Below are positions 1 through 64,000 of a stretch of 64,000 nucleotides of DNA, one piece after another. Each line of letters begins with the position of its first letter. Position 1 is the stretch's first letter. The notes under the pieces were generated by a model that was given only the letters and a program-made list of their open reading frames with translations, made no database searches and was not told the origin of the DNA. A program made the translations under genes and the position numbers. Source of the DNA: Phycisphaera sp. (GTDB lineage Bacteria > Planctomycetota > Phycisphaerae > Phycisphaerales > Zrk34); contig WGMA01000014.1 of assembly GCA_016125285.1 (NCBI GenBank), positions 1-64,000 on the forward strand, given 5' to 3'.

Positions 1-1
1 C

Positions 2-85
2 GACCTGTTCACCCGCCTGCCCGCCACACCCGTCAACCATCTCGACCAGTTCCTGCCCGACATCTGGAAGCCCACCGCGTACTGA
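2..85 (+). CDS. IS66-family transposase, C-terminal end (truncated by window edge)
   Basis: The first 27 codons of the window read DLFTRLPATPVNHLDQFLPD and end IWKPTAY before a TGA. This matches the conserved tail of IS66-type transposases, where a leucine-rich helix (DVLTRLP-like) is followed by a short linker and an L-P-x-x-W motif. Only the last residues are visible, so it cannot be said whether the transposase is intact. It converges on the GHKL ATPase gene with only 18 bp between the two stops. Family assignment rests on this short motif alone. Confidence 0.65.
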   Translation, partial: DLFTRLPATPVNHLDQFLPDIWKPTAY

Positions 86-103
86 TACGGCGTTACACGC
101 CAC

Positions 104-2578
104 TCACCGCCGGGGCAAGACGTGCTTCATGGAACGGATACCCATGAGTGGCGCCATGCTGAAGTGCATGAGAAAATCTGCATAATAGCTCTCGAACACG
201 TCCTTCAGGTACTCTTCAACATCGACAGTTTCTGGCTCTCGCCCATCGTGCTCTCGGGTGACCTGATATTTCCTTGTCTTCATGATCATGTACAAGAACA
301 ACGTGTGGAAGTAGACCGAGGTGATGTATCGCCGCTGTGCGACCTGAAGTTGTTCCGCTGATGGAGACCGGCCCAAGGTGGTTCGGTAATCCAGCCAAAC
401 CTTGCTGCTCATGTTGATGAGAATGGTCTTGAGCGTGTCACCTTCGGCATAAGGATGCATGACCGTAGAGTGTTCGAACTCAGCCCCCATCGCATTGGCA
501 TCATCCCAGGACAGCCAGCCCGTGTCTTCTGCGTCCTTGGCGACGAGTTTGTAGTCAGGAAGACCCAGGTTCTCTGCTTGGTCTTCCGCCTTAAGCTTCT
601 GCTTCTTCTTAGGGCGTTCGGGGTCTTTGACCTTTACCCAAAACATCTGCTCAAGGTTCTGACCGGGTGAGGTCAGCGACGCCATGACCTTTACGGACTC
701 GCCCACCTCTACCGCCTCAGTCGGCGCCAGGTGAAGGCGAATCGCCCCGTCGTCAGGACTCGCCTTGCGGACATTGAAAAGGTGAGAGAGTTGGTTGCCA
801 TCGCCGGTTCGGTCGCCGCCCTTCTTCTCATTCTGCTTATAGTCGAGCAGCGACACCTGTAGCTCCCCGGGCTCTTCTACCCGATCGAAGTACATGTTCT
901 CGACATCGGTTGAGAAGCGGATGGTCCGTTCCGTCCCCTTTGGAATGGAGATGGCGGGGATGTCGCCATTGTTCTTTGCGTCGAGGTTGAAGTATGAAGG
1001 AAAACGTTGCGGATCGAAGATCTCTTCCTCCTCGCGCCGTTGCTTCTTCTTCTGGTTGGACTTCTTCTTCGACTTGGTGTCTACCTTGTCCAGCTTGAAG
1101 ACTTGGTTGAGCAGCTTGTTCATCTCCGAGTTCAACGGGAGGTTCTCCGCAAAGGATCGCACCAGATCGTCTGCCTGACTGTCTTCGAGGCTCAGCGCCT
1201 CCTTGCGGCGCTTGTTGATCTTGTCGAGCTTGCTGTCCTTCAGCAGCTTGGCTAGCTCGTCGCGAAGGCGTTTGGTTTCGGCACCGCCTTTGAGCCGATC
1301 GCGTGAAGCCATCGTCAACTCATTGCGAAACTCCGGAACGAGGCCCGTGCAGTCGACATGGATCAACAGGTAGTTCTTGAGCAGGTTCATCTTCAGGGAT
1401 CGGGTGATGAACTCAGAGGTGTAGTCGCCGTGTACCTGCCCATTGACGGAGAACAGAACCGACATGTTGTTCTTGAAGAACTCCCGCGAGATCGTCTGGC
1501 GAGTTTCCTTGGTGGATTTGCCATCGATGCGCGTCTTGAACACATAGCACGTAGCCTTCAACGTGCCGATGTCGTCGAAGCTTGCTTCCTCGGAGAAGTA
1601 CTCCTCGATGTATTTGTTTCCTGCCTCTTCGAGTCTATGCTTCAGTCCATATAAGTGTCGATCGAGTTGAGCGTGAGGGTAACGCTTCGCACTCTCGATC
1701 GTGTACACCGGTAACGCCGGTTCAAACAGGAACTCGTTAATGCTCTGGTTGAGGTCGCGTGCGATTTCAGAGATGCCTGTTGGCAGATCGTACGAATACA
1801 GCTTGATGACGGTACCCGATTTGAATGATCGCTTGTGCAGACCGAGCTCTAGCTCTTTGCAATCGAACGCTGGGATGCGCCCATCGACGAGCAGGTATTC
1901 GTACCAAGTGTGTTTGAGTGCGTGTCGTTCCGAATCTGACATCGGGTGCTTGCGGATGAGCGTGAAACCGAATTTGCCGGTGTTGTTATAGCGCTTGGAC
2001 CCGATCAACTGATACCGCTTCTTTCCGCAGAAGACGATAGCGCCGCTACCGCCCATGTTGTATTTGCCTTGGACGAAATGGACATCGTTCTTGTTGCCGC
2101 GCAGGAGTGACAAAAACGTGTCCTTGAAATCCTCGGGGTGCTGCCCTTCGCCATCGTCGTAGATCACGAGCGAGGTGTCGCGCTTGGGGCCGTCGGCTAA
2201 GATTTGAATGAACTCGGCCTGCTGACGGCGAGGCTCGGAGTAGTCCCACTGTTTCTGATCAGGAAAGAACCGCTTGATCGCTTGCTCCATACTTCGTGGC
2301 GCGGCGTCTGACCTGGGATCTATTCCGGCTTCGTAGCACTTTCGCATGAGGATCGCATCGATCGAGTTGGTCAACTTCTCGATTAAGGCCGCAATGGAGG
2401 AGGACTGCTGGTTTTCGATGACAGCGAAGTAATTGTCGTTTCCTCCTAGTGGCGTCCAGTTGTTCGGATCGTTAAAGATGTCGGCATGAGCTTCGAGAAC
2501 CTTATCGACGTCGGCTTCCCGACCCGCCGAATAGAGCTCCATGAAGAGGGAGCGAAAGGTGCTTGTGTCGGTTGGCAT
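104..2578 (-). CDS. GHKL (Bergerat-fold) ATPase, large partner
   Basis: An 824-residue protein with a histidine-kinase/Hsp90/MutL-type ATP-binding fold. N box: E67 to N71 and D74 in LIEKLTNSIDA. G1 box: DDGEG at 141-145. Glycine-rich lid: NMGGSG at 174-179. No histidine-kinase dimerisation domain, transmembrane segment or nuclease motif is obvious. The middle (about 500-530) is very rich in K, R and E, and the last 300 residues look like a beta-rich plus helical accessory region. The ATG at 2578 was chosen because a GGGGA box lies just upstream; a longer frame begins at 2632. It lies directly downstream of a second, different GHKL ATPase gene in the same orientation. Known relatives of such pairs (MORC/MutL-like ATPases) occur in prokaryotic restriction and defence loci; a defence role here is inference. 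Confidence 0.85.
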   Translation of the reverse strand: MPTDTSTFRSLFMELYSAGREADVDKVLEAHADIFNDPNNWTPLGGNDNYFAVIENQQSSSIAALIEKLTNSIDAILMRKCYEAGIDPRSDAAPRSMEQAIKRFFPDQKQWDYSEPRRQQAEFIQILADGPKRDTSLVIYDDGEGQHPEDFKDTFLSLLRGNKNDVHFVQGKYNMGGSGAIVFCGKKRYQLIGSKRYNNTGKFGFTLIRKHPMSDSERHALKHTWYEYLLVDGRIPAFDCKELELGLHKRSFKSGTVIKLYSYDLPTGISEIARDLNQSINEFLFEPALPVYTIESAKRYPHAQLDRHLYGLKHRLEEAGNKYIEEYFSEEASFDDIGTLKATCYVFKTRIDGKSTKETRQTISREFFKNNMSVLFSVNGQVHGDYTSEFITRSLKMNLLKNYLLIHVDCTGLVPEFRNELTMASRDRLKGGAETKRLRDELAKLLKDSKLDKINKRRKEALSLEDSQADDLVRSFAENLPLNSEMNKLLNQVFKLDKVDTKSKKKSNQKKKQRREEEEIFDPQRFPSYFNLDAKNNGDIPAISIPKGTERTIRFSTDVENMYFDRVEEPGELQVSLLDYKQNEKKGGDRTGDGNQLSHLFNVRKASPDDGAIRLHLAPTEAVEVGESVKVMASLTSPGQNLEQMFWVKVKDPERPKKKQKLKAEDQAENLGLPDYKLVAKDAEDTGWLSWDDANAMGAEFEHSTVMHPYAEGDTLKTILINMSSKVWLDYRTTLGRSPSAEQLQVAQRRYITSVYFHTLFLYMIMKTRKYQVTREHDGREPETVDVEEYLKDVFESYYADFLMHFSMAPLMGIRSMKHVLPRR

Positions 2579-2674
2579 TATCAATCCCCGTGAGTGTGTG
2601 GTCCGCTTTAGGTCGTTGCAGCGATCGCACAAATGGGCGGGGCCAGACCGACCCCGCCCGTAGTGCCAATCATG

Positions 2675-4387
2675 TTACTTGTTCTTCGCCCAATGTTGCA
2701 GCAGGTTGCGAAGTTCAAGCCCCCAGTTCGTACGCAGGGCGTCGAACGCGGAAGTGTCCTCGAACTGAGCTTCGGCGCGGACGTAGCCAGCAATGAGCAG
2801 GTCTATGCCTAGGCGGGTCGTGCGTGCCAAGTCTCGGGCGTCAGGATCGTCCTGCTTCTCAGCGGCGAGCAGCTTGGCGTAGACATCGGTGTAGAATGGA
2901 TGCTGCATATTCAAACGAACAATCGTGCTCGGTCCAAGATGGTCGATGGCAAGCATCTCTTGACCCGGCCAGGTCATCGGCACGACGTTGTAGGGCTGAG
3001 TGCTGAGCTTTTGCTTCACCTGGGTTTTCTTCTTGGGACGCATCTCTTCGGGCGTGTCCTTCACGATCGACTCTGCGGCTTCGTCAAGCTTCTGTTCGCG
3101 AACCTCAGGGGAGACGTCCTTGCCCGCCTTGGGCTTTCGTGATGATCGCTGTGTTTCTCCGACGATGCGTTCTGCTTCCTCGTGGACTCCTTGCTCGCGA
3201 AGTGTCTCTTTCTCGACTTCGTTGAAGTAGACGCTGACTTCTTTTCGGAGCGTGATGATTGACTTGAAGATGGTTTCCCTGAGCTTGTCTCGAAGCCCCT
3301 CGATCGGTTCGGCCCCCTTCTTGACGTTGCGAACATGGAAGCATTCGTCGAGTTCAGGCTCGAATCGAATCTCCTTGCCGATGAATCGGTCGATGGGCTT
3401 GCCGTCAGTGGAGGGTTGCACGCCGGGAAGATAGCCATTGAAAATCTCGCGATCAGCGCGGAGGATGGATACGCCTTCGTTCTCTGGGATGCGTCTTTCC
3501 TTGGCGAAGTCGTTGCCGCCAGCTCCGCGATCTCGTCGAAAATTGTGCGGCAGGAGCGTCAAAGTCACGTGCACGATTGAGGATTTTGAGGGGTTGCTCG
3601 GAATCGGAAACTCAAACGGCTCGCTGATCTTGATCTCGGCTGTGGGGTCCGCGTTTTCGCCTTGGTGAAATCGTGTCGAAGTCATGAGGTACAGAGGATC
3701 GTGAGAACAGACGGGGGCACCATCGAATTGAATGGTGATCCCTTTGTCGAGGAACTTGCGAAAGGTGCGCGCGACGTACCGAACCAAATCAGTACGGACG
3801 GTATCGGATCGTCGGCCGCCACCCGACTCGTTCTCTTCGAGCCGGTCCGCCTTTGACCAGAGCACCAACGTTCCGCATTCGCCCACCAGGGAAGCACAAT
3901 CTTTCGGTAGCTCCGTTTGCTGCGGAGGCGGGATCACCTCCATCTTCTTTTCTTCGATATCGTCTAGATCGATGTAGGTGTGGAGCCAGGGGTCTGTGGC
4001 CGCCTGCCTACTGTAGAGGTCGATGTGCTTGGCTTGAGAAATACCACCGAGCTTGGCACCGACACCGAATCGGCCCATTCCGGTGCGATCGTTGTAGCGT
4101 GTCGAGAAGCCGAGTTTCAAGGCGTTGTGTAGGACAGGTTCGTCCATCCCCTCGCCGTCGTCACCGATTGCGAGACGGTCGACCACCTCGGTGGCTCGCT
4201 TGTTCTTGCCGATCTTCTTTTTCGTCGTGAAGACCTTGATTTGAACGGTGTTGGCGTTCGCCTGAAGGCTGTTGTCGATGACCTCGCCAATCGCACTACA
4301 GTAGTCGTGCCCCGAGGATCTTAGCGACAGCAGAGCTTTGTCCGCTGCGATGAGCGGAACGGTTGTAGTAACTGTACCAGTGGACAT
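2675..4387 (-). CDS. GHKL ATPase, MORC/Hsp90-like, small partner
   Basis: A 570-residue protein with a complete Bergerat ATP site: N box E35, D38, N39 in GEVIDNSLQANA; G1 box GDDGEGMD at 75-82; lid motif GMGRFGVGAKLGG at 103-115. The N-box and lid wording is closest to the MORC/paraMORC and Hsp90-like ATPases found in prokaryotic restriction-type loci. A charged, coiled-coil-like segment follows at about 390-460. The start at 4387 has a good GGAG eight bases upstream, so the upstream in-frame codons to 4489 are not needed. It is probably the first gene of a two-gene operon with the 824-residue ATPase, about 96 bp apart. The partner enzyme, if any, is not visible in the window. Confidence 0.88.
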   Translation of the reverse strand: MSTGTVTTTVPLIAADKALLSLRSSGHDYCSAIGEVIDNSLQANANTVQIKVFTTKKKIGKNKRATEVVDRLAIGDDGEGMDEPVLHNALKLGFSTRYNDRTGMGRFGVGAKLGGISQAKHIDLYSRQAATDPWLHTYIDLDDIEEKKMEVIPPPQQTELPKDCASLVGECGTLVLWSKADRLEENESGGGRRSDTVRTDLVRYVARTFRKFLDKGITIQFDGAPVCSHDPLYLMTSTRFHQGENADPTAEIKISEPFEFPIPSNPSKSSIVHVTLTLLPHNFRRDRGAGGNDFAKERRIPENEGVSILRADREIFNGYLPGVQPSTDGKPIDRFIGKEIRFEPELDECFHVRNVKKGAEPIEGLRDKLRETIFKSIITLRKEVSVYFNEVEKETLREQGVHEEAERIVGETQRSSRKPKAGKDVSPEVREQKLDEAAESIVKDTPEEMRPKKKTQVKQKLSTQPYNVVPMTWPGQEMLAIDHLGPSTIVRLNMQHPFYTDVYAKLLAAEKQDDPDARDLARTTRLGIDLLIAGYVRAEAQFEDTSAFDALRTNWGLELRNLLQHWAKNK

Positions 4388-4403
4388 TTGCAGTTCTCCT
4401 TTT

Positions 4404-4425
4404 CTCTTGGCTCGATGGCCAAGAG
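4404..4425 (-). promoter_or_regulatory. 5' leader hairpin upstream of the GHKL operon
   Basis: An 8-bp perfect stem (CTCTTGGC / GCCAAGAG) with a 6-nt loop sits in the presumed leader of the small GHKL gene. It ends a few bases before the GGAG ribosome-binding site. Nothing follows it that looks like a U-tract, so a translational or RNA-stability role is more likely than termination. Function is inferred from position only. Confidence 0.35.
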
Positions 4426-4616
4426 GAGACCTTGCGCACATGCTATTAAGCCCGACGCGCGGTGCGCATGCACACGCGGGCGTTAACAAGCAACTTAATC
4501 TGTCGGATTGGGGGTAATAGGAGAGGGGGTGTGGTTCGACCCGCCTTGCCCAAGTCGCGGAATTCCGTCAACTCAGAACGCTCAACCAATCCAGCTCCGA
4601 TGATAGTCAAGTTCTT

Positions 4617-5408
4617 TCACTGGATCAATGGTTTTTGCACAATTATTGGCTTTTCCCCAGCGCATAGCGTTTGGTCGGTGTTCCGATCGTTGTGCCATCG
4701 CGACTGTATACGCTTACGCGCCTCATCTCCAACATCACCCGGGAACTTGGGCTCAAGGGCCGGCGTGAGCTTCATGCGTAGATTCTCAATTACCAGATCC
4801 GCACGGTTGTCTATGTCGTACGTGACAACGTTGAAATAAGGCTCCCGACGTTGGTCAAACAGGTAGGCTGGGTTCCGCTTGTTGCGTCCACGCCTGCTGT
4901 GGCTCTTGGTCATCAGATAGGTCGTGGCGACCTTCTTGGTCACGGACTCCGAGATTTTCAAAGCTTCGGCGATCTTTGGGTGTGTCGCCTTGCCATCGTA
5001 AACGTATCGCCAGTGCCAGATGGCGAACCACTCCATTGCTGAGAGCGTGCTTCCCTCAAGAGGCGTGCCGTCGTATTCGCGGAAATGCCCGCTCGTCTTT
5101 ACGTGTTTACGCGTTCGTGTACCGAATAGTGCGCCGATCTCTGTCGTCGTGGTGGAGCACTTGGGGTTTAAACAGCGGAACTGCTGTACACGGTGATTAC
5201 CCTTGTTACGTACGCCGCTTCGGATCACTTCGGGGCCATGGCAGTGCGCGCATGTCAAGGGGATCGTCCGGCAGCGTAGCGCTGCAAAAACGCCAGGGAC
5301 AGAAAACGCCGTGAGTGGTACGTCCACATGCGTGCTATGGAACACGGCGCCCGCATCTATGGCGGCTGCTTGAAGGGACTTATAAAGTTCGGACAGGTGT
5401 TCATGCAT
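4617..5408 (-). CDS. Zinc-ribbon DNA-binding protein (transposase N-terminus-like)
   Basis: A 263-residue protein (290 if a GTG at 5489 is used). A four-cysteine zinc ribbon, CAHC at 53-56 and a second pair C79 and C84, is followed by a basic segment and a putative helix-turn-helix around KIAEALKISESVTKKV. This resembles the InsA-like DNA-binding half of IS1-type transposases. No DDE catalytic triad was recognised, so it may be a regulator rather than a transposase. The C-terminal 80 residues match nothing I know. It lies upstream of the GHKL operon on the same strand, 229 bp apart, and divergent from the replication-type gene. No clear Shine-Dalgarno was seen for either start. Confidence 0.7.
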   Translation of the reverse strand: MHEHLSELYKSLQAAAIDAGAVFHSTHVDVPLTAFSVPGVFAALRCRTIPLTCAHCHGPEVIRSGVRNKGNHRVQQFRCLNPKCSTTTTEIGALFGTRTRKHVKTSGHFREYDGTPLEGSTLSAMEWFAIWHWRYVYDGKATHPKIAEALKISESVTKKVATTYLMTKSHSRRGRNKRNPAYLFDQRREPYFNVVTYDIDNRADLVIENLRMKLTPALEPKFPGDVGDEARKRIQSRWHNDRNTDQTLCAGEKPIIVQKPLIQ

Positions 5409-5508
5409 GACGAAGTCGGCTTGCTGTGTTGGACGTGCTGGGTGTGCGCGGTGCGCCGGGTCTCTATATGGATATGGCGAAAAATGCACGGGACGCTTCG
5501 GCTAACGT

Positions 5509-5514
5509 ATTATA
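5509..5514 (-). promoter_or_regulatory. -10-like TATAAT box
   Basis: A perfect TATAAT (reverse strand) lies in a notably AT-rich divergent intergenic region, about 20 bp upstream of the possible GTG start at 5489 of the zinc-ribbon gene. A plausible -35 (TTACAA) is 19 bp upstream. If real, it favours the longer or a short-leader form of that gene. Confidence 0.4.
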
Positions 5515-5658
5515 GACGTTTTCGTTTTCTCTATTGTAACATATTTATATTAAACATCTAACAGATCGGTGTGTTCGGGCGTAACGCGCCGGTAGCACGT
5601 GGATATCCGCAGTACGTTCTGTGGGCTGAGATGCACCAATCTTCGTATTGGAGAGAAC

Positions 5659-7383
5659 ATGATATCCAACACCGAGAACACGCTACTTTTGACCGACAAT
5701 GCCGACCCTGGCGGCGCACCACAACAATTTCCAAGGAACGCTTACGCGCTACAGATGGATGACGATCAGCCGGCTGTCACCGACACGTCGAACAACGCCC
5801 CTTGCCACCTTCCCGCGCATGACGAGGTGGATGTATTTGAGTGGCACGATGATCGCCCTCATGTAGACAACTACTTCGAACTCGGCAGTCGTCTTGCTCG
5901 CACAGGCGACGTCTTCCGTGACGGCGCGTTCGGACAAGCGCTTCGTATCGTTCCTATGGAGCCCGGCACACCATCGAGATTGATCGCTAGCGCACAAGAT
6001 CTCGGCGGCGTGATCGTCGATCGTGTACCCCTCAAGGTCTACCGCGAGGGCAAGTGCCGCGGCGGTCGTTTTCCGGCGGGCCATCTTCAGGTCATGCTTC
6101 GCAGCGAGGCGTTCCTCCGGCAGTTCAGGCCGATCGACTCCATCGCGACATCGCCGATCTACCTGCCTGACTTCACGTTGACCAAGCCCGGATACAACGA
6201 CGGTGGTGTTGGGCAGCGGATCTACTACGCTGGACCACCTGCCACAATCGCGGACGATACGACGGTCCTTACCAAGTTCCTCTCGGTGATGGCCTTCGCG
6301 TCCCAAGCCGATTACGCCAATGCGTTGGGTTTCGCGCTGACTGTGATGTTGCGTAACCACTTTCAGGGCGGGAAGCCCGTGGCCGCGGTGACCGCGACGA
6401 AGAGCCACGCCGGCAAAGATACGATCGTGGCGTTCGCGGTGGGTACTGGTCGGCTCACGTCCATCAGTTACCAGAGCACCAACTGGGCGCTGGAGCGGTC
6501 GTTCGTCGGCGCGCTCAAGAATTCGCCGGACACGGCGATTATGAACATCGAGAACGCGAGGCTCGACTCCGGCAACTACATCGCTTCTGCGTTTCTGGAG
6601 CGCTTCATCACGGATCCTTATCCGACATTGTTCTCTACCGGAACCGGTGCCCCGGTGCGTCGCAACAACGACATCGTGCTGGCCATCACCACCAATCACG
6701 GCACACTCAGCACCGATATGAACAACCGCAGCTTGCCGATCCACTTGGCCCCCACCGGCAATATCGAGGATCGCACGAGTTCAATTGGCAACCCGAAAGA
6801 AGAGTTCTTGCCCCAGAACCGTGAGGCTATCGAGGCAGAATTGCGCGGGATGGTCGAGCGCTGGAAGGAGGCGGGCATGCCGCTCAATACCAAGGTCAAG
6901 CACCCTTTCACGATATGGGCACAGACAGTTGGGGGCATCCTTGAGGTGGCTGGCATCACGGGCTTCCTGAGCAACTACAGCATGCGCAAAGCGGTGGACG
7001 ATCCGCTGCGGCACGCAATTGGCTTGCTGGCCACGGCATTAACGCCCGAGGGAAGCGATGGATGGCTCCGCGCTGCTGATTGGGCGCAGCGTGCGGTCGA
7101 TATGGGATTGGCCAAGACCCTGATACCAACTGCCGACCGCGACACCGCGAAGGGGAGAGAGCGCGGCATTGGCGTGATCATGTCCAAACACCGCGACGAG
7201 ACATTCAACGTCGAGACCGATGATGTGCGGCTCGTCCTACGGCTGGAGAAGGCGCGTCGGCGGTTTGAGAGCAGCCCGTCTACGCGGTACCGCTTCGTGC
7301 AACTCGAAGCCTACGAACTGCCGTGCGAAGACGACGAGCAGATAGTCGCTGCGAAGGAGAACGATGCCCGCTCCACCGAGTGA
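5659..7383 (+). CDS. Replication/helicase-like ATPase of mobile element
   Basis: A 574-residue protein. A central ATPase-like region contains a degenerate P-loop (TKSHAGKDT at 247-255), a Walker-B-like strand (TAIMNIENAR at 292-301) and a sensor-like segment (ITTNHGTLSTDMNNR). This order is like the D5/SF3-type helicase domains of phage and satellite replication proteins, with a long divergent N-terminal part. The second glycine-rich residue of a classical Walker A is missing, so ATP binding is not certain. ATG 5659 follows GGAGAG at good spacing; the frame is open from 5599. It is followed by xis-like and int genes on the same strand, as in satellite elements. No primase motif was recognised. 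Confidence 0.7.
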   Translation: MISNTENTLLLTDNADPGGAPQQFPRNAYALQMDDDQPAVTDTSNNAPCHLPAHDEVDVFEWHDDRPHVDNYFELGSRLARTGDVFRDGAFGQALRIVPMEPGTPSRLIASAQDLGGVIVDRVPLKVYREGKCRGGRFPAGHLQVMLRSEAFLRQFRPIDSIATSPIYLPDFTLTKPGYNDGGVGQRIYYAGPPATIADDTTVLTKFLSVMAFASQADYANALGFALTVMLRNHFQGGKPVAAVTATKSHAGKDTIVAFAVGTGRLTSISYQSTNWALERSFVGALKNSPDTAIMNIENARLDSGNYIASAFLERFITDPYPTLFSTGTGAPVRRNNDIVLAITTNHGTLSTDMNNRSLPIHLAPTGNIEDRTSSIGNPKEEFLPQNREAIEAELRGMVERWKEAGMPLNTKVKHPFTIWAQTVGGILEVAGITGFLSNYSMRKAVDDPLRHAIGLLATALTPEGSDGWLRAADWAQRAVDMGLAKTLIPTADRDTAKGRERGIGVIMSKHRDETFNVETDDVRLVLRLEKARRRFESSPSTRYRFVQLEAYELPCEDDEQIVAAKENDARSTE

Positions 7384-7444
7384 GCCGTTATCAATCGCGT
7401 ACCTACAACAGCAACCGTGAACAACAATTGGACGAGGTGAAACA

Positions 7445-7621
7445 ATGAATCAAACGACGAGTGAACTCTTGACGAAACCAGAAGCTGCCGAATTCTTGAA
7501 CGTCTCGGTGAGGACGCTTGAACGTGAAGTGGCCGCTAAGCGGCTAGTACCAGTACGCATCCGCGGATGCGTGCGTTTCCGGCTTAGCGATCTGGAAGCC
7601 TACGTGGAGGGCGACGCGTGA
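7445..7621 (+). CDS. Excisionase-like helix-turn-helix protein
   Basis: A 58-residue protein with a MerR/excisionase-type (HTH_17) winged helix: LLTKPEAAEFLNVSVRTLER for the helix-turn-helix, then VPVRIRGCVRFRLSDLEAYV for the wing and final helix. Such proteins bend DNA and direct integrases towards excision. A GAGGTG ribosome site precedes the ATG. Its TGA overlaps the GTG start of the integrase (GTGA), a strong sign of translational coupling and of a functional Xis-Int pair. Confidence 0.85.
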   Translation: MNQTTSELLTKPEAAEFLNVSVRTLEREVAAKRLVPVRIRGCVRFRLSDLEAYVEGDA

Positions 7622-8907
7622 AACAGTTCGTATTCAAAAAGCGCCGCAAGGCAACGAAGCCCAACGGCAAGCGCGTGACCAAAGTTGCGTCGACCTACAC
7701 CGGGCGTTACCGGTTCCCCGGCGACCCTCGGCCAACAGAGGTCGCGTTGGGCGTGACCGACAAGCGTGTCGCAGAACAGAAACTCGCCAAGATCGTCCTG
7801 CGTGATGAGCGCCGCCGTGCGGGACTGCTGCTGGACGAGGCGGAGGTAGAAGCAGCACGTCGGCCGTTATCCGAATTGCTCGACGAGCACGTCGCCGACC
7901 TCCGCGCACGCGGTGTTCACCCAAACGAGGTGCAGAACCGTAAGGACCGCATCGGGCGATTGTTCCGGGATTGTCATTGGACCTATTTGCGGGACGTGAG
8001 GGCAAGCAACTTCACGCGCTGGCGCGGGGGCGTGGACCTTGCGCCAAAGACCATCAACGACTACTTGCTCGCCGCAAACAGGTTCTACCGATGGCTGGTG
8101 AAGCGTGGGCAGTTGTCCCACAATCCGCTGGACGGCGTTGATCGTGTTGAGCAGCGTGGTCAGGAGTCGTTTCAGCGCCGCCCGCTTACGGTGGACGAGA
8201 GTCGGAGGCTGCTGGCCGTCGCCGGTAAGCAGCGACCGGTGTACCTGACGGCAGTGTTGACGGGGCTGCGGCGCGGCGCGTTGTACAAACTGCGATGGAC
8301 GCATGTTGTACTGGACGCCGGTGATCCCAGGATCGAGGTGCCTGCCGGGATGATGAAGAACCGTGAGAAACACGTCGTTCCGCTGACGCCGGAATTGGTG
8401 GCCGAATTGCGATCGATACGGCCCGAACCGTACGACGAGAAGCGACGTGTGTTCTGGGGACGCCTGCCCGAAAGAGGCTGCGAGTTCCTCAAGGACCATC
8501 TCAAGGAAGCGGGTATCGAGTACGAGAACGAGCGTGGCCGTGTCGATTTCCACGCGCTGCGACACACGGCAGCAACGTGGGGTGGCGCAACGGGCGTGGC
8601 CGGGCCGATGCTCCAGGCGTTCACCGGACACAAGACCGCGAGCCAGGTCAATCGCTACGTGCATCCGGAGAACCTGCCCGCTCGGCGCATCGTGGACCAG
8701 CTGCCCACGCTGCTAGGTGGCCACCCATATGGCCACCCAAATCGGTCGCAGGACGGTAAATCCGGTCATGGCGTGTCGCACGATGGCGAAACATTGGAGA
8801 GCGCGAAACCCCTAGAAAATGAAGGAAAAACGCCGCAGGACGGTGGTCCTACGGCGTATGGTGAAAAAGTATCCCCAACGGGATTTGAACCCGTGTCTTC
8901 ACCGTGA
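7618..8907 (+). CDS. Tyrosine recombinase / integrase
   Basis: A 429-residue phage-type integrase. The N-terminal core-binding domain is at about 80-165. Catalytic residues visible: R218 (TGLRRG), K251, H312 and R315 (HALRHT), H338 (GHKT), Y347 (NRYVHP). The GTG start has GGAGG eight bases upstream and overlaps the excisionase stop. The last 50 or so residues after the tyrosine are unlike integrase sequence: they are encoded by the tRNA-Glu terminator and by the antisense of the tRNA 3' half (SPTGFEPVSSP). It is therefore immediately adjacent to, and reads into, the attachment site; integration probably rebuilds both the tRNA and the integrase tail. Confidence 0.93.
   Translation: MKQFVFKKRRKATKPNGKRVTKVASTYTGRYRFPGDPRPTEVALGVTDKRVAEQKLAKIVLRDERRRAGLLLDEAEVEAARRPLSELLDEHVADLRARGVHPNEVQNRKDRIGRLFRDCHWTYLRDVRASNFTRWRGGVDLAPKTINDYLLAANRFYRWLVKRGQLSHNPLDGVDRVEQRGQESFQRRPLTVDESRRLLAVAGKQRPVYLTAVLTGLRRGALYKLRWTHVVLDAGDPRIEVPAGMMKNREKHVVPLTPELVAELRSIRPEPYDEKRRVFWGRLPERGCEFLKDHLKEAGIEYENERGRVDFHALRHTAATWGGATGVAGPMLQAFTGHKTASQVNRYVHPENLPARRIVDQLPTLLGGHPYGHPNRSQDGKSGHGVSHDGETLESAKPLENEGKTPQDGGPTAYGEKVSPTGFEPVSSP
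8826..8857 (-). terminator. Rho-independent terminator of tRNA-Glu
   Basis: Reading the reverse strand from the tRNA 3' end, an 11-bp stem with one mismatch (ACGCCG-AGGAC / GTCCT-CGGCG), loop of four, is followed by TTTTT. It lies inside the 3' coding part of the integrase, so the same bases serve as a terminator on one strand and as codons on the other. Confidence 0.75.
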
Positions 8908-8944
8908 AAGGGTGATGTCCTAGGCCAGGCTAGACGATGGGGAC
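8870..8944 (-). tRNA. tRNA-Glu (anticodon TTC)
   Basis: 75 nt fold as a cloverleaf: acceptor GTCCCCA / TGGGGAT with discriminator A, anticodon stem TCACC / GGTGA with loop CTTTCAC (anticodon TTC), T arm CGGGT-TCAAATC-CCG. No CCA is encoded. Sequence and anticodon agree with bacterial tRNA-Glu. The integrase frame ends inside its 3' half on the opposite strand, marking the attachment site. Confidence 0.95.
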
Positions 8945-8963
8945 GGCCGAAATTTCGTGCGGT

Positions 8964-8991
8964 ATTGTAGCGGCTGAGCGGGGTGAGGCAA
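8964..8991 (-). promoter_or_regulatory. Promoter of tRNA-Glu
   Basis: Reverse-strand TTGCCT (8986-8991) and TACAAT (8964-8969) are separated by 16 bp and end 19 bp upstream of the mature tRNA 5' end. This is a good sigma-70-type arrangement for a stable RNA gene. Confidence 0.55.
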
Positions 8992-9115
8992 CGCGAGCCC
9001 GGCGCGGGGGTGCGGGCGGGTGCGATCGGGCCTCGTGCAGCGTTGGGGAATCGGTGTACTATGTGGCACATTGGGGTGGGCAATCACGCGTGGATGGGTT
9101 CCACGGAGTAAGACG

Positions 9116-10660
9116 ATGAGCAATGAACTGACGAAGGTCGAGCCGTGCACGCTGGTGATCTTTGGCGCGTCGGGCGATCTGACGAAGCGTAAGCTGGTGC
9201 CGGCGTTGTACGAATCGTTCCGGGCGGGCAACCTGCCCAAGGAATTCGTGGTGCTGGGCGTGAGCCGGTCTGACATCGGCGACGACGGCTTCCGCGACAA
9301 GGCGTTGCCGTTCTGCAAGAAGCAGCCGGGACACACGGACGAGACCTGGGCGGCGTTTTCCGGTCACCTGCGCTACTGCGCGGCGGACGCGACGGCGGAG
9401 GGCGACTGGGGCGGACTCGTCGAGGCGATCGAGCGTGTCGGCACGGAGTTCAACACGGGCAAGAACCTGCTGTTCTACCTGTCGATGGCGCCGCAGCTGT
9501 ACGAGCCGGTCATCGAGAACATCGGCAAGACCGGCCTCGTTATGGACGCCAAGCGGTTCTGCGAGCCCGACGAGAACCCGCCGTGGCAGCGGATCGTGGT
9601 GGAGAAGCCGTTCGGCGACGACCTGGAATCGGCCGAGCACCTCAACCGCGTGCTGGGTCGCGTGTTCGACGAGGAGCAGATCTATCGCATCGATCACTAC
9701 CTCGGCAAGGAGACGGTGCAGAACCTGATGGCGTTCCGTTTCGCGAACGCGATCTTCGAGCCGCTGTGGAACCGCGTGTACGTGGACCACGTGCAGATTA
9801 CCGCGGTGGAGACGGTGGGCGTGGAACAGCGCGGCGCGTTCTACGAGAGCGCGGGCGCGATGCGCGACATGATCCAGAGCCACCTGCTGAACCTGATGGC
9901 GGCGGTGGCGATGGAGGCGCCGAACAGCTTCAAGGCGGCGGACCTCCGCAACGAGCAGCGCAAGGTGCTCGAGGCGGTGCGCGAGATCGACCCCGGCCAC
10001 ATCGCCGACTCGGCGGTGCGGGCGCAGTACGCGTCGGGCGAGGTCGACGGCAAGACCGTCGCGAATTACGTCGAAGAGCCCGGCGTGTCGAAGACGTCGA
10101 ACACCGAGACCTACGCGGCGTTGAAGGTGTACGTCGACAACTGGCGGTGGAAGGGCGTGCCGTTCTACCTGCGCACCGGCAAGGCGATGAAGCGGAAGCT
10201 GACGCAGATCGTGATCTACTTCAAGCCCACGCCGCACACGCTGTTCGTGCAGGAGCGCGGCGAGCGTCCGCCGAACCGCCTGACGATCAACGTCCAGCCG
10301 GACGAGGGCATCAGCCTCCGCTTCGACGGCAAGGTGCCGGGGCAGGGCCTGAAGCTCAAGTCGGCGATCATGGACTTCGACTACCTCGACCAGTTCGGCG
10401 GGCAGATCGCCGACGCGTACACGCACCTGCTGATCGACGCGATGACCGGCGACCGCTCGCTGTTCAAGGAGCGCAGCGAGATCGAGGCGGCGTGGCGGAT
10501 CGTCATGCCGGTGCTGAACCACTGGGCCGCGCTGCCGCGCAAGGGGATGCACACCTACGCCGCCGGTTCGTGGGGCCCCGAGGCCGCGGAAGATCTTTAC
10601 GCGGGCAAGGGCCACTGGCACAACCCCGAGGGCCAGAGCACGCGTTTCATCAACACGTGA
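9116..10660 (+). CDS. zwf: Glucose-6-phosphate 1-dehydrogenase
   Basis: A 514-residue enzyme oxidising glucose 6-phosphate to 6-phosphogluconolactone with NADP, the entry step of the oxidative pentose phosphate pathway. It has the N-terminal nucleotide-binding motif FGASGDLTKRKL and the family signature RIDHYLGKETVQN with the active-site His. Length is normal for the family. ATG 9116 follows GGAG; the frame extends upstream to 9020 without support. The next gene downstream, 29 bp away, is the next enzyme of the pathway, so the two are very likely co-transcribed. Confidence 0.97.
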   Translation: MSNELTKVEPCTLVIFGASGDLTKRKLVPALYESFRAGNLPKEFVVLGVSRSDIGDDGFRDKALPFCKKQPGHTDETWAAFSGHLRYCAADATAEGDWGGLVEAIERVGTEFNTGKNLLFYLSMAPQLYEPVIENIGKTGLVMDAKRFCEPDENPPWQRIVVEKPFGDDLESAEHLNRVLGRVFDEEQIYRIDHYLGKETVQNLMAFRFANAIFEPLWNRVYVDHVQITAVETVGVEQRGAFYESAGAMRDMIQSHLLNLMAAVAMEAPNSFKAADLRNEQRKVLEAVREIDPGHIADSAVRAQYASGEVDGKTVANYVEEPGVSKTSNTETYAALKVYVDNWRWKGVPFYLRTGKAMKRKLTQIVIYFKPTPHTLFVQERGERPPNRLTINVQPDEGISLRFDGKVPGQGLKLKSAIMDFDYLDQFGGQIADAYTHLLIDAMTGDRSLFKERSEIEAAWRIVMPVLNHWAALPRKGMHTYAAGSWGPEAAEDLYAGKGHWHNPEGQSTRFINT

Positions 10661-10689
10661 TCGCGTCATTGAGTGGTTGATACTCCGTA

Positions 10690-11535
10690 ATGTCTCGCGA
10701 CCGATCCCAATCCGCAGCATCCGCCGCAGCGAACCTCGAGGCGTTCCGCGCCACGCAGGGGCTGGCCGGGCGTCGCATCATCGTGCCCGACACCGACGAC
10801 CTGATCGATCGTGTCGCGGCGGAGATGATGCAGTGGGGGCTGTCGCGTGCGAGTTCGGCGGGGGTGTTTCACATGGCGTTGTCGGGCGGGTCGACGCCGC
10901 AGGCGCTCTATCAGCGGCTGATGATCGACCCGCGCTACCGCGCGTTCCCCTGGCGGCACACGCACCTGTGGATCGTCGATGAGCGCGTCGTGCCGTTCGA
11001 TCACGACAAGTCCAACTTCGGCATGATGCGCGAGATGATCGTCGATCACTCCGACATCCCCGCCGAGAACGTGCACGCGATGCCCGTCCTCGACGCCGAT
11101 GGCGACGTGAAGTACGAGGCCGACCTGCACGAGGCGCTCGACCACCCCGCGACGACCGGCCGACTCGATTACGTGCTGCTCGGCATGGGCGGCGATGGCC
11201 ACACCGCGTCGCTGTTCCCGCGCACGCCGGGGCTGACGGTGACCGACCGCTGGGTGATCTTCAACGACGGCGAGTCCGTCGCCGAGCCGCGCCCGCGCAT
11301 GACGATGACCTACCCGCTGATCAACGCCGCGCGGTTCATCGGCATCCTCGTCACCGGCGAGGGCAAGTACGGCACGCTCCAGCACGTGTCACTCGCGAAG
11401 GACGACGTGCAGCGGTTCCCGATCACCGGCGTGCAGAAGGTCCACGAAGACACGCAGCTGATCTGGTACCTCGACCACGCCGCGGCCCTCGGACCCAACC
11501 GCCCGGACCCCGACGCGGATGAGCCGGGCGACTGA
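10690..11535 (+). CDS. pgl: 6-phosphogluconolactonase
   Basis: A 281-residue cytosolic hydrolase of the DevB/NagB-like family that opens 6-phosphogluconolactone to 6-phosphogluconate. Seen: the phosphate-loop-like ALSGGSTPQALYQRL, the catalytic-region WIVDERVVPFDHDKSNFGM, and LGMGGDGHTASLFP. It directly follows zwf, so product passes from one enzyme to the next. No strong Shine-Dalgarno was seen before the ATG. Confidence 0.95.
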   Translation: MSRDRSQSAASAAANLEAFRATQGLAGRRIIVPDTDDLIDRVAAEMMQWGLSRASSAGVFHMALSGGSTPQALYQRLMIDPRYRAFPWRHTHLWIVDERVVPFDHDKSNFGMMREMIVDHSDIPAENVHAMPVLDADGDVKYEADLHEALDHPATTGRLDYVLLGMGGDGHTASLFPRTPGLTVTDRWVIFNDGESVAEPRPRMTMTYPLINAARFIGILVTGEGKYGTLQHVSLAKDDVQRFPITGVQKVHEDTQLIWYLDHAAALGPNRPDPDADEPGD

Positions 11536-11695
11536 TTCTCGTCGCGTTGCCGACAGCATCTCCACACCTGATGATGTACGGTCTTTGTGCGGATCAAAGC
11601 CGTGGTACCGTGCGATACAATGAACGTTGTCGCGCCGGATGTCCGGATCGACGCGACGTGCAACTCAAACGGAATCCGCGAGGAGTCGGCCAGGG

Positions 11696-14600
11696 ATGGC
11701 GAGCAAGTCCGAGCAGTTTGTTCACCTGCATGTGCACAGCCAGTATTCGCTGCTGGACGGCGCCTGCCGCACCGGCGACCTGCCCGCACGCGCCAAAGAG
11801 CTCGGCATGGACGCCGTGGCGATCTCTGACCACGGCTGCCTCTTCGGCCTCGTCGATTTCTACAGCAAGTGCGTCGACACCGGCGTCAAGCCCATCCTCG
11901 GCATCGAGGCGTACATGGCGCCGGGCGATCGGCGCGACCGGACCTACAGCGGCGTGAAGGACGGCGGGTATCACCTGCTGCTGCTCGCTGCGGACCTCGA
12001 CGGCTACCGCAACCTGCTGAAGCTCGCGTCCACGGCCTACCTCGAAGGCTTCTACTACAAGCCGCGCATCGACAAGGAAGTGTTGCGGGCGCACAGCAAA
12101 GGCCTGATCGCGACGTCCGCGTGCCTCGGCGGCGAGATCCCTTCGGCGCTGACCGCGTCGGACCGCGAGAAGGCCAAGCGTTTCGCCGAGACGTACATCG
12201 ACATCTTCGGCACCGACCGGTTCTTCATCGAGCTGCAGTCGCACATCCCCGAGCAGGCGGCGATCAATCCCGAGCTGATCGATTTGGCGGACCGTGTCGG
12301 CGCGGGCGTCGTGGCGACGAACGACGTGCACTTCCTGCTGGCCGACGACCACGAGCCGCACGACGCGCTGTGCTGCATCTCCACGGGCAAGCTGGTCAGC
12401 GAAGAGTCGCGGATGAAGTACCCGACGCAGCTGTACCTCAAGAGCGCCCAGGAGATGCGCGACGCGGCGCCGGACCTCGGCCAGCGGTGGCAGGAGGCGT
12501 GCGACAACACGCTGCGCATCGCCGAGATGTGCAACGTCGGGCTCGACTTCAAGGCGAACCACGCGCCGGTCGTGAAGATCGTCGCCGAGACCATCGCGAA
12601 GCCGACCGCGAAGGCGAAGTCGCCGAAGCGCAAGGAAGGCGACATCCACCCGAGCGTCACCGCGTTCGAGTGCGAGCACCCGATCGGGTCGACCGAGTGG
12701 TTCAAGGCGTTCTGCTCGGAGTTCGAGCTGTTGCCGTTCGACGCGATGAACGACAAGGAGTCGGCTGCGGATTTGGCGCGCATCTGCGACGAGTCGCTGC
12801 GGCAACTCGCGGAGGCGGGCGCGGTGTGGCGGTACGGCGTGGACGGCATCACGCCGGAGATCCGCGCAAGGCTCGACCGCGAGCTGAAGATCCTCGCCGA
12901 CAAGCACATCAGCGCGTACTTCCTGATCGTGTGGGACTTCGTGAACTGGGCGCGGCAGCGCGGCATCCCGTCGAACGCGCGCGGCTCGGGCGTCGGCACG
13001 ATGGTCGGCTACTGCCTCGGCCTGTCCAACGCGTGCCCCGTGCAGTACGGCCTGCTGTTCGAGCGGTTCACCGACCCCGACCGCGCCGAGTACCCCGATA
13101 TCGATATCGACATCTGCCAGGACGGCCGCGGCGCCGTCATCGACTACGTGCGCCAAAAATACGGCCACGTCGCGCAGATCATCACGTTCGGAACGCTCAA
13201 GGCCCGCGCGGTCGTGCGCGACATCGGCCGCGTGATGAACATCCCGCTGCCCGAGGTCGATGAGATCGCCAAGCTCGTGCCCGGCGACCTGGGCATGACG
13301 CTCGACAAGGCGCTGAAGCAGGAGCCGGAGCTCAAGACGAAGTACGACGAGTCGCCGCAGATCCGTCGCCTGCTCGACATCGGCCGCCGCCTCGAGGGCC
13401 TGTCGCGGCACGCGTCGGTGCACGCCGCGGGCGTCGTCGTCGCCACCCAGCCGCTCGACAACATCATCCCGCTCTACCGCGACCCGAAGTCCGGCGACGT
13501 GATCACGCAGTGGGACGGCCCGACCGTCGAGAAGGTCGGCCTGCTGAAGATGGACTTCCTCGGCCTGCGCACGCTGTCGATCATCGAGCGCTGCAAGAAG
13601 CTCGTGAACGCCACGCTCGATCGTGACACGCAGATCCGCACCGTGATGGGCGACTTCGGCGCGGGCCCGAAGCCCGACACGCCGCGGGAATTCGGCTTGA
13701 CTCCCTCTCCCTCCAAGGGAGAGGGCCGGGGTGAGGGTAAGACGTCGGAAACTTCGAGCGTTCACCCTCACCCAGCCTCTCCCTCAAGGGAGAGGGGCCA
13801 GAGCAATCCGAAATCGGATATCGATCCGCTCGACCTCGAACGCCTGACCTACGTCGACCAGAACGTGCTCGATCTGTTTCGCCGCGGCGAGACGGCGGGC
13901 GTGTTCCAGTTTGAATCCGGCGGGATGCGCAACACGCTGATCGGCATGCAGGCCGACCGCCTCGACGACCTCATCGCCGCCAACGCGCTGTTCCGACCGG
14001 GTCCGATGGACCTGATCCCCGACTACAACGACCGCAAGCACGGCCGGGCGCAGGTGCCGCAGATGCACGAGATCGTGCAGAAGTTCACCGGCGAGACGTA
14101 CGGGATCATGATCTATCAGGAACAGGTCATGCAGATCATCCACGAGTTGGGTGACATCCCGCTGCGCGAAGCGTATTCGATCATCAAGGCGATCAGCAAG
14201 AAGAAGGAAAAGGTGATCAACGCCGCGCGCGATCAGTTCGTGATCGGCGCTTCGGACAAGGGCGTCACAAAGGACCGCGCCAACGAGCTGTTCGACCTCA
14301 TCGTCAAGTTCGCGGGCTATGGCTTCAACAAGTCGCACTCCACCGGCTACGCGATCGTCGCGTATCAGACCGCGTATCTGAAGACGTATTTCCCCGTGCA
14401 CTACATGGCGGCGTTGCTGACTTACGAATCGGTCAGCACCGAGAAGGTGACCGAGTACATCGAGGAGTGCCGCAAGGTGCGGTTCCCCGACGGTCACACC
14501 GGCATCGACGTGCGCCCGCCGGACATCAACCTGTCGTACAAGGACTTCACGGTCGTGTACGAGGCGCTGGAGCCGCACGACCCGAACCACGGCCACATCC

Positions 14601-15736
14601 GCTTCGGGCTGGGCGCGGTGAAGGGCGTGGGGGCGAAGGCGATCGAGGCGATCGTCGAGGCGCGCAAGAAGGACGGGCCGTTCACGAGTCTGTTCGACTT
14701 CACCGAGCGTGTGCCGCAGACGAACGTGAACAAGGCGGTGGTCGAGGCGCTGATCAAGTGCGGCGCGTTCGATTCGCTTCACGGCGTGTCGAAGCGCGCG
14801 GCGATGGTCGCGGCGGTGGAGTCCGCGATGGCGCGCGGGGCGCAGGAGGCTTCGCTGCGGTCGAGCGACGATTTCCTGTTCGGCGCGGTCGTCGAGGAGG
14901 AGAAGAAGAAGGGCAACGGCAAGAAGGAGGAGCCGACGCTGCCGAACGTCACGCCGTGGGACAACCGCGAGACGCTCAGTCACGAGAAGTCGGTGCTCGG
15001 ATTCTTCGTGTCGAGCCATCCGCTCGACGAATACCGCGGCGCGCTCAACCGCTACACGAGCGTGTCGATCCGCGACACGCGCAAGCTGCGGGCGGACGTC
15101 GAGGTGACGGTCGGCGGGATGATCACGCGTGTCCGCCTCACGGTGACGCGCGCCAAGCAGGAGAAGATGGCGATCCTCACGCTCGAGGACCTGACGGGGC
15201 AGATCGACGCGGTCGCGTTTCCGCGCACGTACACGGAGTTCGCTCACCTGCTCGAGGCGGACCGCATCGTGATGCTGCAGGGCAAGATCGACCGCCGCCG
15301 CGAGGAGCCGAACATCATCATCGAGAAGGTCATCCCGATGAACGAGGCGGCCGAGACGCTGACGCGGCGCGTGCGGATCGTGCTGCGTGACATCGACCGC
15401 GACGGTCGGCCGCGCACGTACAACGGCGAGCTGACGGCGCTGCGGAACGTGCTTCGACAGTCCGGCGGCAACGCGGCGGTGGACTTCGAGGTGCACACGT
15501 CGGGCCGACGCGTGCTGCTCGAGGCGGATCGCTTCCGCGTCAAGCCGACGCCGACGCTGCCGGAGCAGATCAACGCCATCCTCAAGGACCGCGACTGCTG
15601 CCACTTCCTCGGCCCGACCAAGCTCGTCGAGGCGAGCGACGCGATCCTCGGCGACGGCGAAGACACCGTGTCCAACCGCCTGCGACGCAACACCGCCGAA
15701 GACCACGGCCACTGTGATTCGATCGATCGATACTGA
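11696..15736 (+). CDS. dnaE: DNA polymerase III alpha subunit, with repeat-derived insertion
   Basis: A 1346-residue replicative polymerase. PHP domain at the N-terminus (HLHVHSQYSLLDGACR), palm with the aspartates in DIDIDICQDGRG, FLGLRTLSIIE, fingers FRPGPMDLIPDYNDRKHG, GYGFNKSHSTGYA, and a C-terminal OB fold with the RxRxxxRT-like region. A lineage-type insert rich in K occurs near residue 310. Unusually, about 40 codons near residue 667 are made of a dispersed palindromic repeat (peptide LTPSPSKGEGRGEGK onward), placed in frame in the linker after FLGLRTLSII and before LERLTYVDQNVLDLF. ATG 11696 was chosen because it starts right before the PHP domain; AGGAG lies upstream. Polymerase function is presumably kept since every motif is intact. 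Confidence 0.97.
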   Translation: MASKSEQFVHLHVHSQYSLLDGACRTGDLPARAKELGMDAVAISDHGCLFGLVDFYSKCVDTGVKPILGIEAYMAPGDRRDRTYSGVKDGGYHLLLLAADLDGYRNLLKLASTAYLEGFYYKPRIDKEVLRAHSKGLIATSACLGGEIPSALTASDREKAKRFAETYIDIFGTDRFFIELQSHIPEQAAINPELIDLADRVGAGVVATNDVHFLLADDHEPHDALCCISTGKLVSEESRMKYPTQLYLKSAQEMRDAAPDLGQRWQEACDNTLRIAEMCNVGLDFKANHAPVVKIVAETIAKPTAKAKSPKRKEGDIHPSVTAFECEHPIGSTEWFKAFCSEFELLPFDAMNDKESAADLARICDESLRQLAEAGAVWRYGVDGITPEIRARLDRELKILADKHISAYFLIVWDFVNWARQRGIPSNARGSGVGTMVGYCLGLSNACPVQYGLLFERFTDPDRAEYPDIDIDICQDGRGAVIDYVRQKYGHVAQIITFGTLKARAVVRDIGRVMNIPLPEVDEIAKLVPGDLGMTLDKALKQEPELKTKYDESPQIRRLLDIGRRLEGLSRHASVHAAGVVVATQPLDNIIPLYRDPKSGDVITQWDGPTVEKVGLLKMDFLGLRTLSIIERCKKLVNATLDRDTQIRTVMGDFGAGPKPDTPREFGLTPSPSKGEGRGEGKTSETSSVHPHPASPSRERGQSNPKSDIDPLDLERLTYVDQNVLDLFRRGETAGVFQFESGGMRNTLIGMQADRLDDLIAANALFRPGPMDLIPDYNDRKHGRAQVPQMHEIVQKFTGETYGIMIYQEQVMQIIHELGDIPLREAYSIIKAISKKKEKVINAARDQFVIGASDKGVTKDRANELFDLIVKFAGYGFNKSHSTGYAIVAYQTAYLKTYFPVHYMAALLTYESVSTEKVTEYIEECRKVRFPDGHTGIDVRPPDINLSYKDFTVVYEALEPHDPNHGHIRFGLGAVKGVGAKAIEAIVEARKKDGPFTSLFDFTERVPQTNVNKAVVEALIKCGAFDSLHGVSKRAAMVAAVESAMARGAQEASLRSSDDFLFGAVVEEEKKKGNGKKEEPTLPNVTPWDNRETLSHEKSVLGFFVSSHPLDEYRGALNRYTSVSIRDTRKLRADVEVTVGGMITRVRLTVTRAKQEKMAILTLEDLTGQIDAVAFPRTYTEFAHLLEADRIVMLQGKIDRRREEPNIIIEKVIPMNEAAETLTRRVRIVLRDIDRDGRPRTYNGELTALRNVLRQSGGNAAVDFEVHTSGRRVLLEADRFRVKPTPTLPEQINAILKDRDCCHFLGPTKLVEASDAILGDGEDTVSNRLRRNTAEDHGHCDSIDRY
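13699..13818. repeat. Palindromic repeat (family A plus heptamer tail) inserted in dnaE
   Basis: Hairpin CCCTCTCCC/GGGAGAGGG (13703-13725), then GGGTGAGGG (13730-13737 region) pairing with CCCTCACCC about 40 bp later, then a second CTCTCCC/GGGAGAG hairpin near 13776-13797, ending with AATCCGAAATCGG of the heptamer family. Copies of the same elements occur outside genes at 19.7, 21.9, 27.2 and 58.6 kb. In dnaE the insert keeps the reading frame. Confidence 0.85.
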
Positions 15737-15835
15737 CGATCAAGGGAGATTTTTGAATTGTCGTTTTCGATTTCTGATTGGCCGGGCGACTCGGCGATCG
15801 ATCGTCAATCGAAATTCAAAATTCTAAAATCAAAA

Positions 15836-16069
15836 ATGCCAACCGACGTTTCCATCCGTGACGAGTCCATCGAACTCGACAAGTTTCTCAAGCTGTCCGG
15901 CCTGTGCGACACGGGCGGGCAGGCGAAGTACGTCGTGCAGTCGGGGTTCGTGACGGTCAACGGCGAGCCGGAGGAACGGCGGCGGCGGAAGCTGGTGATC
16001 GGCGACGTGGTGGCGATCGAAGGCGCGGACCCGGTGCGCGTCGCGCGGCGCGAAACACCCGGCAGCTGA
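15836..16069 (+). CDS. S4-domain RNA-binding protein (YaaA/RlbA-like)
   Basis: A 77-residue protein that is essentially one S4 fold: ELDKFLKLSGLCDTGGQAK, then VVQSGFVTVNG and the basic ERRRRKLVIGDVV. Small proteins of this type bind structured RNA and are linked to ribosome or DNA-replication functions. ATG 15836 is preceded by an AT-rich repeat-like stretch with no Shine-Dalgarno, so the start could be leaderless. It follows dnaE by 99 bp. The exact role is not clear from sequence. Confidence 0.85.
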   Translation: MPTDVSIRDESIELDKFLKLSGLCDTGGQAKYVVQSGFVTVNGEPEERRRRKLVIGDVVAIEGADPVRVARRETPGS

Positions 16070-16088
16070 CTACCTTGACGTCAACAAA

Positions 16089-17015
16089 TCATTTCTCGCT
16101 GAGGCGGATGATCTGCGAACTGGTCTGCTCGCGGGCGGTGCGGATGAACTGTCGGCCGCCGGCGGAGATGGTGATCGTGATGTCGATGACCTGATCGCTG
16201 GTGCCACCGACGATCTCGTGGCGGGACATGTCGACCATGACCTGGCTGGTCTCTTTGCACTCGTTGACGGCGATGTCGACCTTCGCCTCGTCGCCGACGT
16301 CGGGCACCTCGGGGGTGAGCTTCATGTCGGACGTCCGGCTGACCAGCGCGACGGGCACGCCGGCGATGTTCTCCACGCCCTTCAGCTCGTAGGTCGTGTC
16401 GTAAGCGATCTTGCCGAGGCGGTGGTCGGAGTCGTGCTGGTGCTTCCACGTGTCGCCGGGCTTGACGCCCTGCCTGCCGCCGACGAGCACCGCGAGGTCC
16501 ATCGCGATCTCCTTGAAGTAGTCCTCGTCGAGCTTGTCCCCGCCGTCGCCCGCCTTGGACTTGATCGCCTCGAAGCCGGATACGCGGTCGATGCTGCCGT
16601 TGGCCCCGACGGTCACGTCCATCGGCGTGCCGGTCATCGCGTTGATCCAGTCGTTCATGCTCTGCGTGCGCTCGTCGCCGCCGCGTCCGTCGACCTCGAT
16701 CGCCTCGCCGCCCGGCGCGGTCATCTTCATCGTGATCTTGTCGAGCGTCATGCGCGCCGTGCCGCCGCCGTCCGGGTTGGCCTTCGTCACTTCCCACGAG
16801 ACCTCGACGTTGATCTCGACGGTCGACGACTGCGGCTCGCCGAGCCCCTGGATCGCCGCGGTGGTGACCTCGATCTGGTTGATCCGGTAGCGCGCCGACT
16901 GCCCGTCGGTCCACAGCGGGCGGAGGTCGACACCGGCCGCGTCGTCGGCGCGGGCGCCGGCGGTCAGCGAGCAGGTGATCAGGGCGAGGGCGAGCAGGAC
17001 GTGTGAGAGTCGCAT
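16089..17015 (-). CDS. Secreted protein, DUF6263-like
   Basis: A 308-residue exported protein. A signal peptide (MRLSHVLLALALITCSLTAGARA) is followed by a mature part that starts VDLRPLWTDGQSARYRI and is built of repeated beta strands with conserved charged turns; late in the protein is a SEK terminus. The pattern (extracellular, total-length beta-rich, planctomycete-restricted) is like DUF6263 proteins of unknown function; that match is from memory, not a search. ATG 17015 follows GGAG, whereas the longer frame to 17093 does not. A TATCATG box lies upstream around 17070. It is followed convergently by the S4 gene. Confidence 0.75.
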   Translation of the reverse strand: MRLSHVLLALALITCSLTAGARADDAAGVDLRPLWTDGQSARYRINQIEVTTAAIQGLGEPQSSTVEINVEVSWEVTKANPDGGGTARMTLDKITMKMTAPGGEAIEVDGRGGDERTQSMNDWINAMTGTPMDVTVGANGSIDRVSGFEAIKSKAGDGGDKLDEDYFKEIAMDLAVLVGGRQGVKPGDTWKHQHDSDHRLGKIAYDTTYELKGVENIAGVPVALVSRTSDMKLTPEVPDVGDEAKVDIAVNECKETSQVMVDMSRHEIVGGTSDQVIDITITISAGGRQFIRTAREQTSSQIIRLSEK

Positions 17016-17089
17016 AGGGTTCTCCGCAAAGCCCCGCGGCGCGGCGGGGCGGTGAACTTTCGGTGTGATCATGATACCGCGCTGAAGCG

Positions 17090-17674
17090 TCAATAGATCA
17101 GACGCTTGTTGGCCGGCTCATTATTCAGCGTCAGCCATTCGACTTCGCGGAGGCGCCACGCGTCGCCGACGCGTTTCCACGTCATCATCCAGGTGGTTTT
17201 CTGATAGCCCTGTCCGCCGGCGCCGGTGAGGTGGCTGAGCAGGGCGACGTAGACGTGGCCGGTGTCGGGGTCGTCCTGGTGGACCTTGATGGCGAGGATC
17301 GAATGGGAGTCGGGGCCGTAGCTGCTGAGGACCTTGCGCGCCGCGGCGACGAGCTGTTCCTTGTCGCGGTCGATGAACCGCACGTCGTCGTGCAGCAGGC
17401 GGGCGAACGTGTCGATGTCGCCCGGCTTGGCCACCGCGTACACCAGCGCCTCGGTGTTGGCGACCATCCGCTCGCGATCGGTCTCCACGACGAACGAGAG
17501 CACGACGACGCCCACCGCCGCCAGCACCGGCACGAACGCCAGCTGCTGGAGACGCCGCTTGCCGCTGAAGAAGAACATCGCCCCCGCGAAGATCAGCAGC
17601 GCGAGGCACAGCACCCACGGGCTCTCGAAGAGCATGGCGCTCAGCGGCGGGCTCGGCCAGTTGTCGGGTGACAT
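17090..17674 (-). CDS. Membrane-anchored NTF2/SnoaL-like protein
   Basis: A 194-residue protein. Two hydrophobic helices at about 14-33 and 43-62 form a membrane anchor; the remainder (from about 70) resembles an NTF2/SnoaL-type cone fold, with the usual N-terminal helix (VYAVAKPGDIDTFARLLHDDVRFID) and a closing strand containing TWKRVGDAWRLREVEW. No catalytic residues can be named. ATG 17674 is preceded by AGGGAGC. It is on the same strand as, and 74 bp upstream of, the DUF6263-like gene. Function unknown. Confidence 0.75.
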   Translation of the reverse strand: MSPDNWPSPPLSAMLFESPWVLCLALLIFAGAMFFFSGKRRLQQLAFVPVLAAVGVVVLSFVVETDRERMVANTEALVYAVAKPGDIDTFARLLHDDVRFIDRDKEQLVAAARKVLSSYGPDSHSILAIKVHQDDPDTGHVYVALLSHLTGAGGQGYQKTTWMMTWKRVGDAWRLREVEWLTLNNEPANKRLIY

Positions 17675-17774
17675 GCGGGGGCTCCCTGGAAACGTCGCGG
17701 CGGGTCATCATAGCACGGTCTGACGTTACCTATGCGCAAATCCAGCGACGCGTGCAGTGGTATGATGTGTCGCG

Positions 17775-18614
17775 ATGCAAATGACGAATGACGAAATCCG
17801 AATGGCGAAACAAATCTCAATAACGAAGCTCCAATTCCGACATTGGGAATGGGCGCTTGTTTCGCCATTCGGATTTCGTCATTCGTCATTCCGTCTCACG
17901 GTCACCCCGGCGCTGCTGATGCTGCTTTGTCTGTTCGCCGCGGGCTGTGCGACCGGACGCCCCGCCCCGCCGACCGTCGCGACGTTCTCGATCGTCGCGG
18001 TCGACAAGACGACCGGCGAGATCGGCGTGGCGGTGCAGTCGAAGTTCATCGCCGTCGGCTCGGTCGTGCCGTGGGCGAAGGCGGGCGTGGGCGCGGTGGC
18101 GACGCAGGCGTGGGCGAACACGTCGTACGGCCCGCGGGGTCTGAAGCTGCTCGAAGACGGGCTCACGCCGCAGCAGGTGATCGACAAGCTCACCGCCGCG
18201 GACGAGAACCGCACCGAGCGACAGGTCGGTATCGTCAGCGCCGACGGCAAGTCCGCGACGTACATCGGTCACGGATGTTTCGACTGGGCGGGTGGGATCG
18301 CCGGTGACGGCTACGCGGTGCAGGGCAACATCCTCGCCGGCGAGGCGGTGACCAAGGCGATGGCGGAGGCGTACGAGAAGGCGGAGGGCGACCTGGGCGA
18401 CCGGCTGATCACCGCACTCGAGGCGGGCCAGACGGCCGGCGGCGACAAGCGCGGCCGCCAGTCCGCGGCGCTGCTGATCGTGCACGAGGGCTGGGGCTAC
18501 AGCGGCTTCAACGATCGCTACCGCGACCTGCGTGTCGACGACCACCCCGAGCCGATCAAGGAGCTGCGGCGGATCTACGCGATTCATAAGAAGGTATTCC
18601 CACCGCCGCAGTGA
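17775..18614 (+). CDS. DUF1028-family lipoprotein with repeat-derived N-terminus
   Basis: Up to 279 residues. From about residue 70 it is a clear DUF1028 domain (FSIVAVDKTTGEIGVAVQSK, GVGAVATQAWAN, GYAVQGNIL), a family with an Ntn-hydrolase-like fold whose substrate is unproved. A lipobox LFAAGC after a hydrophobic stretch predicts an outer- or inner-membrane lipoprotein. The only possible start codons (17775, 17781, 17788) lie in the left arm of a 33-bp inverted repeat, so the first 40 residues (n-region) are encoded by a mobile-type repeat. A TATGAT box ends 8 bp before the first ATG, suggesting a leaderless transcript. Which ATG is used is uncertain. Confidence 0.8.
   Translation: MQMTNDEIRMAKQISITKLQFRHWEWALVSPFGFRHSSFRLTVTPALLMLLCLFAAGCATGRPAPPTVATFSIVAVDKTTGEIGVAVQSKFIAVGSVVPWAKAGVGAVATQAWANTSYGPRGLKLLEDGLTPQQVIDKLTAADENRTERQVGIVSADGKSATYIGHGCFDWAGGIAGDGYAVQGNILAGEAVTKAMAEAYEKAEGDLGDRLITALEAGQTAGGDKRGRQSAALLIVHEGWGYSGFNDRYRDLRVDDHPEPIKELRRIYAIHKKVFPPPQ
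17781..17889. repeat. Inverted repeat, family D (perfect 33-bp arms)
   Basis: Left arm 17781-17813 and right arm 17857-17889 are exact reverse complements (ATGACGAATGACGAAATCCG at the outer end), with a 43-nt loop. Two more copies with diverged arms occur at 28.8 and 29.3 kb. This copy overlaps the start of the DUF1028 gene. Confidence 0.9.
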
Positions 18615-18639
18615 TGTCGCGTCGCGGCACACGGGTTGC

Positions 18640-18645
18640 TACCCT
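18640..18645 (+). promoter_or_regulatory. -10-like box (TACCCT) near a leaderless start
   Basis: TACCCT ends 10 bp before the ATG of the isocitrate dehydrogenase family gene, and no Shine-Dalgarno is present. The same spacing is seen upstream of purL and purQ. The hexamer itself is a weak match. Confidence 0.25.
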
Positions 18646-18655
18646 GTCGACCACT

Positions 18656-19690
18656 ATGAGTTCAAACACGCACACAGCAGTACTGATCCGCGGCGACGGC
18701 ATCGGCCCCGAGGTCGCCGACGCGGTCGTTGATGTTCTCAAGGCCGCCGAGGCCCCGGTCGAATGGGTCGAACGCAAGGCCGGCGTGTCGGCGCTGGCCG
18801 ACGGCGACGCCGTGCTGCCCGAGTCGACCATCGAGGCGATCCAGGAACACCACGTCGCCCTCAAGGGCCCGTGCGGAACCCCCGTCGGCAAGGGCTTTAC
18901 GTCGGTGAACGTCGGCCTGCGCAAGCGGCTGAACCTCTACGGCGCCGTCCGCCCCGTGCGTAACCTCGCGGGCATCCCCACGCGGTTCGACGACGTCGAC
19001 CTCGTCATCGTGCGCGAGAACACCGAGGGCCTGTACAGCGGCGTGGAGAACGAGGTGACGCCCGGCGTGGTGACGTCGACGAAGGTCGCGACCGAGGCGG
19101 CGTGCACACGCATCGCGCGGTTCGCCTTCCGCTACGCCAACCGCAAGGGCCGCGAAAAGATCACCGTCCTCCACAAGGCCAACATCATGAAGCTCACCGA
19201 CGGGCTGTTCCTGCGGTGCGCCGAGGCGATCCACAAGGACGAGTACCCGAACATCGCGCTTGAGTCGCTGATCATCGACGCCGCGTGCATGCGCATCGTG
19301 CAGGACCCTACGCGGTTTGACGTGCTGCTCTGCGAGAACCTGTACGGCGACATCGTCTCCGACCTGTGCGCCGGGCTCGTCGGCGGGCTCGGCGTCGTGC
19401 CGGGCGCGAACATCGGCGACGACATGGCGGTCTTCGAGGCCGTGCACGGCTCGGCGCCCGACATCGCCGGGAAGAACTTCGCCAATCCGCTCGCGCTGCT
19501 GATGAGCGCGGTGATGATGCTCAACCACCTCGCCGAGACACGCGGCGACAAGCGCTGCGGCGACGCGGCGGTGCGGATCAAGACGGCGTACGACCAGGCG
19601 CTGGCCGACGGATGCAAGACACGCGACATCGGCGGCGAGCTGGGCACCGACGCCTTCGCCGCGGCCGTCATCGAACGGCTCAACGGATGA
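18656..19690 (+). CDS. Isocitrate/isopropylmalate dehydrogenase family, probably NAD-dependent isocitrate dehydrogenase
   Basis: A 344-residue cytosolic decarboxylating dehydrogenase. Family signatures: RGDGIGPEV at the N-terminus, VRENTEGLYSGVEN around residue 120 (substrate-binding Ser/Glu loop), and the metal/NAD region NLYGDIVSDLCAGLVGGLG. The ENTEG loop favours isocitrate over 3-isopropylmalate, so an NAD-dependent IDH of the citric acid cycle is most likely; homoisocitrate dehydrogenase cannot be excluded. The ATG at 18656 is 41 bp after the DUF1028 gene and lacks a Shine-Dalgarno. Confidence 0.88.
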   Translation: MSSNTHTAVLIRGDGIGPEVADAVVDVLKAAEAPVEWVERKAGVSALADGDAVLPESTIEAIQEHHVALKGPCGTPVGKGFTSVNVGLRKRLNLYGAVRPVRNLAGIPTRFDDVDLVIVRENTEGLYSGVENEVTPGVVTSTKVATEAACTRIARFAFRYANRKGREKITVLHKANIMKLTDGLFLRCAEAIHKDEYPNIALESLIIDAACMRIVQDPTRFDVLLCENLYGDIVSDLCAGLVGGLGVVPGANIGDDMAVFEAVHGSAPDIAGKNFANPLALLMSAVMMLNHLAETRGDKRCGDAAVRIKTAYDQALADGCKTRDIGGELGTDAFAAAVIERLNG

Positions 19691-19710
19691 GAAACAGGGA
19701 ATGGGCGGAC

Positions 19711-19843
19711 GCTCCCTCTCCCTTTTAGGGAGAGGGTTGGGGTGAGGGTGAATCGATCGGACACGTCGTGTGTATTCCGCAACGCGCCGTGTCCGCTGAT
19801 CCATCCCCCTCACCCAGCCTCTCCCCCACTTGGGGGAGAGGGG
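19711..19843. repeat. Palindromic repeat, family A
   Basis: Between two genes. Two CTCTCCC/GGGAGAG hairpins flank a spacer with GGGTGAGGGTG on the left and CCCCTCACCC on the right, the same order as in the dnaE insertion. The spacer holds its own inverted words (GACACG...CGTGTC). Together with a few flanking bases it fills the 196-bp gap and nothing else is seen there. Confidence 0.85.
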
Positions 19844-19886
19844 CTTCGCGCTGGTCGGGTGAACCACGAGCTTAGGGAAACCAATC

Positions 19887-20861
19887 ATGAAGAATCTGTC
19901 TTGCGCGACGCTCTTGATGCTGACCCTCACGTCTTACCCGTGCGCCGCTGACCAGAAGATCGACACCGGCGCGATCTACGAGAAGGCCCGCGCCGCGTCG
20001 GTCGAGGTGCTGGTCGGCGGGCGGCTCGACGGGTCGGGCTGGTTCGCCGATCCCGAGGGCTACATCGTCACCGCCGGCCACGCCGTGTGGCATCGCGACG
20101 AGAAGGTCTCGGTGTCGTCGGCCACGCTCGGCCGCATCCCCGTTGAGGTCGTCGCGTTCGACCTCGGCCACGACATCGCGCTGCTCAAGGCCCCGAAGCG
20201 CGACACGCCGTACCCGCACCTGGAGATCAACGAGCACGTGCCCGCGCCGGGCCAGCCGGTGTACCTGTTCGGCTCGGCGATGTTCCGGCACGAGGTGATG
20301 GTCAGCGGGTCGGTCGCGCGCGCCGAGCCGACGTTCGAGTACCTGTCCGACCAGGGCCACTTCGCACGCGTCTACCACGTCAGCGCCCCGTCGCCGAAGG
20401 GCACGTCGGGAGGCTGCTGGCTCGACAGCGAGGGCCGCGTCATCGGCAACCAGTCCGCGTTCATGTCGCAGGACGGCCACGGCACCGGCATCGCCATGAC
20501 CGCCGCGCCCGACGCCATCGCACGCCTCGTCAAGACACGCCAGTCCGCCGCCACGCCCTCGCTCGGCACCGCCTTCGAGGAGCTGTGGACGCAGCCGGTC
20601 GGCTTCATCAAGCGATTCCCCGAAGGCACGTCCGGCCTCGTGCCGGTGCTCGCGGTGAAGGACGGCCCGGCGGAGCAGGCCGGGCTCGTCGGCGACATCG
20701 TCATCACCGCCGTCGACGGCCGCCCGTTCCGCTACCGCGACACGCTGCTGCGTCACATCCGCTCGAAGAAAGCCGGCGATGAGGTTACCCTGTCGATCCT
20801 CGCTCCCGACGGCGGCGAGCCGCGGGAGATCAAGATCACCCTCATCGCACTGGAGCAGTAG
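19887..20861 (+). CDS. Secreted trypsin-like serine protease with PDZ domain (HtrA-like)
   Basis: A 324-residue exported protein. Signal peptide of about 21 residues. Catalytic triad by motif: H65 in VTAGHAV, D96 in GHDIALL, S174 in KGTSGGC. A C-terminal PDZ domain starts around 225 (GLVPVLAVKDGPAEQAGLVGDIVITAVDG). DegP/HtrA proteins degrade or fold periplasmic proteins; the single PDZ and short length suit a DegS/HtrA-like regulator or a small periplasmic protease. It is followed 4 bp later by an aldo/keto reductase gene, so the two probably share a transcript. The repeat directly upstream leaves little room for a promoter. Confidence 0.88.
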   Translation: MKNLSCATLLMLTLTSYPCAADQKIDTGAIYEKARAASVEVLVGGRLDGSGWFADPEGYIVTAGHAVWHRDEKVSVSSATLGRIPVEVVAFDLGHDIALLKAPKRDTPYPHLEINEHVPAPGQPVYLFGSAMFRHEVMVSGSVARAEPTFEYLSDQGHFARVYHVSAPSPKGTSGGCWLDSEGRVIGNQSAFMSQDGHGTGIAMTAAPDAIARLVKTRQSAATPSLGTAFEELWTQPVGFIKRFPEGTSGLVPVLAVKDGPAEQAGLVGDIVITAVDGRPFRYRDTLLRHIRSKKAGDEVTLSILAPDGGEPREIKITLIALEQ

Positions 20862-20864
20862 CGC

Positions 20865-21857
20865 ATGCACACGCGAGCCTTTCAGCCCGGCGGTCCGCAG
20901 GTCTCTGACGTGGGCATCGGCACGTGGCAGATCGGCGGCGCCGAGTGGGGCGACGTGTCCGAGGCCGACGCGCTGGGCACGCTGACCGCCGCCGCGGACG
21001 CCGGCATCACCTTCGTCGACACCGCCGACATCTACGGGCTCGGCCGCAGCGAGACGCTCATCGGCAAGTTCCTCGCCGCGCGCGACGACGCCGAGCGGTT
21101 CTTCATCGCCACCAAGCTCGGCCGCAACCCGAACCCCGGCTGGCCCGACAACTTCAACGCCGACACGATCCGCATGCACACCGAGAACTCGCTGCGGCGG
21201 CTCGGCGTCGACCGCGTCCACCTCACGCAGACCCACTGCATCCCGCACGAGATCATGCGGCAGGACCACGTGTGGGCCGCGCTGCGCAGCCTCAAGGACG
21301 AGGGCCTCATCGAACGCTTCGGCGCGTCGGTCGAAACGATGGACGAGGCGCTGACGTGCGTCGAGGTCGACGGCATGGCGTCGCTGCAGATCATCTTCAA
21401 CGTCTTCCGCCAGAAGCCGATCGACGTGTTGTTCGATAAGGCGAAGGAGAAGGGCATCGCGATCATCGTCCGCCTGCCGCTGGCGTCGGGCCTGCTCGCG
21501 GGCAAGTTCAAGAAGGACACCACGTTCGCTCCGACGGATCACCGCAACTTCAACAAGGACGGCGACGCGTTCAACGTCGGCGAGACCTTCGCCGGTCTGC
21601 CGTTCGAGTACGGCGTCGACCTCGCCGACGAGCTCAAGACGCACGTGCGTGAGGGCGAGACGATGGCGCAGTGGGCGATCCGCTGGTGCCTCGATCACGA
21701 CGCGGTGACGACCGTGATCCCCGGCGCCCGCAACCCGAAGCAGGCCGCGGGCAACGCCGCGGCGTCCGACCTGCCCCCGCTCGGCGACGCGACCCACACC
21801 GCCCTGCGCGACCTCTACCGCGCCAGGATCCACGACCACATCCGCGGAGGGTACTGA
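20865..21857 (+). CDS. Aldo/keto reductase
   Basis: A 330-residue NADPH-dependent oxidoreductase of the AKR fold. Catalytic tetrad by motif: Asp and Tyr in FVDTADIYGLGRSE, Lys in FIATKLGRN, His in LTQTHCIPHE. The C-terminal cofactor segment VTTVIPGARNPKQAAGNAAA is typical. Substrate unknown; the family reduces a wide range of sugars and aldehydes. It starts 4 bp after the upstream protease gene. Confidence 0.93.
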   Translation: MHTRAFQPGGPQVSDVGIGTWQIGGAEWGDVSEADALGTLTAAADAGITFVDTADIYGLGRSETLIGKFLAARDDAERFFIATKLGRNPNPGWPDNFNADTIRMHTENSLRRLGVDRVHLTQTHCIPHEIMRQDHVWAALRSLKDEGLIERFGASVETMDEALTCVEVDGMASLQIIFNVFRQKPIDVLFDKAKEKGIAIIVRLPLASGLLAGKFKKDTTFAPTDHRNFNKDGDAFNVGETFAGLPFEYGVDLADELKTHVREGETMAQWAIRWCLDHDAVTTVIPGARNPKQAAGNAAASDLPPLGDATHTALRDLYRARIHDHIRGGY

Positions 21858-21906
21858 TCCAGCGGTCAGTGGACAGGAGACAGTGGTCAGGCCCACGGCG
21901 CGACGT

Positions 21907-21960
21907 TCCCCTCTCCCGCCGGGAGAGGGCGAGGGTGAGGGAAAACCGTTCGATTACAGC
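21907..21960. repeat. Palindromic repeat, family A
   Basis: CCCTCTCCCGCCGGGAGAGG followed by GCGAGGGTGAGGG and ACCGTTCGAT. This is almost identical over about 50 bp to the copy at 27.2 kb. It fills most of the gap before the flavoprotein gene. Confidence 0.85.
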
Positions 21961-21983
21961 GGGCGAGCCCGCTCGCTAAACAG

Positions 21984-23267
21984 ATGACGACCGAACCTGA
22001 AGACATCGTGATCATCGGCGCGGGCGCTGCGGGGCTCGCGGCGGCGGTGTTTGCCGCGGAGGCGGCGCACGGGGCGGAGCGGCCGCTGCGCATCGTCGTG
22101 CTCGACGGCGCGACGAAGATTGGCGCGAAGATCCTCGTGTCCGGCGGCGGGCGGTGCAACGTCACCCACACCGCCGTGACGCCCGACGACTATAACGGCC
22201 CGCGCAACACCGTCCGCAACATCCTCGCGGAGTTCAACGAGAAGCGGGCCGTCTCGTGGTTTGCGTCGCTCGGCGTCGGCCTGAAACTCGAGGACACCGG
22301 CAAGCTGTTCCCCACCACCGACGACGCGCACAGCGTGCTCGACGCGCTGCTGTTCCGCTGCGACGCGCTCGGCGTCGAGCTGCGTACCGCGTGGCGCGTC
22401 ACGGACGTGCGCCGCAACGACGATACGACACTGACGATCGTCGCCGACGACGGCCGCGAGATCACCGCGCGGCGCGTCGTGATGGCGACGGGCGGGCGCT
22501 CGCTGCCCAAGACCGGCAGCGACGGCGGCGGGTGGACGATCGTGCAGCGCCTCGGTCACACCGTCACGCCGACCTACCCGGCGCTCGTGCCGCTGGTCCT
22601 CGACGAGGGCTTCTTCCACGCGGCGCTCAGCGGCGTGGCGCATCCGGTCGATCTCAGCACGTTCGTCGACGGCAAGGTGGTCGATCGGCGGACGGGGGCG
22701 CTGCTGTGGACGCACTTCGGCATCAGCGGCCCGGTGGTGATGGACGCGAGCCGGTTCTGGGTGATCGCGCACGCGGAGGGGCGGCGTGCGGAGCTGCGCT
22801 GCGGGTTCTTGCCCGGCGCGGCGTTCGAGGTGATCGACAAGCAGCTGGTCGACGCGGGGCGCGCCAACGTGAACGTGAACGTGAGCGTGTCGCGCGCGAT
22901 CGCGAAGCTCACCGCGGACCTGCCCACGCGCGTGATCGACACGCTGTGCGCGCACGTGGGCGTCGATGGGTCGGGCCGATTGTCGCAGATGTCGCGCGAC
23001 GCGCGTCGCGCGCTGGTGCACGCGCTGACGGGGCTGCCGCTGCCGGTCGAGCGCGACCGCGGGTGGAACTACGCGGAGGTCACGGCGGGGGGCGTGCCGC
23101 TGAGCGAGATCGAGCGGCGGACGATGGCGTCGCGGCTCGTGCCGGGGCTGCATTTGATCGGCGAGATGCTCGACTGCGAGGGGCGGATCGGCGGGTTCAA
23201 TTTCCAGTGGGCGTGGGCGACGGGTCACGTGGCGGGGCGCGCGGCGGTCGCGGCGTTGCAGCAATGA
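21984..23267 (+). CDS. FAD-dependent oxidoreductase, BaiN/HI0933 family
   Basis: A 427-residue flavoprotein. N-terminal dinucleotide-binding motif VIIGAGAAGLAAAVFA, then the family's own signature VSGGGRCNVTH, a second FAD contact VVMATGGRSLPKTG, and the closing AEVTAGGVPLSEIE and GRIGGFNFQWAWATGHVAGR. The family is widespread and poorly characterised; some members reduce bile-acid intermediates. Physiological substrate here is unknown. Start ATG 21984 follows a repeat element, with no strong ribosome site. Confidence 0.93.
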   Translation: MTTEPEDIVIIGAGAAGLAAAVFAAEAAHGAERPLRIVVLDGATKIGAKILVSGGGRCNVTHTAVTPDDYNGPRNTVRNILAEFNEKRAVSWFASLGVGLKLEDTGKLFPTTDDAHSVLDALLFRCDALGVELRTAWRVTDVRRNDDTTLTIVADDGREITARRVVMATGGRSLPKTGSDGGGWTIVQRLGHTVTPTYPALVPLVLDEGFFHAALSGVAHPVDLSTFVDGKVVDRRTGALLWTHFGISGPVVMDASRFWVIAHAEGRRAELRCGFLPGAAFEVIDKQLVDAGRANVNVNVSVSRAIAKLTADLPTRVIDTLCAHVGVDGSGRLSQMSRDARRALVHALTGLPLPVERDRGWNYAEVTAGGVPLSEIERRTMASRLVPGLHLIGEMLDCEGRIGGFNFQWAWATGHVAGRAAVAALQQ

Positions 23268-23271
23268 TCCG

Positions 23272-23318
23272 GGTGGCACTGACAAGGGAGCAAGGCGAGC
23301 TTGTCAGTGGCGCTGTGC
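23272..23318. repeat. Palindromic repeat, family B
   Basis: CACTGACAAG (23277-23286) and CTTGTCAGTG (23300-23309) pair perfectly around a 13-nt loop, flanked by GGGTGG and GGCGCTGTGCC as in the copy at 58.5 kb. The stop codon of the convergent antiporter gene lies at its right edge. Confidence 0.85.
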
Positions 23319-25967
23319 CGGTGATGCTTCGTTGGCGTCGTGTGTAGGCTCTGCATTGCTCGCATCGGACTCGTTCGCGCTCGGCGTGCCCTCCGTCACC
23401 GACAAGCTCTGCTTGTCAGCGCCACCCCCCGATGCCGCCGCGGGATTCGGCACGCCGCTGCGCTCGCGCGCCGCGTCCATCAGCGCGTTGGTGATCGCGG
23501 GGCACGCGCGCGCCACGGCGTCGAGGTCGGCGCGGCGCAGCGCGTAGAGCGCGCACGGCGTGACGGCGCGACACGTGGCGCTGCGCGGCTGGCCGAACAG
23601 CAGCGCCATCTCCCCGAAGAACTCACCGGCGACGAGCGTGGCGAGGTCGCTGACGCGGCCGTCGGACTGCTCGCGCACCACGCGGACGACGCCGCGCGCG
23701 ATCAGGTACAGCGTGTCGTCGCGCGCGCCCTGGCGGATGATGTCCTCGCCGGACGGCGTGGTGATCTCGCGGAGGTGGCGGGCGACGCGTGCGAACTCGT
23801 CGGGCGGGGTGTCGCGGAAGAACGGCACGCGGCGCAGCAGCTCGGTGGGGTCGATGTGCAGCCGCTGCGACGCGACGGGGTGTCGCGGCATGGTGCGATT
23901 GACGTTTTCGATGAGCCGGTCGCCGATCGCGTGCGGGATCGCGCCGGTGCGGATCTCGTGACGGATCGCGTCGCTCTGCGCCTGGTTGACCATGCGGTCA
24001 CCGAGGCGTTGCTGCATGGCCTGGACGAACTCGGGGAACTGCTCGGCGATGCGGTCGATGCGCGACCGGGCCTGCTCGCGCCATCGCTCGTAGCGCTGCC
24101 GGACCTCGTGCAGCACGGCGTCGGGCACGTGCTCGGTGTGTGCGGTCTCGCCGAGCCAGTCGATCGCGGCGGTGGAGCCGAGGTGTCGGCCCCACGCGCG
24201 TTCGTACTCGCGCGCTGTCCACACCGTGCGGAGCCTCCGCGCCAGCCGCGGCGCGACGCGGTCGGACGCACGCAGCAGGCGGCCGATCCACCGCTGGCGT
24301 CGCACCGTGTGCAGCGTCGCGAGCATCGGGTCGTTGTGGTGCCGCACCGCCTCGCCCTGCAGCTCGATCGAGAACAGCAGGTCGCGGTACGCCCGCTCGG
24401 ACAGGTGGCCCTTACCGAACAGGTCGTAGTACACGTTGCGCTCGACGGCGAGGCACTGCAGCATCAGCAGGCTCGCCTCGTGCTCGGCGTCGAGCTCGGT
24501 GTCGCGAAGCTTGTCGAGCGTGGCGAGCAGCTCGTCGCGTTCGACCTGGCAGCGCTGGCGGATCGCGTCGGCGACCTGCGGGCTGAACAGGCCGCTGGCC
24601 TGCAGCTCGGGCACCTGCGCCAGCGCGCGCTGCTTGGCGGCGATGAGTCCCTCGATCTGCATGGCGTGCTCGCGCGGCGAGAGGCGGTCGAGGCCGAGGC
24701 GGCGCACGAGCCACTCGATCGACACGCCCTGGACGAGCAGCGTGAACAGCACGGCGCCGGTGACCAGCGCGATGAACGTGTCGCGGAACGGGAAGTCGTG
24801 CGGCAGGTGCAGTGCGAGGGCGAGGGCGATCGCGCCGCGCAGGCCACCCCAGTACATCACCGCCTGGAACGCGCCGCTGATCGGGTGCGTGAGCCTGCCG
24901 ATGAGCGGGACGAGGCCGAAGATCGTCGCCGCGCGCGACACGAGCATCGCGAGCACGACGATCGCCAGCACGCCCGCCGACGCCCACAGCGCGTTGAGGT
25001 CCACGCTCAGGCCGACCAGCAGGAAGATCATCGCGTTGGCGACGTACGCGGCGTACTCCCAGAAGTGATGCAGGTACCCGGCGACGGACGGCGAGATCTT
25101 CGTGCGACCCCAGCCGCCCATCAGCACCGCCGCGGCGATGCCCGCCATCACGCCGCTGACGTGCAGGTAGTGCTCGGCGATCACGAACGAGCCGTACGCC
25201 AGCACGGTGGTCAGCGAGATCTCGATCGCCTCGTCGCCGTTGACCTTGCTCAGCAGCCAGCCGCACGCCCCCGCGAGCACGCCGCCGACGGCCAGCCCGC
25301 CGAAGAACACGATGAAGAACTGCGCCACGCCCCACGCCGCGGCGCCCCCGCTGACCTGCCCGCGCATCGCCACGTCCAGCAGGATCATCGCCACGACGAT
25401 GGACGTCGCGTCGTTGAACAGGCTCTCGCCCTCGACGAGCACGGTCAGCCGCCGCGGCGCGCCGAGCTGCTTGAACATCGCGATGACCGCCACGGGGTCC
25501 GTCGCCGAGAGGATCGCGCCCAGCAGCAGCGCCGCGGGCAGCGGGATGTCCGTCAACGCCGCGACGATCGCGCCGATCACGCCGGTCGACAGGATCAGCC
25601 CCGGGATCGCCAGCGTCATCACCGGCGTGAGGTTCTTGCGGAGCTGGCGACCGTCGAGGTTGAACGCCGACTCGAAGATCAGCGTCGGCAGGAACACGAA
25701 GAGGATCAGGTCGGGCGACAGGCGGAAGTCGGACAGCGGCGCGAGCCACGTCGGGCCGTTGTGCGCGAGGTGCGCGAGCACGACGCCAACGACCACGAGC
25801 ATCACGGTGAACGGCAGGCCCGACCGCTTCGAGATCGCCAGCACGCCCGCCGCGAGCAGCAGCAGCCCGAACGCATACGCCACCACCGTGCCCAGCCCGC
25901 CCGCGGCGTCCGCGTCGTGCGTCGCCTCCGCGGCCAGCACCATCGGCATCGTCAACCATGCAGCCAT
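23304..25967 (-). CDS. CPA1-type Na+(K+)/H+ antiporter with cyclic-nucleotide-binding domain
   Basis: An 887-residue inner-membrane protein. About 12 hydrophobic segments cover residues 25-420, with the CPA1 hallmarks FLPTLIFESAFNLD, GAILSATDPVAVIA (TM with the ND/DP ion-binding Asp) and GESLFNDATSIV. A long cytoplasmic helical stretch (430-690) leads to a cyclic-nucleotide-binding/CAP-like domain at about 725-835 (IIRQGARDDTLYLIARGVVR ... GEFFGEMALL). This resembles plant SOS1-like and other regulated antiporters. The last 40 residues are low-complexity and partly encoded by a family B repeat (peptide ADKQSLSV), and the stop codon falls in another copy. ATG 25967 follows GGGGAGG. Confidence 0.9.
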   Translation of the reverse strand: MAAWLTMPMVLAAEATHDADAAGGLGTVVAYAFGLLLLAAGVLAISKRSGLPFTVMLVVVGVVLAHLAHNGPTWLAPLSDFRLSPDLILFVFLPTLIFESAFNLDGRQLRKNLTPVMTLAIPGLILSTGVIGAIVAALTDIPLPAALLLGAILSATDPVAVIAMFKQLGAPRRLTVLVEGESLFNDATSIVVAMILLDVAMRGQVSGGAAAWGVAQFFIVFFGGLAVGGVLAGACGWLLSKVNGDEAIEISLTTVLAYGSFVIAEHYLHVSGVMAGIAAAVLMGGWGRTKISPSVAGYLHHFWEYAAYVANAMIFLLVGLSVDLNALWASAGVLAIVVLAMLVSRAATIFGLVPLIGRLTHPISGAFQAVMYWGGLRGAIALALALHLPHDFPFRDTFIALVTGAVLFTLLVQGVSIEWLVRRLGLDRLSPREHAMQIEGLIAAKQRALAQVPELQASGLFSPQVADAIRQRCQVERDELLATLDKLRDTELDAEHEASLLMLQCLAVERNVYYDLFGKGHLSERAYRDLLFSIELQGEAVRHHNDPMLATLHTVRRQRWIGRLLRASDRVAPRLARRLRTVWTAREYERAWGRHLGSTAAIDWLGETAHTEHVPDAVLHEVRQRYERWREQARSRIDRIAEQFPEFVQAMQQRLGDRMVNQAQSDAIRHEIRTGAIPHAIGDRLIENVNRTMPRHPVASQRLHIDPTELLRRVPFFRDTPPDEFARVARHLREITTPSGEDIIRQGARDDTLYLIARGVVRVVREQSDGRVSDLATLVAGEFFGEMALLFGQPRSATCRAVTPCALYALRRADLDAVARACPAITNALMDAARERSGVPNPAAASGGGADKQSLSVTEGTPSANESDASNAEPTHDANEASPAQRH
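23396..23427. repeat. Palindromic repeat, family B, inside the antiporter gene
   Basis: TCACCGACAAGCTCTGCTTGTCAGCGCCACC, a diverged copy of the CACTGACAAGC/GCTTGTCAGTG element. It is read in frame by the antiporter gene and encodes part of its C-terminal tail. Confidence 0.75.
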
Positions 25968-26102
25968 GTCGCCTCCCCGTGACCCTCCAGCCTCAGTCTA
26001 AGGGACACGGCGCGGCGGCGAACATGGGCAAAACCCTGACCGTCGACGTGAACCCGGGATGAAGCGTCGCGCGAAGATAAGTTGACGTGGGGATGCGCGG
26101 CG

Positions 26103-26504
26103 CTACGCATCGAGCGACTTCGTCGACGCCGCGCCGACCTCCAGCCACCGCTCGGCGTCGGCGATCGTGCGGAACACCTCGACCTCGCGGCCCGTGCTTT
26201 CGACCATGCCCGAATACATCCGCGCCAGGCCGAACGTCAGGTCGTCGTTGGTCACGATCGCCGTTCGGGTCTTCGGCAGGCTGCCGTTGTGCCGCGCGAT
26301 CAGCTCGGCGTATCGCCGCAATTCGTCGGACGTGACATCGGGGGTAACGTCACGCGCATCGACCAGCTCACGCGAGCAAAGCGCGTAGTCCGGGTCGTTG
26401 AGCTGGCGGCGAACGAGCGACTCGAGGTCCGCAAAGATGACGCGCCCCGACACGGTCATACGCGAAAGACCCAGGCTGATTTCGGTGACGTAATCGATCG
26501 GCAT
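26103..26504 (-). CDS. Small cytosolic protein, SpoIIAA/STAS-like
   Basis: A 133-residue protein without signal or membrane segments. The pattern (strand ISLGLSRMTVSGRVIFADL, conserved central RAIVTND and a terminal DAERWL helix) is like SpoIIAA-like/STAS domains, which bind partner proteins or lipids. ATG 26504 has GAGAGG six bases upstream and is preferred over a GTG two codons earlier. An upstream TATACT box near 26556 on the reverse strand could be its promoter. Specific role unknown. Confidence 0.7.
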   Translation of the reverse strand: MPIDYVTEISLGLSRMTVSGRVIFADLESLVRRQLNDPDYALCSRELVDARDVTPDVTSDELRRYAELIARHNGSLPKTRTAIVTNDDLTFGLARMYSGMVESTGREVEVFRTIADAERWLEVGAASTKSLDA

Positions 26505-26651
26505 GACCACCCTCTCGGCTGGACCCGGCTGAAATGAGCCCGGGAGGGACGCGCGTCAGTATAAACCCATCGGCGCTTTCTCGGAATGCTTGAATCGATT
26601 TTGAAACGATCGGCGTGCCGCCCGCGCGGGCAGTTGTTATCGTGTGCAACG

Positions 26652-27083
26652 ATGGTCGACATCCCCGCCGCCAATCCGTTTGTGCTGCCGGTCACGGTCG
26701 CCGAGTCCGACATCGACCCCCAGGGCCACGCCTCGAACGTGCGCATCGTGGGCTGGATGAACCGCGCCGCCACCGTCCACTCCGACGCGCTGGGCTGGCC
26801 CGTCGAACGCTACCAGCGGCTCGGCGGCATGTGGGTCGTGCGGCGGCACGAGATCACCTACCACCGCCAGGCGATGCTCGGCGACGAGCTGACCTGCTAC
26901 ACCTGGCCCAGCGCCGCCGGCAAGGTCACCGCCGAACGCCGCCACATGATCGTCCGACACGCCGACGGCGAACTCGTCGCCGAGGGCATGAACGTCTGGG
27001 CGTTCATCGACATCGCCACCGGCCGCCCCAAACGCATCCCGCCCGAGCTGCACGTCTCGTTCGACCCGGCCAATTTCCTGTGA
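26652..27083 (+). CDS. Acyl-CoA/ACP thioesterase (hot-dog fold)
   Basis: A 143-residue 4HBT/FatA-like thioesterase. SDIDPQGHASNVRIVGWMNR contains the D-x-GH-x-x-N pattern of the active site, and RHEITYHRQAMLGDELTCYTW the conserved second strand set. It hydrolyses thioesters of CoA or ACP; substrate cannot be told. ATG 26652 lies 8 bp after a TATCGT box and has no Shine-Dalgarno, so it may be leaderless. A composite repeat begins 9 bp after the stop. Confidence 0.85.
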   Translation: MVDIPAANPFVLPVTVAESDIDPQGHASNVRIVGWMNRAATVHSDALGWPVERYQRLGGMWVVRRHEITYHRQAMLGDELTCYTWPSAAGKVTAERRHMIVRHADGELVAEGMNVWAFIDIATGRPKRIPPELHVSFDPANFL

Positions 27084-27092
27084 CAAGGATGG

Positions 27093-27281
27093 GTGGCACT
27101 GACAAGCAGCGCTTGTCAGTGGCGGAGGCCGATTGATCTTCGATGGGTAGCGCACGCTGTGTGTCGGCGCGCCGTTCCCCTCTCCCGCCGGGAGAGGGCG
27201 AGGGTGAGGGATTACCGTTCGATCGCGCACAGGGCACAGCCCCACTGACAAGCTCGCGTCGCTCCCTTGTCTGTGCCATTC
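27093..27281. repeat. Composite repeat: family B - family A - family B
   Basis: Left: GGCACTGACAAGC/GCTTGTCAGTGGC palindrome (27094-27123). Middle: CCCTCTCCCGCCGGGAGAGG hairpin with GCGAGGGTGAGGG (27176-27211). Right: CCACTGACAAGC ... CCTTGTCTGTGCC (27242-27278). The same three-part order occurs at 58.5 kb with the middle part inverted. The 242-bp gap between genes holds nothing else that I can see. Confidence 0.85.
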
Positions 27282-27325
27282 CGCCCCGGCTCGCCGGGGC
27301 GCCCCCACCGTGATAGGTTGATGCC

Positions 27326-28780
27326 ATGATGGACCCTCACGCGACGACATTGCTGGCCGGTCAGCTGGCGCTGCTGATGGGCGTCGGTGCGCTGCTGGCG
27401 CGCGGGGCGGAGTGGCTGGGGCAGCCGCGGCTGGTCGGTGCGCTGCTCGCGGGCGTGCTGCTCGGGCCGATGGTGTTCGGCGACCTGGCGCCCGAGACGT
27501 ACGAACGCGTGATGGTCGGCGCGTCGGCCGAGCGTGCAGCCCTGCATGAAATGGACGTCAACACCGCCAAGGCGATCGACGACGCGAAGGCGATCCAGGT
27601 CACCGAGGTGTACGTCAAGCAGCTCGAAGCCGAGCGCCCGAAGAAGCTCGCGCCGCTGCAGGAGGCGCTGGACCGCGCCGAGGCGGAAGCGTCGCGCCCG
27701 CTGGGCTGGGCCGTACTCGGCGCGATCGTCGTGGCGCTGCTGGCGGTGGGGCGGCGCACGTCTCTTTTCTGGGCGACACCGCGATTCCATGCGCCCGCTA
27801 TGGGGCTGACCGGCGTGTTGATCTGCGGGGCGCTGACCTGCTGGCTTATCCCTCTGCTCGGTTTCGGTCCGTCCGAAGGTTCGTCGATGACGGCCGACCT
27901 GTGGCTTATGGGGGCGCTGGTCGGTTGCGGTGCGACGGCCGCGCCGTGGTTGGTCAGCCGACCGACCGGCGCCCCGCCGGAGGCCTCGGCCGCTGCGTCC
28001 GTCACGGATGCGATGCTCGCAAGCGCAGCGCTCGTCCCGTTCGTCGCTGCGGGATACGTGATCGACGCCGCGTGGCGCCTCGCCCCGGTTGATGACCCGT
28101 CGCAGGCGTTGTCGTGGGGATCGCTGACGATCGTCAGCGGCGTCGCGGCCGCGGCGTTCCTCGTGCTGTTGCTCGGCATGCCCGCGCTGCTCGGCGCTCG
28201 CCGCCAGCGGTGGGTCATCCGTCGGTACGAGCCGGCCGGCATCGCCACGCTCGTCGTCACCGTGACCGTTGCGACGATGTGGTTCGCCGCCACGCTCGGC
28301 TGGCACCCCGCCGTCGGCGCGCTGATCGCCGCGCTCGTGCTCAGCACCCAGCCCGCCGTCGCGCAGTTCCTCGACCGCACGCTCGGCCCCGTCGCCGACT
28401 ACGCCGCCGAACCCCTCGTCATCGCCTACATCGGCACGCAGCTCACCTTCGCAGGGTTCAGCCCCTGGCTCGCTCTCGTCGTGCTGATCCTCTTCGGCGA
28501 CGGCAAGGCGATCGGCGCGATGGGTGTCGGCTGGTTCGCCCTGCGGCAGTCCGCCGAGCAGGCGTTCCGCACCGGCACGGCCATCGCCACCGGCGGGTTC
28601 ATCCCGCTCGTCATCGCGCTGATGCTGCGTCAGGCCAACGTCATCGACGACCCGCTGTTCGCGTCGCTGGTGCTGGCGAACCTCGTCACCGCCGTCGTCG
28701 CCGGGCCGATGGTCCACGTCATCAGCCTCGTGGCGCGCCGCACGAGCAATGACACGCCCAGCGTGCGGAATGACGAATGA
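27326..28780 (+). CDS. Cation/proton antiporter, CPA-type (Kef-like)
   Basis: A 484-residue multi-pass membrane protein. N-terminal GQPRLVGALLAGVLLGPMVFGD is the usual first part of the Na+/H+ exchanger domain; further helices follow to the C-terminus. A hydrophilic, highly charged insert (about 55-128, with AIDDAKAIQVTEVYVKQLEA) splits the first two helices from the rest, which is unusual for the family. Start may be ATG 27326 or 27329. The last codons (RNDE then TGA) are supplied by the family D repeat that follows. Ion specificity cannot be given. Confidence 0.8.
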   Translation: MMDPHATTLLAGQLALLMGVGALLARGAEWLGQPRLVGALLAGVLLGPMVFGDLAPETYERVMVGASAERAALHEMDVNTAKAIDDAKAIQVTEVYVKQLEAERPKKLAPLQEALDRAEAEASRPLGWAVLGAIVVALLAVGRRTSLFWATPRFHAPAMGLTGVLICGALTCWLIPLLGFGPSEGSSMTADLWLMGALVGCGATAAPWLVSRPTGAPPEASAAASVTDAMLASAALVPFVAAGYVIDAAWRLAPVDDPSQALSWGSLTIVSGVAAAAFLVLLLGMPALLGARRQRWVIRRYEPAGIATLVVTVTVATMWFAATLGWHPAVGALIAALVLSTQPAVAQFLDRTLGPVADYAAEPLVIAYIGTQLTFAGFSPWLALVVLILFGDGKAIGAMGVGWFALRQSAEQAFRTGTAIATGGFIPLVIALMLRQANVIDDPLFASLVLANLVTAVVAGPMVHVISLVARRTSNDTPSVRNDE

Positions 28781-28907
28781 CGAAATGCGAATGACGAAGC
28801 AAAACTCAATGTCTCAATGCCCAATGTCCAGCCCTATCGCGCCTCGACCGGGCTCCCACGCTTGAACATTGGGCCATTCGGTCATTATTTCGTCATTCGT
28901 CATTCGC
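28766..28907. repeat. Inverted repeat, family D
   Basis: Left arm GAATGACGAATGACGAAAT pairs with ATTTCGTCATTCGTCATTC on the right; inner words CAATGCCCAATGT and ACATTGGGCCATT also pair. Left about 60 bp are nearly identical to the copy at 29.3 kb. It provides the stop codon of the preceding antiporter gene. Confidence 0.88.
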
Positions 28908-28921
28908 GCCTCGGCATCGCC

Positions 28922-29167
28922 TCACCACCCCCCGCGATCGTGCCCGCGACCGTCGTACCGATCGTGGTGCCCGTCATGCCCACCGCCGTACCCGCCGCCG
29001 CGCCGACCGTCGTGATGGTCGTAATGGCCGCCGTGCCGGTCATAGTGGTGGTCGTACTCGTGGTGATCGCGATGGCGGTAGTCGTAGCCGCCGTGGACGT
29101 AGCACCCGCCCAGCATCGACGCGACACCGATCACCGACGCAACCGTCAGAGACTTCAAGAACGTCAT
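28922..29167 (-). CDS. Small His/Asp/Gly-rich lipoprotein
   Basis: An 81-residue precursor. Signal peptide MTFLKSLTVASVIGVASM with lipobox LGGC gives a lipid-anchored mature protein of about 60 residues that is almost only H, D, Y, G and R (HHEYDHHYDRHGGHYDHH). Such composition suggests binding of divalent metals (Ni, Zn, Cu) at the cell surface or periplasm, but no homologue is known to me. ATG 29167 has GGGAG upstream; longer frames into the repeat are unsupported. It is flanked by direct copies of the family D repeat. Confidence 0.75.
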   Translation of the reverse strand: MTFLKSLTVASVIGVASMLGGCYVHGGYDYRHRDHHEYDHHYDRHGGHYDHHDGRRGGGYGGGHDGHHDRYDGRGHDRGGW

Positions 29168-29270
29168 CTTGCGCTCCCTTCGCTGCTCACGCCCGGGAGG
29201 CGCCATCCGCAAATGATACGTGTACGGATGGATGAAGGTTCGGCCGCATGCGCCGCATGACGCCGCGTGC

Positions 29271-29422
29271 GCGGAATGACGAATGACGAAATGCGAATGA
29301 CGAAACAAAACTCAATGTCTCAATGCCCAAACCCATTGCGGCCCGAGCGGTCTTCTTTATTTGAACATTGAGGCATTCGGACATTGATTCGTCATTCGAA
29401 TTTCGTCATTCGTCATTCGCGC
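29271..29422. repeat. Inverted repeat, family D
   Basis: Begins GCGCGGAATGACGAATGACG and ends with its reverse complement CGTCATTCGTCATTCGCGC. The inner arms include AATGTCTCAATGCCCAA against TTGAACATTGAGGCATT. It occupies much of the 346-bp gap upstream of the alcohol dehydrogenase; the rest holds a TCTAATGT box near 29457 that may be a -10 element. Confidence 0.88.
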
Positions 29423-29513
29423 AGCCCCCCGGGTTCACATCCGCGGCGTCTGCCTGTCTAATGTGTGCCACGCCGGGGGTCGGCCGATTGCGCCGACGTA
29501 AAGGAGTGATCAC

Positions 29514-30623
29514 GTGAAGGTACGCGCCGCGGTGCTGCACGAAGTCGGCTCGCCGTTCGTCATCGAGACGATCGACCTGGAGGGCCCGCGCGCCGGCGAG
29601 GTGCTGGTGAAGGTCGCGGCGGTCGGCGTGTGTCACAGCGACTGGCACCTGCGCACCGGCGACACGCCGCACCCGCTGCCGGTCGTGCCGGGGCACGAGG
29701 GCTCGGGCGTCGTCGCGGAGGTCGGGCCGGGCGTTGCGGGCGTGGCGATCGGCGACCGCGTCGCGCTGAACTGGGCGCCGTACTGCGGCGACTGCTACTA
29801 CTGCCGCGTCGGGCAGCGGGTGCTCTGCAAGGCGTTCAAGGACCGCATCTGGTCGGGCGTGCTGCCCGACGGCACGTCACGCCTGTCGCTCAACGGGCGC
29901 ACGCTGCATCACTACACCGGCCTGTCGTGCTTCGCCGACTACTGCGTCGTGCACGCCACCAGCGTCGTGCCGATGCCCCCGCAGATGCCGCTCGACGTCG
30001 CCGCCCTGATCGGCTGCGCGGTGACCACCGGCGTCGGCGCCGTGGTCAACACCGCCGCCGTGCCCCCCGGCGCGTCCGTCGCGGTGTTCGGCGCGGGAGG
30101 CGTCGGCCTCAGCGCCATCCTCGGCGCACAGATCGTCGGCGCCCACCCGATCATCGCCGTCGACCGCACCCCCCAGCGCGGCGCCACCGCACGCACCTTC
30201 GGCGCGAGCCACGCCCTCGTCGGCTCCAACGACATCATCGAAGAGATCCGCCTGTTCACCGAAGGCCGCGGCGTCGACTTCGCCTTCGACTGCACCGGCG
30301 TGCCCAAGGTCCAGCGCTGGTGCCTCGACGCCATCCGACCCGGCGGCGCCGCCGTACTCGTCGGCCTCGCCCCCGGCGCCGACACCATCGCTGTGCCCAC
30401 CGCCGCGATGGTCCGTCAGGAAAAAACCCTCTCCGGCAGCTACTACGGCTCGTGCGACCCCGCCCGCGACTTCCCCGGATTCGCCGACCTCTTCCTCCAG
30501 GGCATGCTCCCCATCGACCGCCTCGCCACCCGACGCTACAGCCTCGAGCAGATCAACGAAGCCTACGAAGACATGCTCGTCGCCGACGGCGGACGAGGAG
30601 TCATTCAGATTGCGGATTTTTGA
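29514..30623 (+). CDS. Zinc-dependent alcohol dehydrogenase (MDR superfamily)
   Basis: A 369-residue medium-chain dehydrogenase. Catalytic-zinc ligands C40, H61 (with E62), structural-zinc cysteines C91, C94, C97, C105, and NAD-binding GAGGVG at about 196-201. Overall closest in wording to class III/Adh-type (formaldehyde or long-chain alcohol) enzymes; substrate not assignable. Translation starts at GTG 29514 with GGAG eight bases upstream. The C-terminal IADF and TGA are part of the heptamer repeat that follows, so the repeat sets the end of the protein. Confidence 0.9.
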   Translation: MKVRAAVLHEVGSPFVIETIDLEGPRAGEVLVKVAAVGVCHSDWHLRTGDTPHPLPVVPGHEGSGVVAEVGPGVAGVAIGDRVALNWAPYCGDCYYCRVGQRVLCKAFKDRIWSGVLPDGTSRLSLNGRTLHHYTGLSCFADYCVVHATSVVPMPPQMPLDVAALIGCAVTTGVGAVVNTAAVPPGASVAVFGAGGVGLSAILGAQIVGAHPIIAVDRTPQRGATARTFGASHALVGSNDIIEEIRLFTEGRGVDFAFDCTGVPKVQRWCLDAIRPGGAAVLVGLAPGADTIAVPTAAMVRQEKTLSGSYYGSCDPARDFPGFADLFLQGMLPIDRLATRRYSLEQINEAYEDMLVADGGRGVIQIADF

Positions 30624-30644
30624 TTGCGGATTTCGGATTGAAAT
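30605..30644. repeat. Heptamer repeat array, family C
   Basis: Degenerate 7-bp units (GATTGCG, GATTTTT, GATTGCG, GATTTCG, GATTGAA) read on the plus strand. It overlaps the last codons and stop of the alcohol dehydrogenase and is an inverted counterpart of the array at 30888-30925. Confidence 0.75.
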
Positions 30645-30732
30645 CATCAGAGTCCGTAGAACCACAGACGCGGCGGCGGGTCGACCGACAGCCGTGGCGT
30701 CTTCGCCTCGTGCGACGTCATCTCCCACACGG

Positions 30733-30882
30733 TCAAATGAGTTGAATCGTGCCACGCAACGGGGTAGATCTTCGGCCCGCGCCGATCACCGGTCCGCTCA
30801 GATATGCCGCGATAAGGACCAGCGGCATGCCAATCGCCGCGACTACAAGCATCTTTCGTCGGCCATTCGAGTGTTCGGTCAT
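30733..30882 (-). CDS. Small membrane protein, possibly frameshifted remnant
   Basis: A 49-residue frame: MTEHSNGRRKM followed by a hydrophobic helix LVVAAIGMPLVLIAAYLSG, then GRRSTPLRGTIQLI. A different frame continues the strand with a sensible C-terminus (KTPRLSVDPPPRLWFYG ending at 30647), so one small membrane protein of about 80 residues may have been broken by a frameshift. No Shine-Dalgarno. It fills the gap between two inverted heptamer arrays. Could be non-coding. Confidence 0.35.
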   Translation of the reverse strand: MTEHSNGRRKMLVVAAIGMPLVLIAAYLSGPVIGAGRRSTPLRGTIQLI

Positions 30883-30887
30883 GGCGG

Positions 30888-30925
30888 CTAAATCCGCAAT
30901 CCGCAATCCGCAATCCGCAATCGAA
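30888..30925. repeat. Heptamer repeat array, family C
   Basis: Four near-perfect tandem units AATCCGC followed by AATCGAATC. The next lipoprotein gene (reverse strand) ends one base later, so the array also forms its 3' flank. Confidence 0.85.
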
Positions 30926-31510
30926 TCATTCACCCGACGGCGCCGGCCGCACGTCCGACTGGCCGGTGTAGATCGGGCGCTCCGGCTGGACCATCTTCAG
31001 CGCCTCGGCCAGCGGCAGCTGCCACGTGCGCGACCAGCGGACGTACCAGTCGTCGATGTCGCGGCGGAGGTAGACGCTGGTCAGCCGCGGGCCGTCGGTC
31101 GTCGGGCGGACGACCTCGACCTCGGCGTCGAGCCCCTTGATCTTCACCTGCGCGATGCGGAACACCGGCATGCTCTGGCTGCCGGTCTCCGGCGCGACGC
31201 CCGAGTCCGCCGTCGCCCCGCGACGCGAGCCCTTCGGCAGCTTCGCCAGCACGCGGTTGTACGTCAGCGAAGACGTCTGCGGCGGCAGGCTCACCGCGTA
31301 CTGCCCGACCGGCGGGTTCTCCTGGATCACGTGCGACAACGCCATCGACTCGACGTTCGCCACGTTGTGCGAGTCCACGTTGTGGCCCGCCACATCGCCC
31401 GGCAGCGGCGGGATGTTGACGTAGGTCTGACCGCAACCGGTCAGCGTGGTGATAAGAGTGGTGAGAACCCCGGCCGCCAGCACCGCCGTCCATGGCTTGT
31501 GTGCATACAT
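30926..31510 (-). CDS. Lipoprotein of unknown function
   Basis: A 194-residue protein. N-terminus MYAHKPWTAVLAAGVLTTLITTLTGC is a signal peptide with a lipobox (LTGC). The mature part starts with NIPPLPGDVAGHNVDSHNVANVES and ends in YTGQSDVRPAPSGE. Residues 135-165 contain strand-like WYVRWSRTW. No known family is recognised. ATG 31510 has GGAGC upstream; a GTG two codons earlier is possible. It is convergent with the alcohol dehydrogenase region through the heptamer arrays. Confidence 0.75.
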   Translation of the reverse strand: MYAHKPWTAVLAAGVLTTLITTLTGCGQTYVNIPPLPGDVAGHNVDSHNVANVESMALSHVIQENPPVGQYAVSLPPQTSSLTYNRVLAKLPKGSRRGATADSGVAPETGSQSMPVFRIAQVKIKGLDAEVEVVRPTTDGPRLTSVYLRRDIDDWYVRWSRTWQLPLAEALKMVQPERPIYTGQSDVRPAPSGE

Positions 31511-31697
31511 GATCACGCTCCATCGTGAATCGGAATCCGAATGTCAGACACTCCAGTGTAGCCACGAATCCCCGTAAATCCAAGGGATTGGCGGATTCGC
31601 CACGCAACGCCGCCACGTTGCCGCCTTCGCGAACGCCCCGTCGGGTAAACTTGCGGTGACGATCCATACCTCCGTTTGCAAAGGGGACGCGGGCACG

Positions 31698-32822
31698 ATG
31701 GGCTTCTCAGTACGCAAGACATTCGACGGCGTGGAGATCCGCACGGGGTCGCCGATCCCGCTCAAGCTGTTCGGCCTGGTCTTCTTCGCGGCCGGCATGG
31801 GCATACTCTACGCGAAGGCGACCGGCCGGATGAGCTCGTCGGGCGGCAGCGCGGGTGACGCGTTGGCGCCTTACATCGTGGGCGGCGTGTTCGGGCTGTT
31901 CGGGTTCGTGACGATGGGCTGGCGATCGGGCCTGCGTGTGAACCACCGGCGGCGGACGCTCACGACGTGGTGGGGCGTCGTCGTGCCGCTGTTCAGCAAG
32001 GACCGCGACCTCGAGGCCGTCCGCGCGGTGCACGTCTGTAAGGAAGTCCGCCGGACCAGCAACGGCAAGGGCGGCAGCTCGTCGAAGACCGTCTACCCCG
32101 TCCGCCTGGTGTTCGACGGCAGCGACCGCCACGAGATCAAGGCGCCGGGCAGCCCGATCGTCGCCCGCCAGCTCGCCGAGGCCGTGGCGCACGCCGCCGA
32201 CGCCCCGATGCACAACGCGATCGGCGGCGAGTCGGTCATCCGTCAGCCCGATCAGCTCGACTGGTCCCTCCGCGAGCACCTGCTGCACGCCGGCGACGCC
32301 CCGCCCGAGCCGACCGCGCCGTCCGACACCACGCTGCGCGTCGAGCCCGAACGCGACGGCTACGCCATCGACGTGCCCCCGCTGGGCGTGAAGTCCGGCA
32401 TCGTGCTGGTGCTGCCGGCGATGGGCATGGCGGTGATCCCGCTGGTGATCTTCTTCAACATGGGCGACGCGCGGCCGCCCCTCGGCTTTGTCCTGTTCGC
32501 CTGTGCGCTGTTCGGCGTGCCGTTCCTCGGCGCGGCGCTGTGGATGCTGCACCGCACGGTCGTGCGCACGCGTATCCGCCTCACGCCCGACGAGCTGACG
32601 ATCACCCGCCGCGCCCCGTGGTGGAAGTCGACCCGCACGCTCAAGTGCGACGACGTCGAGGAGCTGACCGTCAGCACCGCCGAGCACCCGCTCGCGGCCC
32701 TGATCGCCGCCGGCAGCGTCACCGCCGTCACCGACGCCCGCATCGAACAGTTCGGCCAGGGCCTGGCGACCGACGACCTGCGCTACCTCGCCGACCTCAT
32801 CCGCCACACCGTCTGCCGGTGA
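31698..32822 (+). CDS. Integral membrane protein of unknown function
   Basis: A 374-residue protein. Paired hydrophobic helices at about 22-40 and 57-75, then a soluble part of about 150 residues, then two more helices at about 235-255 and 262-285, and a C-terminal soluble segment. The two halves have similar layout (helix pair followed by a strand containing RLTPDELTITRR or RVNHRRRTLTTWW), suggesting a duplicated PH-like membrane domain; this is inference. ATG 31698 chosen at the start of the first conserved stretch. No neighbours give a hint. Confidence 0.75.
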   Translation: MGFSVRKTFDGVEIRTGSPIPLKLFGLVFFAAGMGILYAKATGRMSSSGGSAGDALAPYIVGGVFGLFGFVTMGWRSGLRVNHRRRTLTTWWGVVVPLFSKDRDLEAVRAVHVCKEVRRTSNGKGGSSSKTVYPVRLVFDGSDRHEIKAPGSPIVARQLAEAVAHAADAPMHNAIGGESVIRQPDQLDWSLREHLLHAGDAPPEPTAPSDTTLRVEPERDGYAIDVPPLGVKSGIVLVLPAMGMAVIPLVIFFNMGDARPPLGFVLFACALFGVPFLGAALWMLHRTVVRTRIRLTPDELTITRRAPWWKSTRTLKCDDVEELTVSTAEHPLAALIAAGSVTAVTDARIEQFGQGLATDDLRYLADLIRHTVCR

Positions 32823-32916
32823 CACCCGCCGTGCGCGCACACGCGTCGCCGGCGCGTTACACTGCCGCCGCTGAATACGTCACGTTTTCCCCTAATTCCC
32901 TACGCGAGGACACGCC

Positions 32917-33348
32917 GTGAAGACCGCAACGATTGAAACGAACAAGGGTACCATCAAGATCGAGCTGTTCGCCGACAAGGTCCCCAACACCGTCGCCAAC
33001 TTCGAGAAGCTCGCCGCCAAGGGCTTCTACGACGGCCTGAAGTTCCACCGCGTCATCGCCGACTTCATGATCCAGGGCGGCTGCCCCAAAGGCACCGGCA
33101 CCGGCGGGCCCGGCTACAAGTTCGCCGACGAGTTCCACCCCTCGCTCAAGCACAACAAGCCCGGCATCCTCTCGATGGCCAACGCCGGACCGAACACCAA
33201 CGGCTCGCAGTTCTTCATCACCCACGTGCCCACCCCGCACCTCGACAACAAGCACAGCGTCTTCGGTCAGGTCATCGAGGGCCAGGACGTCGTCAACGCG
33301 ATCCAGAAGGACGACACGATGACGAAGGTCACCGTCACCGACGAGTGA
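32917..33348 (+). CDS. Peptidyl-prolyl cis-trans isomerase, cyclophilin type
   Basis: A 143-residue single-domain cyclophilin, cytosolic by lack of a signal. Catalytic and binding motif [31 protein letters not shown], then [19 protein letters not shown] and [12 protein letters not shown]. It catalyses proline isomerisation during protein folding. Translation starts at GTG 32917 with GAGG upstream. A strong terminator lies 100 bp downstream. Confidence 0.95.
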
Positions 33349-33448
33349 CCCGCCGTGCGCGGTTTCGCAATCCGCGTGTCACGCCGTGCGCGCCGACACG
33401 TGGGATGGGCACGAAATCGACACGCGGACGGCTCCGCGACGATCCATC

Positions 33449-33497
33449 AAGGACTTACGACGCGCCCACCCCCGCGGCGCGTCGTAAGTCCTTTTTT
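33449..33497 (+). terminator. Rho-independent terminator after cyclophilin gene
   Basis: Perfect 18-bp stem, AAGGACTTACGACGCGCC (33449-33466) with GGCGCGTCGTAAGTCCTT (33476-33493), a 9-nt loop, and TTTTTT at 33492-33497. On the minus strand no U-tract follows, so it acts on the plus strand. Confidence 0.85.
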
Positions 33498-33513
33498 CGT
33501 GTCGAAAACCCGG

Positions 33514-33600
33514 TGGCGCGATGGGGCGCGAAAGGGGCGCCAACGGGCGCGAAAAGAGCGCGAAACGGACATTTCCGAGCCCGAACCGGGCGCGAAACGG
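33514..33600. repeat. Helically phased GGCGCGAAA array
   Basis: Units resembling GGCGCGAAA start (at the G of GCGC) at 33516, 33526, 33537, 33547, 33558, 33579 and 33590, with an expected unit at 33568 degenerate. Spacing alternates 10 and 11 bp. Four units contain AAA, so the array is a set of A-tracts in phase with the DNA helix. It fills the middle of the 345-bp gap between the cyclophilin terminator and the prepilin gene; the remainder of the gap has no recognisable feature. Confidence 0.6.
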
Positions 33601-33693
33601 TCAGAATCACTGCGGATCGGGCCCCCGATTTTCCGGTCACCCCGTGCGCACCGGCGCGACGCGAGTTGCCACGCCACGGCTCGTGCGGCGGTG

Positions 33694-34506
33694 TCAGTAG
33701 AAGACGTACCACTGCTGGCGCTGGCGCAGCTGGAATTGGCTGAAGTCGCGGCGTTCGACGTGGCCGTCGGCGAACGCCGCGTTGATTGATTCGGTCAGGC
33801 CGACCGCCGAGACGTTGCCGGTCTCGTACTGGTGGCCACCGCGGATGAACTGCCGGGCGGTGTACGGGGCCTCGGGCGGATAGATGTACAGCAGGTCTGT
33901 CACGAGCGGGTGGTGGCCCTTGCCCTGGTTGCTGAGGCGTGTGGGCCAGTCGTCGACGGCCCACACGTTGTAGGTGTTGTTGACCGGGTCGTAGTTGTGC
34001 GGCATGTAGCCGTTGGCGCACCGCGTGGGCACCCAGTAGTTGAACTGGCCGATGGTAAGCGTGGGGTGACCGTTGAGTCGCATGTCCTGGGCGATCGCGT
34101 CGTCGTCGCGGGTGTCGAGCACGGCCTGCGACACGTTGTACTGCGGGCGGAACGGTGACCAGCCCTCGGTGAGCGGTCGCAGCGGGCAGCCCCACATCTC
34201 CCAGCCCGCGCCGTACCTGGCGAGCGTCGGCAGGAAGTCCTTGTGATACCCCCACGGGCTGAGACCGATGCTCTGGGGGATCGGCATGTTGGGGTAGAAG
34301 CCGGTGAAGTCCGCGGCGTACACGGTCATCGCGGTGACGACCTGGCCGTAGTTCGACGCGCACACCGCCTCGCGCGCCACGAAGCGCGACCGCTTCATCG
34401 ACGGCAAGAGGATCGCCATCAGCAGCAGCATGATGCTGACGACCACGAGCAGTTCGACGATCGTGAAGGCGTGGCGGGACGGCGTGGCGCGGGGCGGGTG
34501 TGGCAT
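33694..34506 (-). CDS. Prepilin-type protein (H-X9-type pseudopilin)
   Basis: A 270-residue protein with a type IV prepilin cleavage motif HAFTIVELLVVVSIMLLLMA (F as first mature residue, E at +5) and a hydrophobic helix that would anchor it until processing by prepilin peptidase. The remainder is rich in G, Y and W with ESINAAFADGHVERRDFSQF near the end, as in the DUF1559-like, H-X9-DG family frequent in Planctomycetes. It is the last gene of the sigma factor / FecR-LamG cassette, 11 bp downstream of it, and is probably the exported product made in response. Confidence 0.85.
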   Translation of the reverse strand: MPHPPRATPSRHAFTIVELLVVVSIMLLLMAILLPSMKRSRFVAREAVCASNYGQVVTAMTVYAADFTGFYPNMPIPQSIGLSPWGYHKDFLPTLARYGAGWEMWGCPLRPLTEGWSPFRPQYNVSQAVLDTRDDDAIAQDMRLNGHPTLTIGQFNYWVPTRCANGYMPHNYDPVNNTYNVWAVDDWPTRLSNQGKGHHPLVTDLLYIYPPEAPYTARQFIRGGHQYETGNVSAVGLTESINAAFADGHVERRDFSQFQLRQRQQWYVFY

Positions 34507-34517
34507 GGCGTGCTCTC

Positions 34518-36128
34518 TCAGCGTGCGTAGCGCACGGCGGCGTAGTGGCGGTAGACCGCGTCGGCGGTCAGCGCGTGGGGGTAGACCGCGACCTCGTCGA
34601 CGCGGCCGACATAGGCACGGGCGTCGCGCAGTGTGTCCGACATGCGTCGACCGAGGTGCATCTGCACCGAGTCCTCGATCGAGCCCGTCGCGTTCGACGT
34701 CGAGGCGACCTCGTGGCCGTCGACGTACATCACCAGACGGGTCCCGCGGCGCACCGCGACGAGGTGGTGCCATTGCTCGGGGGTCAGCGGCTCGGGCGAA
34801 AAGAGCTCCTGCCCACCGCCGAGCCCCGCGGGGATGCGGTGCACGAAGCGGACGAACCCCGGCCTGGCGCCGACCGGCGTCAGCATCAGCGCCGCGGCGT
34901 GGCCGTCGCCGACCCGCTGCACCGCGATCATGCCCGACAGCGATCCGCTCGGACGCACCCACAGCTCCATCGTGTAGTCGCCACGCATCAGGCCGGCTAT
35001 CGGGTCACCGACCGTCACGACGCCGTCACCGCGTTCGCCGAAGGTCACGCCGCCGGCGTCGACCGTCGCGTCGCCGCGGAGCCGCGCGGTCAGCGTGTCG
35101 CCCATCGCGTTGGGCGACACGAGGCTGTCGGTGGTCTCGAAGCGCCAGTACGCCAGCGGCCCGGCGCGTCGCACCACCTCCGCCGAGGCGTCGGTCGCCG
35201 GCAGCGCCACCTCCGTCAGCGGCGCGCGGTCGAGGAAGGCCTGCTCGCTCGTCGCGACCGTATCCTCGACCTTGCCGCCGTCGGTGCGCAGGCCCTGTCC
35301 GACGGCCAGTTCACGATCAATCGCTGCCGCCGCGGGGCCGCCGCGGACGTGGACGTGGCCCTCGAACACCTGCACGTCGCTGGCGCCCGCCGGGTCGACG
35401 CGGACGCCGAACCGCGTGCCGAGGTCCGTGACGCGCATGTCGGGCGTGTCGACGCAGAAGCCGTGCGCCGACTCGGGCACGAACGCGACCACCCGGCCAC
35501 GTGACAGCCGGGCACTGTTCGCGCCGGTCACCGTCAGTTCGGTCGGCCCGGCGAGCTTCACGACCGCGCCGCTGTCGAGGACGATCTCCGCCACGCCGGC
35601 GTCGAGCGTCAGCGGCGTGCCGGCGTCAATCGGTCCGACGCCGGTGTCGGCGTCGAGCGAGCCGGCGCCCCACACCGCGCCGCGAGCGTCGGTCAGCGTG
35701 ACGGTCACGGTGCGCGACTGCGTCGTGGCCGGCTGCGTGGGGTTGGAGTCGGCGCGCCAAAGCAGCGACGCGGCGATCCCGGCGACGAGGAGCAAAACGG
35801 CGGCCGCGGCGTAGGGGGAATAGCTGCGCCCTACGCGGTCATCGCGGGCACGTTGGATGGGCAGCGAGGCCAGGGGCGCCTCGGTGTCGGCGGGAGCCAG
35901 CTCGGCCTGGCTCGGGTCGGCGTGGGTCAGCACGTCGGCGAGGCGGGCGTGGATCATCGACTTGTCGGCGAACAGCGCGGCGTTGGCCGATGACGATTTG
36001 ATCCACGCGTTGAGCTGCGCGACTTCGTCCGGCGACAGATCGTCGTCGAGGTAGCGGTCGATCAGGCGGAGCGGATCGGCGCTGTCGGGCGCATCGGGGG
36101 TGCTCGGCATGTCGGGCGTGTCGGTCAC
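34518..36128 (-). CDS. FecR-type anti-sigma protein fused to LamG-like domain
   Basis: A 536-residue single-pass membrane protein. N-terminal cytoplasmic part (about 1-100) with a CopG/zinc-free anti-sigma-like helix (LRLIDRYLDDDLSPDEVAQL), a transmembrane helix at 106-125 (AAAAVLLLVAGIAASLLW), a FecR domain at about 180-260 (LTLDAGVAEIVLDSGA, RVVAFVPESAHGFCVDTPDM, TDLGTRFGVRVD), and a concanavalin/LamG-type domain to the C-terminus (YTMELWVRPSG, WHHLVAVRRGTRLVMYVDG). Such proteins couple outside ligands to a sigma factor. GTG 36128 overlaps the stop of the upstream sigma gene (GTGA), so translation is coupled. Confidence 0.88.
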   Translation of the reverse strand: MTDTPDMPSTPDAPDSADPLRLIDRYLDDDLSPDEVAQLNAWIKSSSANAALFADKSMIHARLADVLTHADPSQAELAPADTEAPLASLPIQRARDDRVGRSYSPYAAAAVLLLVAGIAASLLWRADSNPTQPATTQSRTVTVTLTDARGAVWGAGSLDADTGVGPIDAGTPLTLDAGVAEIVLDSGAVVKLAGPTELTVTGANSARLSRGRVVAFVPESAHGFCVDTPDMRVTDLGTRFGVRVDPAGASDVQVFEGHVHVRGGPAAAAIDRELAVGQGLRTDGGKVEDTVATSEQAFLDRAPLTEVALPATDASAEVVRRAGPLAYWRFETTDSLVSPNAMGDTLTARLRGDATVDAGGVTFGERGDGVVTVGDPIAGLMRGDYTMELWVRPSGSLSGMIAVQRVGDGHAAALMLTPVGARPGFVRFVHRIPAGLGGGQELFSPEPLTPEQWHHLVAVRRGTRLVMYVDGHEVASTSNATGSIEDSVQMHLGRRMSDTLRDARAYVGRVDEVAVYPHALTADAVYRHYAAVRYAR

Positions 36129-36661
36129 GGCGTGGCCTCCCGCTCGGCGGCGTGGGTCGACTCGACGCACTGCCGCAGCATCTCGCGGACGCGGTAGAGC
36201 GTGGCGGAGATGGACGCGGGGGTGGAGTCGAGCATCTCGGCGATGCGGGCCGGCTTGAGGTTCCGGTCGTACCGCAGCTCGAGGAGGCGTCGGCCGTTGT
36301 CGGTGAGCTTGTCGAGGCAGCGCTGGAGCGTAACGCTCATGCGGGAGTGCTCGGGGGCGCGTTGCTCGTAGCCGGCGGCGATGTGCTCGATGGCCTCGGC
36401 GTCGAGCAGGGCGGCGTCGCGGGCGTGCTTGCGTCGCCATTCGAGCACGCAGTTGCGGGCGATGCCGATGCACCAGGCGATGAACGGACGGGCCGCGTCG
36501 TAATCGTCGAACTTCACGGCGATGCGGTACGCGGTGTCCTGCAGGATGTCCTCGGCGTCGGTGGGGTTGCGGACGATCGAGCGGATGAACGCGGCGACGT
36601 TCGGCTGGGCCTGGGTCCAGCGGACGGTCAGATCGATGCGCTTGTGGTCGGTGTTCGACAT
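36125..36661 (-). CDS. ECF sigma factor, Rhodopirellula/Verrucomicrobium type
   Basis: A 178-residue ECF sigma-70 factor. Region 2: FIRSIVRNPTDAEDILQDTAYRI with the aspartate-rich core binding; AWCIGIARNCVLEWRRKH for -10 recognition. Region 4: LTDNGRRLLELRYDRNLKPARIAEMLDSTPASISATLYRVREML, a helix-turn-helix for the -35. No C-terminal extension. It is the first gene of the three-gene cassette and its stop overlaps the start of the FecR gene. It directs RNA polymerase when the anti-sigma releases it. Confidence 0.93.
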   Translation of the reverse strand: MSNTDHKRIDLTVRWTQAQPNVAAFIRSIVRNPTDAEDILQDTAYRIAVKFDDYDAARPFIAWCIGIARNCVLEWRRKHARDAALLDAEAIEHIAAGYEQRAPEHSRMSVTLQRCLDKLTDNGRRLLELRYDRNLKPARIAEMLDSTPASISATLYRVREMLRQCVESTHAAEREATP

Positions 36662-36774
36662 GGCGTGGGCCTTATATGAGGTATTGCGTTGATCGCGCGG
36701 AATCTAAGCGCTCGGCGCGAAAAAATTTCGCCCGCGGGAACGGCGAGTCGGTGATCTGTCCGTCAGGTCGACGG

Positions 36775-38535
36775 CTACTTGATGGTCACCTGGTACACGT
36801 GCGGGCCCTTGGGGGTGGCGTCGGCGACCTGGGCGGTGACGCGGCCGGGACCGGTGGCGGGGAGGGTGACGTCGCCGATCGGCATGCTGTTGACGCCGCG
36901 GGGGATGGTCAGGGTTTTGGTCAGCGTCTTGCCGGCGACCTCGACGGTGAGGTGGACGGCGGTGTCCTTGTCGGTGTCGTCGGTGAGCAGGATGTTGAAG
37001 GTGTAGGGCCCGGTGCGTCGCACGTCGACGGGCCAGCCGCCCCCGGCCCACCAGCCGCCCTTGTCGTCGGTGTCGACGCGCTTGTCCTGCGGGGTGAGCA
37101 CGACGGTGGGCTGCTGCTCGGCGCCGATGACGATGGGGGGCATGCCGAAGTTGGGTTCGCGTGTGTGGCACACGTCGTCGAACCACGCGTCGTATTCCTT
37201 CTTGAGCTTCTCGACGATGTCGGGGTGCTGCGCGGCGAGGTTGTTCTTCTCGCCGATGTCGTTGTTCAGGTCGTACAGCTCGAACTTCGGCTCGCCGGGG
37301 ATCGAGTCGCGGCCGGGGTTGGAGTCGGTCACGAGCTTCCAGCGTCCCTTGGGGTCGACGGCGGCGAAGTGGTGGTAGCGCTGGGGCACGTCGCCGCGGT
37401 GCCACTGGAAGAACAGGTAGCGGTCGGGCCAGAGGACCGACTTCTGCGGACCCTTCTCGGCGATGAGCGGCCGGAGGCTTCGGCCGTCGAGCTTGAGTCC
37501 TTCGGGCTTGGGCACGCGGCAGAAGTCGAGGATGGTGGGCATGATGTCGAGGTGTGCGGTGGTGACGTCGGAGGACGTGCCGGGCAGGATGACGCCGGGC
37601 CAGCGCACGAAGCAGACGTTGCGGATGCCGCCCTCGTAGGCGCTGCCCTTGTGCCCGCGGAACGGACCGGCGGACCCGGCGGACGGGCCGTTGTCGGACA
37701 GGAAGATGATGAGGGTGTTGTCGTCGATGTCGAGTTGCTTGAGCCGGGCGAGGAGTCGGCCGATGTTCTCGTCGATGTTCTTGATCATCGCGTAGAACCC
37801 GGCGCGGTTGGTGTTCTTGTCGTCGGGGAACTTGCCGAGGAAGTGCTCCCAGAGCTCGCGTGTGGGCGGCTCGTCGAACGGGCCGTGCGGCGCGTTGGTG
37901 GGGAGGTAGACGAAGAACGGCTTGTGGGCCTTGGCCTGCTGCGCGATGTACTCGGTCGCCTCGTCGAAGAAGATGTTCGTGCAGTAGCCCTCGTAGCGTT
38001 GCGGCTTGCCGTTGTGGAAGAGGATCGGGTCGTGGTAGCGCTCTCCCCACGGCGGGTTGGCGGGCTGACGGAGTCCGCCGCCGCAGATGACAAGCGACTC
38101 GGCGAAGCCCTTGTCGGTGGCGCGCGTCGGGTAGTTGTCGCCGAGGTGCCACTTGCCGAAGATGCCGGTGGCGTAGCCGGCGTTGCTCATGACCTGCGCG
38201 ACGGTGACCTCGGCGGGGTCCATGACGGCGCGGCCGAGGTACGTGTCGATGGCACGCGTGCGGTAGTTGTATCGGCCGGTCATCAGGTGCGCGCGTGTCG
38301 GCGTGCAGACGGGGCTGACGTAGAAGTGCTTGAACCACGCGCCCTCTTTGGCGAGGCGGTCCATGTTCGGCGTGTCGATGATCGTGTTGCCGGTGAGGCT
38401 CAGGTCGCCGTAGCCCTGGTCGTCGGCCATGATGAGGATGACGTTGGGCCGATCGTTCGCCGCCGTGGCGACGTGGGCGAGGGAGGTGAGGACGAACAGG
38501 CAGGCGAACAGCGTCACGCGGAGGGATCGGGTCAT
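36775..38535 (-). CDS. Secreted arylsulfatase-type sulfatase
   Basis: A 586-residue exported enzyme of the sulfatase/alkaline phosphatase superfamily. Signal peptide of about 26 residues; ADDQGYGD at 37-44 (metal ligands D38, D39); formylglycine motif C-T-P-T-R at 77-81 (CTPTRAHLMTGRYNY), which must be modified by a formylglycine-generating or radical SAM enzyme; GIFGKWHLGD; DNGPSAG. The C-terminal 120 residues form a beta-rich accessory domain. It cleaves sulfate esters from polysaccharides, as expected for marine or polysaccharide-degrading planctomycetes. ATG 38535 begins the signal peptide. Confidence 0.93.
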   Translation of the reverse strand: MTRSLRVTLFACLFVLTSLAHVATAANDRPNVILIMADDQGYGDLSLTGNTIIDTPNMDRLAKEGAWFKHFYVSPVCTPTRAHLMTGRYNYRTRAIDTYLGRAVMDPAEVTVAQVMSNAGYATGIFGKWHLGDNYPTRATDKGFAESLVICGGGLRQPANPPWGERYHDPILFHNGKPQRYEGYCTNIFFDEATEYIAQQAKAHKPFFVYLPTNAPHGPFDEPPTRELWEHFLGKFPDDKNTNRAGFYAMIKNIDENIGRLLARLKQLDIDDNTLIIFLSDNGPSAGSAGPFRGHKGSAYEGGIRNVCFVRWPGVILPGTSSDVTTAHLDIMPTILDFCRVPKPEGLKLDGRSLRPLIAEKGPQKSVLWPDRYLFFQWHRGDVPQRYHHFAAVDPKGRWKLVTDSNPGRDSIPGEPKFELYDLNNDIGEKNNLAAQHPDIVEKLKKEYDAWFDDVCHTREPNFGMPPIVIGAEQQPTVVLTPQDKRVDTDDKGGWWAGGGWPVDVRRTGPYTFNILLTDDTDKDTAVHLTVEVAGKTLTKTLTIPRGVNSMPIGDVTLPATGPGRVTAQVADATPKGPHVYQVTIK

Positions 38536-38740
38536 GTCGTGTGGTCCTGTTGGGGTGAGTGTGCCGGTGGGCTGCATGATAGGCCGCTGGGTGGCGCGCG
38601 ACACGCGTCGGGGGTGCGGGGCGCGGATTCGGGCGTGCGATGATCCGCACAAATTTTGCCTGATATCGCCGGTCGGCGGGCCTAGCGTTTGGGGTCGCAC
38701 AGCGAGCCGCGACGGGCGCCAATCAACACAAGGAATCCGG

Positions 38741-40558
38741 ATGCTAATCAAGTTCAAACCGATCGGGCTGATGGTCTGTCTGCTGATCGCGAGCGTGTCG
38801 TCGCTCGACGCGGCCGAGGCGTTGAAGGTGAACGGGATCTTCCGCAGCCACATGGTGCTGCAGCGCGACAAGCCGATCAAGGTCTGGGGCTGGGCGCCGG
38901 CGGGCAGCGACGTGAAGGTGACGCTCGGCGACAAGTCGGCGACGGGCAAGGCGGCGGGAGACAACGGGCGATGGGAAGTGACGTTCGACGCGCAGCCGGC
39001 CAACGCGACCGGGCAGACGCTGAAGGTGCAGGCGGGTGACGCGACGATCGAGATGGACGACATTCTCATCGGCGACATCTGGGTGATGAACGGGCAGAGC
39101 AACATGGCGTTCTCGCTGAAGGCGGTGTACGACGCGGACTTCGAGGCGTCGATGGCGCACCTGCCGCTGCTGCGTCACATCCGCATCAACTCGGGCGCGG
39201 AGTCGGAGAAGGTGGAGACGGACATCGACGACAGGTTCATCAACGGCGACAGCGAGGACAAGAACTGGCGTGTGGTGACGCCGGAGGTCGCGCTGGAGAT
39301 GGGCGCGATCGGTTACGCGTTCGGTTCGCGTGTGCAGCGGAGCCTGGGGATCCCGATCGGGATCATCGACAACGCGCGCGGCGGGGCGTCGCTGGAGAGC
39401 CTGGTGCCGCGTCACAAGTTCGCCGACGATCCGCAGGCCGCGGCGTACCTGAAGTGGGTCGACGAGCGCAACGCGGCGTTCAGCGAGGCGGACTTCCTCA
39501 AGGCGCAGATGGACAAGTACAACGAGCAGATGGAGAAGTATCAGAAGCAGATCGCCGACGACAAGGCGAAGGGCAAAGACGTGAAGCGCAAGGCGCCGCG
39601 GAAGCCCGACGGCGACATCCGCACGTGGTCGGTGCCCGGGCGCAGCCCCAGCGACGCGGCGTCGTGCTACAACGGCATGTTCGGCTTCTTCAAGGGGCTG
39701 AACATCAAGGGCGTGGCGTTCCACCAGGGGTTCAACAACGCGATGATGAACACGAGCTGCAAGCCGAAGTTTTATCGCACGCTGATGAAGCTGATGGTCG
39801 AGGGCTGGCGTGAGGACTTCAACGACCCGCACCTGCCGGTGGCGGTGATCGGGCTGTGCGCCGGCGGTCAGGCGCAGACGCGGCTGAACTTCGAGGAGCA
39901 GGGGCTGTCGACCGGCGCGTACATCCGCGAGTCGCAGCGGCTGGGCCTGGCCGACGCCGGGGACACGGAGCACACCGCGTTCATCCCGTCGTACGACCAG
40001 AAGGTGCCGATGCTGCACACGAAGAAGAAGATCGAGCTCGGCGTGCGCACGGCGCGCTGGGCGCTGAAGACCGTCTACGGCAACGACAAGATCGACTGGG
40101 ACGTCGCGCAGCTCGTCTCCGCCACGCCGCAGGACGGGAAGATGCTGCTGACGTTCGACCGCGTGGTGCGCGTCGACGACTTCGGCTCGGAGATCGAGGG
40201 CTTTTCGATCGCCGACGCGTCGGGCGTGTTCTACATGGCCCACGCCGAGGAGATCGAGACGAAGGAGCGCGACATGCAGCACAGGCAGGTCCTCGTGTCG
40301 AGCCCGCTGGTCAAGGAGCCGGTGGCGGTGCGCTACGCGTGGGCCCGCGCGCCGATGGGGAACCTGAAGGTCGACGGCCTGCCGTGGCAGCCGCTGCACA
40401 GCTTCCGCACCGACCACATCGACTGGAGCCCGGAGGTCAGCCACATGGACCCCGACGGCAACGCGAAGAACAGCGCGGCGATCAAGGAGCTCAAGGAACA
40501 GGCGAGCCTGGCGCTGAAGACGCGTCTCGAAGCCGAAGCGAAGGGCGGCAGCCAGTGA
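38741..40558 (+). CDS. Sialate O-acetylesterase-like protein (SASA family)
   Basis: A 605-residue exported protein. Signal peptide of about 25 residues; an N-terminal beta region, then the SGNH/SASA catalytic start IGDIWVMNGQSNMAFSL with Ser120, the DNARGGASLESLVP block, and an inserted charged coiled-coil segment (about 245-290, with KQIADDKAKGKDVKRKAP). SASA enzymes remove O-acetyl groups from sugars. Start ATG 38741 follows AAGGA. Its stop overlaps the start of the next gene (GTGA), so the two are translationally coupled; together with the divergent sulfatase this points to polysaccharide use. Confidence 0.88.
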   Translation: MLIKFKPIGLMVCLLIASVSSLDAAEALKVNGIFRSHMVLQRDKPIKVWGWAPAGSDVKVTLGDKSATGKAAGDNGRWEVTFDAQPANATGQTLKVQAGDATIEMDDILIGDIWVMNGQSNMAFSLKAVYDADFEASMAHLPLLRHIRINSGAESEKVETDIDDRFINGDSEDKNWRVVTPEVALEMGAIGYAFGSRVQRSLGIPIGIIDNARGGASLESLVPRHKFADDPQAAAYLKWVDERNAAFSEADFLKAQMDKYNEQMEKYQKQIADDKAKGKDVKRKAPRKPDGDIRTWSVPGRSPSDAASCYNGMFGFFKGLNIKGVAFHQGFNNAMMNTSCKPKFYRTLMKLMVEGWREDFNDPHLPVAVIGLCAGGQAQTRLNFEEQGLSTGAYIRESQRLGLADAGDTEHTAFIPSYDQKVPMLHTKKKIELGVRTARWALKTVYGNDKIDWDVAQLVSATPQDGKMLLTFDRVVRVDDFGSEIEGFSIADASGVFYMAHAEEIETKERDMQHRQVLVSSPLVKEPVAVRYAWARAPMGNLKVDGLPWQPLHSFRTDHIDWSPEVSHMDPDGNAKNSAAIKELKEQASLALKTRLEAEAKGGSQ

Positions 40559-41517
40559 GCCCGCACCGCCCGACACGGCGTGATGTGTTGGCGCACGGCG
40601 CGGCCGCGCTCGGCGCGATGACGCTCGCCGGCTGCGCGACGACCGCGCGGCGCGGCGGCGCGGCGTACCCCGGTTACGTCGACGCGCACAGCCACATCTG
40701 GACGCCCGACACCGAGCGCTTCCCGCTCGGTCCGTGGATCACGAAGGCCGAGATGGATCCGGCGAGCTTCACCGCCGAGCAGCTGCTGGCGGTCGCCGAG
40801 CCGGCCGGCGTCCAGCGCGTCGTCATCATCCAGCACGCGCCCTACTACGGCGACAACAACGCGTACCTGCTCGACTGCTGCAAGCGGTACCCCGGTCGGT
40901 TCTCCGTCGTCGCGATCGTCGAGGAGCGGCGGAACGACCTCGCCGATCACCTGCGTGCGCTCAAGCGACAGGGCGTGCGCGGCGTCCGCATCGGGCCGAC
41001 ACGCTACGCCGACCGCTCGATGGTCGCCGACCCGATGAACTGGCTCAACGCGCCGACGATGCGTCGGCTGTGGACGCTGGCGACGGACCTGGACCTGGTG
41101 CTCTGCCCGCTGATCGGCGCCGAGTTTCTGCCGACGCTCGAGCCGATGCTCGCGGACTTTCCCCGCACGACGATCGCGATCGATCACTTCGGACACGCGC
41201 ACGCGGACAGGCCCGACGAGCTGCGCGCGCTGACCCAGCTCGCGCGGCACGAGCGCGTGCACGTCAAGGTCTCGGCGTTCTACAAGTTCGGCGACCGCAA
41301 GCCGCCGTACGACGACGTCGCGCCGCTGATCCACGCCGTCGCCGACGCGTTCGGCCCGCGGCGCATGCTGTGGGGCAGCGACTGCCCGTACCAGCTGCTC
41401 AACGGCAACAACTACGCCGACGCGGTCGCGCTGGTCGAGTCCGGCCTGGACTTCCTCGACGCGCCGGCGCGCGACGCCATCCTCCGCGACACCGCGGCAC
41501 GCCTGTTTTTCAGTTGA
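40555..41517 (+). CDS. Tat-exported amidohydrolase-2 family lactonase-like enzyme
   Basis: A 320-residue TIM-barrel hydrolase. N-terminus has a twin-arginine motif (TRRDVLAHGAAALGAMTLAGC) with a lipobox, so it is exported folded and lipid-anchored. Metal-binding start VDAHSHIW, central HFGHAHAD and late WGSDCPYQLLNGNNY are the family marks; closest named relatives are 2-pyrone-4,6-dicarboxylate lactonase and fucono/galactono-lactonases. Exact substrate unknown. GTG 40555 overlaps the upstream esterase stop (GTGA). Confidence 0.85.
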   Translation: MSPHRPTRRDVLAHGAAALGAMTLAGCATTARRGGAAYPGYVDAHSHIWTPDTERFPLGPWITKAEMDPASFTAEQLLAVAEPAGVQRVVIIQHAPYYGDNNAYLLDCCKRYPGRFSVVAIVEERRNDLADHLRALKRQGVRGVRIGPTRYADRSMVADPMNWLNAPTMRRLWTLATDLDLVLCPLIGAEFLPTLEPMLADFPRTTIAIDHFGHAHADRPDELRALTQLARHERVHVKVSAFYKFGDRKPPYDDVAPLIHAVADAFGPRRMLWGSDCPYQLLNGNNYADAVALVESGLDFLDAPARDAILRDTAARLFFS

Positions 41518-41527
41518 ATCGTGTGAA

Positions 41528-42688
41528 TCAGTTGGAGGGCGTGAGGCCGGCCGCGTTGTCGGTCAGCACGACGCGGTCGCAGGCGATCATGCCCCAGCGG
41601 CCGCTGTACGCGTCGACCACGACGAAGCGCGCCTCCTTGCCCTGCAGCGACGACAGGTCCCACAGCACGTCGGCAAACGTCAGTGTGTTGCTGCCGGTGG
41701 ACGACCGCACGAGCTCGCCGTCGACCTCGAGGCCGACGTAGGTCTTGCCGACGTGCGACCCGCCGGCGACCAGCACGCGCATGTAGCGGTGATCGATCTT
41801 GAAGGGCGGCGAGGTGAGCTTGCCCTGCGGGTTGTCGGCGCCGTGGGAGCTGTGCACGACGAGCCGGCCCTGCTGATTGCTCAGCGACTTGGTCGACGTC
41901 AGCGTGGTGTCGTCTGGCGCCTTGCCGAAGGCGTTGCCTTCGACCTTCCAGCCGGCGAACGAGCCGTCCTCGAAGTCGAACAGCGTGCGATCGCCGGGCG
42001 ACAGGGCGCTGATCGGCGTGCCGACGGCGGGCGTCGGTTTGGGGCTGGGGCTGGGGGCGCGTCGCGGCGCGGGCGTGTTGGTGACGGCCGGGGCGCTGTA
42101 GGACACGGTGGGCGCGTGGAGCGTCGGGCCGGCGGGAACGGGCTCGGTGTCCAAGTCGGTGGGGATCGTCGCGGTGTCGGTCGGGGCCTGGTTGCTGCGG
42201 ACGTTGATGGCCACGACCAGCATCACGATCACGATGGCCAGTGCGAACGTGACCGCGACGGTGAACAGCAGCACGGGCGCGTTGCGTTTGCGTTTGACGG
42301 CGCCGGTGCGTGCGAAGGTACGCGTGGCGGTGTGTCGCGGGCGGGTGGGCTGGCGGCCGTACACGCCGCGCGGCTCGGGCGGATCGAGGTCGATCGCCTC
42401 GTCGTAGACCGGCGTCGGTGGCGCGGGCGGCGCGTCGGGGCGTTCGGGGCGATCGGGACGTTCAGCGCGCTCGGGTCGATCCGCGCGTGTGGCGCCGCCG
42501 GGCTGGCGCGGGCCGCTGATGCGTGAAGGCGACTTCGTGGCGTTCCAGACGCCCGCGGAGGCGGGCCGCGGCTCGGGCGCCTCGGGCACCGCGATCACCG
42601 CGCCGCACGCGTGGCACTTGCACACCGAACCGGCGAAGTCGTCGGTCAGCTCCATCTCCTCGCCGCAGGGACAGTTGATGTTGATCAT
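41528..42688 (-). CDS. Zinc-ribbon membrane protein with C-terminal binding domain
   Basis: A 386-residue protein. N-terminal zinc ribbon INCPCGEEMELTDDFAGSVCKCHACG; then a long disordered linker with tandem RPER-type repeats (ADRPERAERPDRPERPD); one transmembrane helix at about 145-165; a P/T-rich stretch; and a C-terminal beta-sandwich-like domain (FDFEDGSFAGWKVEGNAFG ... VGKTYVGLEVDGELVRS) like the carbohydrate-binding or levanase-associated modules. The architecture suits a planctomycete surface protein; function unknown. ATG 42688 follows GGTGGAG. Confidence 0.75.
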   Translation of the reverse strand: MININCPCGEEMELTDDFAGSVCKCHACGAVIAVPEAPEPRPASAGVWNATKSPSRISGPRQPGGATRADRPERAERPDRPERPDAPPAPPTPVYDEAIDLDPPEPRGVYGRQPTRPRHTATRTFARTGAVKRKRNAPVLLFTVAVTFALAIVIVMLVVAINVRSNQAPTDTATIPTDLDTEPVPAGPTLHAPTVSYSAPAVTNTPAPRRAPSPSPKPTPAVGTPISALSPGDRTLFDFEDGSFAGWKVEGNAFGKAPDDTTLTSTKSLSNQQGRLVVHSSHGADNPQGKLTSPPFKIDHRYMRVLVAGGSHVGKTYVGLEVDGELVRSSTGSNTLTFADVLWDLSSLQGKEARFVVVDAYSGRWGMIACDRVVLTDNAAGLTPSN

Positions 42689-42888
42689 TCTCCACCTGGT
42701 CCTGCCAGCCACCCGGCTGCGCGGCCGGCGACCGCGCCGGTGATCGAGACCTGCACTCCCCGCGAACGACGGCAGAGCCGTCACTTCAGCGTATCCGAGC
42801 GGTCACGCGCAAACAGGCAAAAGTCAGGCGGAATCAGGCGTCACGGACCGCCGCGTTCGCATTGGCGTGTCGCGGCGGCGCACGAAGA

Positions 42889-42916
42889 GGGCCCGGCGAT
42901 CAGCGTCGCCGGGCCC
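42889..42916 (-). terminator. Hairpin, probable terminator of the outer-membrane gene
   Basis: An 11-bp stem GGGCCCGGCGA / TCGCCGGGCCC with 6-nt loop lies 29 bp after the stop of the predicted outer-membrane protein (reverse strand). Only a weak TCTTC follows, so termination may be Rho-assisted or the hairpin may only protect the mRNA 3' end. Confidence 0.45.
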
Positions 42917-42944
42917 CGATGGATTTCGCGTGTGTCGCGCCGCG

Positions 42945-44423
42945 TTAGTAGACCAGGGTCGCGGCGAGGTGGAACTGACCGGAGCCGGCGGAGGTCGAGA
43001 AGGGCAGATCCTTCAGGGCCCAGGCCCAGTCGGCGCGGACGTGCATGTGGGCGCACGGGATGAGCTCGACGCCGAAGCCCGCGCCGTAGATCGACTGGTT
43101 GTCGCGCTCGAAGCTGCGCGGGTCGTTGATGTCGATGTAGCCGACGTCGATGAACGCCGCGAGGACCAGGTCCCAGTCGGTGTCGCCGGTGGGGGTCTGC
43201 GGGGCGAGTCGGAAGGGTTGGCCGAACAACTGGGCGGGCGGGTCCTGCAGCGGCAGGAGGCGAGGCGCGTGGAAGCGGTACTCGAAGGTGAAGACGATGC
43301 TGTCGTCGCCGCCGACGAGGGACTCGGCGTAGCCGCGCACGCCGTACTGTCCGGTGATCTCACGGATGAAGTAGGGGGGCAGGCGTTCATCGCCAAGGAC
43401 GAACTGTCCGTGCGTGGCGAGCCAGAGCTCGTGCACCATCGGGCGGTCCTTCGGTGCGGTCAGGCCGTCGCCGTGGAGCCAGTTCAGCACGGCCTCGGCG
43501 TAGACGCTGCGGCCGAGGTCCCAGCGGAGCGTCGCCCACTCGTTGTCCGTACCGAGTCGCCCGAGTTCTTCGGCGGCGCCGTCGGCGAACGCGCCCTCGA
43601 CGATGACCTCGCTCCACGAGCTGTGCACGTTGCTGTGCTCGCTGGCGCGCACGCCGGCGTAGGGCATGTAGAAGTCGCCGTCGGCCTCGACGTCGACGAA
43701 CTCGTCGCGGATCTGCTGGTGGCGGTAGCGGAAGCCGCCGAGGAAGTCGACGGTCAGGGCGTCGGGCCCATCGCCGATCATGCGGTAGATCAGCTCGCCG
43801 GCGATCGAATCGTCGTGGCCGGTGTAGGTCACGTCGAAGAAGTCGTCGACCTCCTGCGAGAGCGAGGACCACGCGCCCACGACGCCGGCGCGGAAGTGAT
43901 CGAGGCCGGGCAGCGGGGCTTCGTAGCCGCCGACGACCGCGTGCTTGACGTCGAGGATGTTGTTGATGAGCGGCGAGTCGAACCCGCCGTTCTGGTATGC
44001 GATGTGGAAGCGGTCGCCGTCGATCAGCAGCGAGTCCACCACCCCGCCGGCGCGCTGCCGCCAGTCGCTGCGGTCGTCGTCGAAGCCGATGTTGGCGGTC
44101 TGGAAAAACAGCCGCCAGTTGCGCCGTGCGTTGGCGTCGGCGGTCGCGGCGTCGAAGTCGGCCGGCGAGGCATACCGCGCGGGGTGACGCGTGAGCCAGT
44201 CCGTGTAGGCGCGCAGGGCGCCGGTCATGCCGAGGTCGTCGGCGACGACGTCCGCGCCCGTCGGGGCGTCGGTGTCGGCGGCGGGCGCCTCGGCGGTCTC
44301 CGCGGCCGGAGCGGCGTCGGTCGGTGTCACGGCGGGCTCTTCGCCCGCGGCGCGCGCGGCGGTGACAATGAACAGACAAGTGAAGCCGGTCAACGCCGGC
44401 ACAAGCCATCGCGAGGTACGCAT
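42945..44423 (-). CDS. Predicted outer-membrane beta-barrel protein
   Basis: A 492-residue exported protein. Signal peptide of about 25 residues, a short A/P/T/E-rich linker, then alternating-strand sequence with many D, G and aromatic residues to the end (HLAATLVY, a C-terminal aromatic typical of barrels). The wording EYRFHAPRLLPLQDPPAQLF and YRHQQIRDEFVDVEADGDF recalls ShlB/FhaC or BamA-like barrels, but POTRA repeats were not recognised. Start ATG 44423 precedes the signal. Upstream gap to the kinase gene is short, divergent. Role inferred from composition only. Confidence 0.7.
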   Translation of the reverse strand: MRTSRWLVPALTGFTCLFIVTAARAAGEEPAVTPTDAAPAAETAEAPAADTDAPTGADVVADDLGMTGALRAYTDWLTRHPARYASPADFDAATADANARRNWRLFFQTANIGFDDDRSDWRQRAGGVVDSLLIDGDRFHIAYQNGGFDSPLINNILDVKHAVVGGYEAPLPGLDHFRAGVVGAWSSLSQEVDDFFDVTYTGHDDSIAGELIYRMIGDGPDALTVDFLGGFRYRHQQIRDEFVDVEADGDFYMPYAGVRASEHSNVHSSWSEVIVEGAFADGAAEELGRLGTDNEWATLRWDLGRSVYAEAVLNWLHGDGLTAPKDRPMVHELWLATHGQFVLGDERLPPYFIREITGQYGVRGYAESLVGGDDSIVFTFEYRFHAPRLLPLQDPPAQLFGQPFRLAPQTPTGDTDWDLVLAAFIDVGYIDINDPRSFERDNQSIYGAGFGVELIPCAHMHVRADWAWALKDLPFSTSAGSGQFHLAATLVY

Positions 44424-44576
44424 GATGTAGACCCCCAAAAGGTCGAAAGAGGAGCTGGTCCCGCCGGCGCCACCCACGCCGAGGGAGTCGGCAAAGGATA
44501 GTCGTATGACACGTGTAGTCAAGGACCGGCGCGATGTGGCCGCGCCGCCCAACCCGTGGCGCGATCCGGCGTGCGT

Positions 44577-44582
44577 TATGAT
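44577..44582 (+). promoter_or_regulatory. -10-like TATGAT box upstream of kinase gene
   Basis: TTATGAT lies 38 bp before the ATG of the Ser/Thr kinase. It matches the TATNAT-type boxes seen upstream of several genes in the window. No clear -35 was identified. Confidence 0.3.
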
Positions 44583-44620
44583 GTCCGCAGAGACGACGAC
44601 ACGTGGCGTGAGGCGAGATC

Positions 44621-45706
<1,086 letters not shown>

Positions 45707-45709
45707 TCA

Positions 45710-46669
45710 TCAGTTGCCGATGAAGACCATGACGTCGTCGGACTCGTCGACACTCTTAAATTCATCAATCGCCTTGCCGTGTCTCGCGGCGAGGTTGGCG
45801 TAGATGCCGTCGATGCCCGGGGCGAAAAGCACGGCCGCGCCGCGTGTGACATCGTCGTTGTTATTCGCGGAGGTCGGGTCGCCCGGCGTGACCTTGCTGA
45901 GTTTGCGATTGATCGCCCACCACGCGAGGTTGTCGACGGCGTTACCGGCAGGGTTGTATGACGAGAAGGCCGACTGGCTCATCTGATCGAAGGCCTTGCC
46001 GCGGGTCGATTGAAGTGATTTGGCTTCGACATAGTCGGCGATGGTCAGGCGGTTGAACACGCCGGTGGTTCCGTCGGTGACAGGGGGCTTGGGCGTCGTC
46101 GCGTTGCGGCTTGCTCGCATGTAGAGGATGGGCAGGCCCGAGCAATGGTCGATGAGCTCGGGCATGTCGTTGTCGAAGTTGGTGGTGCCCTTGATCGGGA
46201 CGAGTTCGCGATCCGTTGGAGAGTAGAACGGGCCGTATCTCTTACCGTCGGGGCGGTCGGGGCCATCGCCGATCTGATCGAAACTGATGTTGAATCCGTC
46301 AATGAAGCGTTGTGGCGCGCCGTCGGGCGACCACCCGGGTGTCGATCCGGGTACGACGCCACCCATCAGGCTGAGCACAAGGTTCTCGGTGCCGGTGAAC
46401 GAGTCGGACATGCTGGACAGTTCTTCTTCGGAGAAGTAGCCCGGGTATGCGCCGTAGGTGAGATAGTAGCTTTCACACGCGTCGGCAATCGAGGTCAGTT
46501 CAATCCGACTTCTGATCAGGCGTTCGTTGCGGTGTGCGGACGGGCCGAACGGCCAAACGATCCCAATGAAGATGATCGCCACGACCACCAAGACAAGTAC
46601 CGAAACAAGTTCAGCGAGCGTGAATCCGCGCTGGCGGTGGGCGGTCGATTGGGAGAGCGGTCGATTCAT
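45710..46669 (-). CDS. GspG-like pseudopilin, prepilin-type
   Basis: A 319-residue protein with prepilin motif RGFTLAELVSVLVLVVVAI (F first mature residue, E at +5) and a hydrophobic helix, followed by an ordinary globular part. The middle has ELIDHCSGLPILYMRASRN and the end VLFAPGIDGIYANLA, as in GspG/GspH-like or type II secretion pseudopilins of this phylum. It ends 4 bp from the convergent kinase gene. A palindrome lies just upstream, but no good Shine-Dalgarno. Confidence 0.82.
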   Translation of the reverse strand: MNRPLSQSTAHRQRGFTLAELVSVLVLVVVAIIFIGIVWPFGPSAHRNERLIRSRIELTSIADACESYYLTYGAYPGYFSEEELSSMSDSFTGTENLVLSLMGGVVPGSTPGWSPDGAPQRFIDGFNISFDQIGDGPDRPDGKRYGPFYSPTDRELVPIKGTTNFDNDMPELIDHCSGLPILYMRASRNATTPKPPVTDGTTGVFNRLTIADYVEAKSLQSTRGKAFDQMSQSAFSSYNPAGNAVDNLAWWAINRKLSKVTPGDPTSANNNDDVTRGAAVLFAPGIDGIYANLAARHGKAIDEFKSVDESDDVMVFIGN

Positions 46670-46689
46670 CGGGCCCCGGTCGTGAGCGC

Positions 46690-46711
46690 CCCGGGGCAGG
46701 CCTGCCCCGGG
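46690..46711. repeat. Perfect 22-bp palindrome
   Basis: CCCGGGGCAGG/CCTGCCCCGGG, with no loop, sits 21 bp upstream of the pseudopilin start and downstream of the coiled-coil gene. It could be an attenuator or protein-binding site between two co-directional genes. Confidence 0.45.
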
Positions 46712-46740
46712 CTTTAGGTGGCGCGGGGGATGTGGCGCGG

Positions 46741-47664
46741 TCAGGGCAGCGTGTTGGAGCGGATGGTGCGTGAGGTGCTTGAGCCGCCGCCGATGTTGAA
46801 GTTGAGTTTGAACTTGTCGCCCTGGTAGCCGCCGCTGATGTTGATGGTGGAGCCGGAGTGGGAGTGGCTGCCGACGCTCGTGCCGGCGCGGTAGGGGGTG
46901 ACGTATTCGTATCGGCCGCTGGAGGGGTAGTAGTCGTAGACGGGGCCGATGCGTCCGGTGAAGAACTGGTAGCCGGGCGAGTAGACGGTGGTGCCGTATC
47001 CGCCGTAGCTGTAGGGCGTGTTGTAGTAGCCGTATCCGCCGTTGTAGAGCGAGCCGAGGTTGTGGATGCCGAGGGGGCTGCCATTGTTGCCGTAGGGCGT
47101 GGAGTAGTTGCGGGGCTGGCCGACGCCGGCGAGGGCGTTGTCGTCGGCGGCGAAGCCGGGGCGTGCGACGTTGTTGTCGGGCCGAACGACCACGGCGTCG
47201 CCGGGCTGCGGCGCGGCGGGGCGTGCGGCGTCTTCCACGGCGATGCGCTGCTGCTCGCGGTAGGCGGTCTGGCGCAGCTGCGTCCGCTCGTAGTCGAGGC
47301 GGGCGCGCTCGCGCGTGGTGGCGATGCGGCTGGACTCGAACTCACGCCGGGCGTCGTTCCACTCGCGCATGCGGTCGAGCAGCTTGTCGTCGCCCAGCGC
47401 GCCCTTCACGTCGGCCAGTGCGGCCTTGGCCTGTTCGAGCTGGGCGCGCGTCTCGGCGAGGTCGGCACGCAGGGCCTGCATCTCGGCGCGGATCGCCGCC
47501 ATCTCCGACGCGGCGGGCTGATCGCCCACGGACTGCGCCGAGGCGCGGTCGACAGTGACGCCCAGCGCCAGCGCCGCGACCAGCGCGGCATGCGCGATCA
47601 GCGTGACGGCCGCGCGGCGTGTGCGTGTGGCGTGCGGATTCATCGTCGTGCGTCGTGCGGACAT
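46741..47664 (-). CDS. Exported coiled-coil protein, Gly/Tyr-rich C-terminus
   Basis: A 307-residue protein. Signal peptide ending near ASA, a strong coiled coil at about 50-95 (MAAIRAEMQALRADLAETRA), and a C-terminal half rich in G, Y, N and S with repeats of GGYG/YYNTPYSYGGYG, ending in GSSTSRTIRSNTLP. No family is recognised; a structural surface or fibre role is possible. ATG 47664 follows GGAGG at ideal distance; a further in-frame ATG at 47670 is too close. A TATAAT at 47701-47706 lies upstream. Confidence 0.75.
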   Translation of the reverse strand: MSARRTTMNPHATRTRRAAVTLIAHAALVAALALGVTVDRASAQSVGDQPAASEMAAIRAEMQALRADLAETRAQLEQAKAALADVKGALGDDKLLDRMREWNDARREFESSRIATTRERARLDYERTQLRQTAYREQQRIAVEDAARPAAPQPGDAVVVRPDNNVARPGFAADDNALAGVGQPRNYSTPYGNNGSPLGIHNLGSLYNGGYGYYNTPYSYGGYGTTVYSPGYQFFTGRIGPVYDYYPSSGRYEYVTPYRAGTSVGSHSHSGSTINISGGYQGDKFKLNFNIGGGSSTSRTIRSNTLP

Positions 47665-47700
47665 GGTCATCCTCCAGATCCCCGTGCGTCGCTCCCCTTC

Positions 47701-47706
47701 ATTATA
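47701..47706 (-). promoter_or_regulatory. -10 box TATAAT of the coiled-coil gene
   Basis: A perfect TATAAT on the reverse strand, 36 bp upstream of the start at 47664, gives a leader of about 30 nt with a good GGAGG. The -35 is not clear. A small inverted repeat GTACG/CGTAC lies further upstream at about 47730-47742. Confidence 0.45.
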
Positions 47707-47745
47707 ACGGCGACGCGCGTTGTTTATTGTACGAAACCGTACGAT

Positions 47746-50355
47746 TCACGGTCCAGTCGAATCTTCGAGATACCGGTCGGCGGTGATCGTTCCGTCGTGG
47801 CCGACGTGCAACTCGGTCATGCCGTGCCACGCGGTGACGTGCCGCCGCACGCGCATCTGCTTCAGCGTCTCGGCCCATTTATCGACGCGGAGGCGGGCGT
47901 CGCCGGTGGATTGCAACACCACTGAGGGATTTACCGCCTCGAGCCACGCCGGGGCCGCGGGCACCATGCTGCCGTGGTGGGGCAGTTCCACGACGTCGGC
48001 ACGCAGGTCGAGCTTCGCGTCGAGCATCTTCGTCATCGCCTCCTCCTGCACGTCCCCGCTGAACAGCACGCGTCGCCCGGCCGCACGGATCGACAGCACG
48101 ATCGACCCGTCGTTGTTCCGCTCGAACGCCGCGCCGGGCGGGGGCCAGATCGCCTCGACCACCGCGTGCCCGAGCGGCCGACGCCAGCCCGCGGCGATCA
48201 CCTCGATCGTCACGCCGCGCTCGCGCAGCGCGTCGAGCAGATACCCCGCGGCGTTCCACGGCTGGCGCGCAGCCTCATCGAGGAACGGCTGGGTCACCAC
48301 GACTGTTTGGACGCCGAACCCGTCCACGAGTTCCAGCACGCCGGAGAAGTGATCGAGATCGGGGTGGCTGACGACGACGACGGGCGCGCGTGTGACGCCC
48401 ATGGCGCGCAGCGCCGGGCCGACCGACACGGTGGTGATGTCGATGTAGTTCGACGAGCCGCAGTCGAACACGAGCGCGTCGGCGCCGGAGCGGACGAGGT
48501 AGCAGGACCCGTCGCCGACGGCGAACATGTCGACGGTCAGGGCGTAACGTTCGGCGGTGGCGCGTTGGACGATGACGGGCAGCGCGGCCCACGTGATGCA
48601 TATAAGGATGCACGCCAGCCCGACGAGGCGACGCCGACGGAACCCGCCGCCGAGCAGGGTGAATACGACGGCGAGCGTCGCGGCGGTCCACAGCGGCGAG
48701 GGCTGCGGGACGTGGATGTAGCCGCCGGGCACGTCGGACGCCAAGCGGACGAGATCGACGGTCCAGTCGCCGAGCGTCGTGAGCGGCCCGGCGAGCAGCG
48801 CGCCCGCCGCGGGCCAGATCAGCGAGACGATCAGCTTGACGTAGCCGACCCACAGCAGCACCGCGACGACCGGCGCCATCACGACGCCCATCACGAGCCC
48901 GGCGGGGGTGACCGCGCCGAAGTGGTGCGCGATCAACGGCAGCGACACGCACCACGCCACGAGCGTGACCGCGACGTAGTCGATCACCCAGCGTCGCCAT
49001 CGCTCGCGGCGGGGCTCGGCGGGGACGAAGTCGCGCGGCGCGTCGGGCGGGATGATCGCGTCGCGCGGCGGCAGCAGCCACCGGCTGACACGCGACGTGA
49101 ACAGCACCAGGCCGAGCACGACGCCGAAGCTCAGCTGAAAGCCCGCGCTGAACAGGTCACCCGGCCGCCAGATCAGCAGGCCGAGCCCGGCGAGCGCCAT
49201 GACGGACAGCACGCTCGGTCGTCTTCCGGACGTCAGTCCCCACAGCGCGCCGAGCGTCATGACGCCGGCGCGCAGCACTGGCACGCGTGCGGGCACGACG
49301 AGCAGGTAGAGCAGCACGACCGCGCCGGTGACGCGTGTGGCCAGGTCGGGTCGGCCGGTCAGGGCGATGACGATCAGCCACGCGCCCGCGGCGAGGATCG
49401 CCAGGTGCATGCCGCTGATCGCCAGCACGTGGCTGACGCCGGCCCGGCGGAACGCGTCGTCGAGCTCGCCGGTGTCGCCGCGCCGGTCGCCCAGCAGCAG
49501 CAGATCGAGCAGGGCGACGGACGGCGTGTCGTGCGGCGCGTCCATGCCGACGTGCAACGCCTCGGCGGCGCGGTCGGCCAGCGCGGTGCGCGTCGCCGAC
49601 CAGACGTGCGGGATCGCGGTCGCGACGGTGGTGGCGGCGCGCGTGTCGTGGTCGTCGTGGTCGTCGTGGTCGTCGTCGCTCAGCACGCGCAGGTTCCCGC
49701 GCGACTTGAGCGACACGCGGCCGACGATGCCGCGGTCGGCCATCGTCCGCCGAAAGTCGCGCTCGCCGGGGTTCGACGTGCCGTGCAGCCCGCTCAGCCA
49801 GCCGATGACGCGCACGCGGTCGCCGCGCCGCGCCCGGCCGTCGTAGTCCGGCACGTCGACGATCACGCCGCCGGTCGCCGCGTGCGGCCCGTCGGCGGCA
49901 TGCATCGTGTCGACGGTCAGCGCCAGCAGCGTGCGCGGCGAGCGGTAGTCGAATCGCCCCATCAGGCCGCGCGCCTCCATGTGGTGGTACGGCTCTTCGT
50001 CGACCACGCCCTCGACGTCGACCAGCACGCTGTCGCCGGTCGGCACGGCGAGCGTCGCCGCGCCGCCGGTCACCCGCGCCTGCCACCACGCCCCGCCGAC
50101 GCACACGAGCATCACGCCCGCCGCCGCTCGCACGCCCGTCCATCGCCCGCCGCGCCACATCCCCGCGCCGACCGCCCCGGCCGCGCCAGCGCCGATCAGC
50201 CACGCGCCGAAATCGAGGTGGATCGTGTCGACGGCGTCCAGCCACCGCGCCGCGGCCAGGCCGACGGCGAAGCAGCACGCCGCCCATACCACCGGGCTGC
50301 GGCTCCACACGCCATCCCGCGAACGGGCCGGGCTTTCCAGCGACAACTCTGACAC
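47746..50355 (-). CDS. comEC: ComEC/Rec2 DNA-uptake channel
   Basis: An 869-residue inner-membrane protein that imports single-stranded DNA in natural competence. Helices at the N-terminus, an OB-like periplasmic part (VLVDVEGVVDEEP ... GRVSLKSRGNLRVLSD), the competence domain (GVSHVLAISGMHLAILAAG), and a C-terminal metallo-beta-lactamase-like domain from about 620 with SHPDLDHFSG and ELPHHGS. A D-D-H tandem tract (DDDHDDHDDHD) lies in the periplasmic loop. It starts at GTG 50355. With the pseudopilins of the region this suggests, but does not prove, natural transformation. Confidence 0.93.
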   Translation of the reverse strand: MSELSLESPARSRDGVWSRSPVVWAACCFAVGLAAARWLDAVDTIHLDFGAWLIGAGAAGAVGAGMWRGGRWTGVRAAAGVMLVCVGGAWWQARVTGGAATLAVPTGDSVLVDVEGVVDEEPYHHMEARGLMGRFDYRSPRTLLALTVDTMHAADGPHAATGGVIVDVPDYDGRARRGDRVRVIGWLSGLHGTSNPGERDFRRTMADRGIVGRVSLKSRGNLRVLSDDDHDDHDDHDTRAATTVATAIPHVWSATRTALADRAAEALHVGMDAPHDTPSVALLDLLLLGDRRGDTGELDDAFRRAGVSHVLAISGMHLAILAAGAWLIVIALTGRPDLATRVTGAVVLLYLLVVPARVPVLRAGVMTLGALWGLTSGRRPSVLSVMALAGLGLLIWRPGDLFSAGFQLSFGVVLGLVLFTSRVSRWLLPPRDAIIPPDAPRDFVPAEPRRERWRRWVIDYVAVTLVAWCVSLPLIAHHFGAVTPAGLVMGVVMAPVVAVLLWVGYVKLIVSLIWPAAGALLAGPLTTLGDWTVDLVRLASDVPGGYIHVPQPSPLWTAATLAVVFTLLGGGFRRRRLVGLACILICITWAALPVIVQRATAERYALTVDMFAVGDGSCYLVRSGADALVFDCGSSNYIDITTVSVGPALRAMGVTRAPVVVVSHPDLDHFSGVLELVDGFGVQTVVVTQPFLDEAARQPWNAAGYLLDALRERGVTIEVIAAGWRRPLGHAVVEAIWPPPGAAFERNNDGSIVLSIRAAGRRVLFSGDVQEEAMTKMLDAKLDLRADVVELPHHGSMVPAAPAWLEAVNPSVVLQSTGDARLRVDKWAETLKQMRVRRHVTAWHGMTELHVGHDGTITADRYLEDSTGP

Positions 50356-50516
50356 CTGACACGAACCCCCGTGACGGATGAACGACGATCGGTCCTCATG
50401 ATAACGGCGGGGCGTGGCGTCGGCTCGGGCGGGGTTGTCGGTCGGTCCGCGTAACTGGCGACCCGGTGGCGGAGCGTGTACGATTCGCGGTGCGCCAAGG
50501 GCGTGGAGACGAACGC

Positions 50517-51029
50517 ATGCAAAGGTTTCTGGCGATGTTGGTGTTGAGCGCCGCGGGCTTGAGCGCGGTGGGATGCGGGCCGATCAAGGTCCCGGACTTC
50601 CCGCCGGCGCTGGTCAATCCCACGGTGACGGTCACGTCGGTGCAGCTGATGGATCAGTCGCCCGAGGCGTCTCGTTACATGGTGCACGTGCTGATGGAGA
50701 ACCCCAACGCGTACGAACTGCCGCTGACGGACGCGAAGTACACGCTGAGCGTGTCGGGCGCGGAGTTCAAGGGCGACATCCCGCCGAACCGCACGCTGCC
50801 GGCGAGCCGCAAGGTCGAGGTGCTGCTCCCGGCCGCGGTGTCGGCCGCCCCGTCGGACAGCTACAGCATCACCGGGTCGATCGAGATGGCCCCGCGGCAC
50901 GAGATGCGTAAGCTGCTGTACGACTTGGGATTTCCCATGCCGCGTGTGCATTTTTCCGGCCAGGGTCCGGTCGGTCCGCCGGGCGCGGGTGACGTCCCCG
51001 CTGCCGCTTCGGCGGAAGTCTCTCCATGA
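50517..51029 (+). CDS. LEA14-like lipoprotein
   Basis: A 170-residue exported protein. Signal peptide and lipobox end in SAVGC; the mature part (PTVTVTSVQLMDQSPEASRYMVHVLMENPNAYELPLTDAKYTLSVSGAEF, read in two halves) is a WHy/LEA14-type domain, a fibronectin-like fold found in desiccation-protective and lipid-binding proteins. ATG 50517 follows GTGGAG. The last 30 residues are P/A/G-rich. Function unknown in bacteria. Confidence 0.8.
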   Translation: MQRFLAMLVLSAAGLSAVGCGPIKVPDFPPALVNPTVTVTSVQLMDQSPEASRYMVHVLMENPNAYELPLTDAKYTLSVSGAEFKGDIPPNRTLPASRKVEVLLPAAVSAAPSDSYSITGSIEMAPRHEMRKLLYDLGFPMPRVHFSGQGPVGPPGAGDVPAAASAEVSP

Positions 51030-51111
51030 CCCGCTCTCGACGAGTGAATGGGTCTGAGTCCGCTCGCGGCACGACGCCGCGGCAACTACTGAAGAGTGGT
51101 CGAAGAACGCC

Positions 51112-51750
51112 ATGAGCTTTCGGCGAGTCGAGCTGGTTGTGTTCGATCTGGGCGGCGTGCTGATCCGCTGTGTCAGCGGGTGGCGCGAGGCGTGTGATCG
51201 CGCCGGCGTGCCCTACTCGCGCGAGCTGGCCGACCCCAAGTTCAAGGCCGAGTTCGTCAAGATCACCAAGCAGTTCGAGACCGGCGTCATCGGCCACAAC
51301 GCCTACGCCGAGGCCGTCGCCAAGAACACCTCCTACCAGGCCTCGCAAGTCCTGCAGATCCTCGGCGCCTGGCTCATCGAGCTCTACCCCGGCGTGGCCG
51401 AGATGCTCGAGGTGCTCGGCCAGTCCGGCATCGAGACCGCCATCCTCTCCAACACCAACCCCGTCCACTGGAAGCTCATCCACGAGGCGCCGCAGTTCTC
51501 GCCGCTCAACGTCCTGCAGAACCGCTTCGCCAGCCACCTGATCGGCTGCTGCAAGCCCAAGGCCGCGGCGTACGAGCACGTCGAGTCCCACACGAACATT
51601 GACCCGAAGAAGATCCTGTTCTTCGACGACCTCGAGGACAACGTCAACGCCGCCGCGTGGCAGGACTGGAAGACCAAACGCATCGACTCCTCCGGCGACA
51701 CCGTCGGCCAGATCGAGAAGTACCTGCGACGGTATGGCGTGATTGAGTGA
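51112..51750 (+). CDS. HAD-superfamily hydrolase
   Basis: A 212-residue cytosolic phosphatase-type protein. Motif I is FDLGGVLIRC (nucleophile D12; the second Asp of DxD is Gly, as in YihX-like members); motif II is ILSNTNPVH; motif III is K in CKPKAAAYEHV; motif IV is FFDDLEDNV. YihX-like enzymes dephosphorylate sugar phosphates; substrate here unknown. ATG 51112 begins the fold. Its stop is directly followed by a heptamer array. Confidence 0.9.
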   Translation: MSFRRVELVVFDLGGVLIRCVSGWREACDRAGVPYSRELADPKFKAEFVKITKQFETGVIGHNAYAEAVAKNTSYQASQVLQILGAWLIELYPGVAEMLEVLGQSGIETAILSNTNPVHWKLIHEAPQFSPLNVLQNRFASHLIGCCKPKAAAYEHVESHTNIDPKKILFFDDLEDNVNAAAWQDWKTKRIDSSGDTVGQIEKYLRRYGVIE

Positions 51751-51789
51751 TCCGATTTCGGATTGCGGATTTGGGATTTCGGATTGGGG
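51751..51789. repeat. Heptamer repeat array, family C
   Basis: Units on the plus strand: GATTTCG, GATTGCG, GATTTGG, GATTTCG, GATTGGG, right after the stop of the HAD gene. Same unit as the AATCCGAA-type arrays read on the other strand. Confidence 0.8.
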
Positions 51790-51799
51790 CCGGACCCGA

Positions 51800-52090
51800 T
51801 CAAAGTCCGTTACGCTCTAATACACCGACGAGTCGATCCGCGAGTTCGCGCCACTCGCTTGGAGCAATCCCCGGACATTCGGGCTCAAAATGCGTCTGCA
51901 TGCCTTTCATCAGATCGTTCGTGCGCTGGGCACGTGAAGCATGCTTCGCCTTTGTCCGACGCGAAAAAGAACTTCCACGACGGTAGGCAATGCGAGCAAC
52001 CTCTTCGCTGGGCCACCACGGATCACCTTCTCGGTAGAAACGTTCGATTTCATCGGCAAGCTCAGCTTCGACTTGTTCTTGCGAATGCAT
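51800..52090 (-). CDS. Small hypothetical protein
   Basis: A 96-residue soluble protein, MHSQEQVEAELADEIERF at its start, rich in E, R and A, with WWPSEEVARIAYRRG and a terminal LADRLVGVLERNGL. No family is recognised and no membrane or signal segment is seen. The start is not supported by a strong ribosome site (TAGGC). Codon usage and length make it a plausible gene but it could be a chance frame. Confidence 0.55.
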   Translation of the reverse strand: MHSQEQVEAELADEIERFYREGDPWWPSEEVARIAYRRGSSFSRRTKAKHASRAQRTNDLMKGMQTHFEPECPGIAPSEWRELADRLVGVLERNGL

Positions 52091-52143
52091 GCCTACATTC
52101 TAACACAGCCACGTAGAGCCTCCGGTACACGGGTCTCCGTCGT

Positions 52144-52190
52144 CAATTTGCATTTTGCAATGACCATTTTGCAATTTGCAATTTCCTCTC
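52144..52190. repeat. AT-rich dispersed repeat, family G
   Basis: AATTTGCATTTTGCAATGAC followed by CATTTTGCAATTTGCAATTTCC. A near copy lies at 59.1 kb. It is next to the purL upstream region and is clearly AT-rich against its surroundings. Confidence 0.7.
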
Positions 52191-52226
52191 GAACGACACC
52201 CCTATGACGCCGAACGCGGACCCGAC

Positions 52227-52232
52227 TATCAT
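52227..52232 (+). promoter_or_regulatory. -10 box TATCAT of purL (leaderless)
   Basis: TATCAT ends 10 bp before the ATG at 52243, and no Shine-Dalgarno is present. The same TATCAT(GG) word with 9-bp spacing stands before purQ, so the two genes of the same pathway may share a promoter type and make leaderless mRNAs. Confidence 0.45.
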
Positions 52233-52242
52233 GGCCGCCGCT

Positions 52243-55200
52243 ATGAGTACAACGGATACCAGCACGGAAGCCGCCCCGCCCGAAGCCTCGCCCGAACACC
52301 GCCGCCGCGTGTGGCGCGTGGAGGTGCACCCGCTCGATCCCGCCGACGACCCGCTCGGGCGCAGCGTCGCCTCGGAGGTGCGTGACATGCAGCTGGCCGC
52401 GTCGCTCGGCGACGTGCGCACCGCACGCGTGTTCCTCATCCAGGCGGCGTTCGACCAGGACACCGTCGAGCGCATCGCCGGCGAGCTGCTCACCGACCCC
52501 GTCACGCAGCGCTACCGCCTCGGCGCGACGCCGCGCCAGGACGACGCGGCCTGCATCGAGGTCCACTACCTGCCCGGCGTCATGGACCCCGTCGCCGCGT
52601 CGACCACCGACGCCATCGCGGAGATGCTCGGCGACGCCTTCGATTCGCGCTGCGCCGTCCGCACCGGCACGCGGTTCGACCTGTTCGGCGCGACCCACGA
52701 AGAAGCCGCGGTCATCGCAGAACGCCTGCTCGCCAACACCGTCGTACAGTCGATCCACGATGCGCCCGAGTGGCCGCAGCAGTTCATCGAGGGCACGCCT
52801 TACGAGTTCAACCTCGTGCACGTGTCGATCCGCGACCTCGACGACGACGGGCTGATGAAGCTGTCGCGCGACGGCCACCTGTTCCTGTCGCTCGAAGAGA
52901 TGACCGCCGTCCGCGACTACTTCCGCGGCATCGACCGCGACCCGACCGACATCGAGCTCGAAACGCTCGCCCAGACGTGGTCCGAGCACTGCGTGCACAA
53001 GACGCTGAAGAGTCGGATTCGCTACAGCGAATCCTCCAATTCCGAAATGGGGCCCACGGCCGCAGACTGGGCCGATCGTCCGGGTCACGAGCTCACCGAA
53101 GAAGGCCTCGTCATCGATAACTTATTGAAGTCGACGATCGCCGCGGCGACGAACCACCTGATCGCCGACGGCCTCGACTGGTGCATCAGCGTCTTCGTCG
53201 ACAACGCCGGCATCATCCAGTTCGACGACGAGCACGCGGTGACGTTCAAGGTCGAGACGCACAACCACCCCTCGGCGATCGAGCCGTACGGCGGCGCGGC
53301 GACGGGCATCGGCGGCTGCATCCGCGACACGATGGGCACCGGCCTGTGCGCCAAGCCCATCGCCAACACCGACATCTTCTGCGTCGCGAACCCCGGCATC
53401 GCGTTCGACGACCTGCCCAAGGGCGTGCTGCACCCGCGGCGTGTGCTCAAGCAGGTCGTCGCCGGCGTGCGCGACTACGGCAACCGCATGGGCATCCCGA
53501 CCGTCGACGGCCTCGTCTGGTTCGACGACCGCTACCTCGGCAACCCGCTCGTGTTCGCCGGGTCCGTCGGCCTGATCCCCAACGACAAGTGCTTCGGCGA
53601 CGCCAGGCCCGGCGACCGCATCGTCGTCCTCGGCGGGCGCACCGGGCGCGACGGCATCCACGGCGCGACCTTCTCCAGCGCCGAGCTGACCGACACGCAC
53701 GCCGACGAGTTCAGCCACGCGGTGCAGATCGGCAACGCGATCACCGAGAAGAAGACGCTCGACGTGATCCTCCAGGCGCGCGATCACGCCGACGGGTGTC
53801 TGTACAGCGCGATCACCGACTGTGGCGCGGGCGGATACTCCAGCGCGGTCGGCGAGATGGGCGAGAAGATCGGCGCGTTCGTGCAGCTCGACAAGGCGCC
53901 GCTGAAGTATGCGGGCCTCAGCTACACCGAGATATGGATCAGCGAGGCGCAGGAACGCATGGTGCTCGCGGTGCCGGTCGAGAACCTCGACAAGGTGCGC
54001 GCCCTCGCCGCGGCGGAGGACGTGGAGGTCTGCGACCTCGGCCACTTCGGCACGGACAACAAGGAGCTCGTGCTCAACTACTTCCACCACGAGGTGGGCC
54101 GACTCGCGATGGAGCTGCTGCACGACGGCATCCCGCAGCCCGTGCGCGAGGCGGTGTGGAGCGGCGGACTGAATCACGCGCCCGCTGCGGATCAATCCGA
54201 AATCCGAAATCCGAAATCGGTGACACGCTGCTCGCGCTGCTCGGCCACCCCAACATCGCCTCCAAGCACTGGATCATCCGTCAGTACGACCACGAGGTGC
54301 AGGGCTCCAGCGTCGTCAAGCCGCTGGTCGGCGTGCATCAGGACGGCCCGTCGGACGCGTCGGTGATCCGGCCGAAGCTCAACACGTCGCGCGGCATCGC
54401 GCTGTCGTGCGGGCTGGCGACGATGCTCGGCGACGTCGATCCCTACTGGATGACGCTCGCGGCGATCGACGAGGCGGTGCGCAACGCCGTGTGCGTCGGC
54501 GCGGACCCGAGCCGCATCGCGATCCTCGACAACTTCTGCTGGGCGAAGTGCGACAAGCCGAAGAACCTCGGCTCGCTGGTCCGCGCGGCGGAGGCGTGCT
54601 ACGACGGCGCGCTGGCGTATCGCACGCCGTTCGTGAGCGGCAAGGACTCGCTCAACAACCAGTTCACGCGCGACGACGGGTCGATCATCGAGATCCCGCC
54701 GACGCTGCTGATCAGCGCCGTGGGCATCGTCGACGACGTGGCCGAGTGCGTGACGATGGACGCCAAGCGCCCGGGCAACGTGCTGCTGCAGGTCGGCCTC
54801 ACGACGCCGCACCTCGGCGGCTCGCACTACCACGCCGCTTGCGGCTTGGCATCCAGTGGCGACATCCCCCGCGTCGACCTGAACACCGCGCCGCACACGC
54901 TCGCGACCCTCGCCGAGCTGATCACGCGGGCGTTGGTCCGCAGCGCCCACGACTGCTCGGAGGGCGGCATGCTCGTCGCCGCGGCGGAGATGGCGTTCGC
55001 CGGTCGCCTCGGCCTCGACCTTGACACCGCCGGCGTGCCGCGCGGGGGCGTGGAGCTGTCGACCACCGCCGCGTGTTTCGCCGAAACGCCCACGCGCGTG
55101 CTGCTCGAAGTCCACCCCGACAAGATCGACGCCGTCGCCCGCACGCTGCGCGAGGCCGGCGTCCCGTTCGGCCAGATCGGCACGTTCACCGACACGCAGC

Positions 55201-55292
55201 GCCTCACGCTCCGCACGCCCGACGCCGGCCTCATCGCCGACCTCGCCGTCGAAGACCTGTGGACCGCGTGGCGCACGCCCCTGAACTGGTGA
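52243..55292 (+). CDS. purL: Phosphoribosylformylglycinamidine synthase PurL, PurS-PurL-type, frameshifted
   Basis: About 1010 codons in two frames. The N-terminal 250 residues contain PurS-like repeats ([22 protein letters not shown]), then the PurL core: [57 protein letters not shown]. At 54195-54218 a heptamer tract occurs and the downstream part ([18 protein letters not shown] ... [15 protein letters not shown]) is in a frame one base off. It catalyses the ATP- and glutamine-dependent fourth step of purine synthesis with PurQ. ATG 52243 fits the leaderless signal; the frame is open from 52204. Either a sequencing/assembly slip, a phase-variable tract, or a broken gene. Confidence 0.9.
54195..54218. 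repeat. (ATCCGAA)3 heptamer tract inside purL
   Basis: Three perfect tandem ATCCGAA units (54195-54215) plus a partial unit (ATC), the same unit as in dnaE and the intergenic arrays. Three units leave the two halves of purL out of frame; one or four units would restore the frame. Confidence 0.85.
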
Positions 55293-55350
55293 TCGCCTAC
55301 ACTATGTCCGTTTCGCGTCGCCGCTCGCGGCGTGTGACGAAGCGAAACAG

Positions 55351-55415
55351 ATGCGGGATGCTCGATGCCGGATGGCTTCGCGGCATCGAGCATCCGGTAA
55401 CCAGCATCCAGCATC
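55351..55415. repeat. Inverted repeat, family E
   Basis: Perfect 14-bp arms GATGCTCGATGCCG (55357-55370) and CGGCATCGAGCATC (55381-55394) around GATGGCTTCG, followed by GGTAACCAGCATCCAGCATC. It lies right before the esterase gene and provides most of the gap after purL. Confidence 0.85.
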
Positions 55416-55433
55416 TTTCAGCAGGAGTTGATG

Positions 55434-57452
55434 ATGCGTATCGCCTTTCGAATAGTCGCCATCGCGCTGTGCCTCGCCTCGTTCGCCCTTGCCGACGGCC
55501 CGGGCGACAACGTCGCCGACAGCGTCCGCCGCATCCCCAAGCTCGGCATCGAGGTCCCGGCGGAACAGAAGGCGGAGCTCGAGAAGAGGCTCGCCGATCT
55601 GGTCGGCCGCATGCAGCAGGTCGCGCAGGACAAGCACCTGATCGAGCTGCTGCCCGACATCGTCGTCTTCTACAAGGCGGCGCACGACGCGCTGGCCTAT
55701 CAGGAGTTCTTCAACGAGCGCGAGATCAAGACCGCGTTCACGCTCATCGACGAAGGCGTCAAGCGCGCCGACGGCCTGCTCGCCGACGAGGCGCCGTGGG
55801 TGCATTCCACGGGACTCGTCGTGCGCGGCTACCGCTCGAAGATCGACGGATCGATCCAGCCCTACGGCCTGGTCGTGCCCGAGTCGTACGACTTCCACGG
55901 CTCGCGGAAGTTCAGGCTCGACGTGTGGTTCCACGGCCGCGGCGAGACGCTCAGCGAGCTGGCGTTCGTCAACCAGCGCATGCACAGCCCCGGCCAGTAC
56001 ACGCCGCGCGACACGATCGTGCTGCACCCGTACGGCCGGTACTCCAACGCGTTCAAGTTCGCCGGGGAGGTCGACGTGCTCGAGGCGATCGAGGACGTCA
56101 AGCAGCGTTACCGCATCGACGACGACATGATCTCCGTGCGCGGGTTCTCGATGGGCGGCGCGGCGTGCTGGCAGTTCGCCACGCACTACGCCGACCGCTG
56201 GTTCGCCGCGAACCCCGGCGCCGGGTTCGCCGAGACCGAGGAGTTTCTCCGCACGTTCCAGGGCGAGACGCTCAACCCCACGTGGTACGAACGCAAGCTG
56301 TGGAACATGTACGACTGCACCGATTACGCGGCGAACCTGTACAACCTGCCGACGGTGGCGTACAGCGGCGAGATCGACAAGCAGAAGCAGGCCGCGGACA
56401 TCATGGCCAAGGCGCTGAACGCCGAGGGCATGACGCTGACGCACGTGATCGGGCCCGGCGCGGCGCACCACATCGAGCCCGGCGCCGCGAAGATCATCGA
56501 GGCGAAGCTCGACAGCATCGCCGCCACACCGCGACCCGCGCTGCGGCGTCGCGTCCAGCTCGTGACCTACACGCTGAGGTACAACCGCATGTACTGGGTC
56601 ACGATCGACGGCATGGGCGAGCACTGGTCGCGCGCCCGCGTCGACGCGGCGTTCGTCGGCGACAACGCCGTGACGGTTACCACGAAGAACGTCACGGACC
56701 TGACGCTCGACGTGCCCGCCGGGACAAGCCCCGCGGCGATCGACAAGCCGATGACGCTGACGATCGACGGGCAGGCGATCCCCGGCGCGCCGCAGACCGA
56801 GACCGACCACTCGTGGCGTGTGCAGCTGTACCGCGAGGGCGACACGTGGAAGCTCGGCGGACGCCCGCTCGACATCGGCCTCCGCAAGTCGCACGACATG
56901 CAGGGCCCGATCGACGACGCGTTCATGGACTCGTTCATCTTCGTGCGTCCGACCGGCAGGGCCGCGAACGACAAGGTCGGCAAGTGGGCCGGGGCCGAGC
57001 TCGAGCACGCCATCGAGCACTGGCGGCGCCACTTCCGCGGCGAGGCGCGCGTCGTCAACGACACCGAGCTGACCGACCTGCAGATCGCTAACGCCAACAT
57101 CGTGCTGTGGGGCGACCCCTCGTCCAACGCCGTGATGAAGAAGATCGCCGACAAGCTGCCGATCAAGTGGACCGGCGACGCGATCACCGCGGGCGACCGC
57201 AAGTGGCCCGCCGCGAACCACGGCCTGATCGCGATCTACCCCAACCCGCTGAACCCCTCACGCTACGTCGTGCTCAACAGCAGCTTCACCTACCGCGAGT
57301 TCGCGTACCTCAACAACGCCCGCCAAGTCCCCAAGCTGCCCGACTGGGCGGTGATCGACGTCGACACCCCGCCCGACGCGCTGTGGCCCGGCAAGGTCGT
57401 CGACGCGGACTTCTTCGACGAGGCCTGGGCGCTGAAGCCCGCAAGGAAGTAA
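55434..57452 (+). CDS. Secreted serine esterase/peptidase (alpha/beta hydrolase)
   Basis: A 672-residue exported protein. Signal peptide of about 20 residues; N-terminal helical region; a catalytic alpha/beta-hydrolase domain at about 150-350 with the nucleophile motif GFSMGGAACWQ and the oxyanion-region WFHGRGET; a late AAHHIE may hold the catalytic His. The C-terminal 250 residues form a beta-rich module. Similar to S9/esterase proteins that cleave peptides or acetyl-xylan; substrate unproved. ATG 55434 has GGAG six bases upstream. Its 3' end runs into repeat families E and F. Confidence 0.85.
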   Translation: MRIAFRIVAIALCLASFALADGPGDNVADSVRRIPKLGIEVPAEQKAELEKRLADLVGRMQQVAQDKHLIELLPDIVVFYKAAHDALAYQEFFNEREIKTAFTLIDEGVKRADGLLADEAPWVHSTGLVVRGYRSKIDGSIQPYGLVVPESYDFHGSRKFRLDVWFHGRGETLSELAFVNQRMHSPGQYTPRDTIVLHPYGRYSNAFKFAGEVDVLEAIEDVKQRYRIDDDMISVRGFSMGGAACWQFATHYADRWFAANPGAGFAETEEFLRTFQGETLNPTWYERKLWNMYDCTDYAANLYNLPTVAYSGEIDKQKQAADIMAKALNAEGMTLTHVIGPGAAHHIEPGAAKIIEAKLDSIAATPRPALRRRVQLVTYTLRYNRMYWVTIDGMGEHWSRARVDAAFVGDNAVTVTTKNVTDLTLDVPAGTSPAAIDKPMTLTIDGQAIPGAPQTETDHSWRVQLYREGDTWKLGGRPLDIGLRKSHDMQGPIDDAFMDSFIFVRPTGRAANDKVGKWAGAELEHAIEHWRRHFRGEARVVNDTELTDLQIANANIVLWGDPSSNAVMKKIADKLPIKWTGDAITAGDRKWPAANHGLIAIYPNPLNPSRYVVLNSSFTYREFAYLNNARQVPKLPDWAVIDVDTPPDALWPGKVVDADFFDEAWALKPARK

Positions 57453-57610
57453 TGACCAATGACCAGGCGCCAATGACCAATGCCAGGGAGATGATGCTCG
57501 ATGCTGGATGGCTCCGCGGCTTCGGTCATCCAGCATCGCGAGCGAAGCGAGCCATCCAGTATCCCGCATCGGTTCCCCATTGATCATTGGGATTGGGTCA
57601 TTGGGCATTC
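57453..57610. repeat. Nested inverted repeats, families F and E
   Basis: Outer pair: AATGACCAATGACCAGGCG (from 57453) against ATTGATCATTGGGATTGGGT and CATTGGGCATTCCC near 57580-57610. Inner family E: GATGCTGGATG / CATCCAGCATC and a GGATGGCTC / GAGCCATCC pair (57491-57560). The gap between the esterase and purQ is filled by this; only the purQ TATCAT box follows. Confidence 0.8.
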
Positions 57611-57644
57611 CCGTCAGGCGCGGTCTGGCGGCGAGCCGATTTGC

Positions 57645-57650
57645 TATCAT
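57645..57650 (+). promoter_or_regulatory. -10 box TATCAT of purQ (leaderless)
   Basis: TATCATGG ends 9 bp before the ATG at 57660, without any Shine-Dalgarno. Matches the purL box. Confidence 0.45.
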
Positions 57651-57659
57651 GGATCGATC

Positions 57660-58436
57660 ATGAAACCGAAAACACTCATCCTCCGCACGGCCGGGACGAA
57701 CTGCGACGAAGAGCTCGCGCACGCGTTTCGGCTGGCGGGGTCGGACACGGACAAAGTCCACCTCAACACGCTGATCGAGCAGCCGGCGATGCTCGACGGA
57801 TTCGACATGCTCGGGCTGCCCGGCGGGTTCAGCTACGGCGACGACATCGCGGCGGGGCGCATCTTCGCGAACCGCCTGCGGCATCGCCTCTACGACGCGC
57901 TGCGGACGTTCGTCGCGGCGGGCAAGCCGGTCATCGGCATCTGCAACGGCTTCCAGCTGATGGTCAAGGCGGGGCTGCTCCCGGCGTTCGAGCTGCCGGA
58001 GGGCGCGCCGCCGAAGCAGGTCGTCACGCTGACCGACAACGCGAAGCCGCGATTTGTCGATCGTTGGGTCGGCCTGCGTGTCGACGCCGACACGCGCTGC
58101 GTGTGGACGGCGGGGCTCGGCGAGTTCGAGCTGCCGATCGCGCACGGCGAGGGCCGCTTCGTCGCCGACGACGACGTGCTCAACAAGCTCGAGGAGCAGG
58201 GCCAGGTCGCGCTGCGTTACACCGACAACCCCAACGGCTCGCTGCGCGACATCGCGGGCCTGTGCGACCCGACCGGCCTCGTGTTCGGACTGATGCCGCA
58301 CCCCGAGCGCTTCACGCACATCACCAACCACCCGCGCTGGACCCGCGAGACGATCACGTCACCCGCGGGCCTGCAGATGTTCCGCAACGCGGTGGCGCAC
58401 GTGACGTCCGACAACGGCGCGCCGGCGGGGGCGTGA
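57660..58436 (+). CDS. purQ: Phosphoribosylformylglycinamidine synthase PurQ (glutaminase)
   Basis: A 258-residue class-I glutamine amidotransferase that supplies ammonia to PurL. Nucleophile C95 in GICNGFQLMVKAG; LPGGFSYGDDIAAGR; catalytic His/Glu in GLMPHPERF near the end. Length matches stand-alone PurQ. It is 2.4 kb downstream of purL with an unrelated esterase gene and repeats between, so the genes are near but not an operon. Likely leaderless (see box upstream). A composite repeat begins about 20 bp after the stop. Confidence 0.95.
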   Translation: MKPKTLILRTAGTNCDEELAHAFRLAGSDTDKVHLNTLIEQPAMLDGFDMLGLPGGFSYGDDIAAGRIFANRLRHRLYDALRTFVAAGKPVIGICNGFQLMVKAGLLPAFELPEGAPPKQVVTLTDNAKPRFVDRWVGLRVDADTRCVWTAGLGEFELPIAHGEGRFVADDDVLNKLEEQGQVALRYTDNPNGSLRDIAGLCDPTGLVFGLMPHPERFTHITNHPRWTRETITSPAGLQMFRNAVAHVTSDNGAPAGA

Positions 58437-58457
58437 TCAGATTGTCATTTGGGCTCG

Positions 58458-58678
58458 GGTGGCACTGACAAGCGCCGCTTGTCAGTGGCGCTGTGCCTTG
58501 TATCGTGTCGGCGGCGCGCGATGGATGTGCGGTTGGAGGGCTCGCTTGGGCGGGTTTCTTTCACCCTCGCCCTCTCCCGGTGGGAGAGCGGAATGGCGCA
58601 CCGACACACGGCGGGGAACGAGAACACGATCACCAAATGATGTTCGCCACTGACAAGCTGCGCTTGTCAGTGCCACCC
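58458..58678. repeat. Composite repeat: family B - family A (inverted) - family B
   Basis: Left: GGGTGGCACTGACAAGC / GCTTGTCAGTGGC palindrome (58458-58489). Middle: CACCCTCGCCCTCTCCC / GGGAGAG hairpin (58561-58589), inverted against the 27.2-kb copy. Right: GCCACTGACAAGC / GCTTGTCAGTGCC (58646-58677). It fills the whole gap between purQ and the CoA-binding gene. Confidence 0.88.
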
Positions 58679-58681
58679 CGA

Positions 58682-59041
58682 TCACGGATGGTCGAGCACG
58701 TCGACGATCGAGCACGCCATGATGGGTTGGAACCCGAGCACGCGCGCCAGGTCGATGACCTCGTCGGACTCGGTGCCGGGGTTGAGCCAGAGTTCGCCCA
58801 CGTCGCCGCGCTCCGCGAGGGCGGGCAGCACGTCGAGCACGCGCTTGGGCGGCAGATAAACGGTCGCGCGATCGATCGGTCCCGGCACGGCGCTCACGTC
58901 GGGGTAGACCTCGAGACCTTCGATCTCGCTGGCTGTCGGGTTCACCGGCAGCACGGTGTGGCCCTGACGCAGGTACACGCGCACCGCCTTGTTGCCGTAC
59001 TTGCTCGGGTCCGTCGACGCGCCGATCACCATTACACGCAT
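58682..59041 (-). CDS. CoA-binding domain protein (YccU-like)
   Basis: A 119-residue Rossmann-like protein. VIGASTDPSKYGNKAVRVYL is the first CoA-binding segment, then YLPPKRVLDVLPALAERG and LWLNPGTESDEVIDLARVLG. Such stand-alone CoA-binding proteins are common but lack a proved role. ATG 59041 has GGAGG seven bases upstream. It is preceded on its strand by the hydroxyproline genes but separated by a repeat, so it need not belong to that pathway. Confidence 0.88.
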   Translation of the reverse strand: MRVMVIGASTDPSKYGNKAVRVYLRQGHTVLPVNPTASEIEGLEVYPDVSAVPGPIDRATVYLPPKRVLDVLPALAERGDVGELWLNPGTESDEVIDLARVLGFQPIMACSIVDVLDHP

Positions 59042-59097
59042 GTCATGCCTCCAACGTGTTCGATGCGGGCGCACATCTTTCGGTCACCCTCTCGGTC

Positions 59098-59140
59098 ATT
59101 TCGCATTTTGCAATGACCATTTTTCAATTTGCATTTTCTT
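59098..59140. repeat. AT-rich dispersed repeat, family G
   Basis: ATTTCGCATTTTGCAATGAC followed by CATTTTTCAATTTGCATTTTC; shares the word CATTTTGCAATGACCATTTT with the copy at 52.1 kb. It lies between the CoA-binding and D-amino-acid oxidoreductase genes. Confidence 0.7.
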
Positions 59141-59157
59141 ATAGGCGCTCGTGCCGC

Positions 59158-60435
59158 TCACCCGCGTAGCCGCGGGTCGTAGTGTCGCGGCTCGACGTGC
59201 GGGCGCTGGCCGGTGACGAGCTCCGCGGCGAGGCGGCCGGAGGCGGGTCCCATCGACATGCCGACCATGCTGTGTCCCGCGGCGACGACGACGTTGCTGA
59301 ACGTGCGTGACGGGCCGATGAGCGGCACGCCGTCGGGGGTCATCGGTCGCCAGCCGGTCCACGTCTCCTCGATCGGCTCGGCGGTGGGTTCGTAGAGGTA
59401 AGGCCGGGCGCCGATCTCCAGCAGCTTCACGCGGTGCTTTTCGATCGAGTCGTCGTAGCCGTTGAACTCCATCAGCGAGCCGAGGCGGTAGCCGGTGCGC
59501 ATGGGCGTGACGGCGACCTTGTGCTCCTGGAAGATCATCGGGATCGCCGGGCAGCGCTCGGGCCGGGGCATGGTGATGGAGTAGCCCTTGCCGGGCTGGA
59601 TGCGGAGCCTGACGCCGAGCGCCTCCTGGAACTTCGGCGCGAGGGCGCCGGTGGCGAGGACGAAGGCGTCGGCGGTGATGTCGTGGCCGGTGGTCTCGGG
59701 CCCGCCGACGAAGACCGCGCGGGCCTTGCCGGTGGCGCTGTCTCGGATGAAGTGATTGACGGGGGTGTGCTCGTAGATGGTGACGTGGTGCTTGTTGAGC
59801 ACGCGTTTCATCTCGGCCATGAGCCGGTCGGGTCGCACGTGCGCGTCGCACTCGTAGTGCCATCCGCCCGCGACGCCCGGCCGCAGCGCCGGCTCGAGCT
59901 CGATCAGCGCATCGCCGTCGTAGCGTGTGGCGCCGATGCCGAAGTGCTTGCGGACGAGCGCGTCGGTCTGGCCGTAGTGCTCCATGCCGGATTCGGTCAT
60001 GTAGACGAACAGCACGCCGCGGTGCTCCCACTCGCAGTCGAGGCCCTCCTCGTCGAGCAGCTTGAGGTACAGCTCCATCGACGAGTTGAGCAGGGCGGCG
60101 CGGGCGCGCCCCGACGCGAGCATCGCCGGCTTCTTGCAGGCCCGCATGAACCGCCACAGCCAGCCCCACAGCTCCGGGTCGAACCGCGGCTTGATCTTGA
60201 ACGGCGTGTTGCGACCGAGCATCGCCTTCAGCGCCTTGCTCACCGCGCCCGGCTGCGACAGCGGCAGCACGTGGCTCGGGCAGATCAGGCCGCAGTTGCC
60301 GTGCGAGCAGCCGTGGCCGAACGCGCCCTTGTCGATCAGCGTGACGCGGCGTCCCTGGCGCGCCAGGTAGTACGCGGTGTACGCCCCGATGACGCCGCCG
60401 CCGATCACCACGACATGGTTGGGTTCGTTGCTCAC
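59158..60435 (-). CDS. D-hydroxyproline/D-amino-acid dehydrogenase (DadA-like FAD enzyme)
   Basis: A 425-residue flavoprotein. FAD motif VVVIGGGVIGAYTAYYLARQ at the N-terminus; HGCSHGNCGLICPSHVLPL, a second FAD contact FVLATGALAPKF, and GWRPMTPDGVPLIG near the end are typical of DadA-type enzymes. Between a hydroxyproline epimerase and a DapA-family lyase it is best read as the oxidase/dehydrogenase converting cis-4-hydroxy-D-proline to the pyrroline carboxylate; other D-amino acids are possible. GTG 60435 is chosen because it stands just before the Rossmann motif; ribosome site weak. Confidence 0.85.
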   Translation of the reverse strand: MSNEPNHVVVIGGGVIGAYTAYYLARQGRRVTLIDKGAFGHGCSHGNCGLICPSHVLPLSQPGAVSKALKAMLGRNTPFKIKPRFDPELWGWLWRFMRACKKPAMLASGRARAALLNSSMELYLKLLDEEGLDCEWEHRGVLFVYMTESGMEHYGQTDALVRKHFGIGATRYDGDALIELEPALRPGVAGGWHYECDAHVRPDRLMAEMKRVLNKHHVTIYEHTPVNHFIRDSATGKARAVFVGGPETTGHDITADAFVLATGALAPKFQEALGVRLRIQPGKGYSITMPRPERCPAIPMIFQEHKVAVTPMRTGYRLGSLMEFNGYDDSIEKHRVKLLEIGARPYLYEPTAEPIEETWTGWRPMTPDGVPLIGPSRTFSNVVVAAGHSMVGMSMGPASGRLAAELVTGQRPHVEPRHYDPRLRG

Positions 60436-60458
60436 GTCCGTATCGTACCGCCTGGCGT

Positions 60459-61463
60459 CTACCCGCGGATGCCCAGGCAAAAAGGATCAATCGGGTCAAG
60501 GATCAGCGTCGACTCGGCGTTGACGTACGCCGCGCCGCGGATGCGGGGGGTGACGCGGATTATAGCATCGTCGCCTTTGGTGACACCCCGCGCGGGCTTG
60601 GCTGTCGCCTCGAACACGCTGCCGACGATGCTCTCCTGCCGCCAGACCGCGCCGGGCTCGAGCTTGCCGTCGGCCACGAGGCACGCGACCTTCGCGCTGG
60701 TGCCCGTGCCGCAGGGCGAGCGGTCGTACGCCTTGCCGGGACACAGCACGAAATTACGCGAATCGTTGGAAGGATCGCCGGGCGGGCCGAACAGCTCGAT
60801 GTGGTCGATGTGCCCGCCCTCGAGCGCCGGGTCGCCGGTGATCCCGTCGCGCTCCAGCGCCCGGCGGATGCGCCAGGTCACGTCGGTGAGCCGCTCGACG
60901 TTGTCGACGGTGAGGCGTTCGCTGTGTCCGCCCGCGGCGTGCGCGGCGTCGCTGACCAGGAAGAACCAGTTGCCGCCCCACGCCACGTCGCCGGTGACCG
61001 GGCCCAGGCCCTCGACGTCGACGGTGACGCCCGTGGCGTGCCGGTGGCTGGTGACGTTTTCAATGGTCGCCTCGTTGGCGTTGTGCAGTTCGACCGTGAC
61101 GACGCCCACGGAGGTCTCGAAGCGGTGTGTGCCGATGCCGATGCGCCCGAGGTGAGCCAGCGCCACGGCGACGCCGATCGTGCCGTGCCCGCACATGTGC
61201 AGCGGGCCGACGTTGTTGAAGAAGATCACGCCGGTCGCGCACGCCTTATCGACCGGCTCGACGAGCAGCGCCCCGACCATCACGTCGGACCCGCGCGGCT
61301 CGTTGACCACCGCCGCGCGGAACCCGTCGTGCTGATCGCGAAACCGCGCCCGCCGCTCGGCGACCGATCCGCCGCCGAGGTCCGGCCCGCCGGAGACCAC
61401 GACGCGCGTGGGCTCGCCGCCGGTGTGGGTGTCGATGACTTTGACCTGTTGCATGCCCGTCAT
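60459..61463 (-). CDS. 4-hydroxyproline 2-epimerase (proline racemase family)
   Basis: A 334-residue proline-racemase-type enzyme. The two catalytic cysteines are C91 in MCGHGTIG and C251 in [10 protein letters not shown]; the first being Cys rather than Ser/Thr marks a true racemase/epimerase rather than the dehydratase branch. It interconverts trans-4-hydroxy-L-proline and cis-4-hydroxy-D-proline. It lies 16 bp downstream of the DapA-like gene and 23 bp upstream of the oxidoreductase gene on the same strand, so the pathway is clearly an operon. Start ATG 61463 or 61454. Confidence 0.92.
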
Positions 61464-61479
61464 GGTAAGTCAGATCCGC

Positions 61480-62394
61480 TCACGCGTACTGCTCCGCCGT
61501 CGGCCTCGTCGCGATCGCGTCCCGGATGATCTTCAGCACGGCGTCGCGCTCGGCGCCGGTGATCTTCAGACGCGGGGCGCGCGTCAGCTCGCTGCCGAAG
61601 CCGCACTCCTGCTGGGCGAGCTTGATGTACTGCACGAGCTTCACGTGCGTGTCGAGGTGCAGCAGCGGCGTGTACCAGCGGTACACCTCGCGGGCCTCGT
61701 CGAAGCGGCCGGCCTCGAGCAGGTCCCACACCAGGCGGTTCTCCGCGGGGAACGCGTTGACCAGCCCGCTCACCCACCCCGTCGCGCCGAGCATGAACGA
61801 CTCGTACGCCAGGTCGTCGACGCCGCAGAACAGCGTGTAGCGATCGCCGCAGATGTTCCGCAGGTCGGTGATGCGACGCGGGTTCTCCGACGACTCCTTG
61901 ATCGCCACGAGGTTCGGCTCGTCGGCCAGCTCGGCGAAGGTTTCCGGCTTGATGTCGACGCCGTAGCTGACGGGGTTGTTGTAGCACATCACCGGCAGCT
62001 CGCCGGCGCGGGCCACGGCGCGGAAGTGGTGCGCGGTCTCGCGCGGGTCGGACTTGTACACCATCGCCGGGAGCACCATCAGCCCGTCGACGCCGGCGTC
62101 CTTCGCGGCCGCGGCGAACGAGCACGCCATCTTCGTGGTGTACTCCGCGACGCCGGTCAGCACGGGGATGCGCCCGCCGACGGTCTCGACCGCCATGCGC
62201 AGCACGTCGAGCTTCTCGTCGCGCGCCAGCGAGCAGTTCTCGCCGACCGTGCCGAGCATCACCAGCCCGTGGATGCCCGCGTCGATCATCGCGTTGAGGT
62301 GCTTCGCGGTCGCTTCGAGGTTCAGCGACTCGTCGTCGTGAAAGTGCGTCGTCGCCGCGGGGTACACGCCGTGCCAGGTTACGTTGTTTGACAT
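61480..62394 (-). CDS. DHDPS/NAL-family lyase, probable pyrroline-4-hydroxy-2-carboxylate deaminase
   Basis: A 304-residue Schiff-base aldolase of the DapA family. Tyr138 in MCYNNPVSYGVD and Schiff-base Lys166 in LVAIKESSENP; GTVGENCSL is the family's GTTGE-like loop. By context it should be the deaminase giving alpha-ketoglutarate semialdehyde in hydroxyproline breakdown; dihydrodipicolinate synthase or N-acetylneuraminate lyase activity is less likely. Seventeen bases separate it from the epimerase gene, and 50 from the enolase-superfamily gene upstream. Confidence 0.88.
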   Translation of the reverse strand: MSNNVTWHGVYPAATTHFHDDESLNLEATAKHLNAMIDAGIHGLVMLGTVGENCSLARDEKLDVLRMAVETVGGRIPVLTGVAEYTTKMACSFAAAAKDAGVDGLMVLPAMVYKSDPRETAHHFRAVARAGELPVMCYNNPVSYGVDIKPETFAELADEPNLVAIKESSENPRRITDLRNICGDRYTLFCGVDDLAYESFMLGATGWVSGLVNAFPAENRLVWDLLEAGRFDEAREVYRWYTPLLHLDTHVKLVQYIKLAQQECGFGSELTRAPRLKITGAERDAVLKIIRDAIATRPTAEQYA

Positions 62395-62444
62395 TCGATG
62401 CTCTCCATTTTCCCCGATCCCTGTGTTTGTCTAATTGGCGAGGT

Positions 62445-63548
62445 TTACTTCGCGTCGATCACCGGGTCGCCCAGCACGTCCATCTTCGGCGTACATCCGA
62501 GGCCCGGGGTGGTCGGCGCGGCCATGCGGCCGTTGTGGCGCTGCGGGGCGCCGTCGGCGATCGACCGCGTCACGTAGCTGTTGAAGTCCGTCGAGGTGAA
62601 CAGCAGCTCGGTCGGCGTCGAGTGCGCCAGGTGCGAGATCGCAGCGGTGACGATGTCGCCTCCCCACGTGTCCTCGATCGTCATCGCGATGCCGAGCTCG
62701 ACGCACAGATCGCGGGCGAGCTTTGCCTTGGTCAGCCCGCCGAACTTGCTGATCTTGATGTTGACCACGTCCGCCGAGCGGTCCGCCGCGCATCGCAGCA
62801 GCGTGTCGATGCCGTCGATGCACTCGTCCATGACGAACGCGTGATCGGTGCGGCGCTGGATGCACATGCACTGCTCGTAGGTGAGGCAGGGCTGCTCGAT
62901 GTAGACATCGACGTCCCTGACGCCGCGGACGACGCGCGCCGCCTCGTGCGGGAGCCAGCCGGTGTTCGCGTCGGCGACGAGGATGTCGCCGGGCTCGAGC
63001 ACCTTGCTGACCGCCTGGATGCGGGCGATATCGGTCTCGACGTCGGAGCCGACCTTCAGCTGGAACCGCTTGTAGCCCTCGGCGCGGTAACCGGCGAGGT
63101 TGTCGGCCATCTCCTGCGGGCTACGCTGCGAGATCGCGCGGTACAGCACGAAGTCATCGCCGTAGCGTCCGCCGAGCAGATCGACCACGGGGATGCCCGC
63201 GTGCTGGCCGAGGATGTCCCAGCAGGCGACGTCGATGGCGGACTTGACGTAGGGGTGACCCTTGAGGGCGGCGTCCATGAAGCGGTTGAGCGGGCCGAGG
63301 CGTGTGGGGTCCTGGCCGATGAGCTGCGGGGCGAGCTCCTGGATGCCCGCGCGGGCGCCGGCGGCGTATGATGGCAGGTACACGGGACCCAGCGGGCAGA
63401 CCTCGCCGTGCCCCACGATGCCGGCGTCGGTCTCGACGCGGACGACGGTCGAGTCGAACACCTGCACGGACTTGCCGCCGGACCACGAGTACTTGCCCTC
63501 GTGCAGCGGCAGATCGACCTGGTAGGCGGCGATGCGTGTGATCTTCAT
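62445..63548 (-). CDS. Enolase-superfamily enzyme, probable cis-3-hydroxyproline dehydratase or hydroxyproline-betaine epimerase
   Basis: A 367-residue mandelate-racemase/muconate-lactonising-type enzyme. Barrel motifs: K165 (FQLKVG), metal ligands D193 (VADANTGW), E218 (IEQPC) and D241 (MDECID), and K265 or K268 (KISKFGG) as opposite-face base. The N-terminal lid starts [19 protein letters not shown]. Members next to hydroxyproline genes act as cis-3-hydroxy-L-proline dehydratases or as proline/hydroxyproline-betaine 2-epimerases; sequence alone does not separate the two. ATG 63548 has GAGGAAACC upstream. It is the first gene of the operon, next to the divergent regulator. Confidence 0.8.
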
Positions 63549-63601
63549 GGCCGGTTTCCTCGCGTGTTTTCCTGAAGCAATAAGTTTGATTTTGTGCTCG
63601 A

Positions 63602-63630
63602 AATAAATTATCTTGTGCACAAGATTACAA
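63602..63630 (-). promoter_or_regulatory. Promoter of the hydroxyproline operon
   Basis: Reverse-strand TTGTAA (63625-63630) and TTTATT (63602-63607) with a 17-bp spacer, 53 bp or so upstream of the enolase-superfamily gene. The spacer holds a perfect palindrome, so a bound repressor would block polymerase. Confidence 0.5.
63610..63625. promoter_or_regulatory. GntR-type operator (16-bp palindrome)
   Basis: ATCTTGTGCACAAGAT is a perfect palindrome in an AT-rich patch between the divergent operon and the GntR gene. The TTGTnnACAA core is like operators of FadR-type GntR proteins. It probably serves both autoregulation and control of the hydroxyproline genes. Confidence 0.6.
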
Positions 63631-63688
63631 ATCCCGCCCCGCGTGTCAAGCGCGGCCGGGTGAAATCTTCGATCGAGAGGAGGTCCGC

Positions 63689-64000
63689 GTGACCATCGCC
63701 GAGAGAATCGCAGACGACCTGGAGCGCCGCGTCGGGCAGGACCGTGACGTGCCGGAGGACTGGACGCTGGCGGCGCTGGCCGAGCTGTACGGCGTGAGCA
63801 TCACGCCCGTGCGCGAGGCGGTGGGGGCGCTGGTCGACCGCGACGTGCTGATCCGTGACGACAACGGCCGCGTGCGCGTGAATCCCGCGCGGCTCGGCAG
63901 CAACCCGGCGCGGCGCGGCGCGTCCGCCGGCCCGGCGTCGGCCGACGCGCTGGCGATCCGCCCCGACGACCCGACGAAGGCGATCACCGACGCCGTCGTC
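63689..64000 (+). CDS. GntR-family transcriptional regulator (truncated by window edge)
   Basis: The visible 104 residues are a FadR/GntR winged helix: [14 protein letters not shown], then [30 protein letters not shown] as helix-turn-helix, and [12 protein letters not shown] as the wing. The ligand-binding domain lies beyond the window. GTG 63689 follows GAGGAGG. Divergent from the hydroxyproline operon with the palindrome between, so it most likely senses a hydroxyproline pathway metabolite. Confidence 0.88.

Follow-up and report, generated by a model that had tools for sequence, protein, structure and literature searches.

GHKL ATPases of a tRNA-Glu island as candidate components of an Ssp-type DNA-phosphorothioation restriction–modification locus in Phycisphaera sp.

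The window, the whole stretch of 64,000 nucleotides analysed here, comprises bases 1–64000 of contig C21 of a Phycisphaera sp. assembly (G000:C21 from base 1), hence the position of gene B at a contig end. As an earlier note on this DNA had claimed, two different GHKL ATPases (824 and 570 residues) are encoded side by side; both genes are intact and on the minus strand, in the order A then B, with 96 bp from the stop codon of A to the ATG of B. This end of the window holds the following features:

1..141, plus strand: right end of an IS66-like insertion sequence (IS), with the end of the transposase ORF at 2–84 and a 25-bp terminal inverted repeat at 117–141
104..2578, minus strand: gene B, GHKL (Hsp90/MORC-like) ATPase of 824 amino acids, intact ORF
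142..149, no strand: 8-bp target-site duplication, CCATGAGT, with a second copy at C82:142-149, joining C21 to C82 across the IS
2675..4387, minus strand: gene A, MORC-like GHKL ATPase of 570 amino acids, intact ORF
4617..5489, minus strand: 290-aa ORF upstream of A, with a weak IS1/IS1595-type zinc-binding N-terminus
5599..7383, plus strand: primase/helicase-like protein of the mobile element (PHROG DNA polymerase/primase match, 1.6e-8)
7618..8907, plus strand: tyrosine integrase (ORF and domain match), its 3' end overlapping the tRNA-Glu gene
8869..8944, minus strand: tRNA-Glu, the integration target, detected as a tRNA in the window
8870..8893, no strand: att core, a 24-bp direct repeat that copies the tRNA-Glu end, with an exact second copy at G000:C82:28412-28435

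The integrase, the tRNA-Glu gene and the 24-bp att repeats bear out the claim that the pair lies in a tRNA-linked mobile element. Near base 1, C21 and C82 share a 25-bp terminal repeat (GTATCCGTTCCA..AAGCACGTCTT), the inverted repeat on C21 being matched at 22 of 25 positions by the IS end on C82 (about 117–141 of L012, the C82 end region), and CCATGAGT lies outward of the repeat on both contigs, occurring once in each end region. The matching terminal repeats and the 8-bp duplication indicate a single element with its ends on different contigs, which we take, from the end of its transposase gene and the 8-bp duplication, to be IS66-like. We join C21 to C82 through this IS on the basis of repeats rather than of a read. 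Together with the att repeats, the IS inverted repeats and the duplication, a step in G+C (0.57 inside the island versus 0.68 in the flanks on both contigs) indicates that the island is continuous over the two contigs; so reconstructed, it measures about 37.3 kb, not counting the IS interior, with most of it outside the window, on C82. The insertion sits a few codons ahead of the native stop of B and the frame is kept through 12 IS-encoded residues, so that the last 12 residues of B (GIRSMKHVLPRR) are the end of the element and not native gene. On C82 only a few codons follow the duplicated bases before the frame stops; the nearest relative of B ends in LIEALAD.

The C82 part of the island encodes:

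C82 (L012) 216-1175, downstream of B, in the B direction: dCTP-deaminase-like protein
C82 (L012) 1191-3176, downstream of B, in the B direction: 661-aa protein with two RNxMxHG-like motifs
C82 3231-3677, facing the B direction: nucleoside-deoxyribosyltransferase-like protein (NDT)
C82 3656-4468, facing the B direction: SspD (PADLOC, 1e-112)
C82 4492-7980, facing the B direction: SspC (PADLOC, E 0)
C82 7977-8918, facing the B direction: SspB (PADLOC, 7e-98)
C82 8896-10035, facing the B direction: ORF with a PD-(D/E)xK-like stretch (weak PDC-M15A match)

SspB, a DNA-binding protein, SspC, an AAA+ ATPase (PMC10853773, PMC12839542), and SspD are thus all present (C82:3656-8918). A and B are convergent with the ssp genes rather than in one operon with them. 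Among the ORFs listed for the C82 part we saw no SspA cysteine desulfurase; host IscS may stand in for it, as in FF-93 (PMC8092258). PADLOC matched neither SspE nor SspFGH in A, B or any island protein that we searched, and the larger island proteins gave no Pfam or PADLOC match to PglZ or BrxL. We read the RNxMxHG-like motifs of the 661-aa protein as HEPN-like; neither it nor the dCTP-deaminase-like protein has relatives in the 80 B loci described below. Nearer the other att site are a WYL regulator, a REase-ARP nuclease, DUF932 and a clamp-loader-like ATPase. The REase-ARP-like PD-(D/E)xK nuclease (L013 6238-7236; C82 20238-21236) lies on the same island, distant from the ssp genes. The earlier note had argued from the absence of a methylase, nuclease or helicase, but the window is cut at the contig end and the argument was made on an incomplete locus: the rest of the island carries sspBCD. 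Its interpretation is, for this reason, only partly right.

Predicted structures confirm a GHKL-plus-transducer fold in both proteins, and their ATP sites are intact. In B the GHKL and transducer region spans about residues 46–466 and is followed by a K/E-rich stretch (about 494–517), a beta-rich region (about 520–720) and a helical C-terminus, in agreement with the linker and beta-rich C-terminal region noted earlier; the K/E-rich stretch is of low confidence in the model and is probably a disordered linker. The predicted fold of residues 46–466 aligns with Hsp90 (Z 15.7, r.m.s.d. 4.5, 297 residues aligned) and MORC3 (Z 13.4), and Pfam HATPase_c_3 matches B at 7e-5, slightly below the curated cut-off. 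All 55 of 55 relatives compared share with B the catalytic Glu67 together with Asn71, Asp141, Gly143, Gly145, Gln170, Gly171 and Gly176, lid residues included, and on this conservation the ATP site of B is intact. The C-terminal half has D558, G611, P674 and N722 as its sole invariant residues among 14 diverse relatives and is without a Pfam match. A PDB sequence search with the B profile returned nothing at E up to 1, phage records searched with B gave no match, and neither B nor A yielded a recognisable nuclease motif.

A resembles B in fold and generic motifs only. It matches HATPase_c_3 at 1.6e-21 and MORC4 by profile at 4e-9, and its predicted fold resembles SMCHD1/MORC3 (Z about 20) in a model that is weak (pLDDT 61) because just 11 relatives were available. 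The BbrUII/HgiDII-family profile (NCBIfam NF050001) matches A at 8e-8, scoring 31 bits where the cut-off is 550 and confined to the ATPase domain; this family shows that GHKL proteins can be restriction enzymes. MzaB of the MZA system likewise matches the GHKL domain of A, with 54 bits against a curated cut-off of 850, and the Z1/AIPR partners of that system are not seen here. We rejected membership of either group for A, since both matches are domain-only and far below cut-off. For B, PADLOC and NCBIfam gave no match and Pfam only the sub-threshold generic domain, which leaves it outside the named systems, as had been proposed.

An alignment search with B, using one genome per species, returned 416 relatives, and we took the best 80 of these (50–65% identical) with 10-kb flanks; the survey began from the nearest relatives and so describes that subfamily. 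At least one ssp gene lies within 10 kb of B in 74 of the 80 loci (sspC in 74, sspD in 73, sspB in 64), and the six loci with neither sspC nor sspD are on contigs cut nearby. The loci span at least 12 phyla, and the median distance separating B from its closest ssp gene is 2.1 kb. Unrelated defence genes do accumulate on islands, and A and B might be independent cargo gathered on a defence island by chance; this linkage, its phyletic breadth and its short gap already contradict such an origin, as does the fact that no other gene family approaches the frequency of ssp genes near B, and we consider it extremely improbable. The three close plasmid-borne relatives, from Hymenobacter, Ensifer and Devosia, likewise all lie beside ssp genes. 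We conclude that the A and B genes are very probably part of an Ssp-type locus.

Other neighbours of B vary across the 80 loci: SspE (25), GIY-YIG (25), DndB-like (PF14072; 22), A-like GHKL (12), kinase-like (12), SIR2 (9) and double-HATPase (8) genes. At least two loci (L033, L042) have sspA–D and B as their sole recognised genes. Ssp loci also repeatedly pair a GIY-YIG-like nuclease with a DndB-family (PF14072) protein (L034, L041, L049, L055, L116), possibly as a further restriction module. A double-HATPase 'sensor histidine kinase' likewise recurs near ssp genes, whether or not B is present (L003, L004, L085, L098, L100, L106, L109, L115), often accompanied by a 600–700-aa partner; the pair resembles HEF_HK/Response_reg_2 (PMC8011034).

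The earlier note had proposed that A and B make up a self-contained two-gene ATPase defence system. One further tRNA-linked island from Planctomycetota (L015, tRNA-Thr) keeps the exact pair in its order, with 74% identity for A and 65% for B. However, L015 too has sspB, sspC and sspD; A-like partners occur within the flanks of just 12 of the 80 B loci, and B is never without ssp genes where the flanks are complete. These neighbourhoods led us to reject a stand-alone ATPase pair, a reading to which we give very little credence. A defence role and the lack of a name for B in PADLOC, NCBIfam and Pfam survive from that proposal, and pairing elsewhere holds for L015 but not as a rule. Between L015 and this island, A, B, NDT (64%) and SspD (75%) are 64–75% identical versus 36% for SspC and 43% for SspB; a swap of the genes for marking specificity may lie behind this.

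A-like genes have their own associations with ssp genes. In the B loci most have a GIY-YIG nuclease alongside, and 10 of the 12 lie 9–31 bp from an ssp gene; eight Flavobacteriaceae loci show the order B-sspB-sspC-sspD-A-GIY-YIG on a single strand. Among 55 plasmid records, 12 (a hand count from two tables) have an A-like gene at most 12 kb from sspD. Loci from Trichormus, Pannonibacter and Mesorhizobium (L110, L112, L113) have the order helicase (DEAD/DEAH type), A-like gene, phospholipase-D-like nuclease, adjoining sspBCD. Our best reading of A is as a second, interchangeable MORC-like restriction ATPase, akin to those that adjoin sspD with a nuclease and sometimes a helicase.

Ssp loci commonly lack B. 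Strong SspD matches occur in 9 of 392 Planctomycetota genomes, eight of them without B, this genome being the only one with both, and the seven B-less Planctomycetota loci that we inspected carry SspE, double-HATPase or DndB-like genes. Supported branches of the SspC tree need at least 11 switches between presence and absence of B, and the SspD tree matches it in outline, with some long branches. The SspC tree rules out B as the marker of one Ssp clade (p 1e-5); as these trees read, B has been joined to different SspC lineages repeatedly. The scatter of B over the SspC tree, the common B-less loci and the position of B beside ssp genes together indicate that B needs Ssp and that Ssp does not need B.

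More distant relatives extend the family beyond phosphorothioation. Full-length relatives of 25–30% identity directly adjoin an N6/N4 DNA methylase in L103, L118 and L123, where they are the only evident restriction candidate among near neighbours, and a C5 methylase with a Vsr endonuclease in L120; others (Pontibacillus, Haladaptatus) have neither ssp nor methylase genes in the annotated stretch. L103, L118 and L123 are two-gene loci of methylase and distant B, two of them on viral-collection contigs, and are possible minimal restriction–modification pairs.

B could instead act on the modification side: its ATPase would serve the assembly, loading or regulation of the SspBCD complex, and restriction would fall to separate genes. 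Its constancy beside changing effector genes also fits this role and counts against our reading, and B distances track those of SspB and SspC (r 0.78–0.79) slightly more closely than those of SspD (0.69). However, B is absent from most Ssp loci and scattered over the SspC tree, its distant relatives keep company with methylases, enzymes that normally work without a helper of this kind, and loci with sspA–D and B alone exist. We regard a modification-side role as unlikely. The occurrence of one ATPase family beside different DNA-marking chemistries is our main reason for preferring the restriction side, on which B probably acts.

The reading that we favour, and consider likely, is that A and B belong to an Ssp-type DNA-phosphorothioation restriction–modification locus on a tRNA-Glu island, with B a restriction-side clamp and A interchangeable. 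Counting against it are the lack of a recognised nuclease motif in either protein, the convergent arrangement of A and B with the ssp genes, the distant relatives whose annotated stretch has neither ssp nor methylase genes, and a join of C82 to C21 drawn from repeats. The sequence itself shows the island, its ssp genes, the tight linkage of B to genes for DNA modification, and the intact ATP site and fold of B; we infer the steps of restriction, clamping, mark reading and nuclease hand-over as follows. SspB, SspC and SspD would place sulphur marks on host DNA. The GHKL module of B would close into a dimeric clamp gated by ATP, in the manner of MORC, MutL and Hsp90, whose GHKL-plus-transducer modules close as ATP-bound dimers. 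Its C-terminal beta-rich region may contact DNA or Ssp proteins, through which B would read or receive mark status, and DNA without the host mark would be trapped or blocked by B, or passed to, or licensed for, a nuclease. A would act like B with its own nuclease partner. We hold the clamp mechanism as worded tentatively, at a little under an even chance.

Several described systems share parts with this island. SspABCD–SspE and SspABCD–SspFGH (PMC8092258, PMC9646914) have SspB, SspC and SspD in common with it, as strong profile matches, whereas here the proteins searched gave no SspE or SspFGH match and it is GHKL ATPases that are candidates for the restriction part. Type 4 BREX (PMC12839542) shares SspB (DUF4007), SspC (BrxC-like) and SspD (PAPS reductase); its PglZ and BrxL, unmatched on the island, are present in L108. 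The MORC/paraMORC proteins of restriction–modification (PMC2292703) share with A and B a GHKL domain with an S5-type transducer and the company of modification enzymes, and A-like genes share their helicase and nuclease company as well, but B differs in having its own C-terminal region. The partners in that paper are DNA methylases, helicases and nucleases, and the words PAPS and ParB do not occur in its text. HEF_HK/Response_reg_2 paraMORCs (PMC8011034), whose double-HATPase and partner recur in Ssp loci beside B (L003, L004, L085), have a GHKL architecture other than that of A or B. Our literature search, run on papers open to read without subscription, found nothing combining phosphorothioation and GHKL; the full texts of two recent comparative papers on Dnd and BREX/Ssp are without GHKL, Hsp90 or MORC, and a wider search gave no further Ssp partner names. 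The B family is widespread and apparently unnamed, in that no library or paper searched names it. Phosphorothioation defence and paraMORCs in restriction–modification are already known; their coupling through B appears to be undescribed in searchable sources.

About 84% of sspBCD sets (2,211 of 2,678) are without either known partner (PMC8092258). B is a concrete candidate for such sets, its 416 relatives extending this to hundreds of genomes, and a good candidate for a missing 'attack' partner of DNA-marking systems. The minimal form (sspA–D and B) and the methylase-linked form make its role testable. In a bolder and rather unlikely extension, B would found a group of modification-reading restriction ATPases acting with no recognisable nuclease; a single GHKL clamp family would serve phosphorothioate, N6/N4-methyl and C5-methyl systems, and its ATP-driven clamping would silence or trap unmarked DNA. 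If the favoured reading is true, bacterial phosphorothioation defence would be linked to DNA clamps of the MORC/MutL type, the kind with which eukaryotes silence chromatin.
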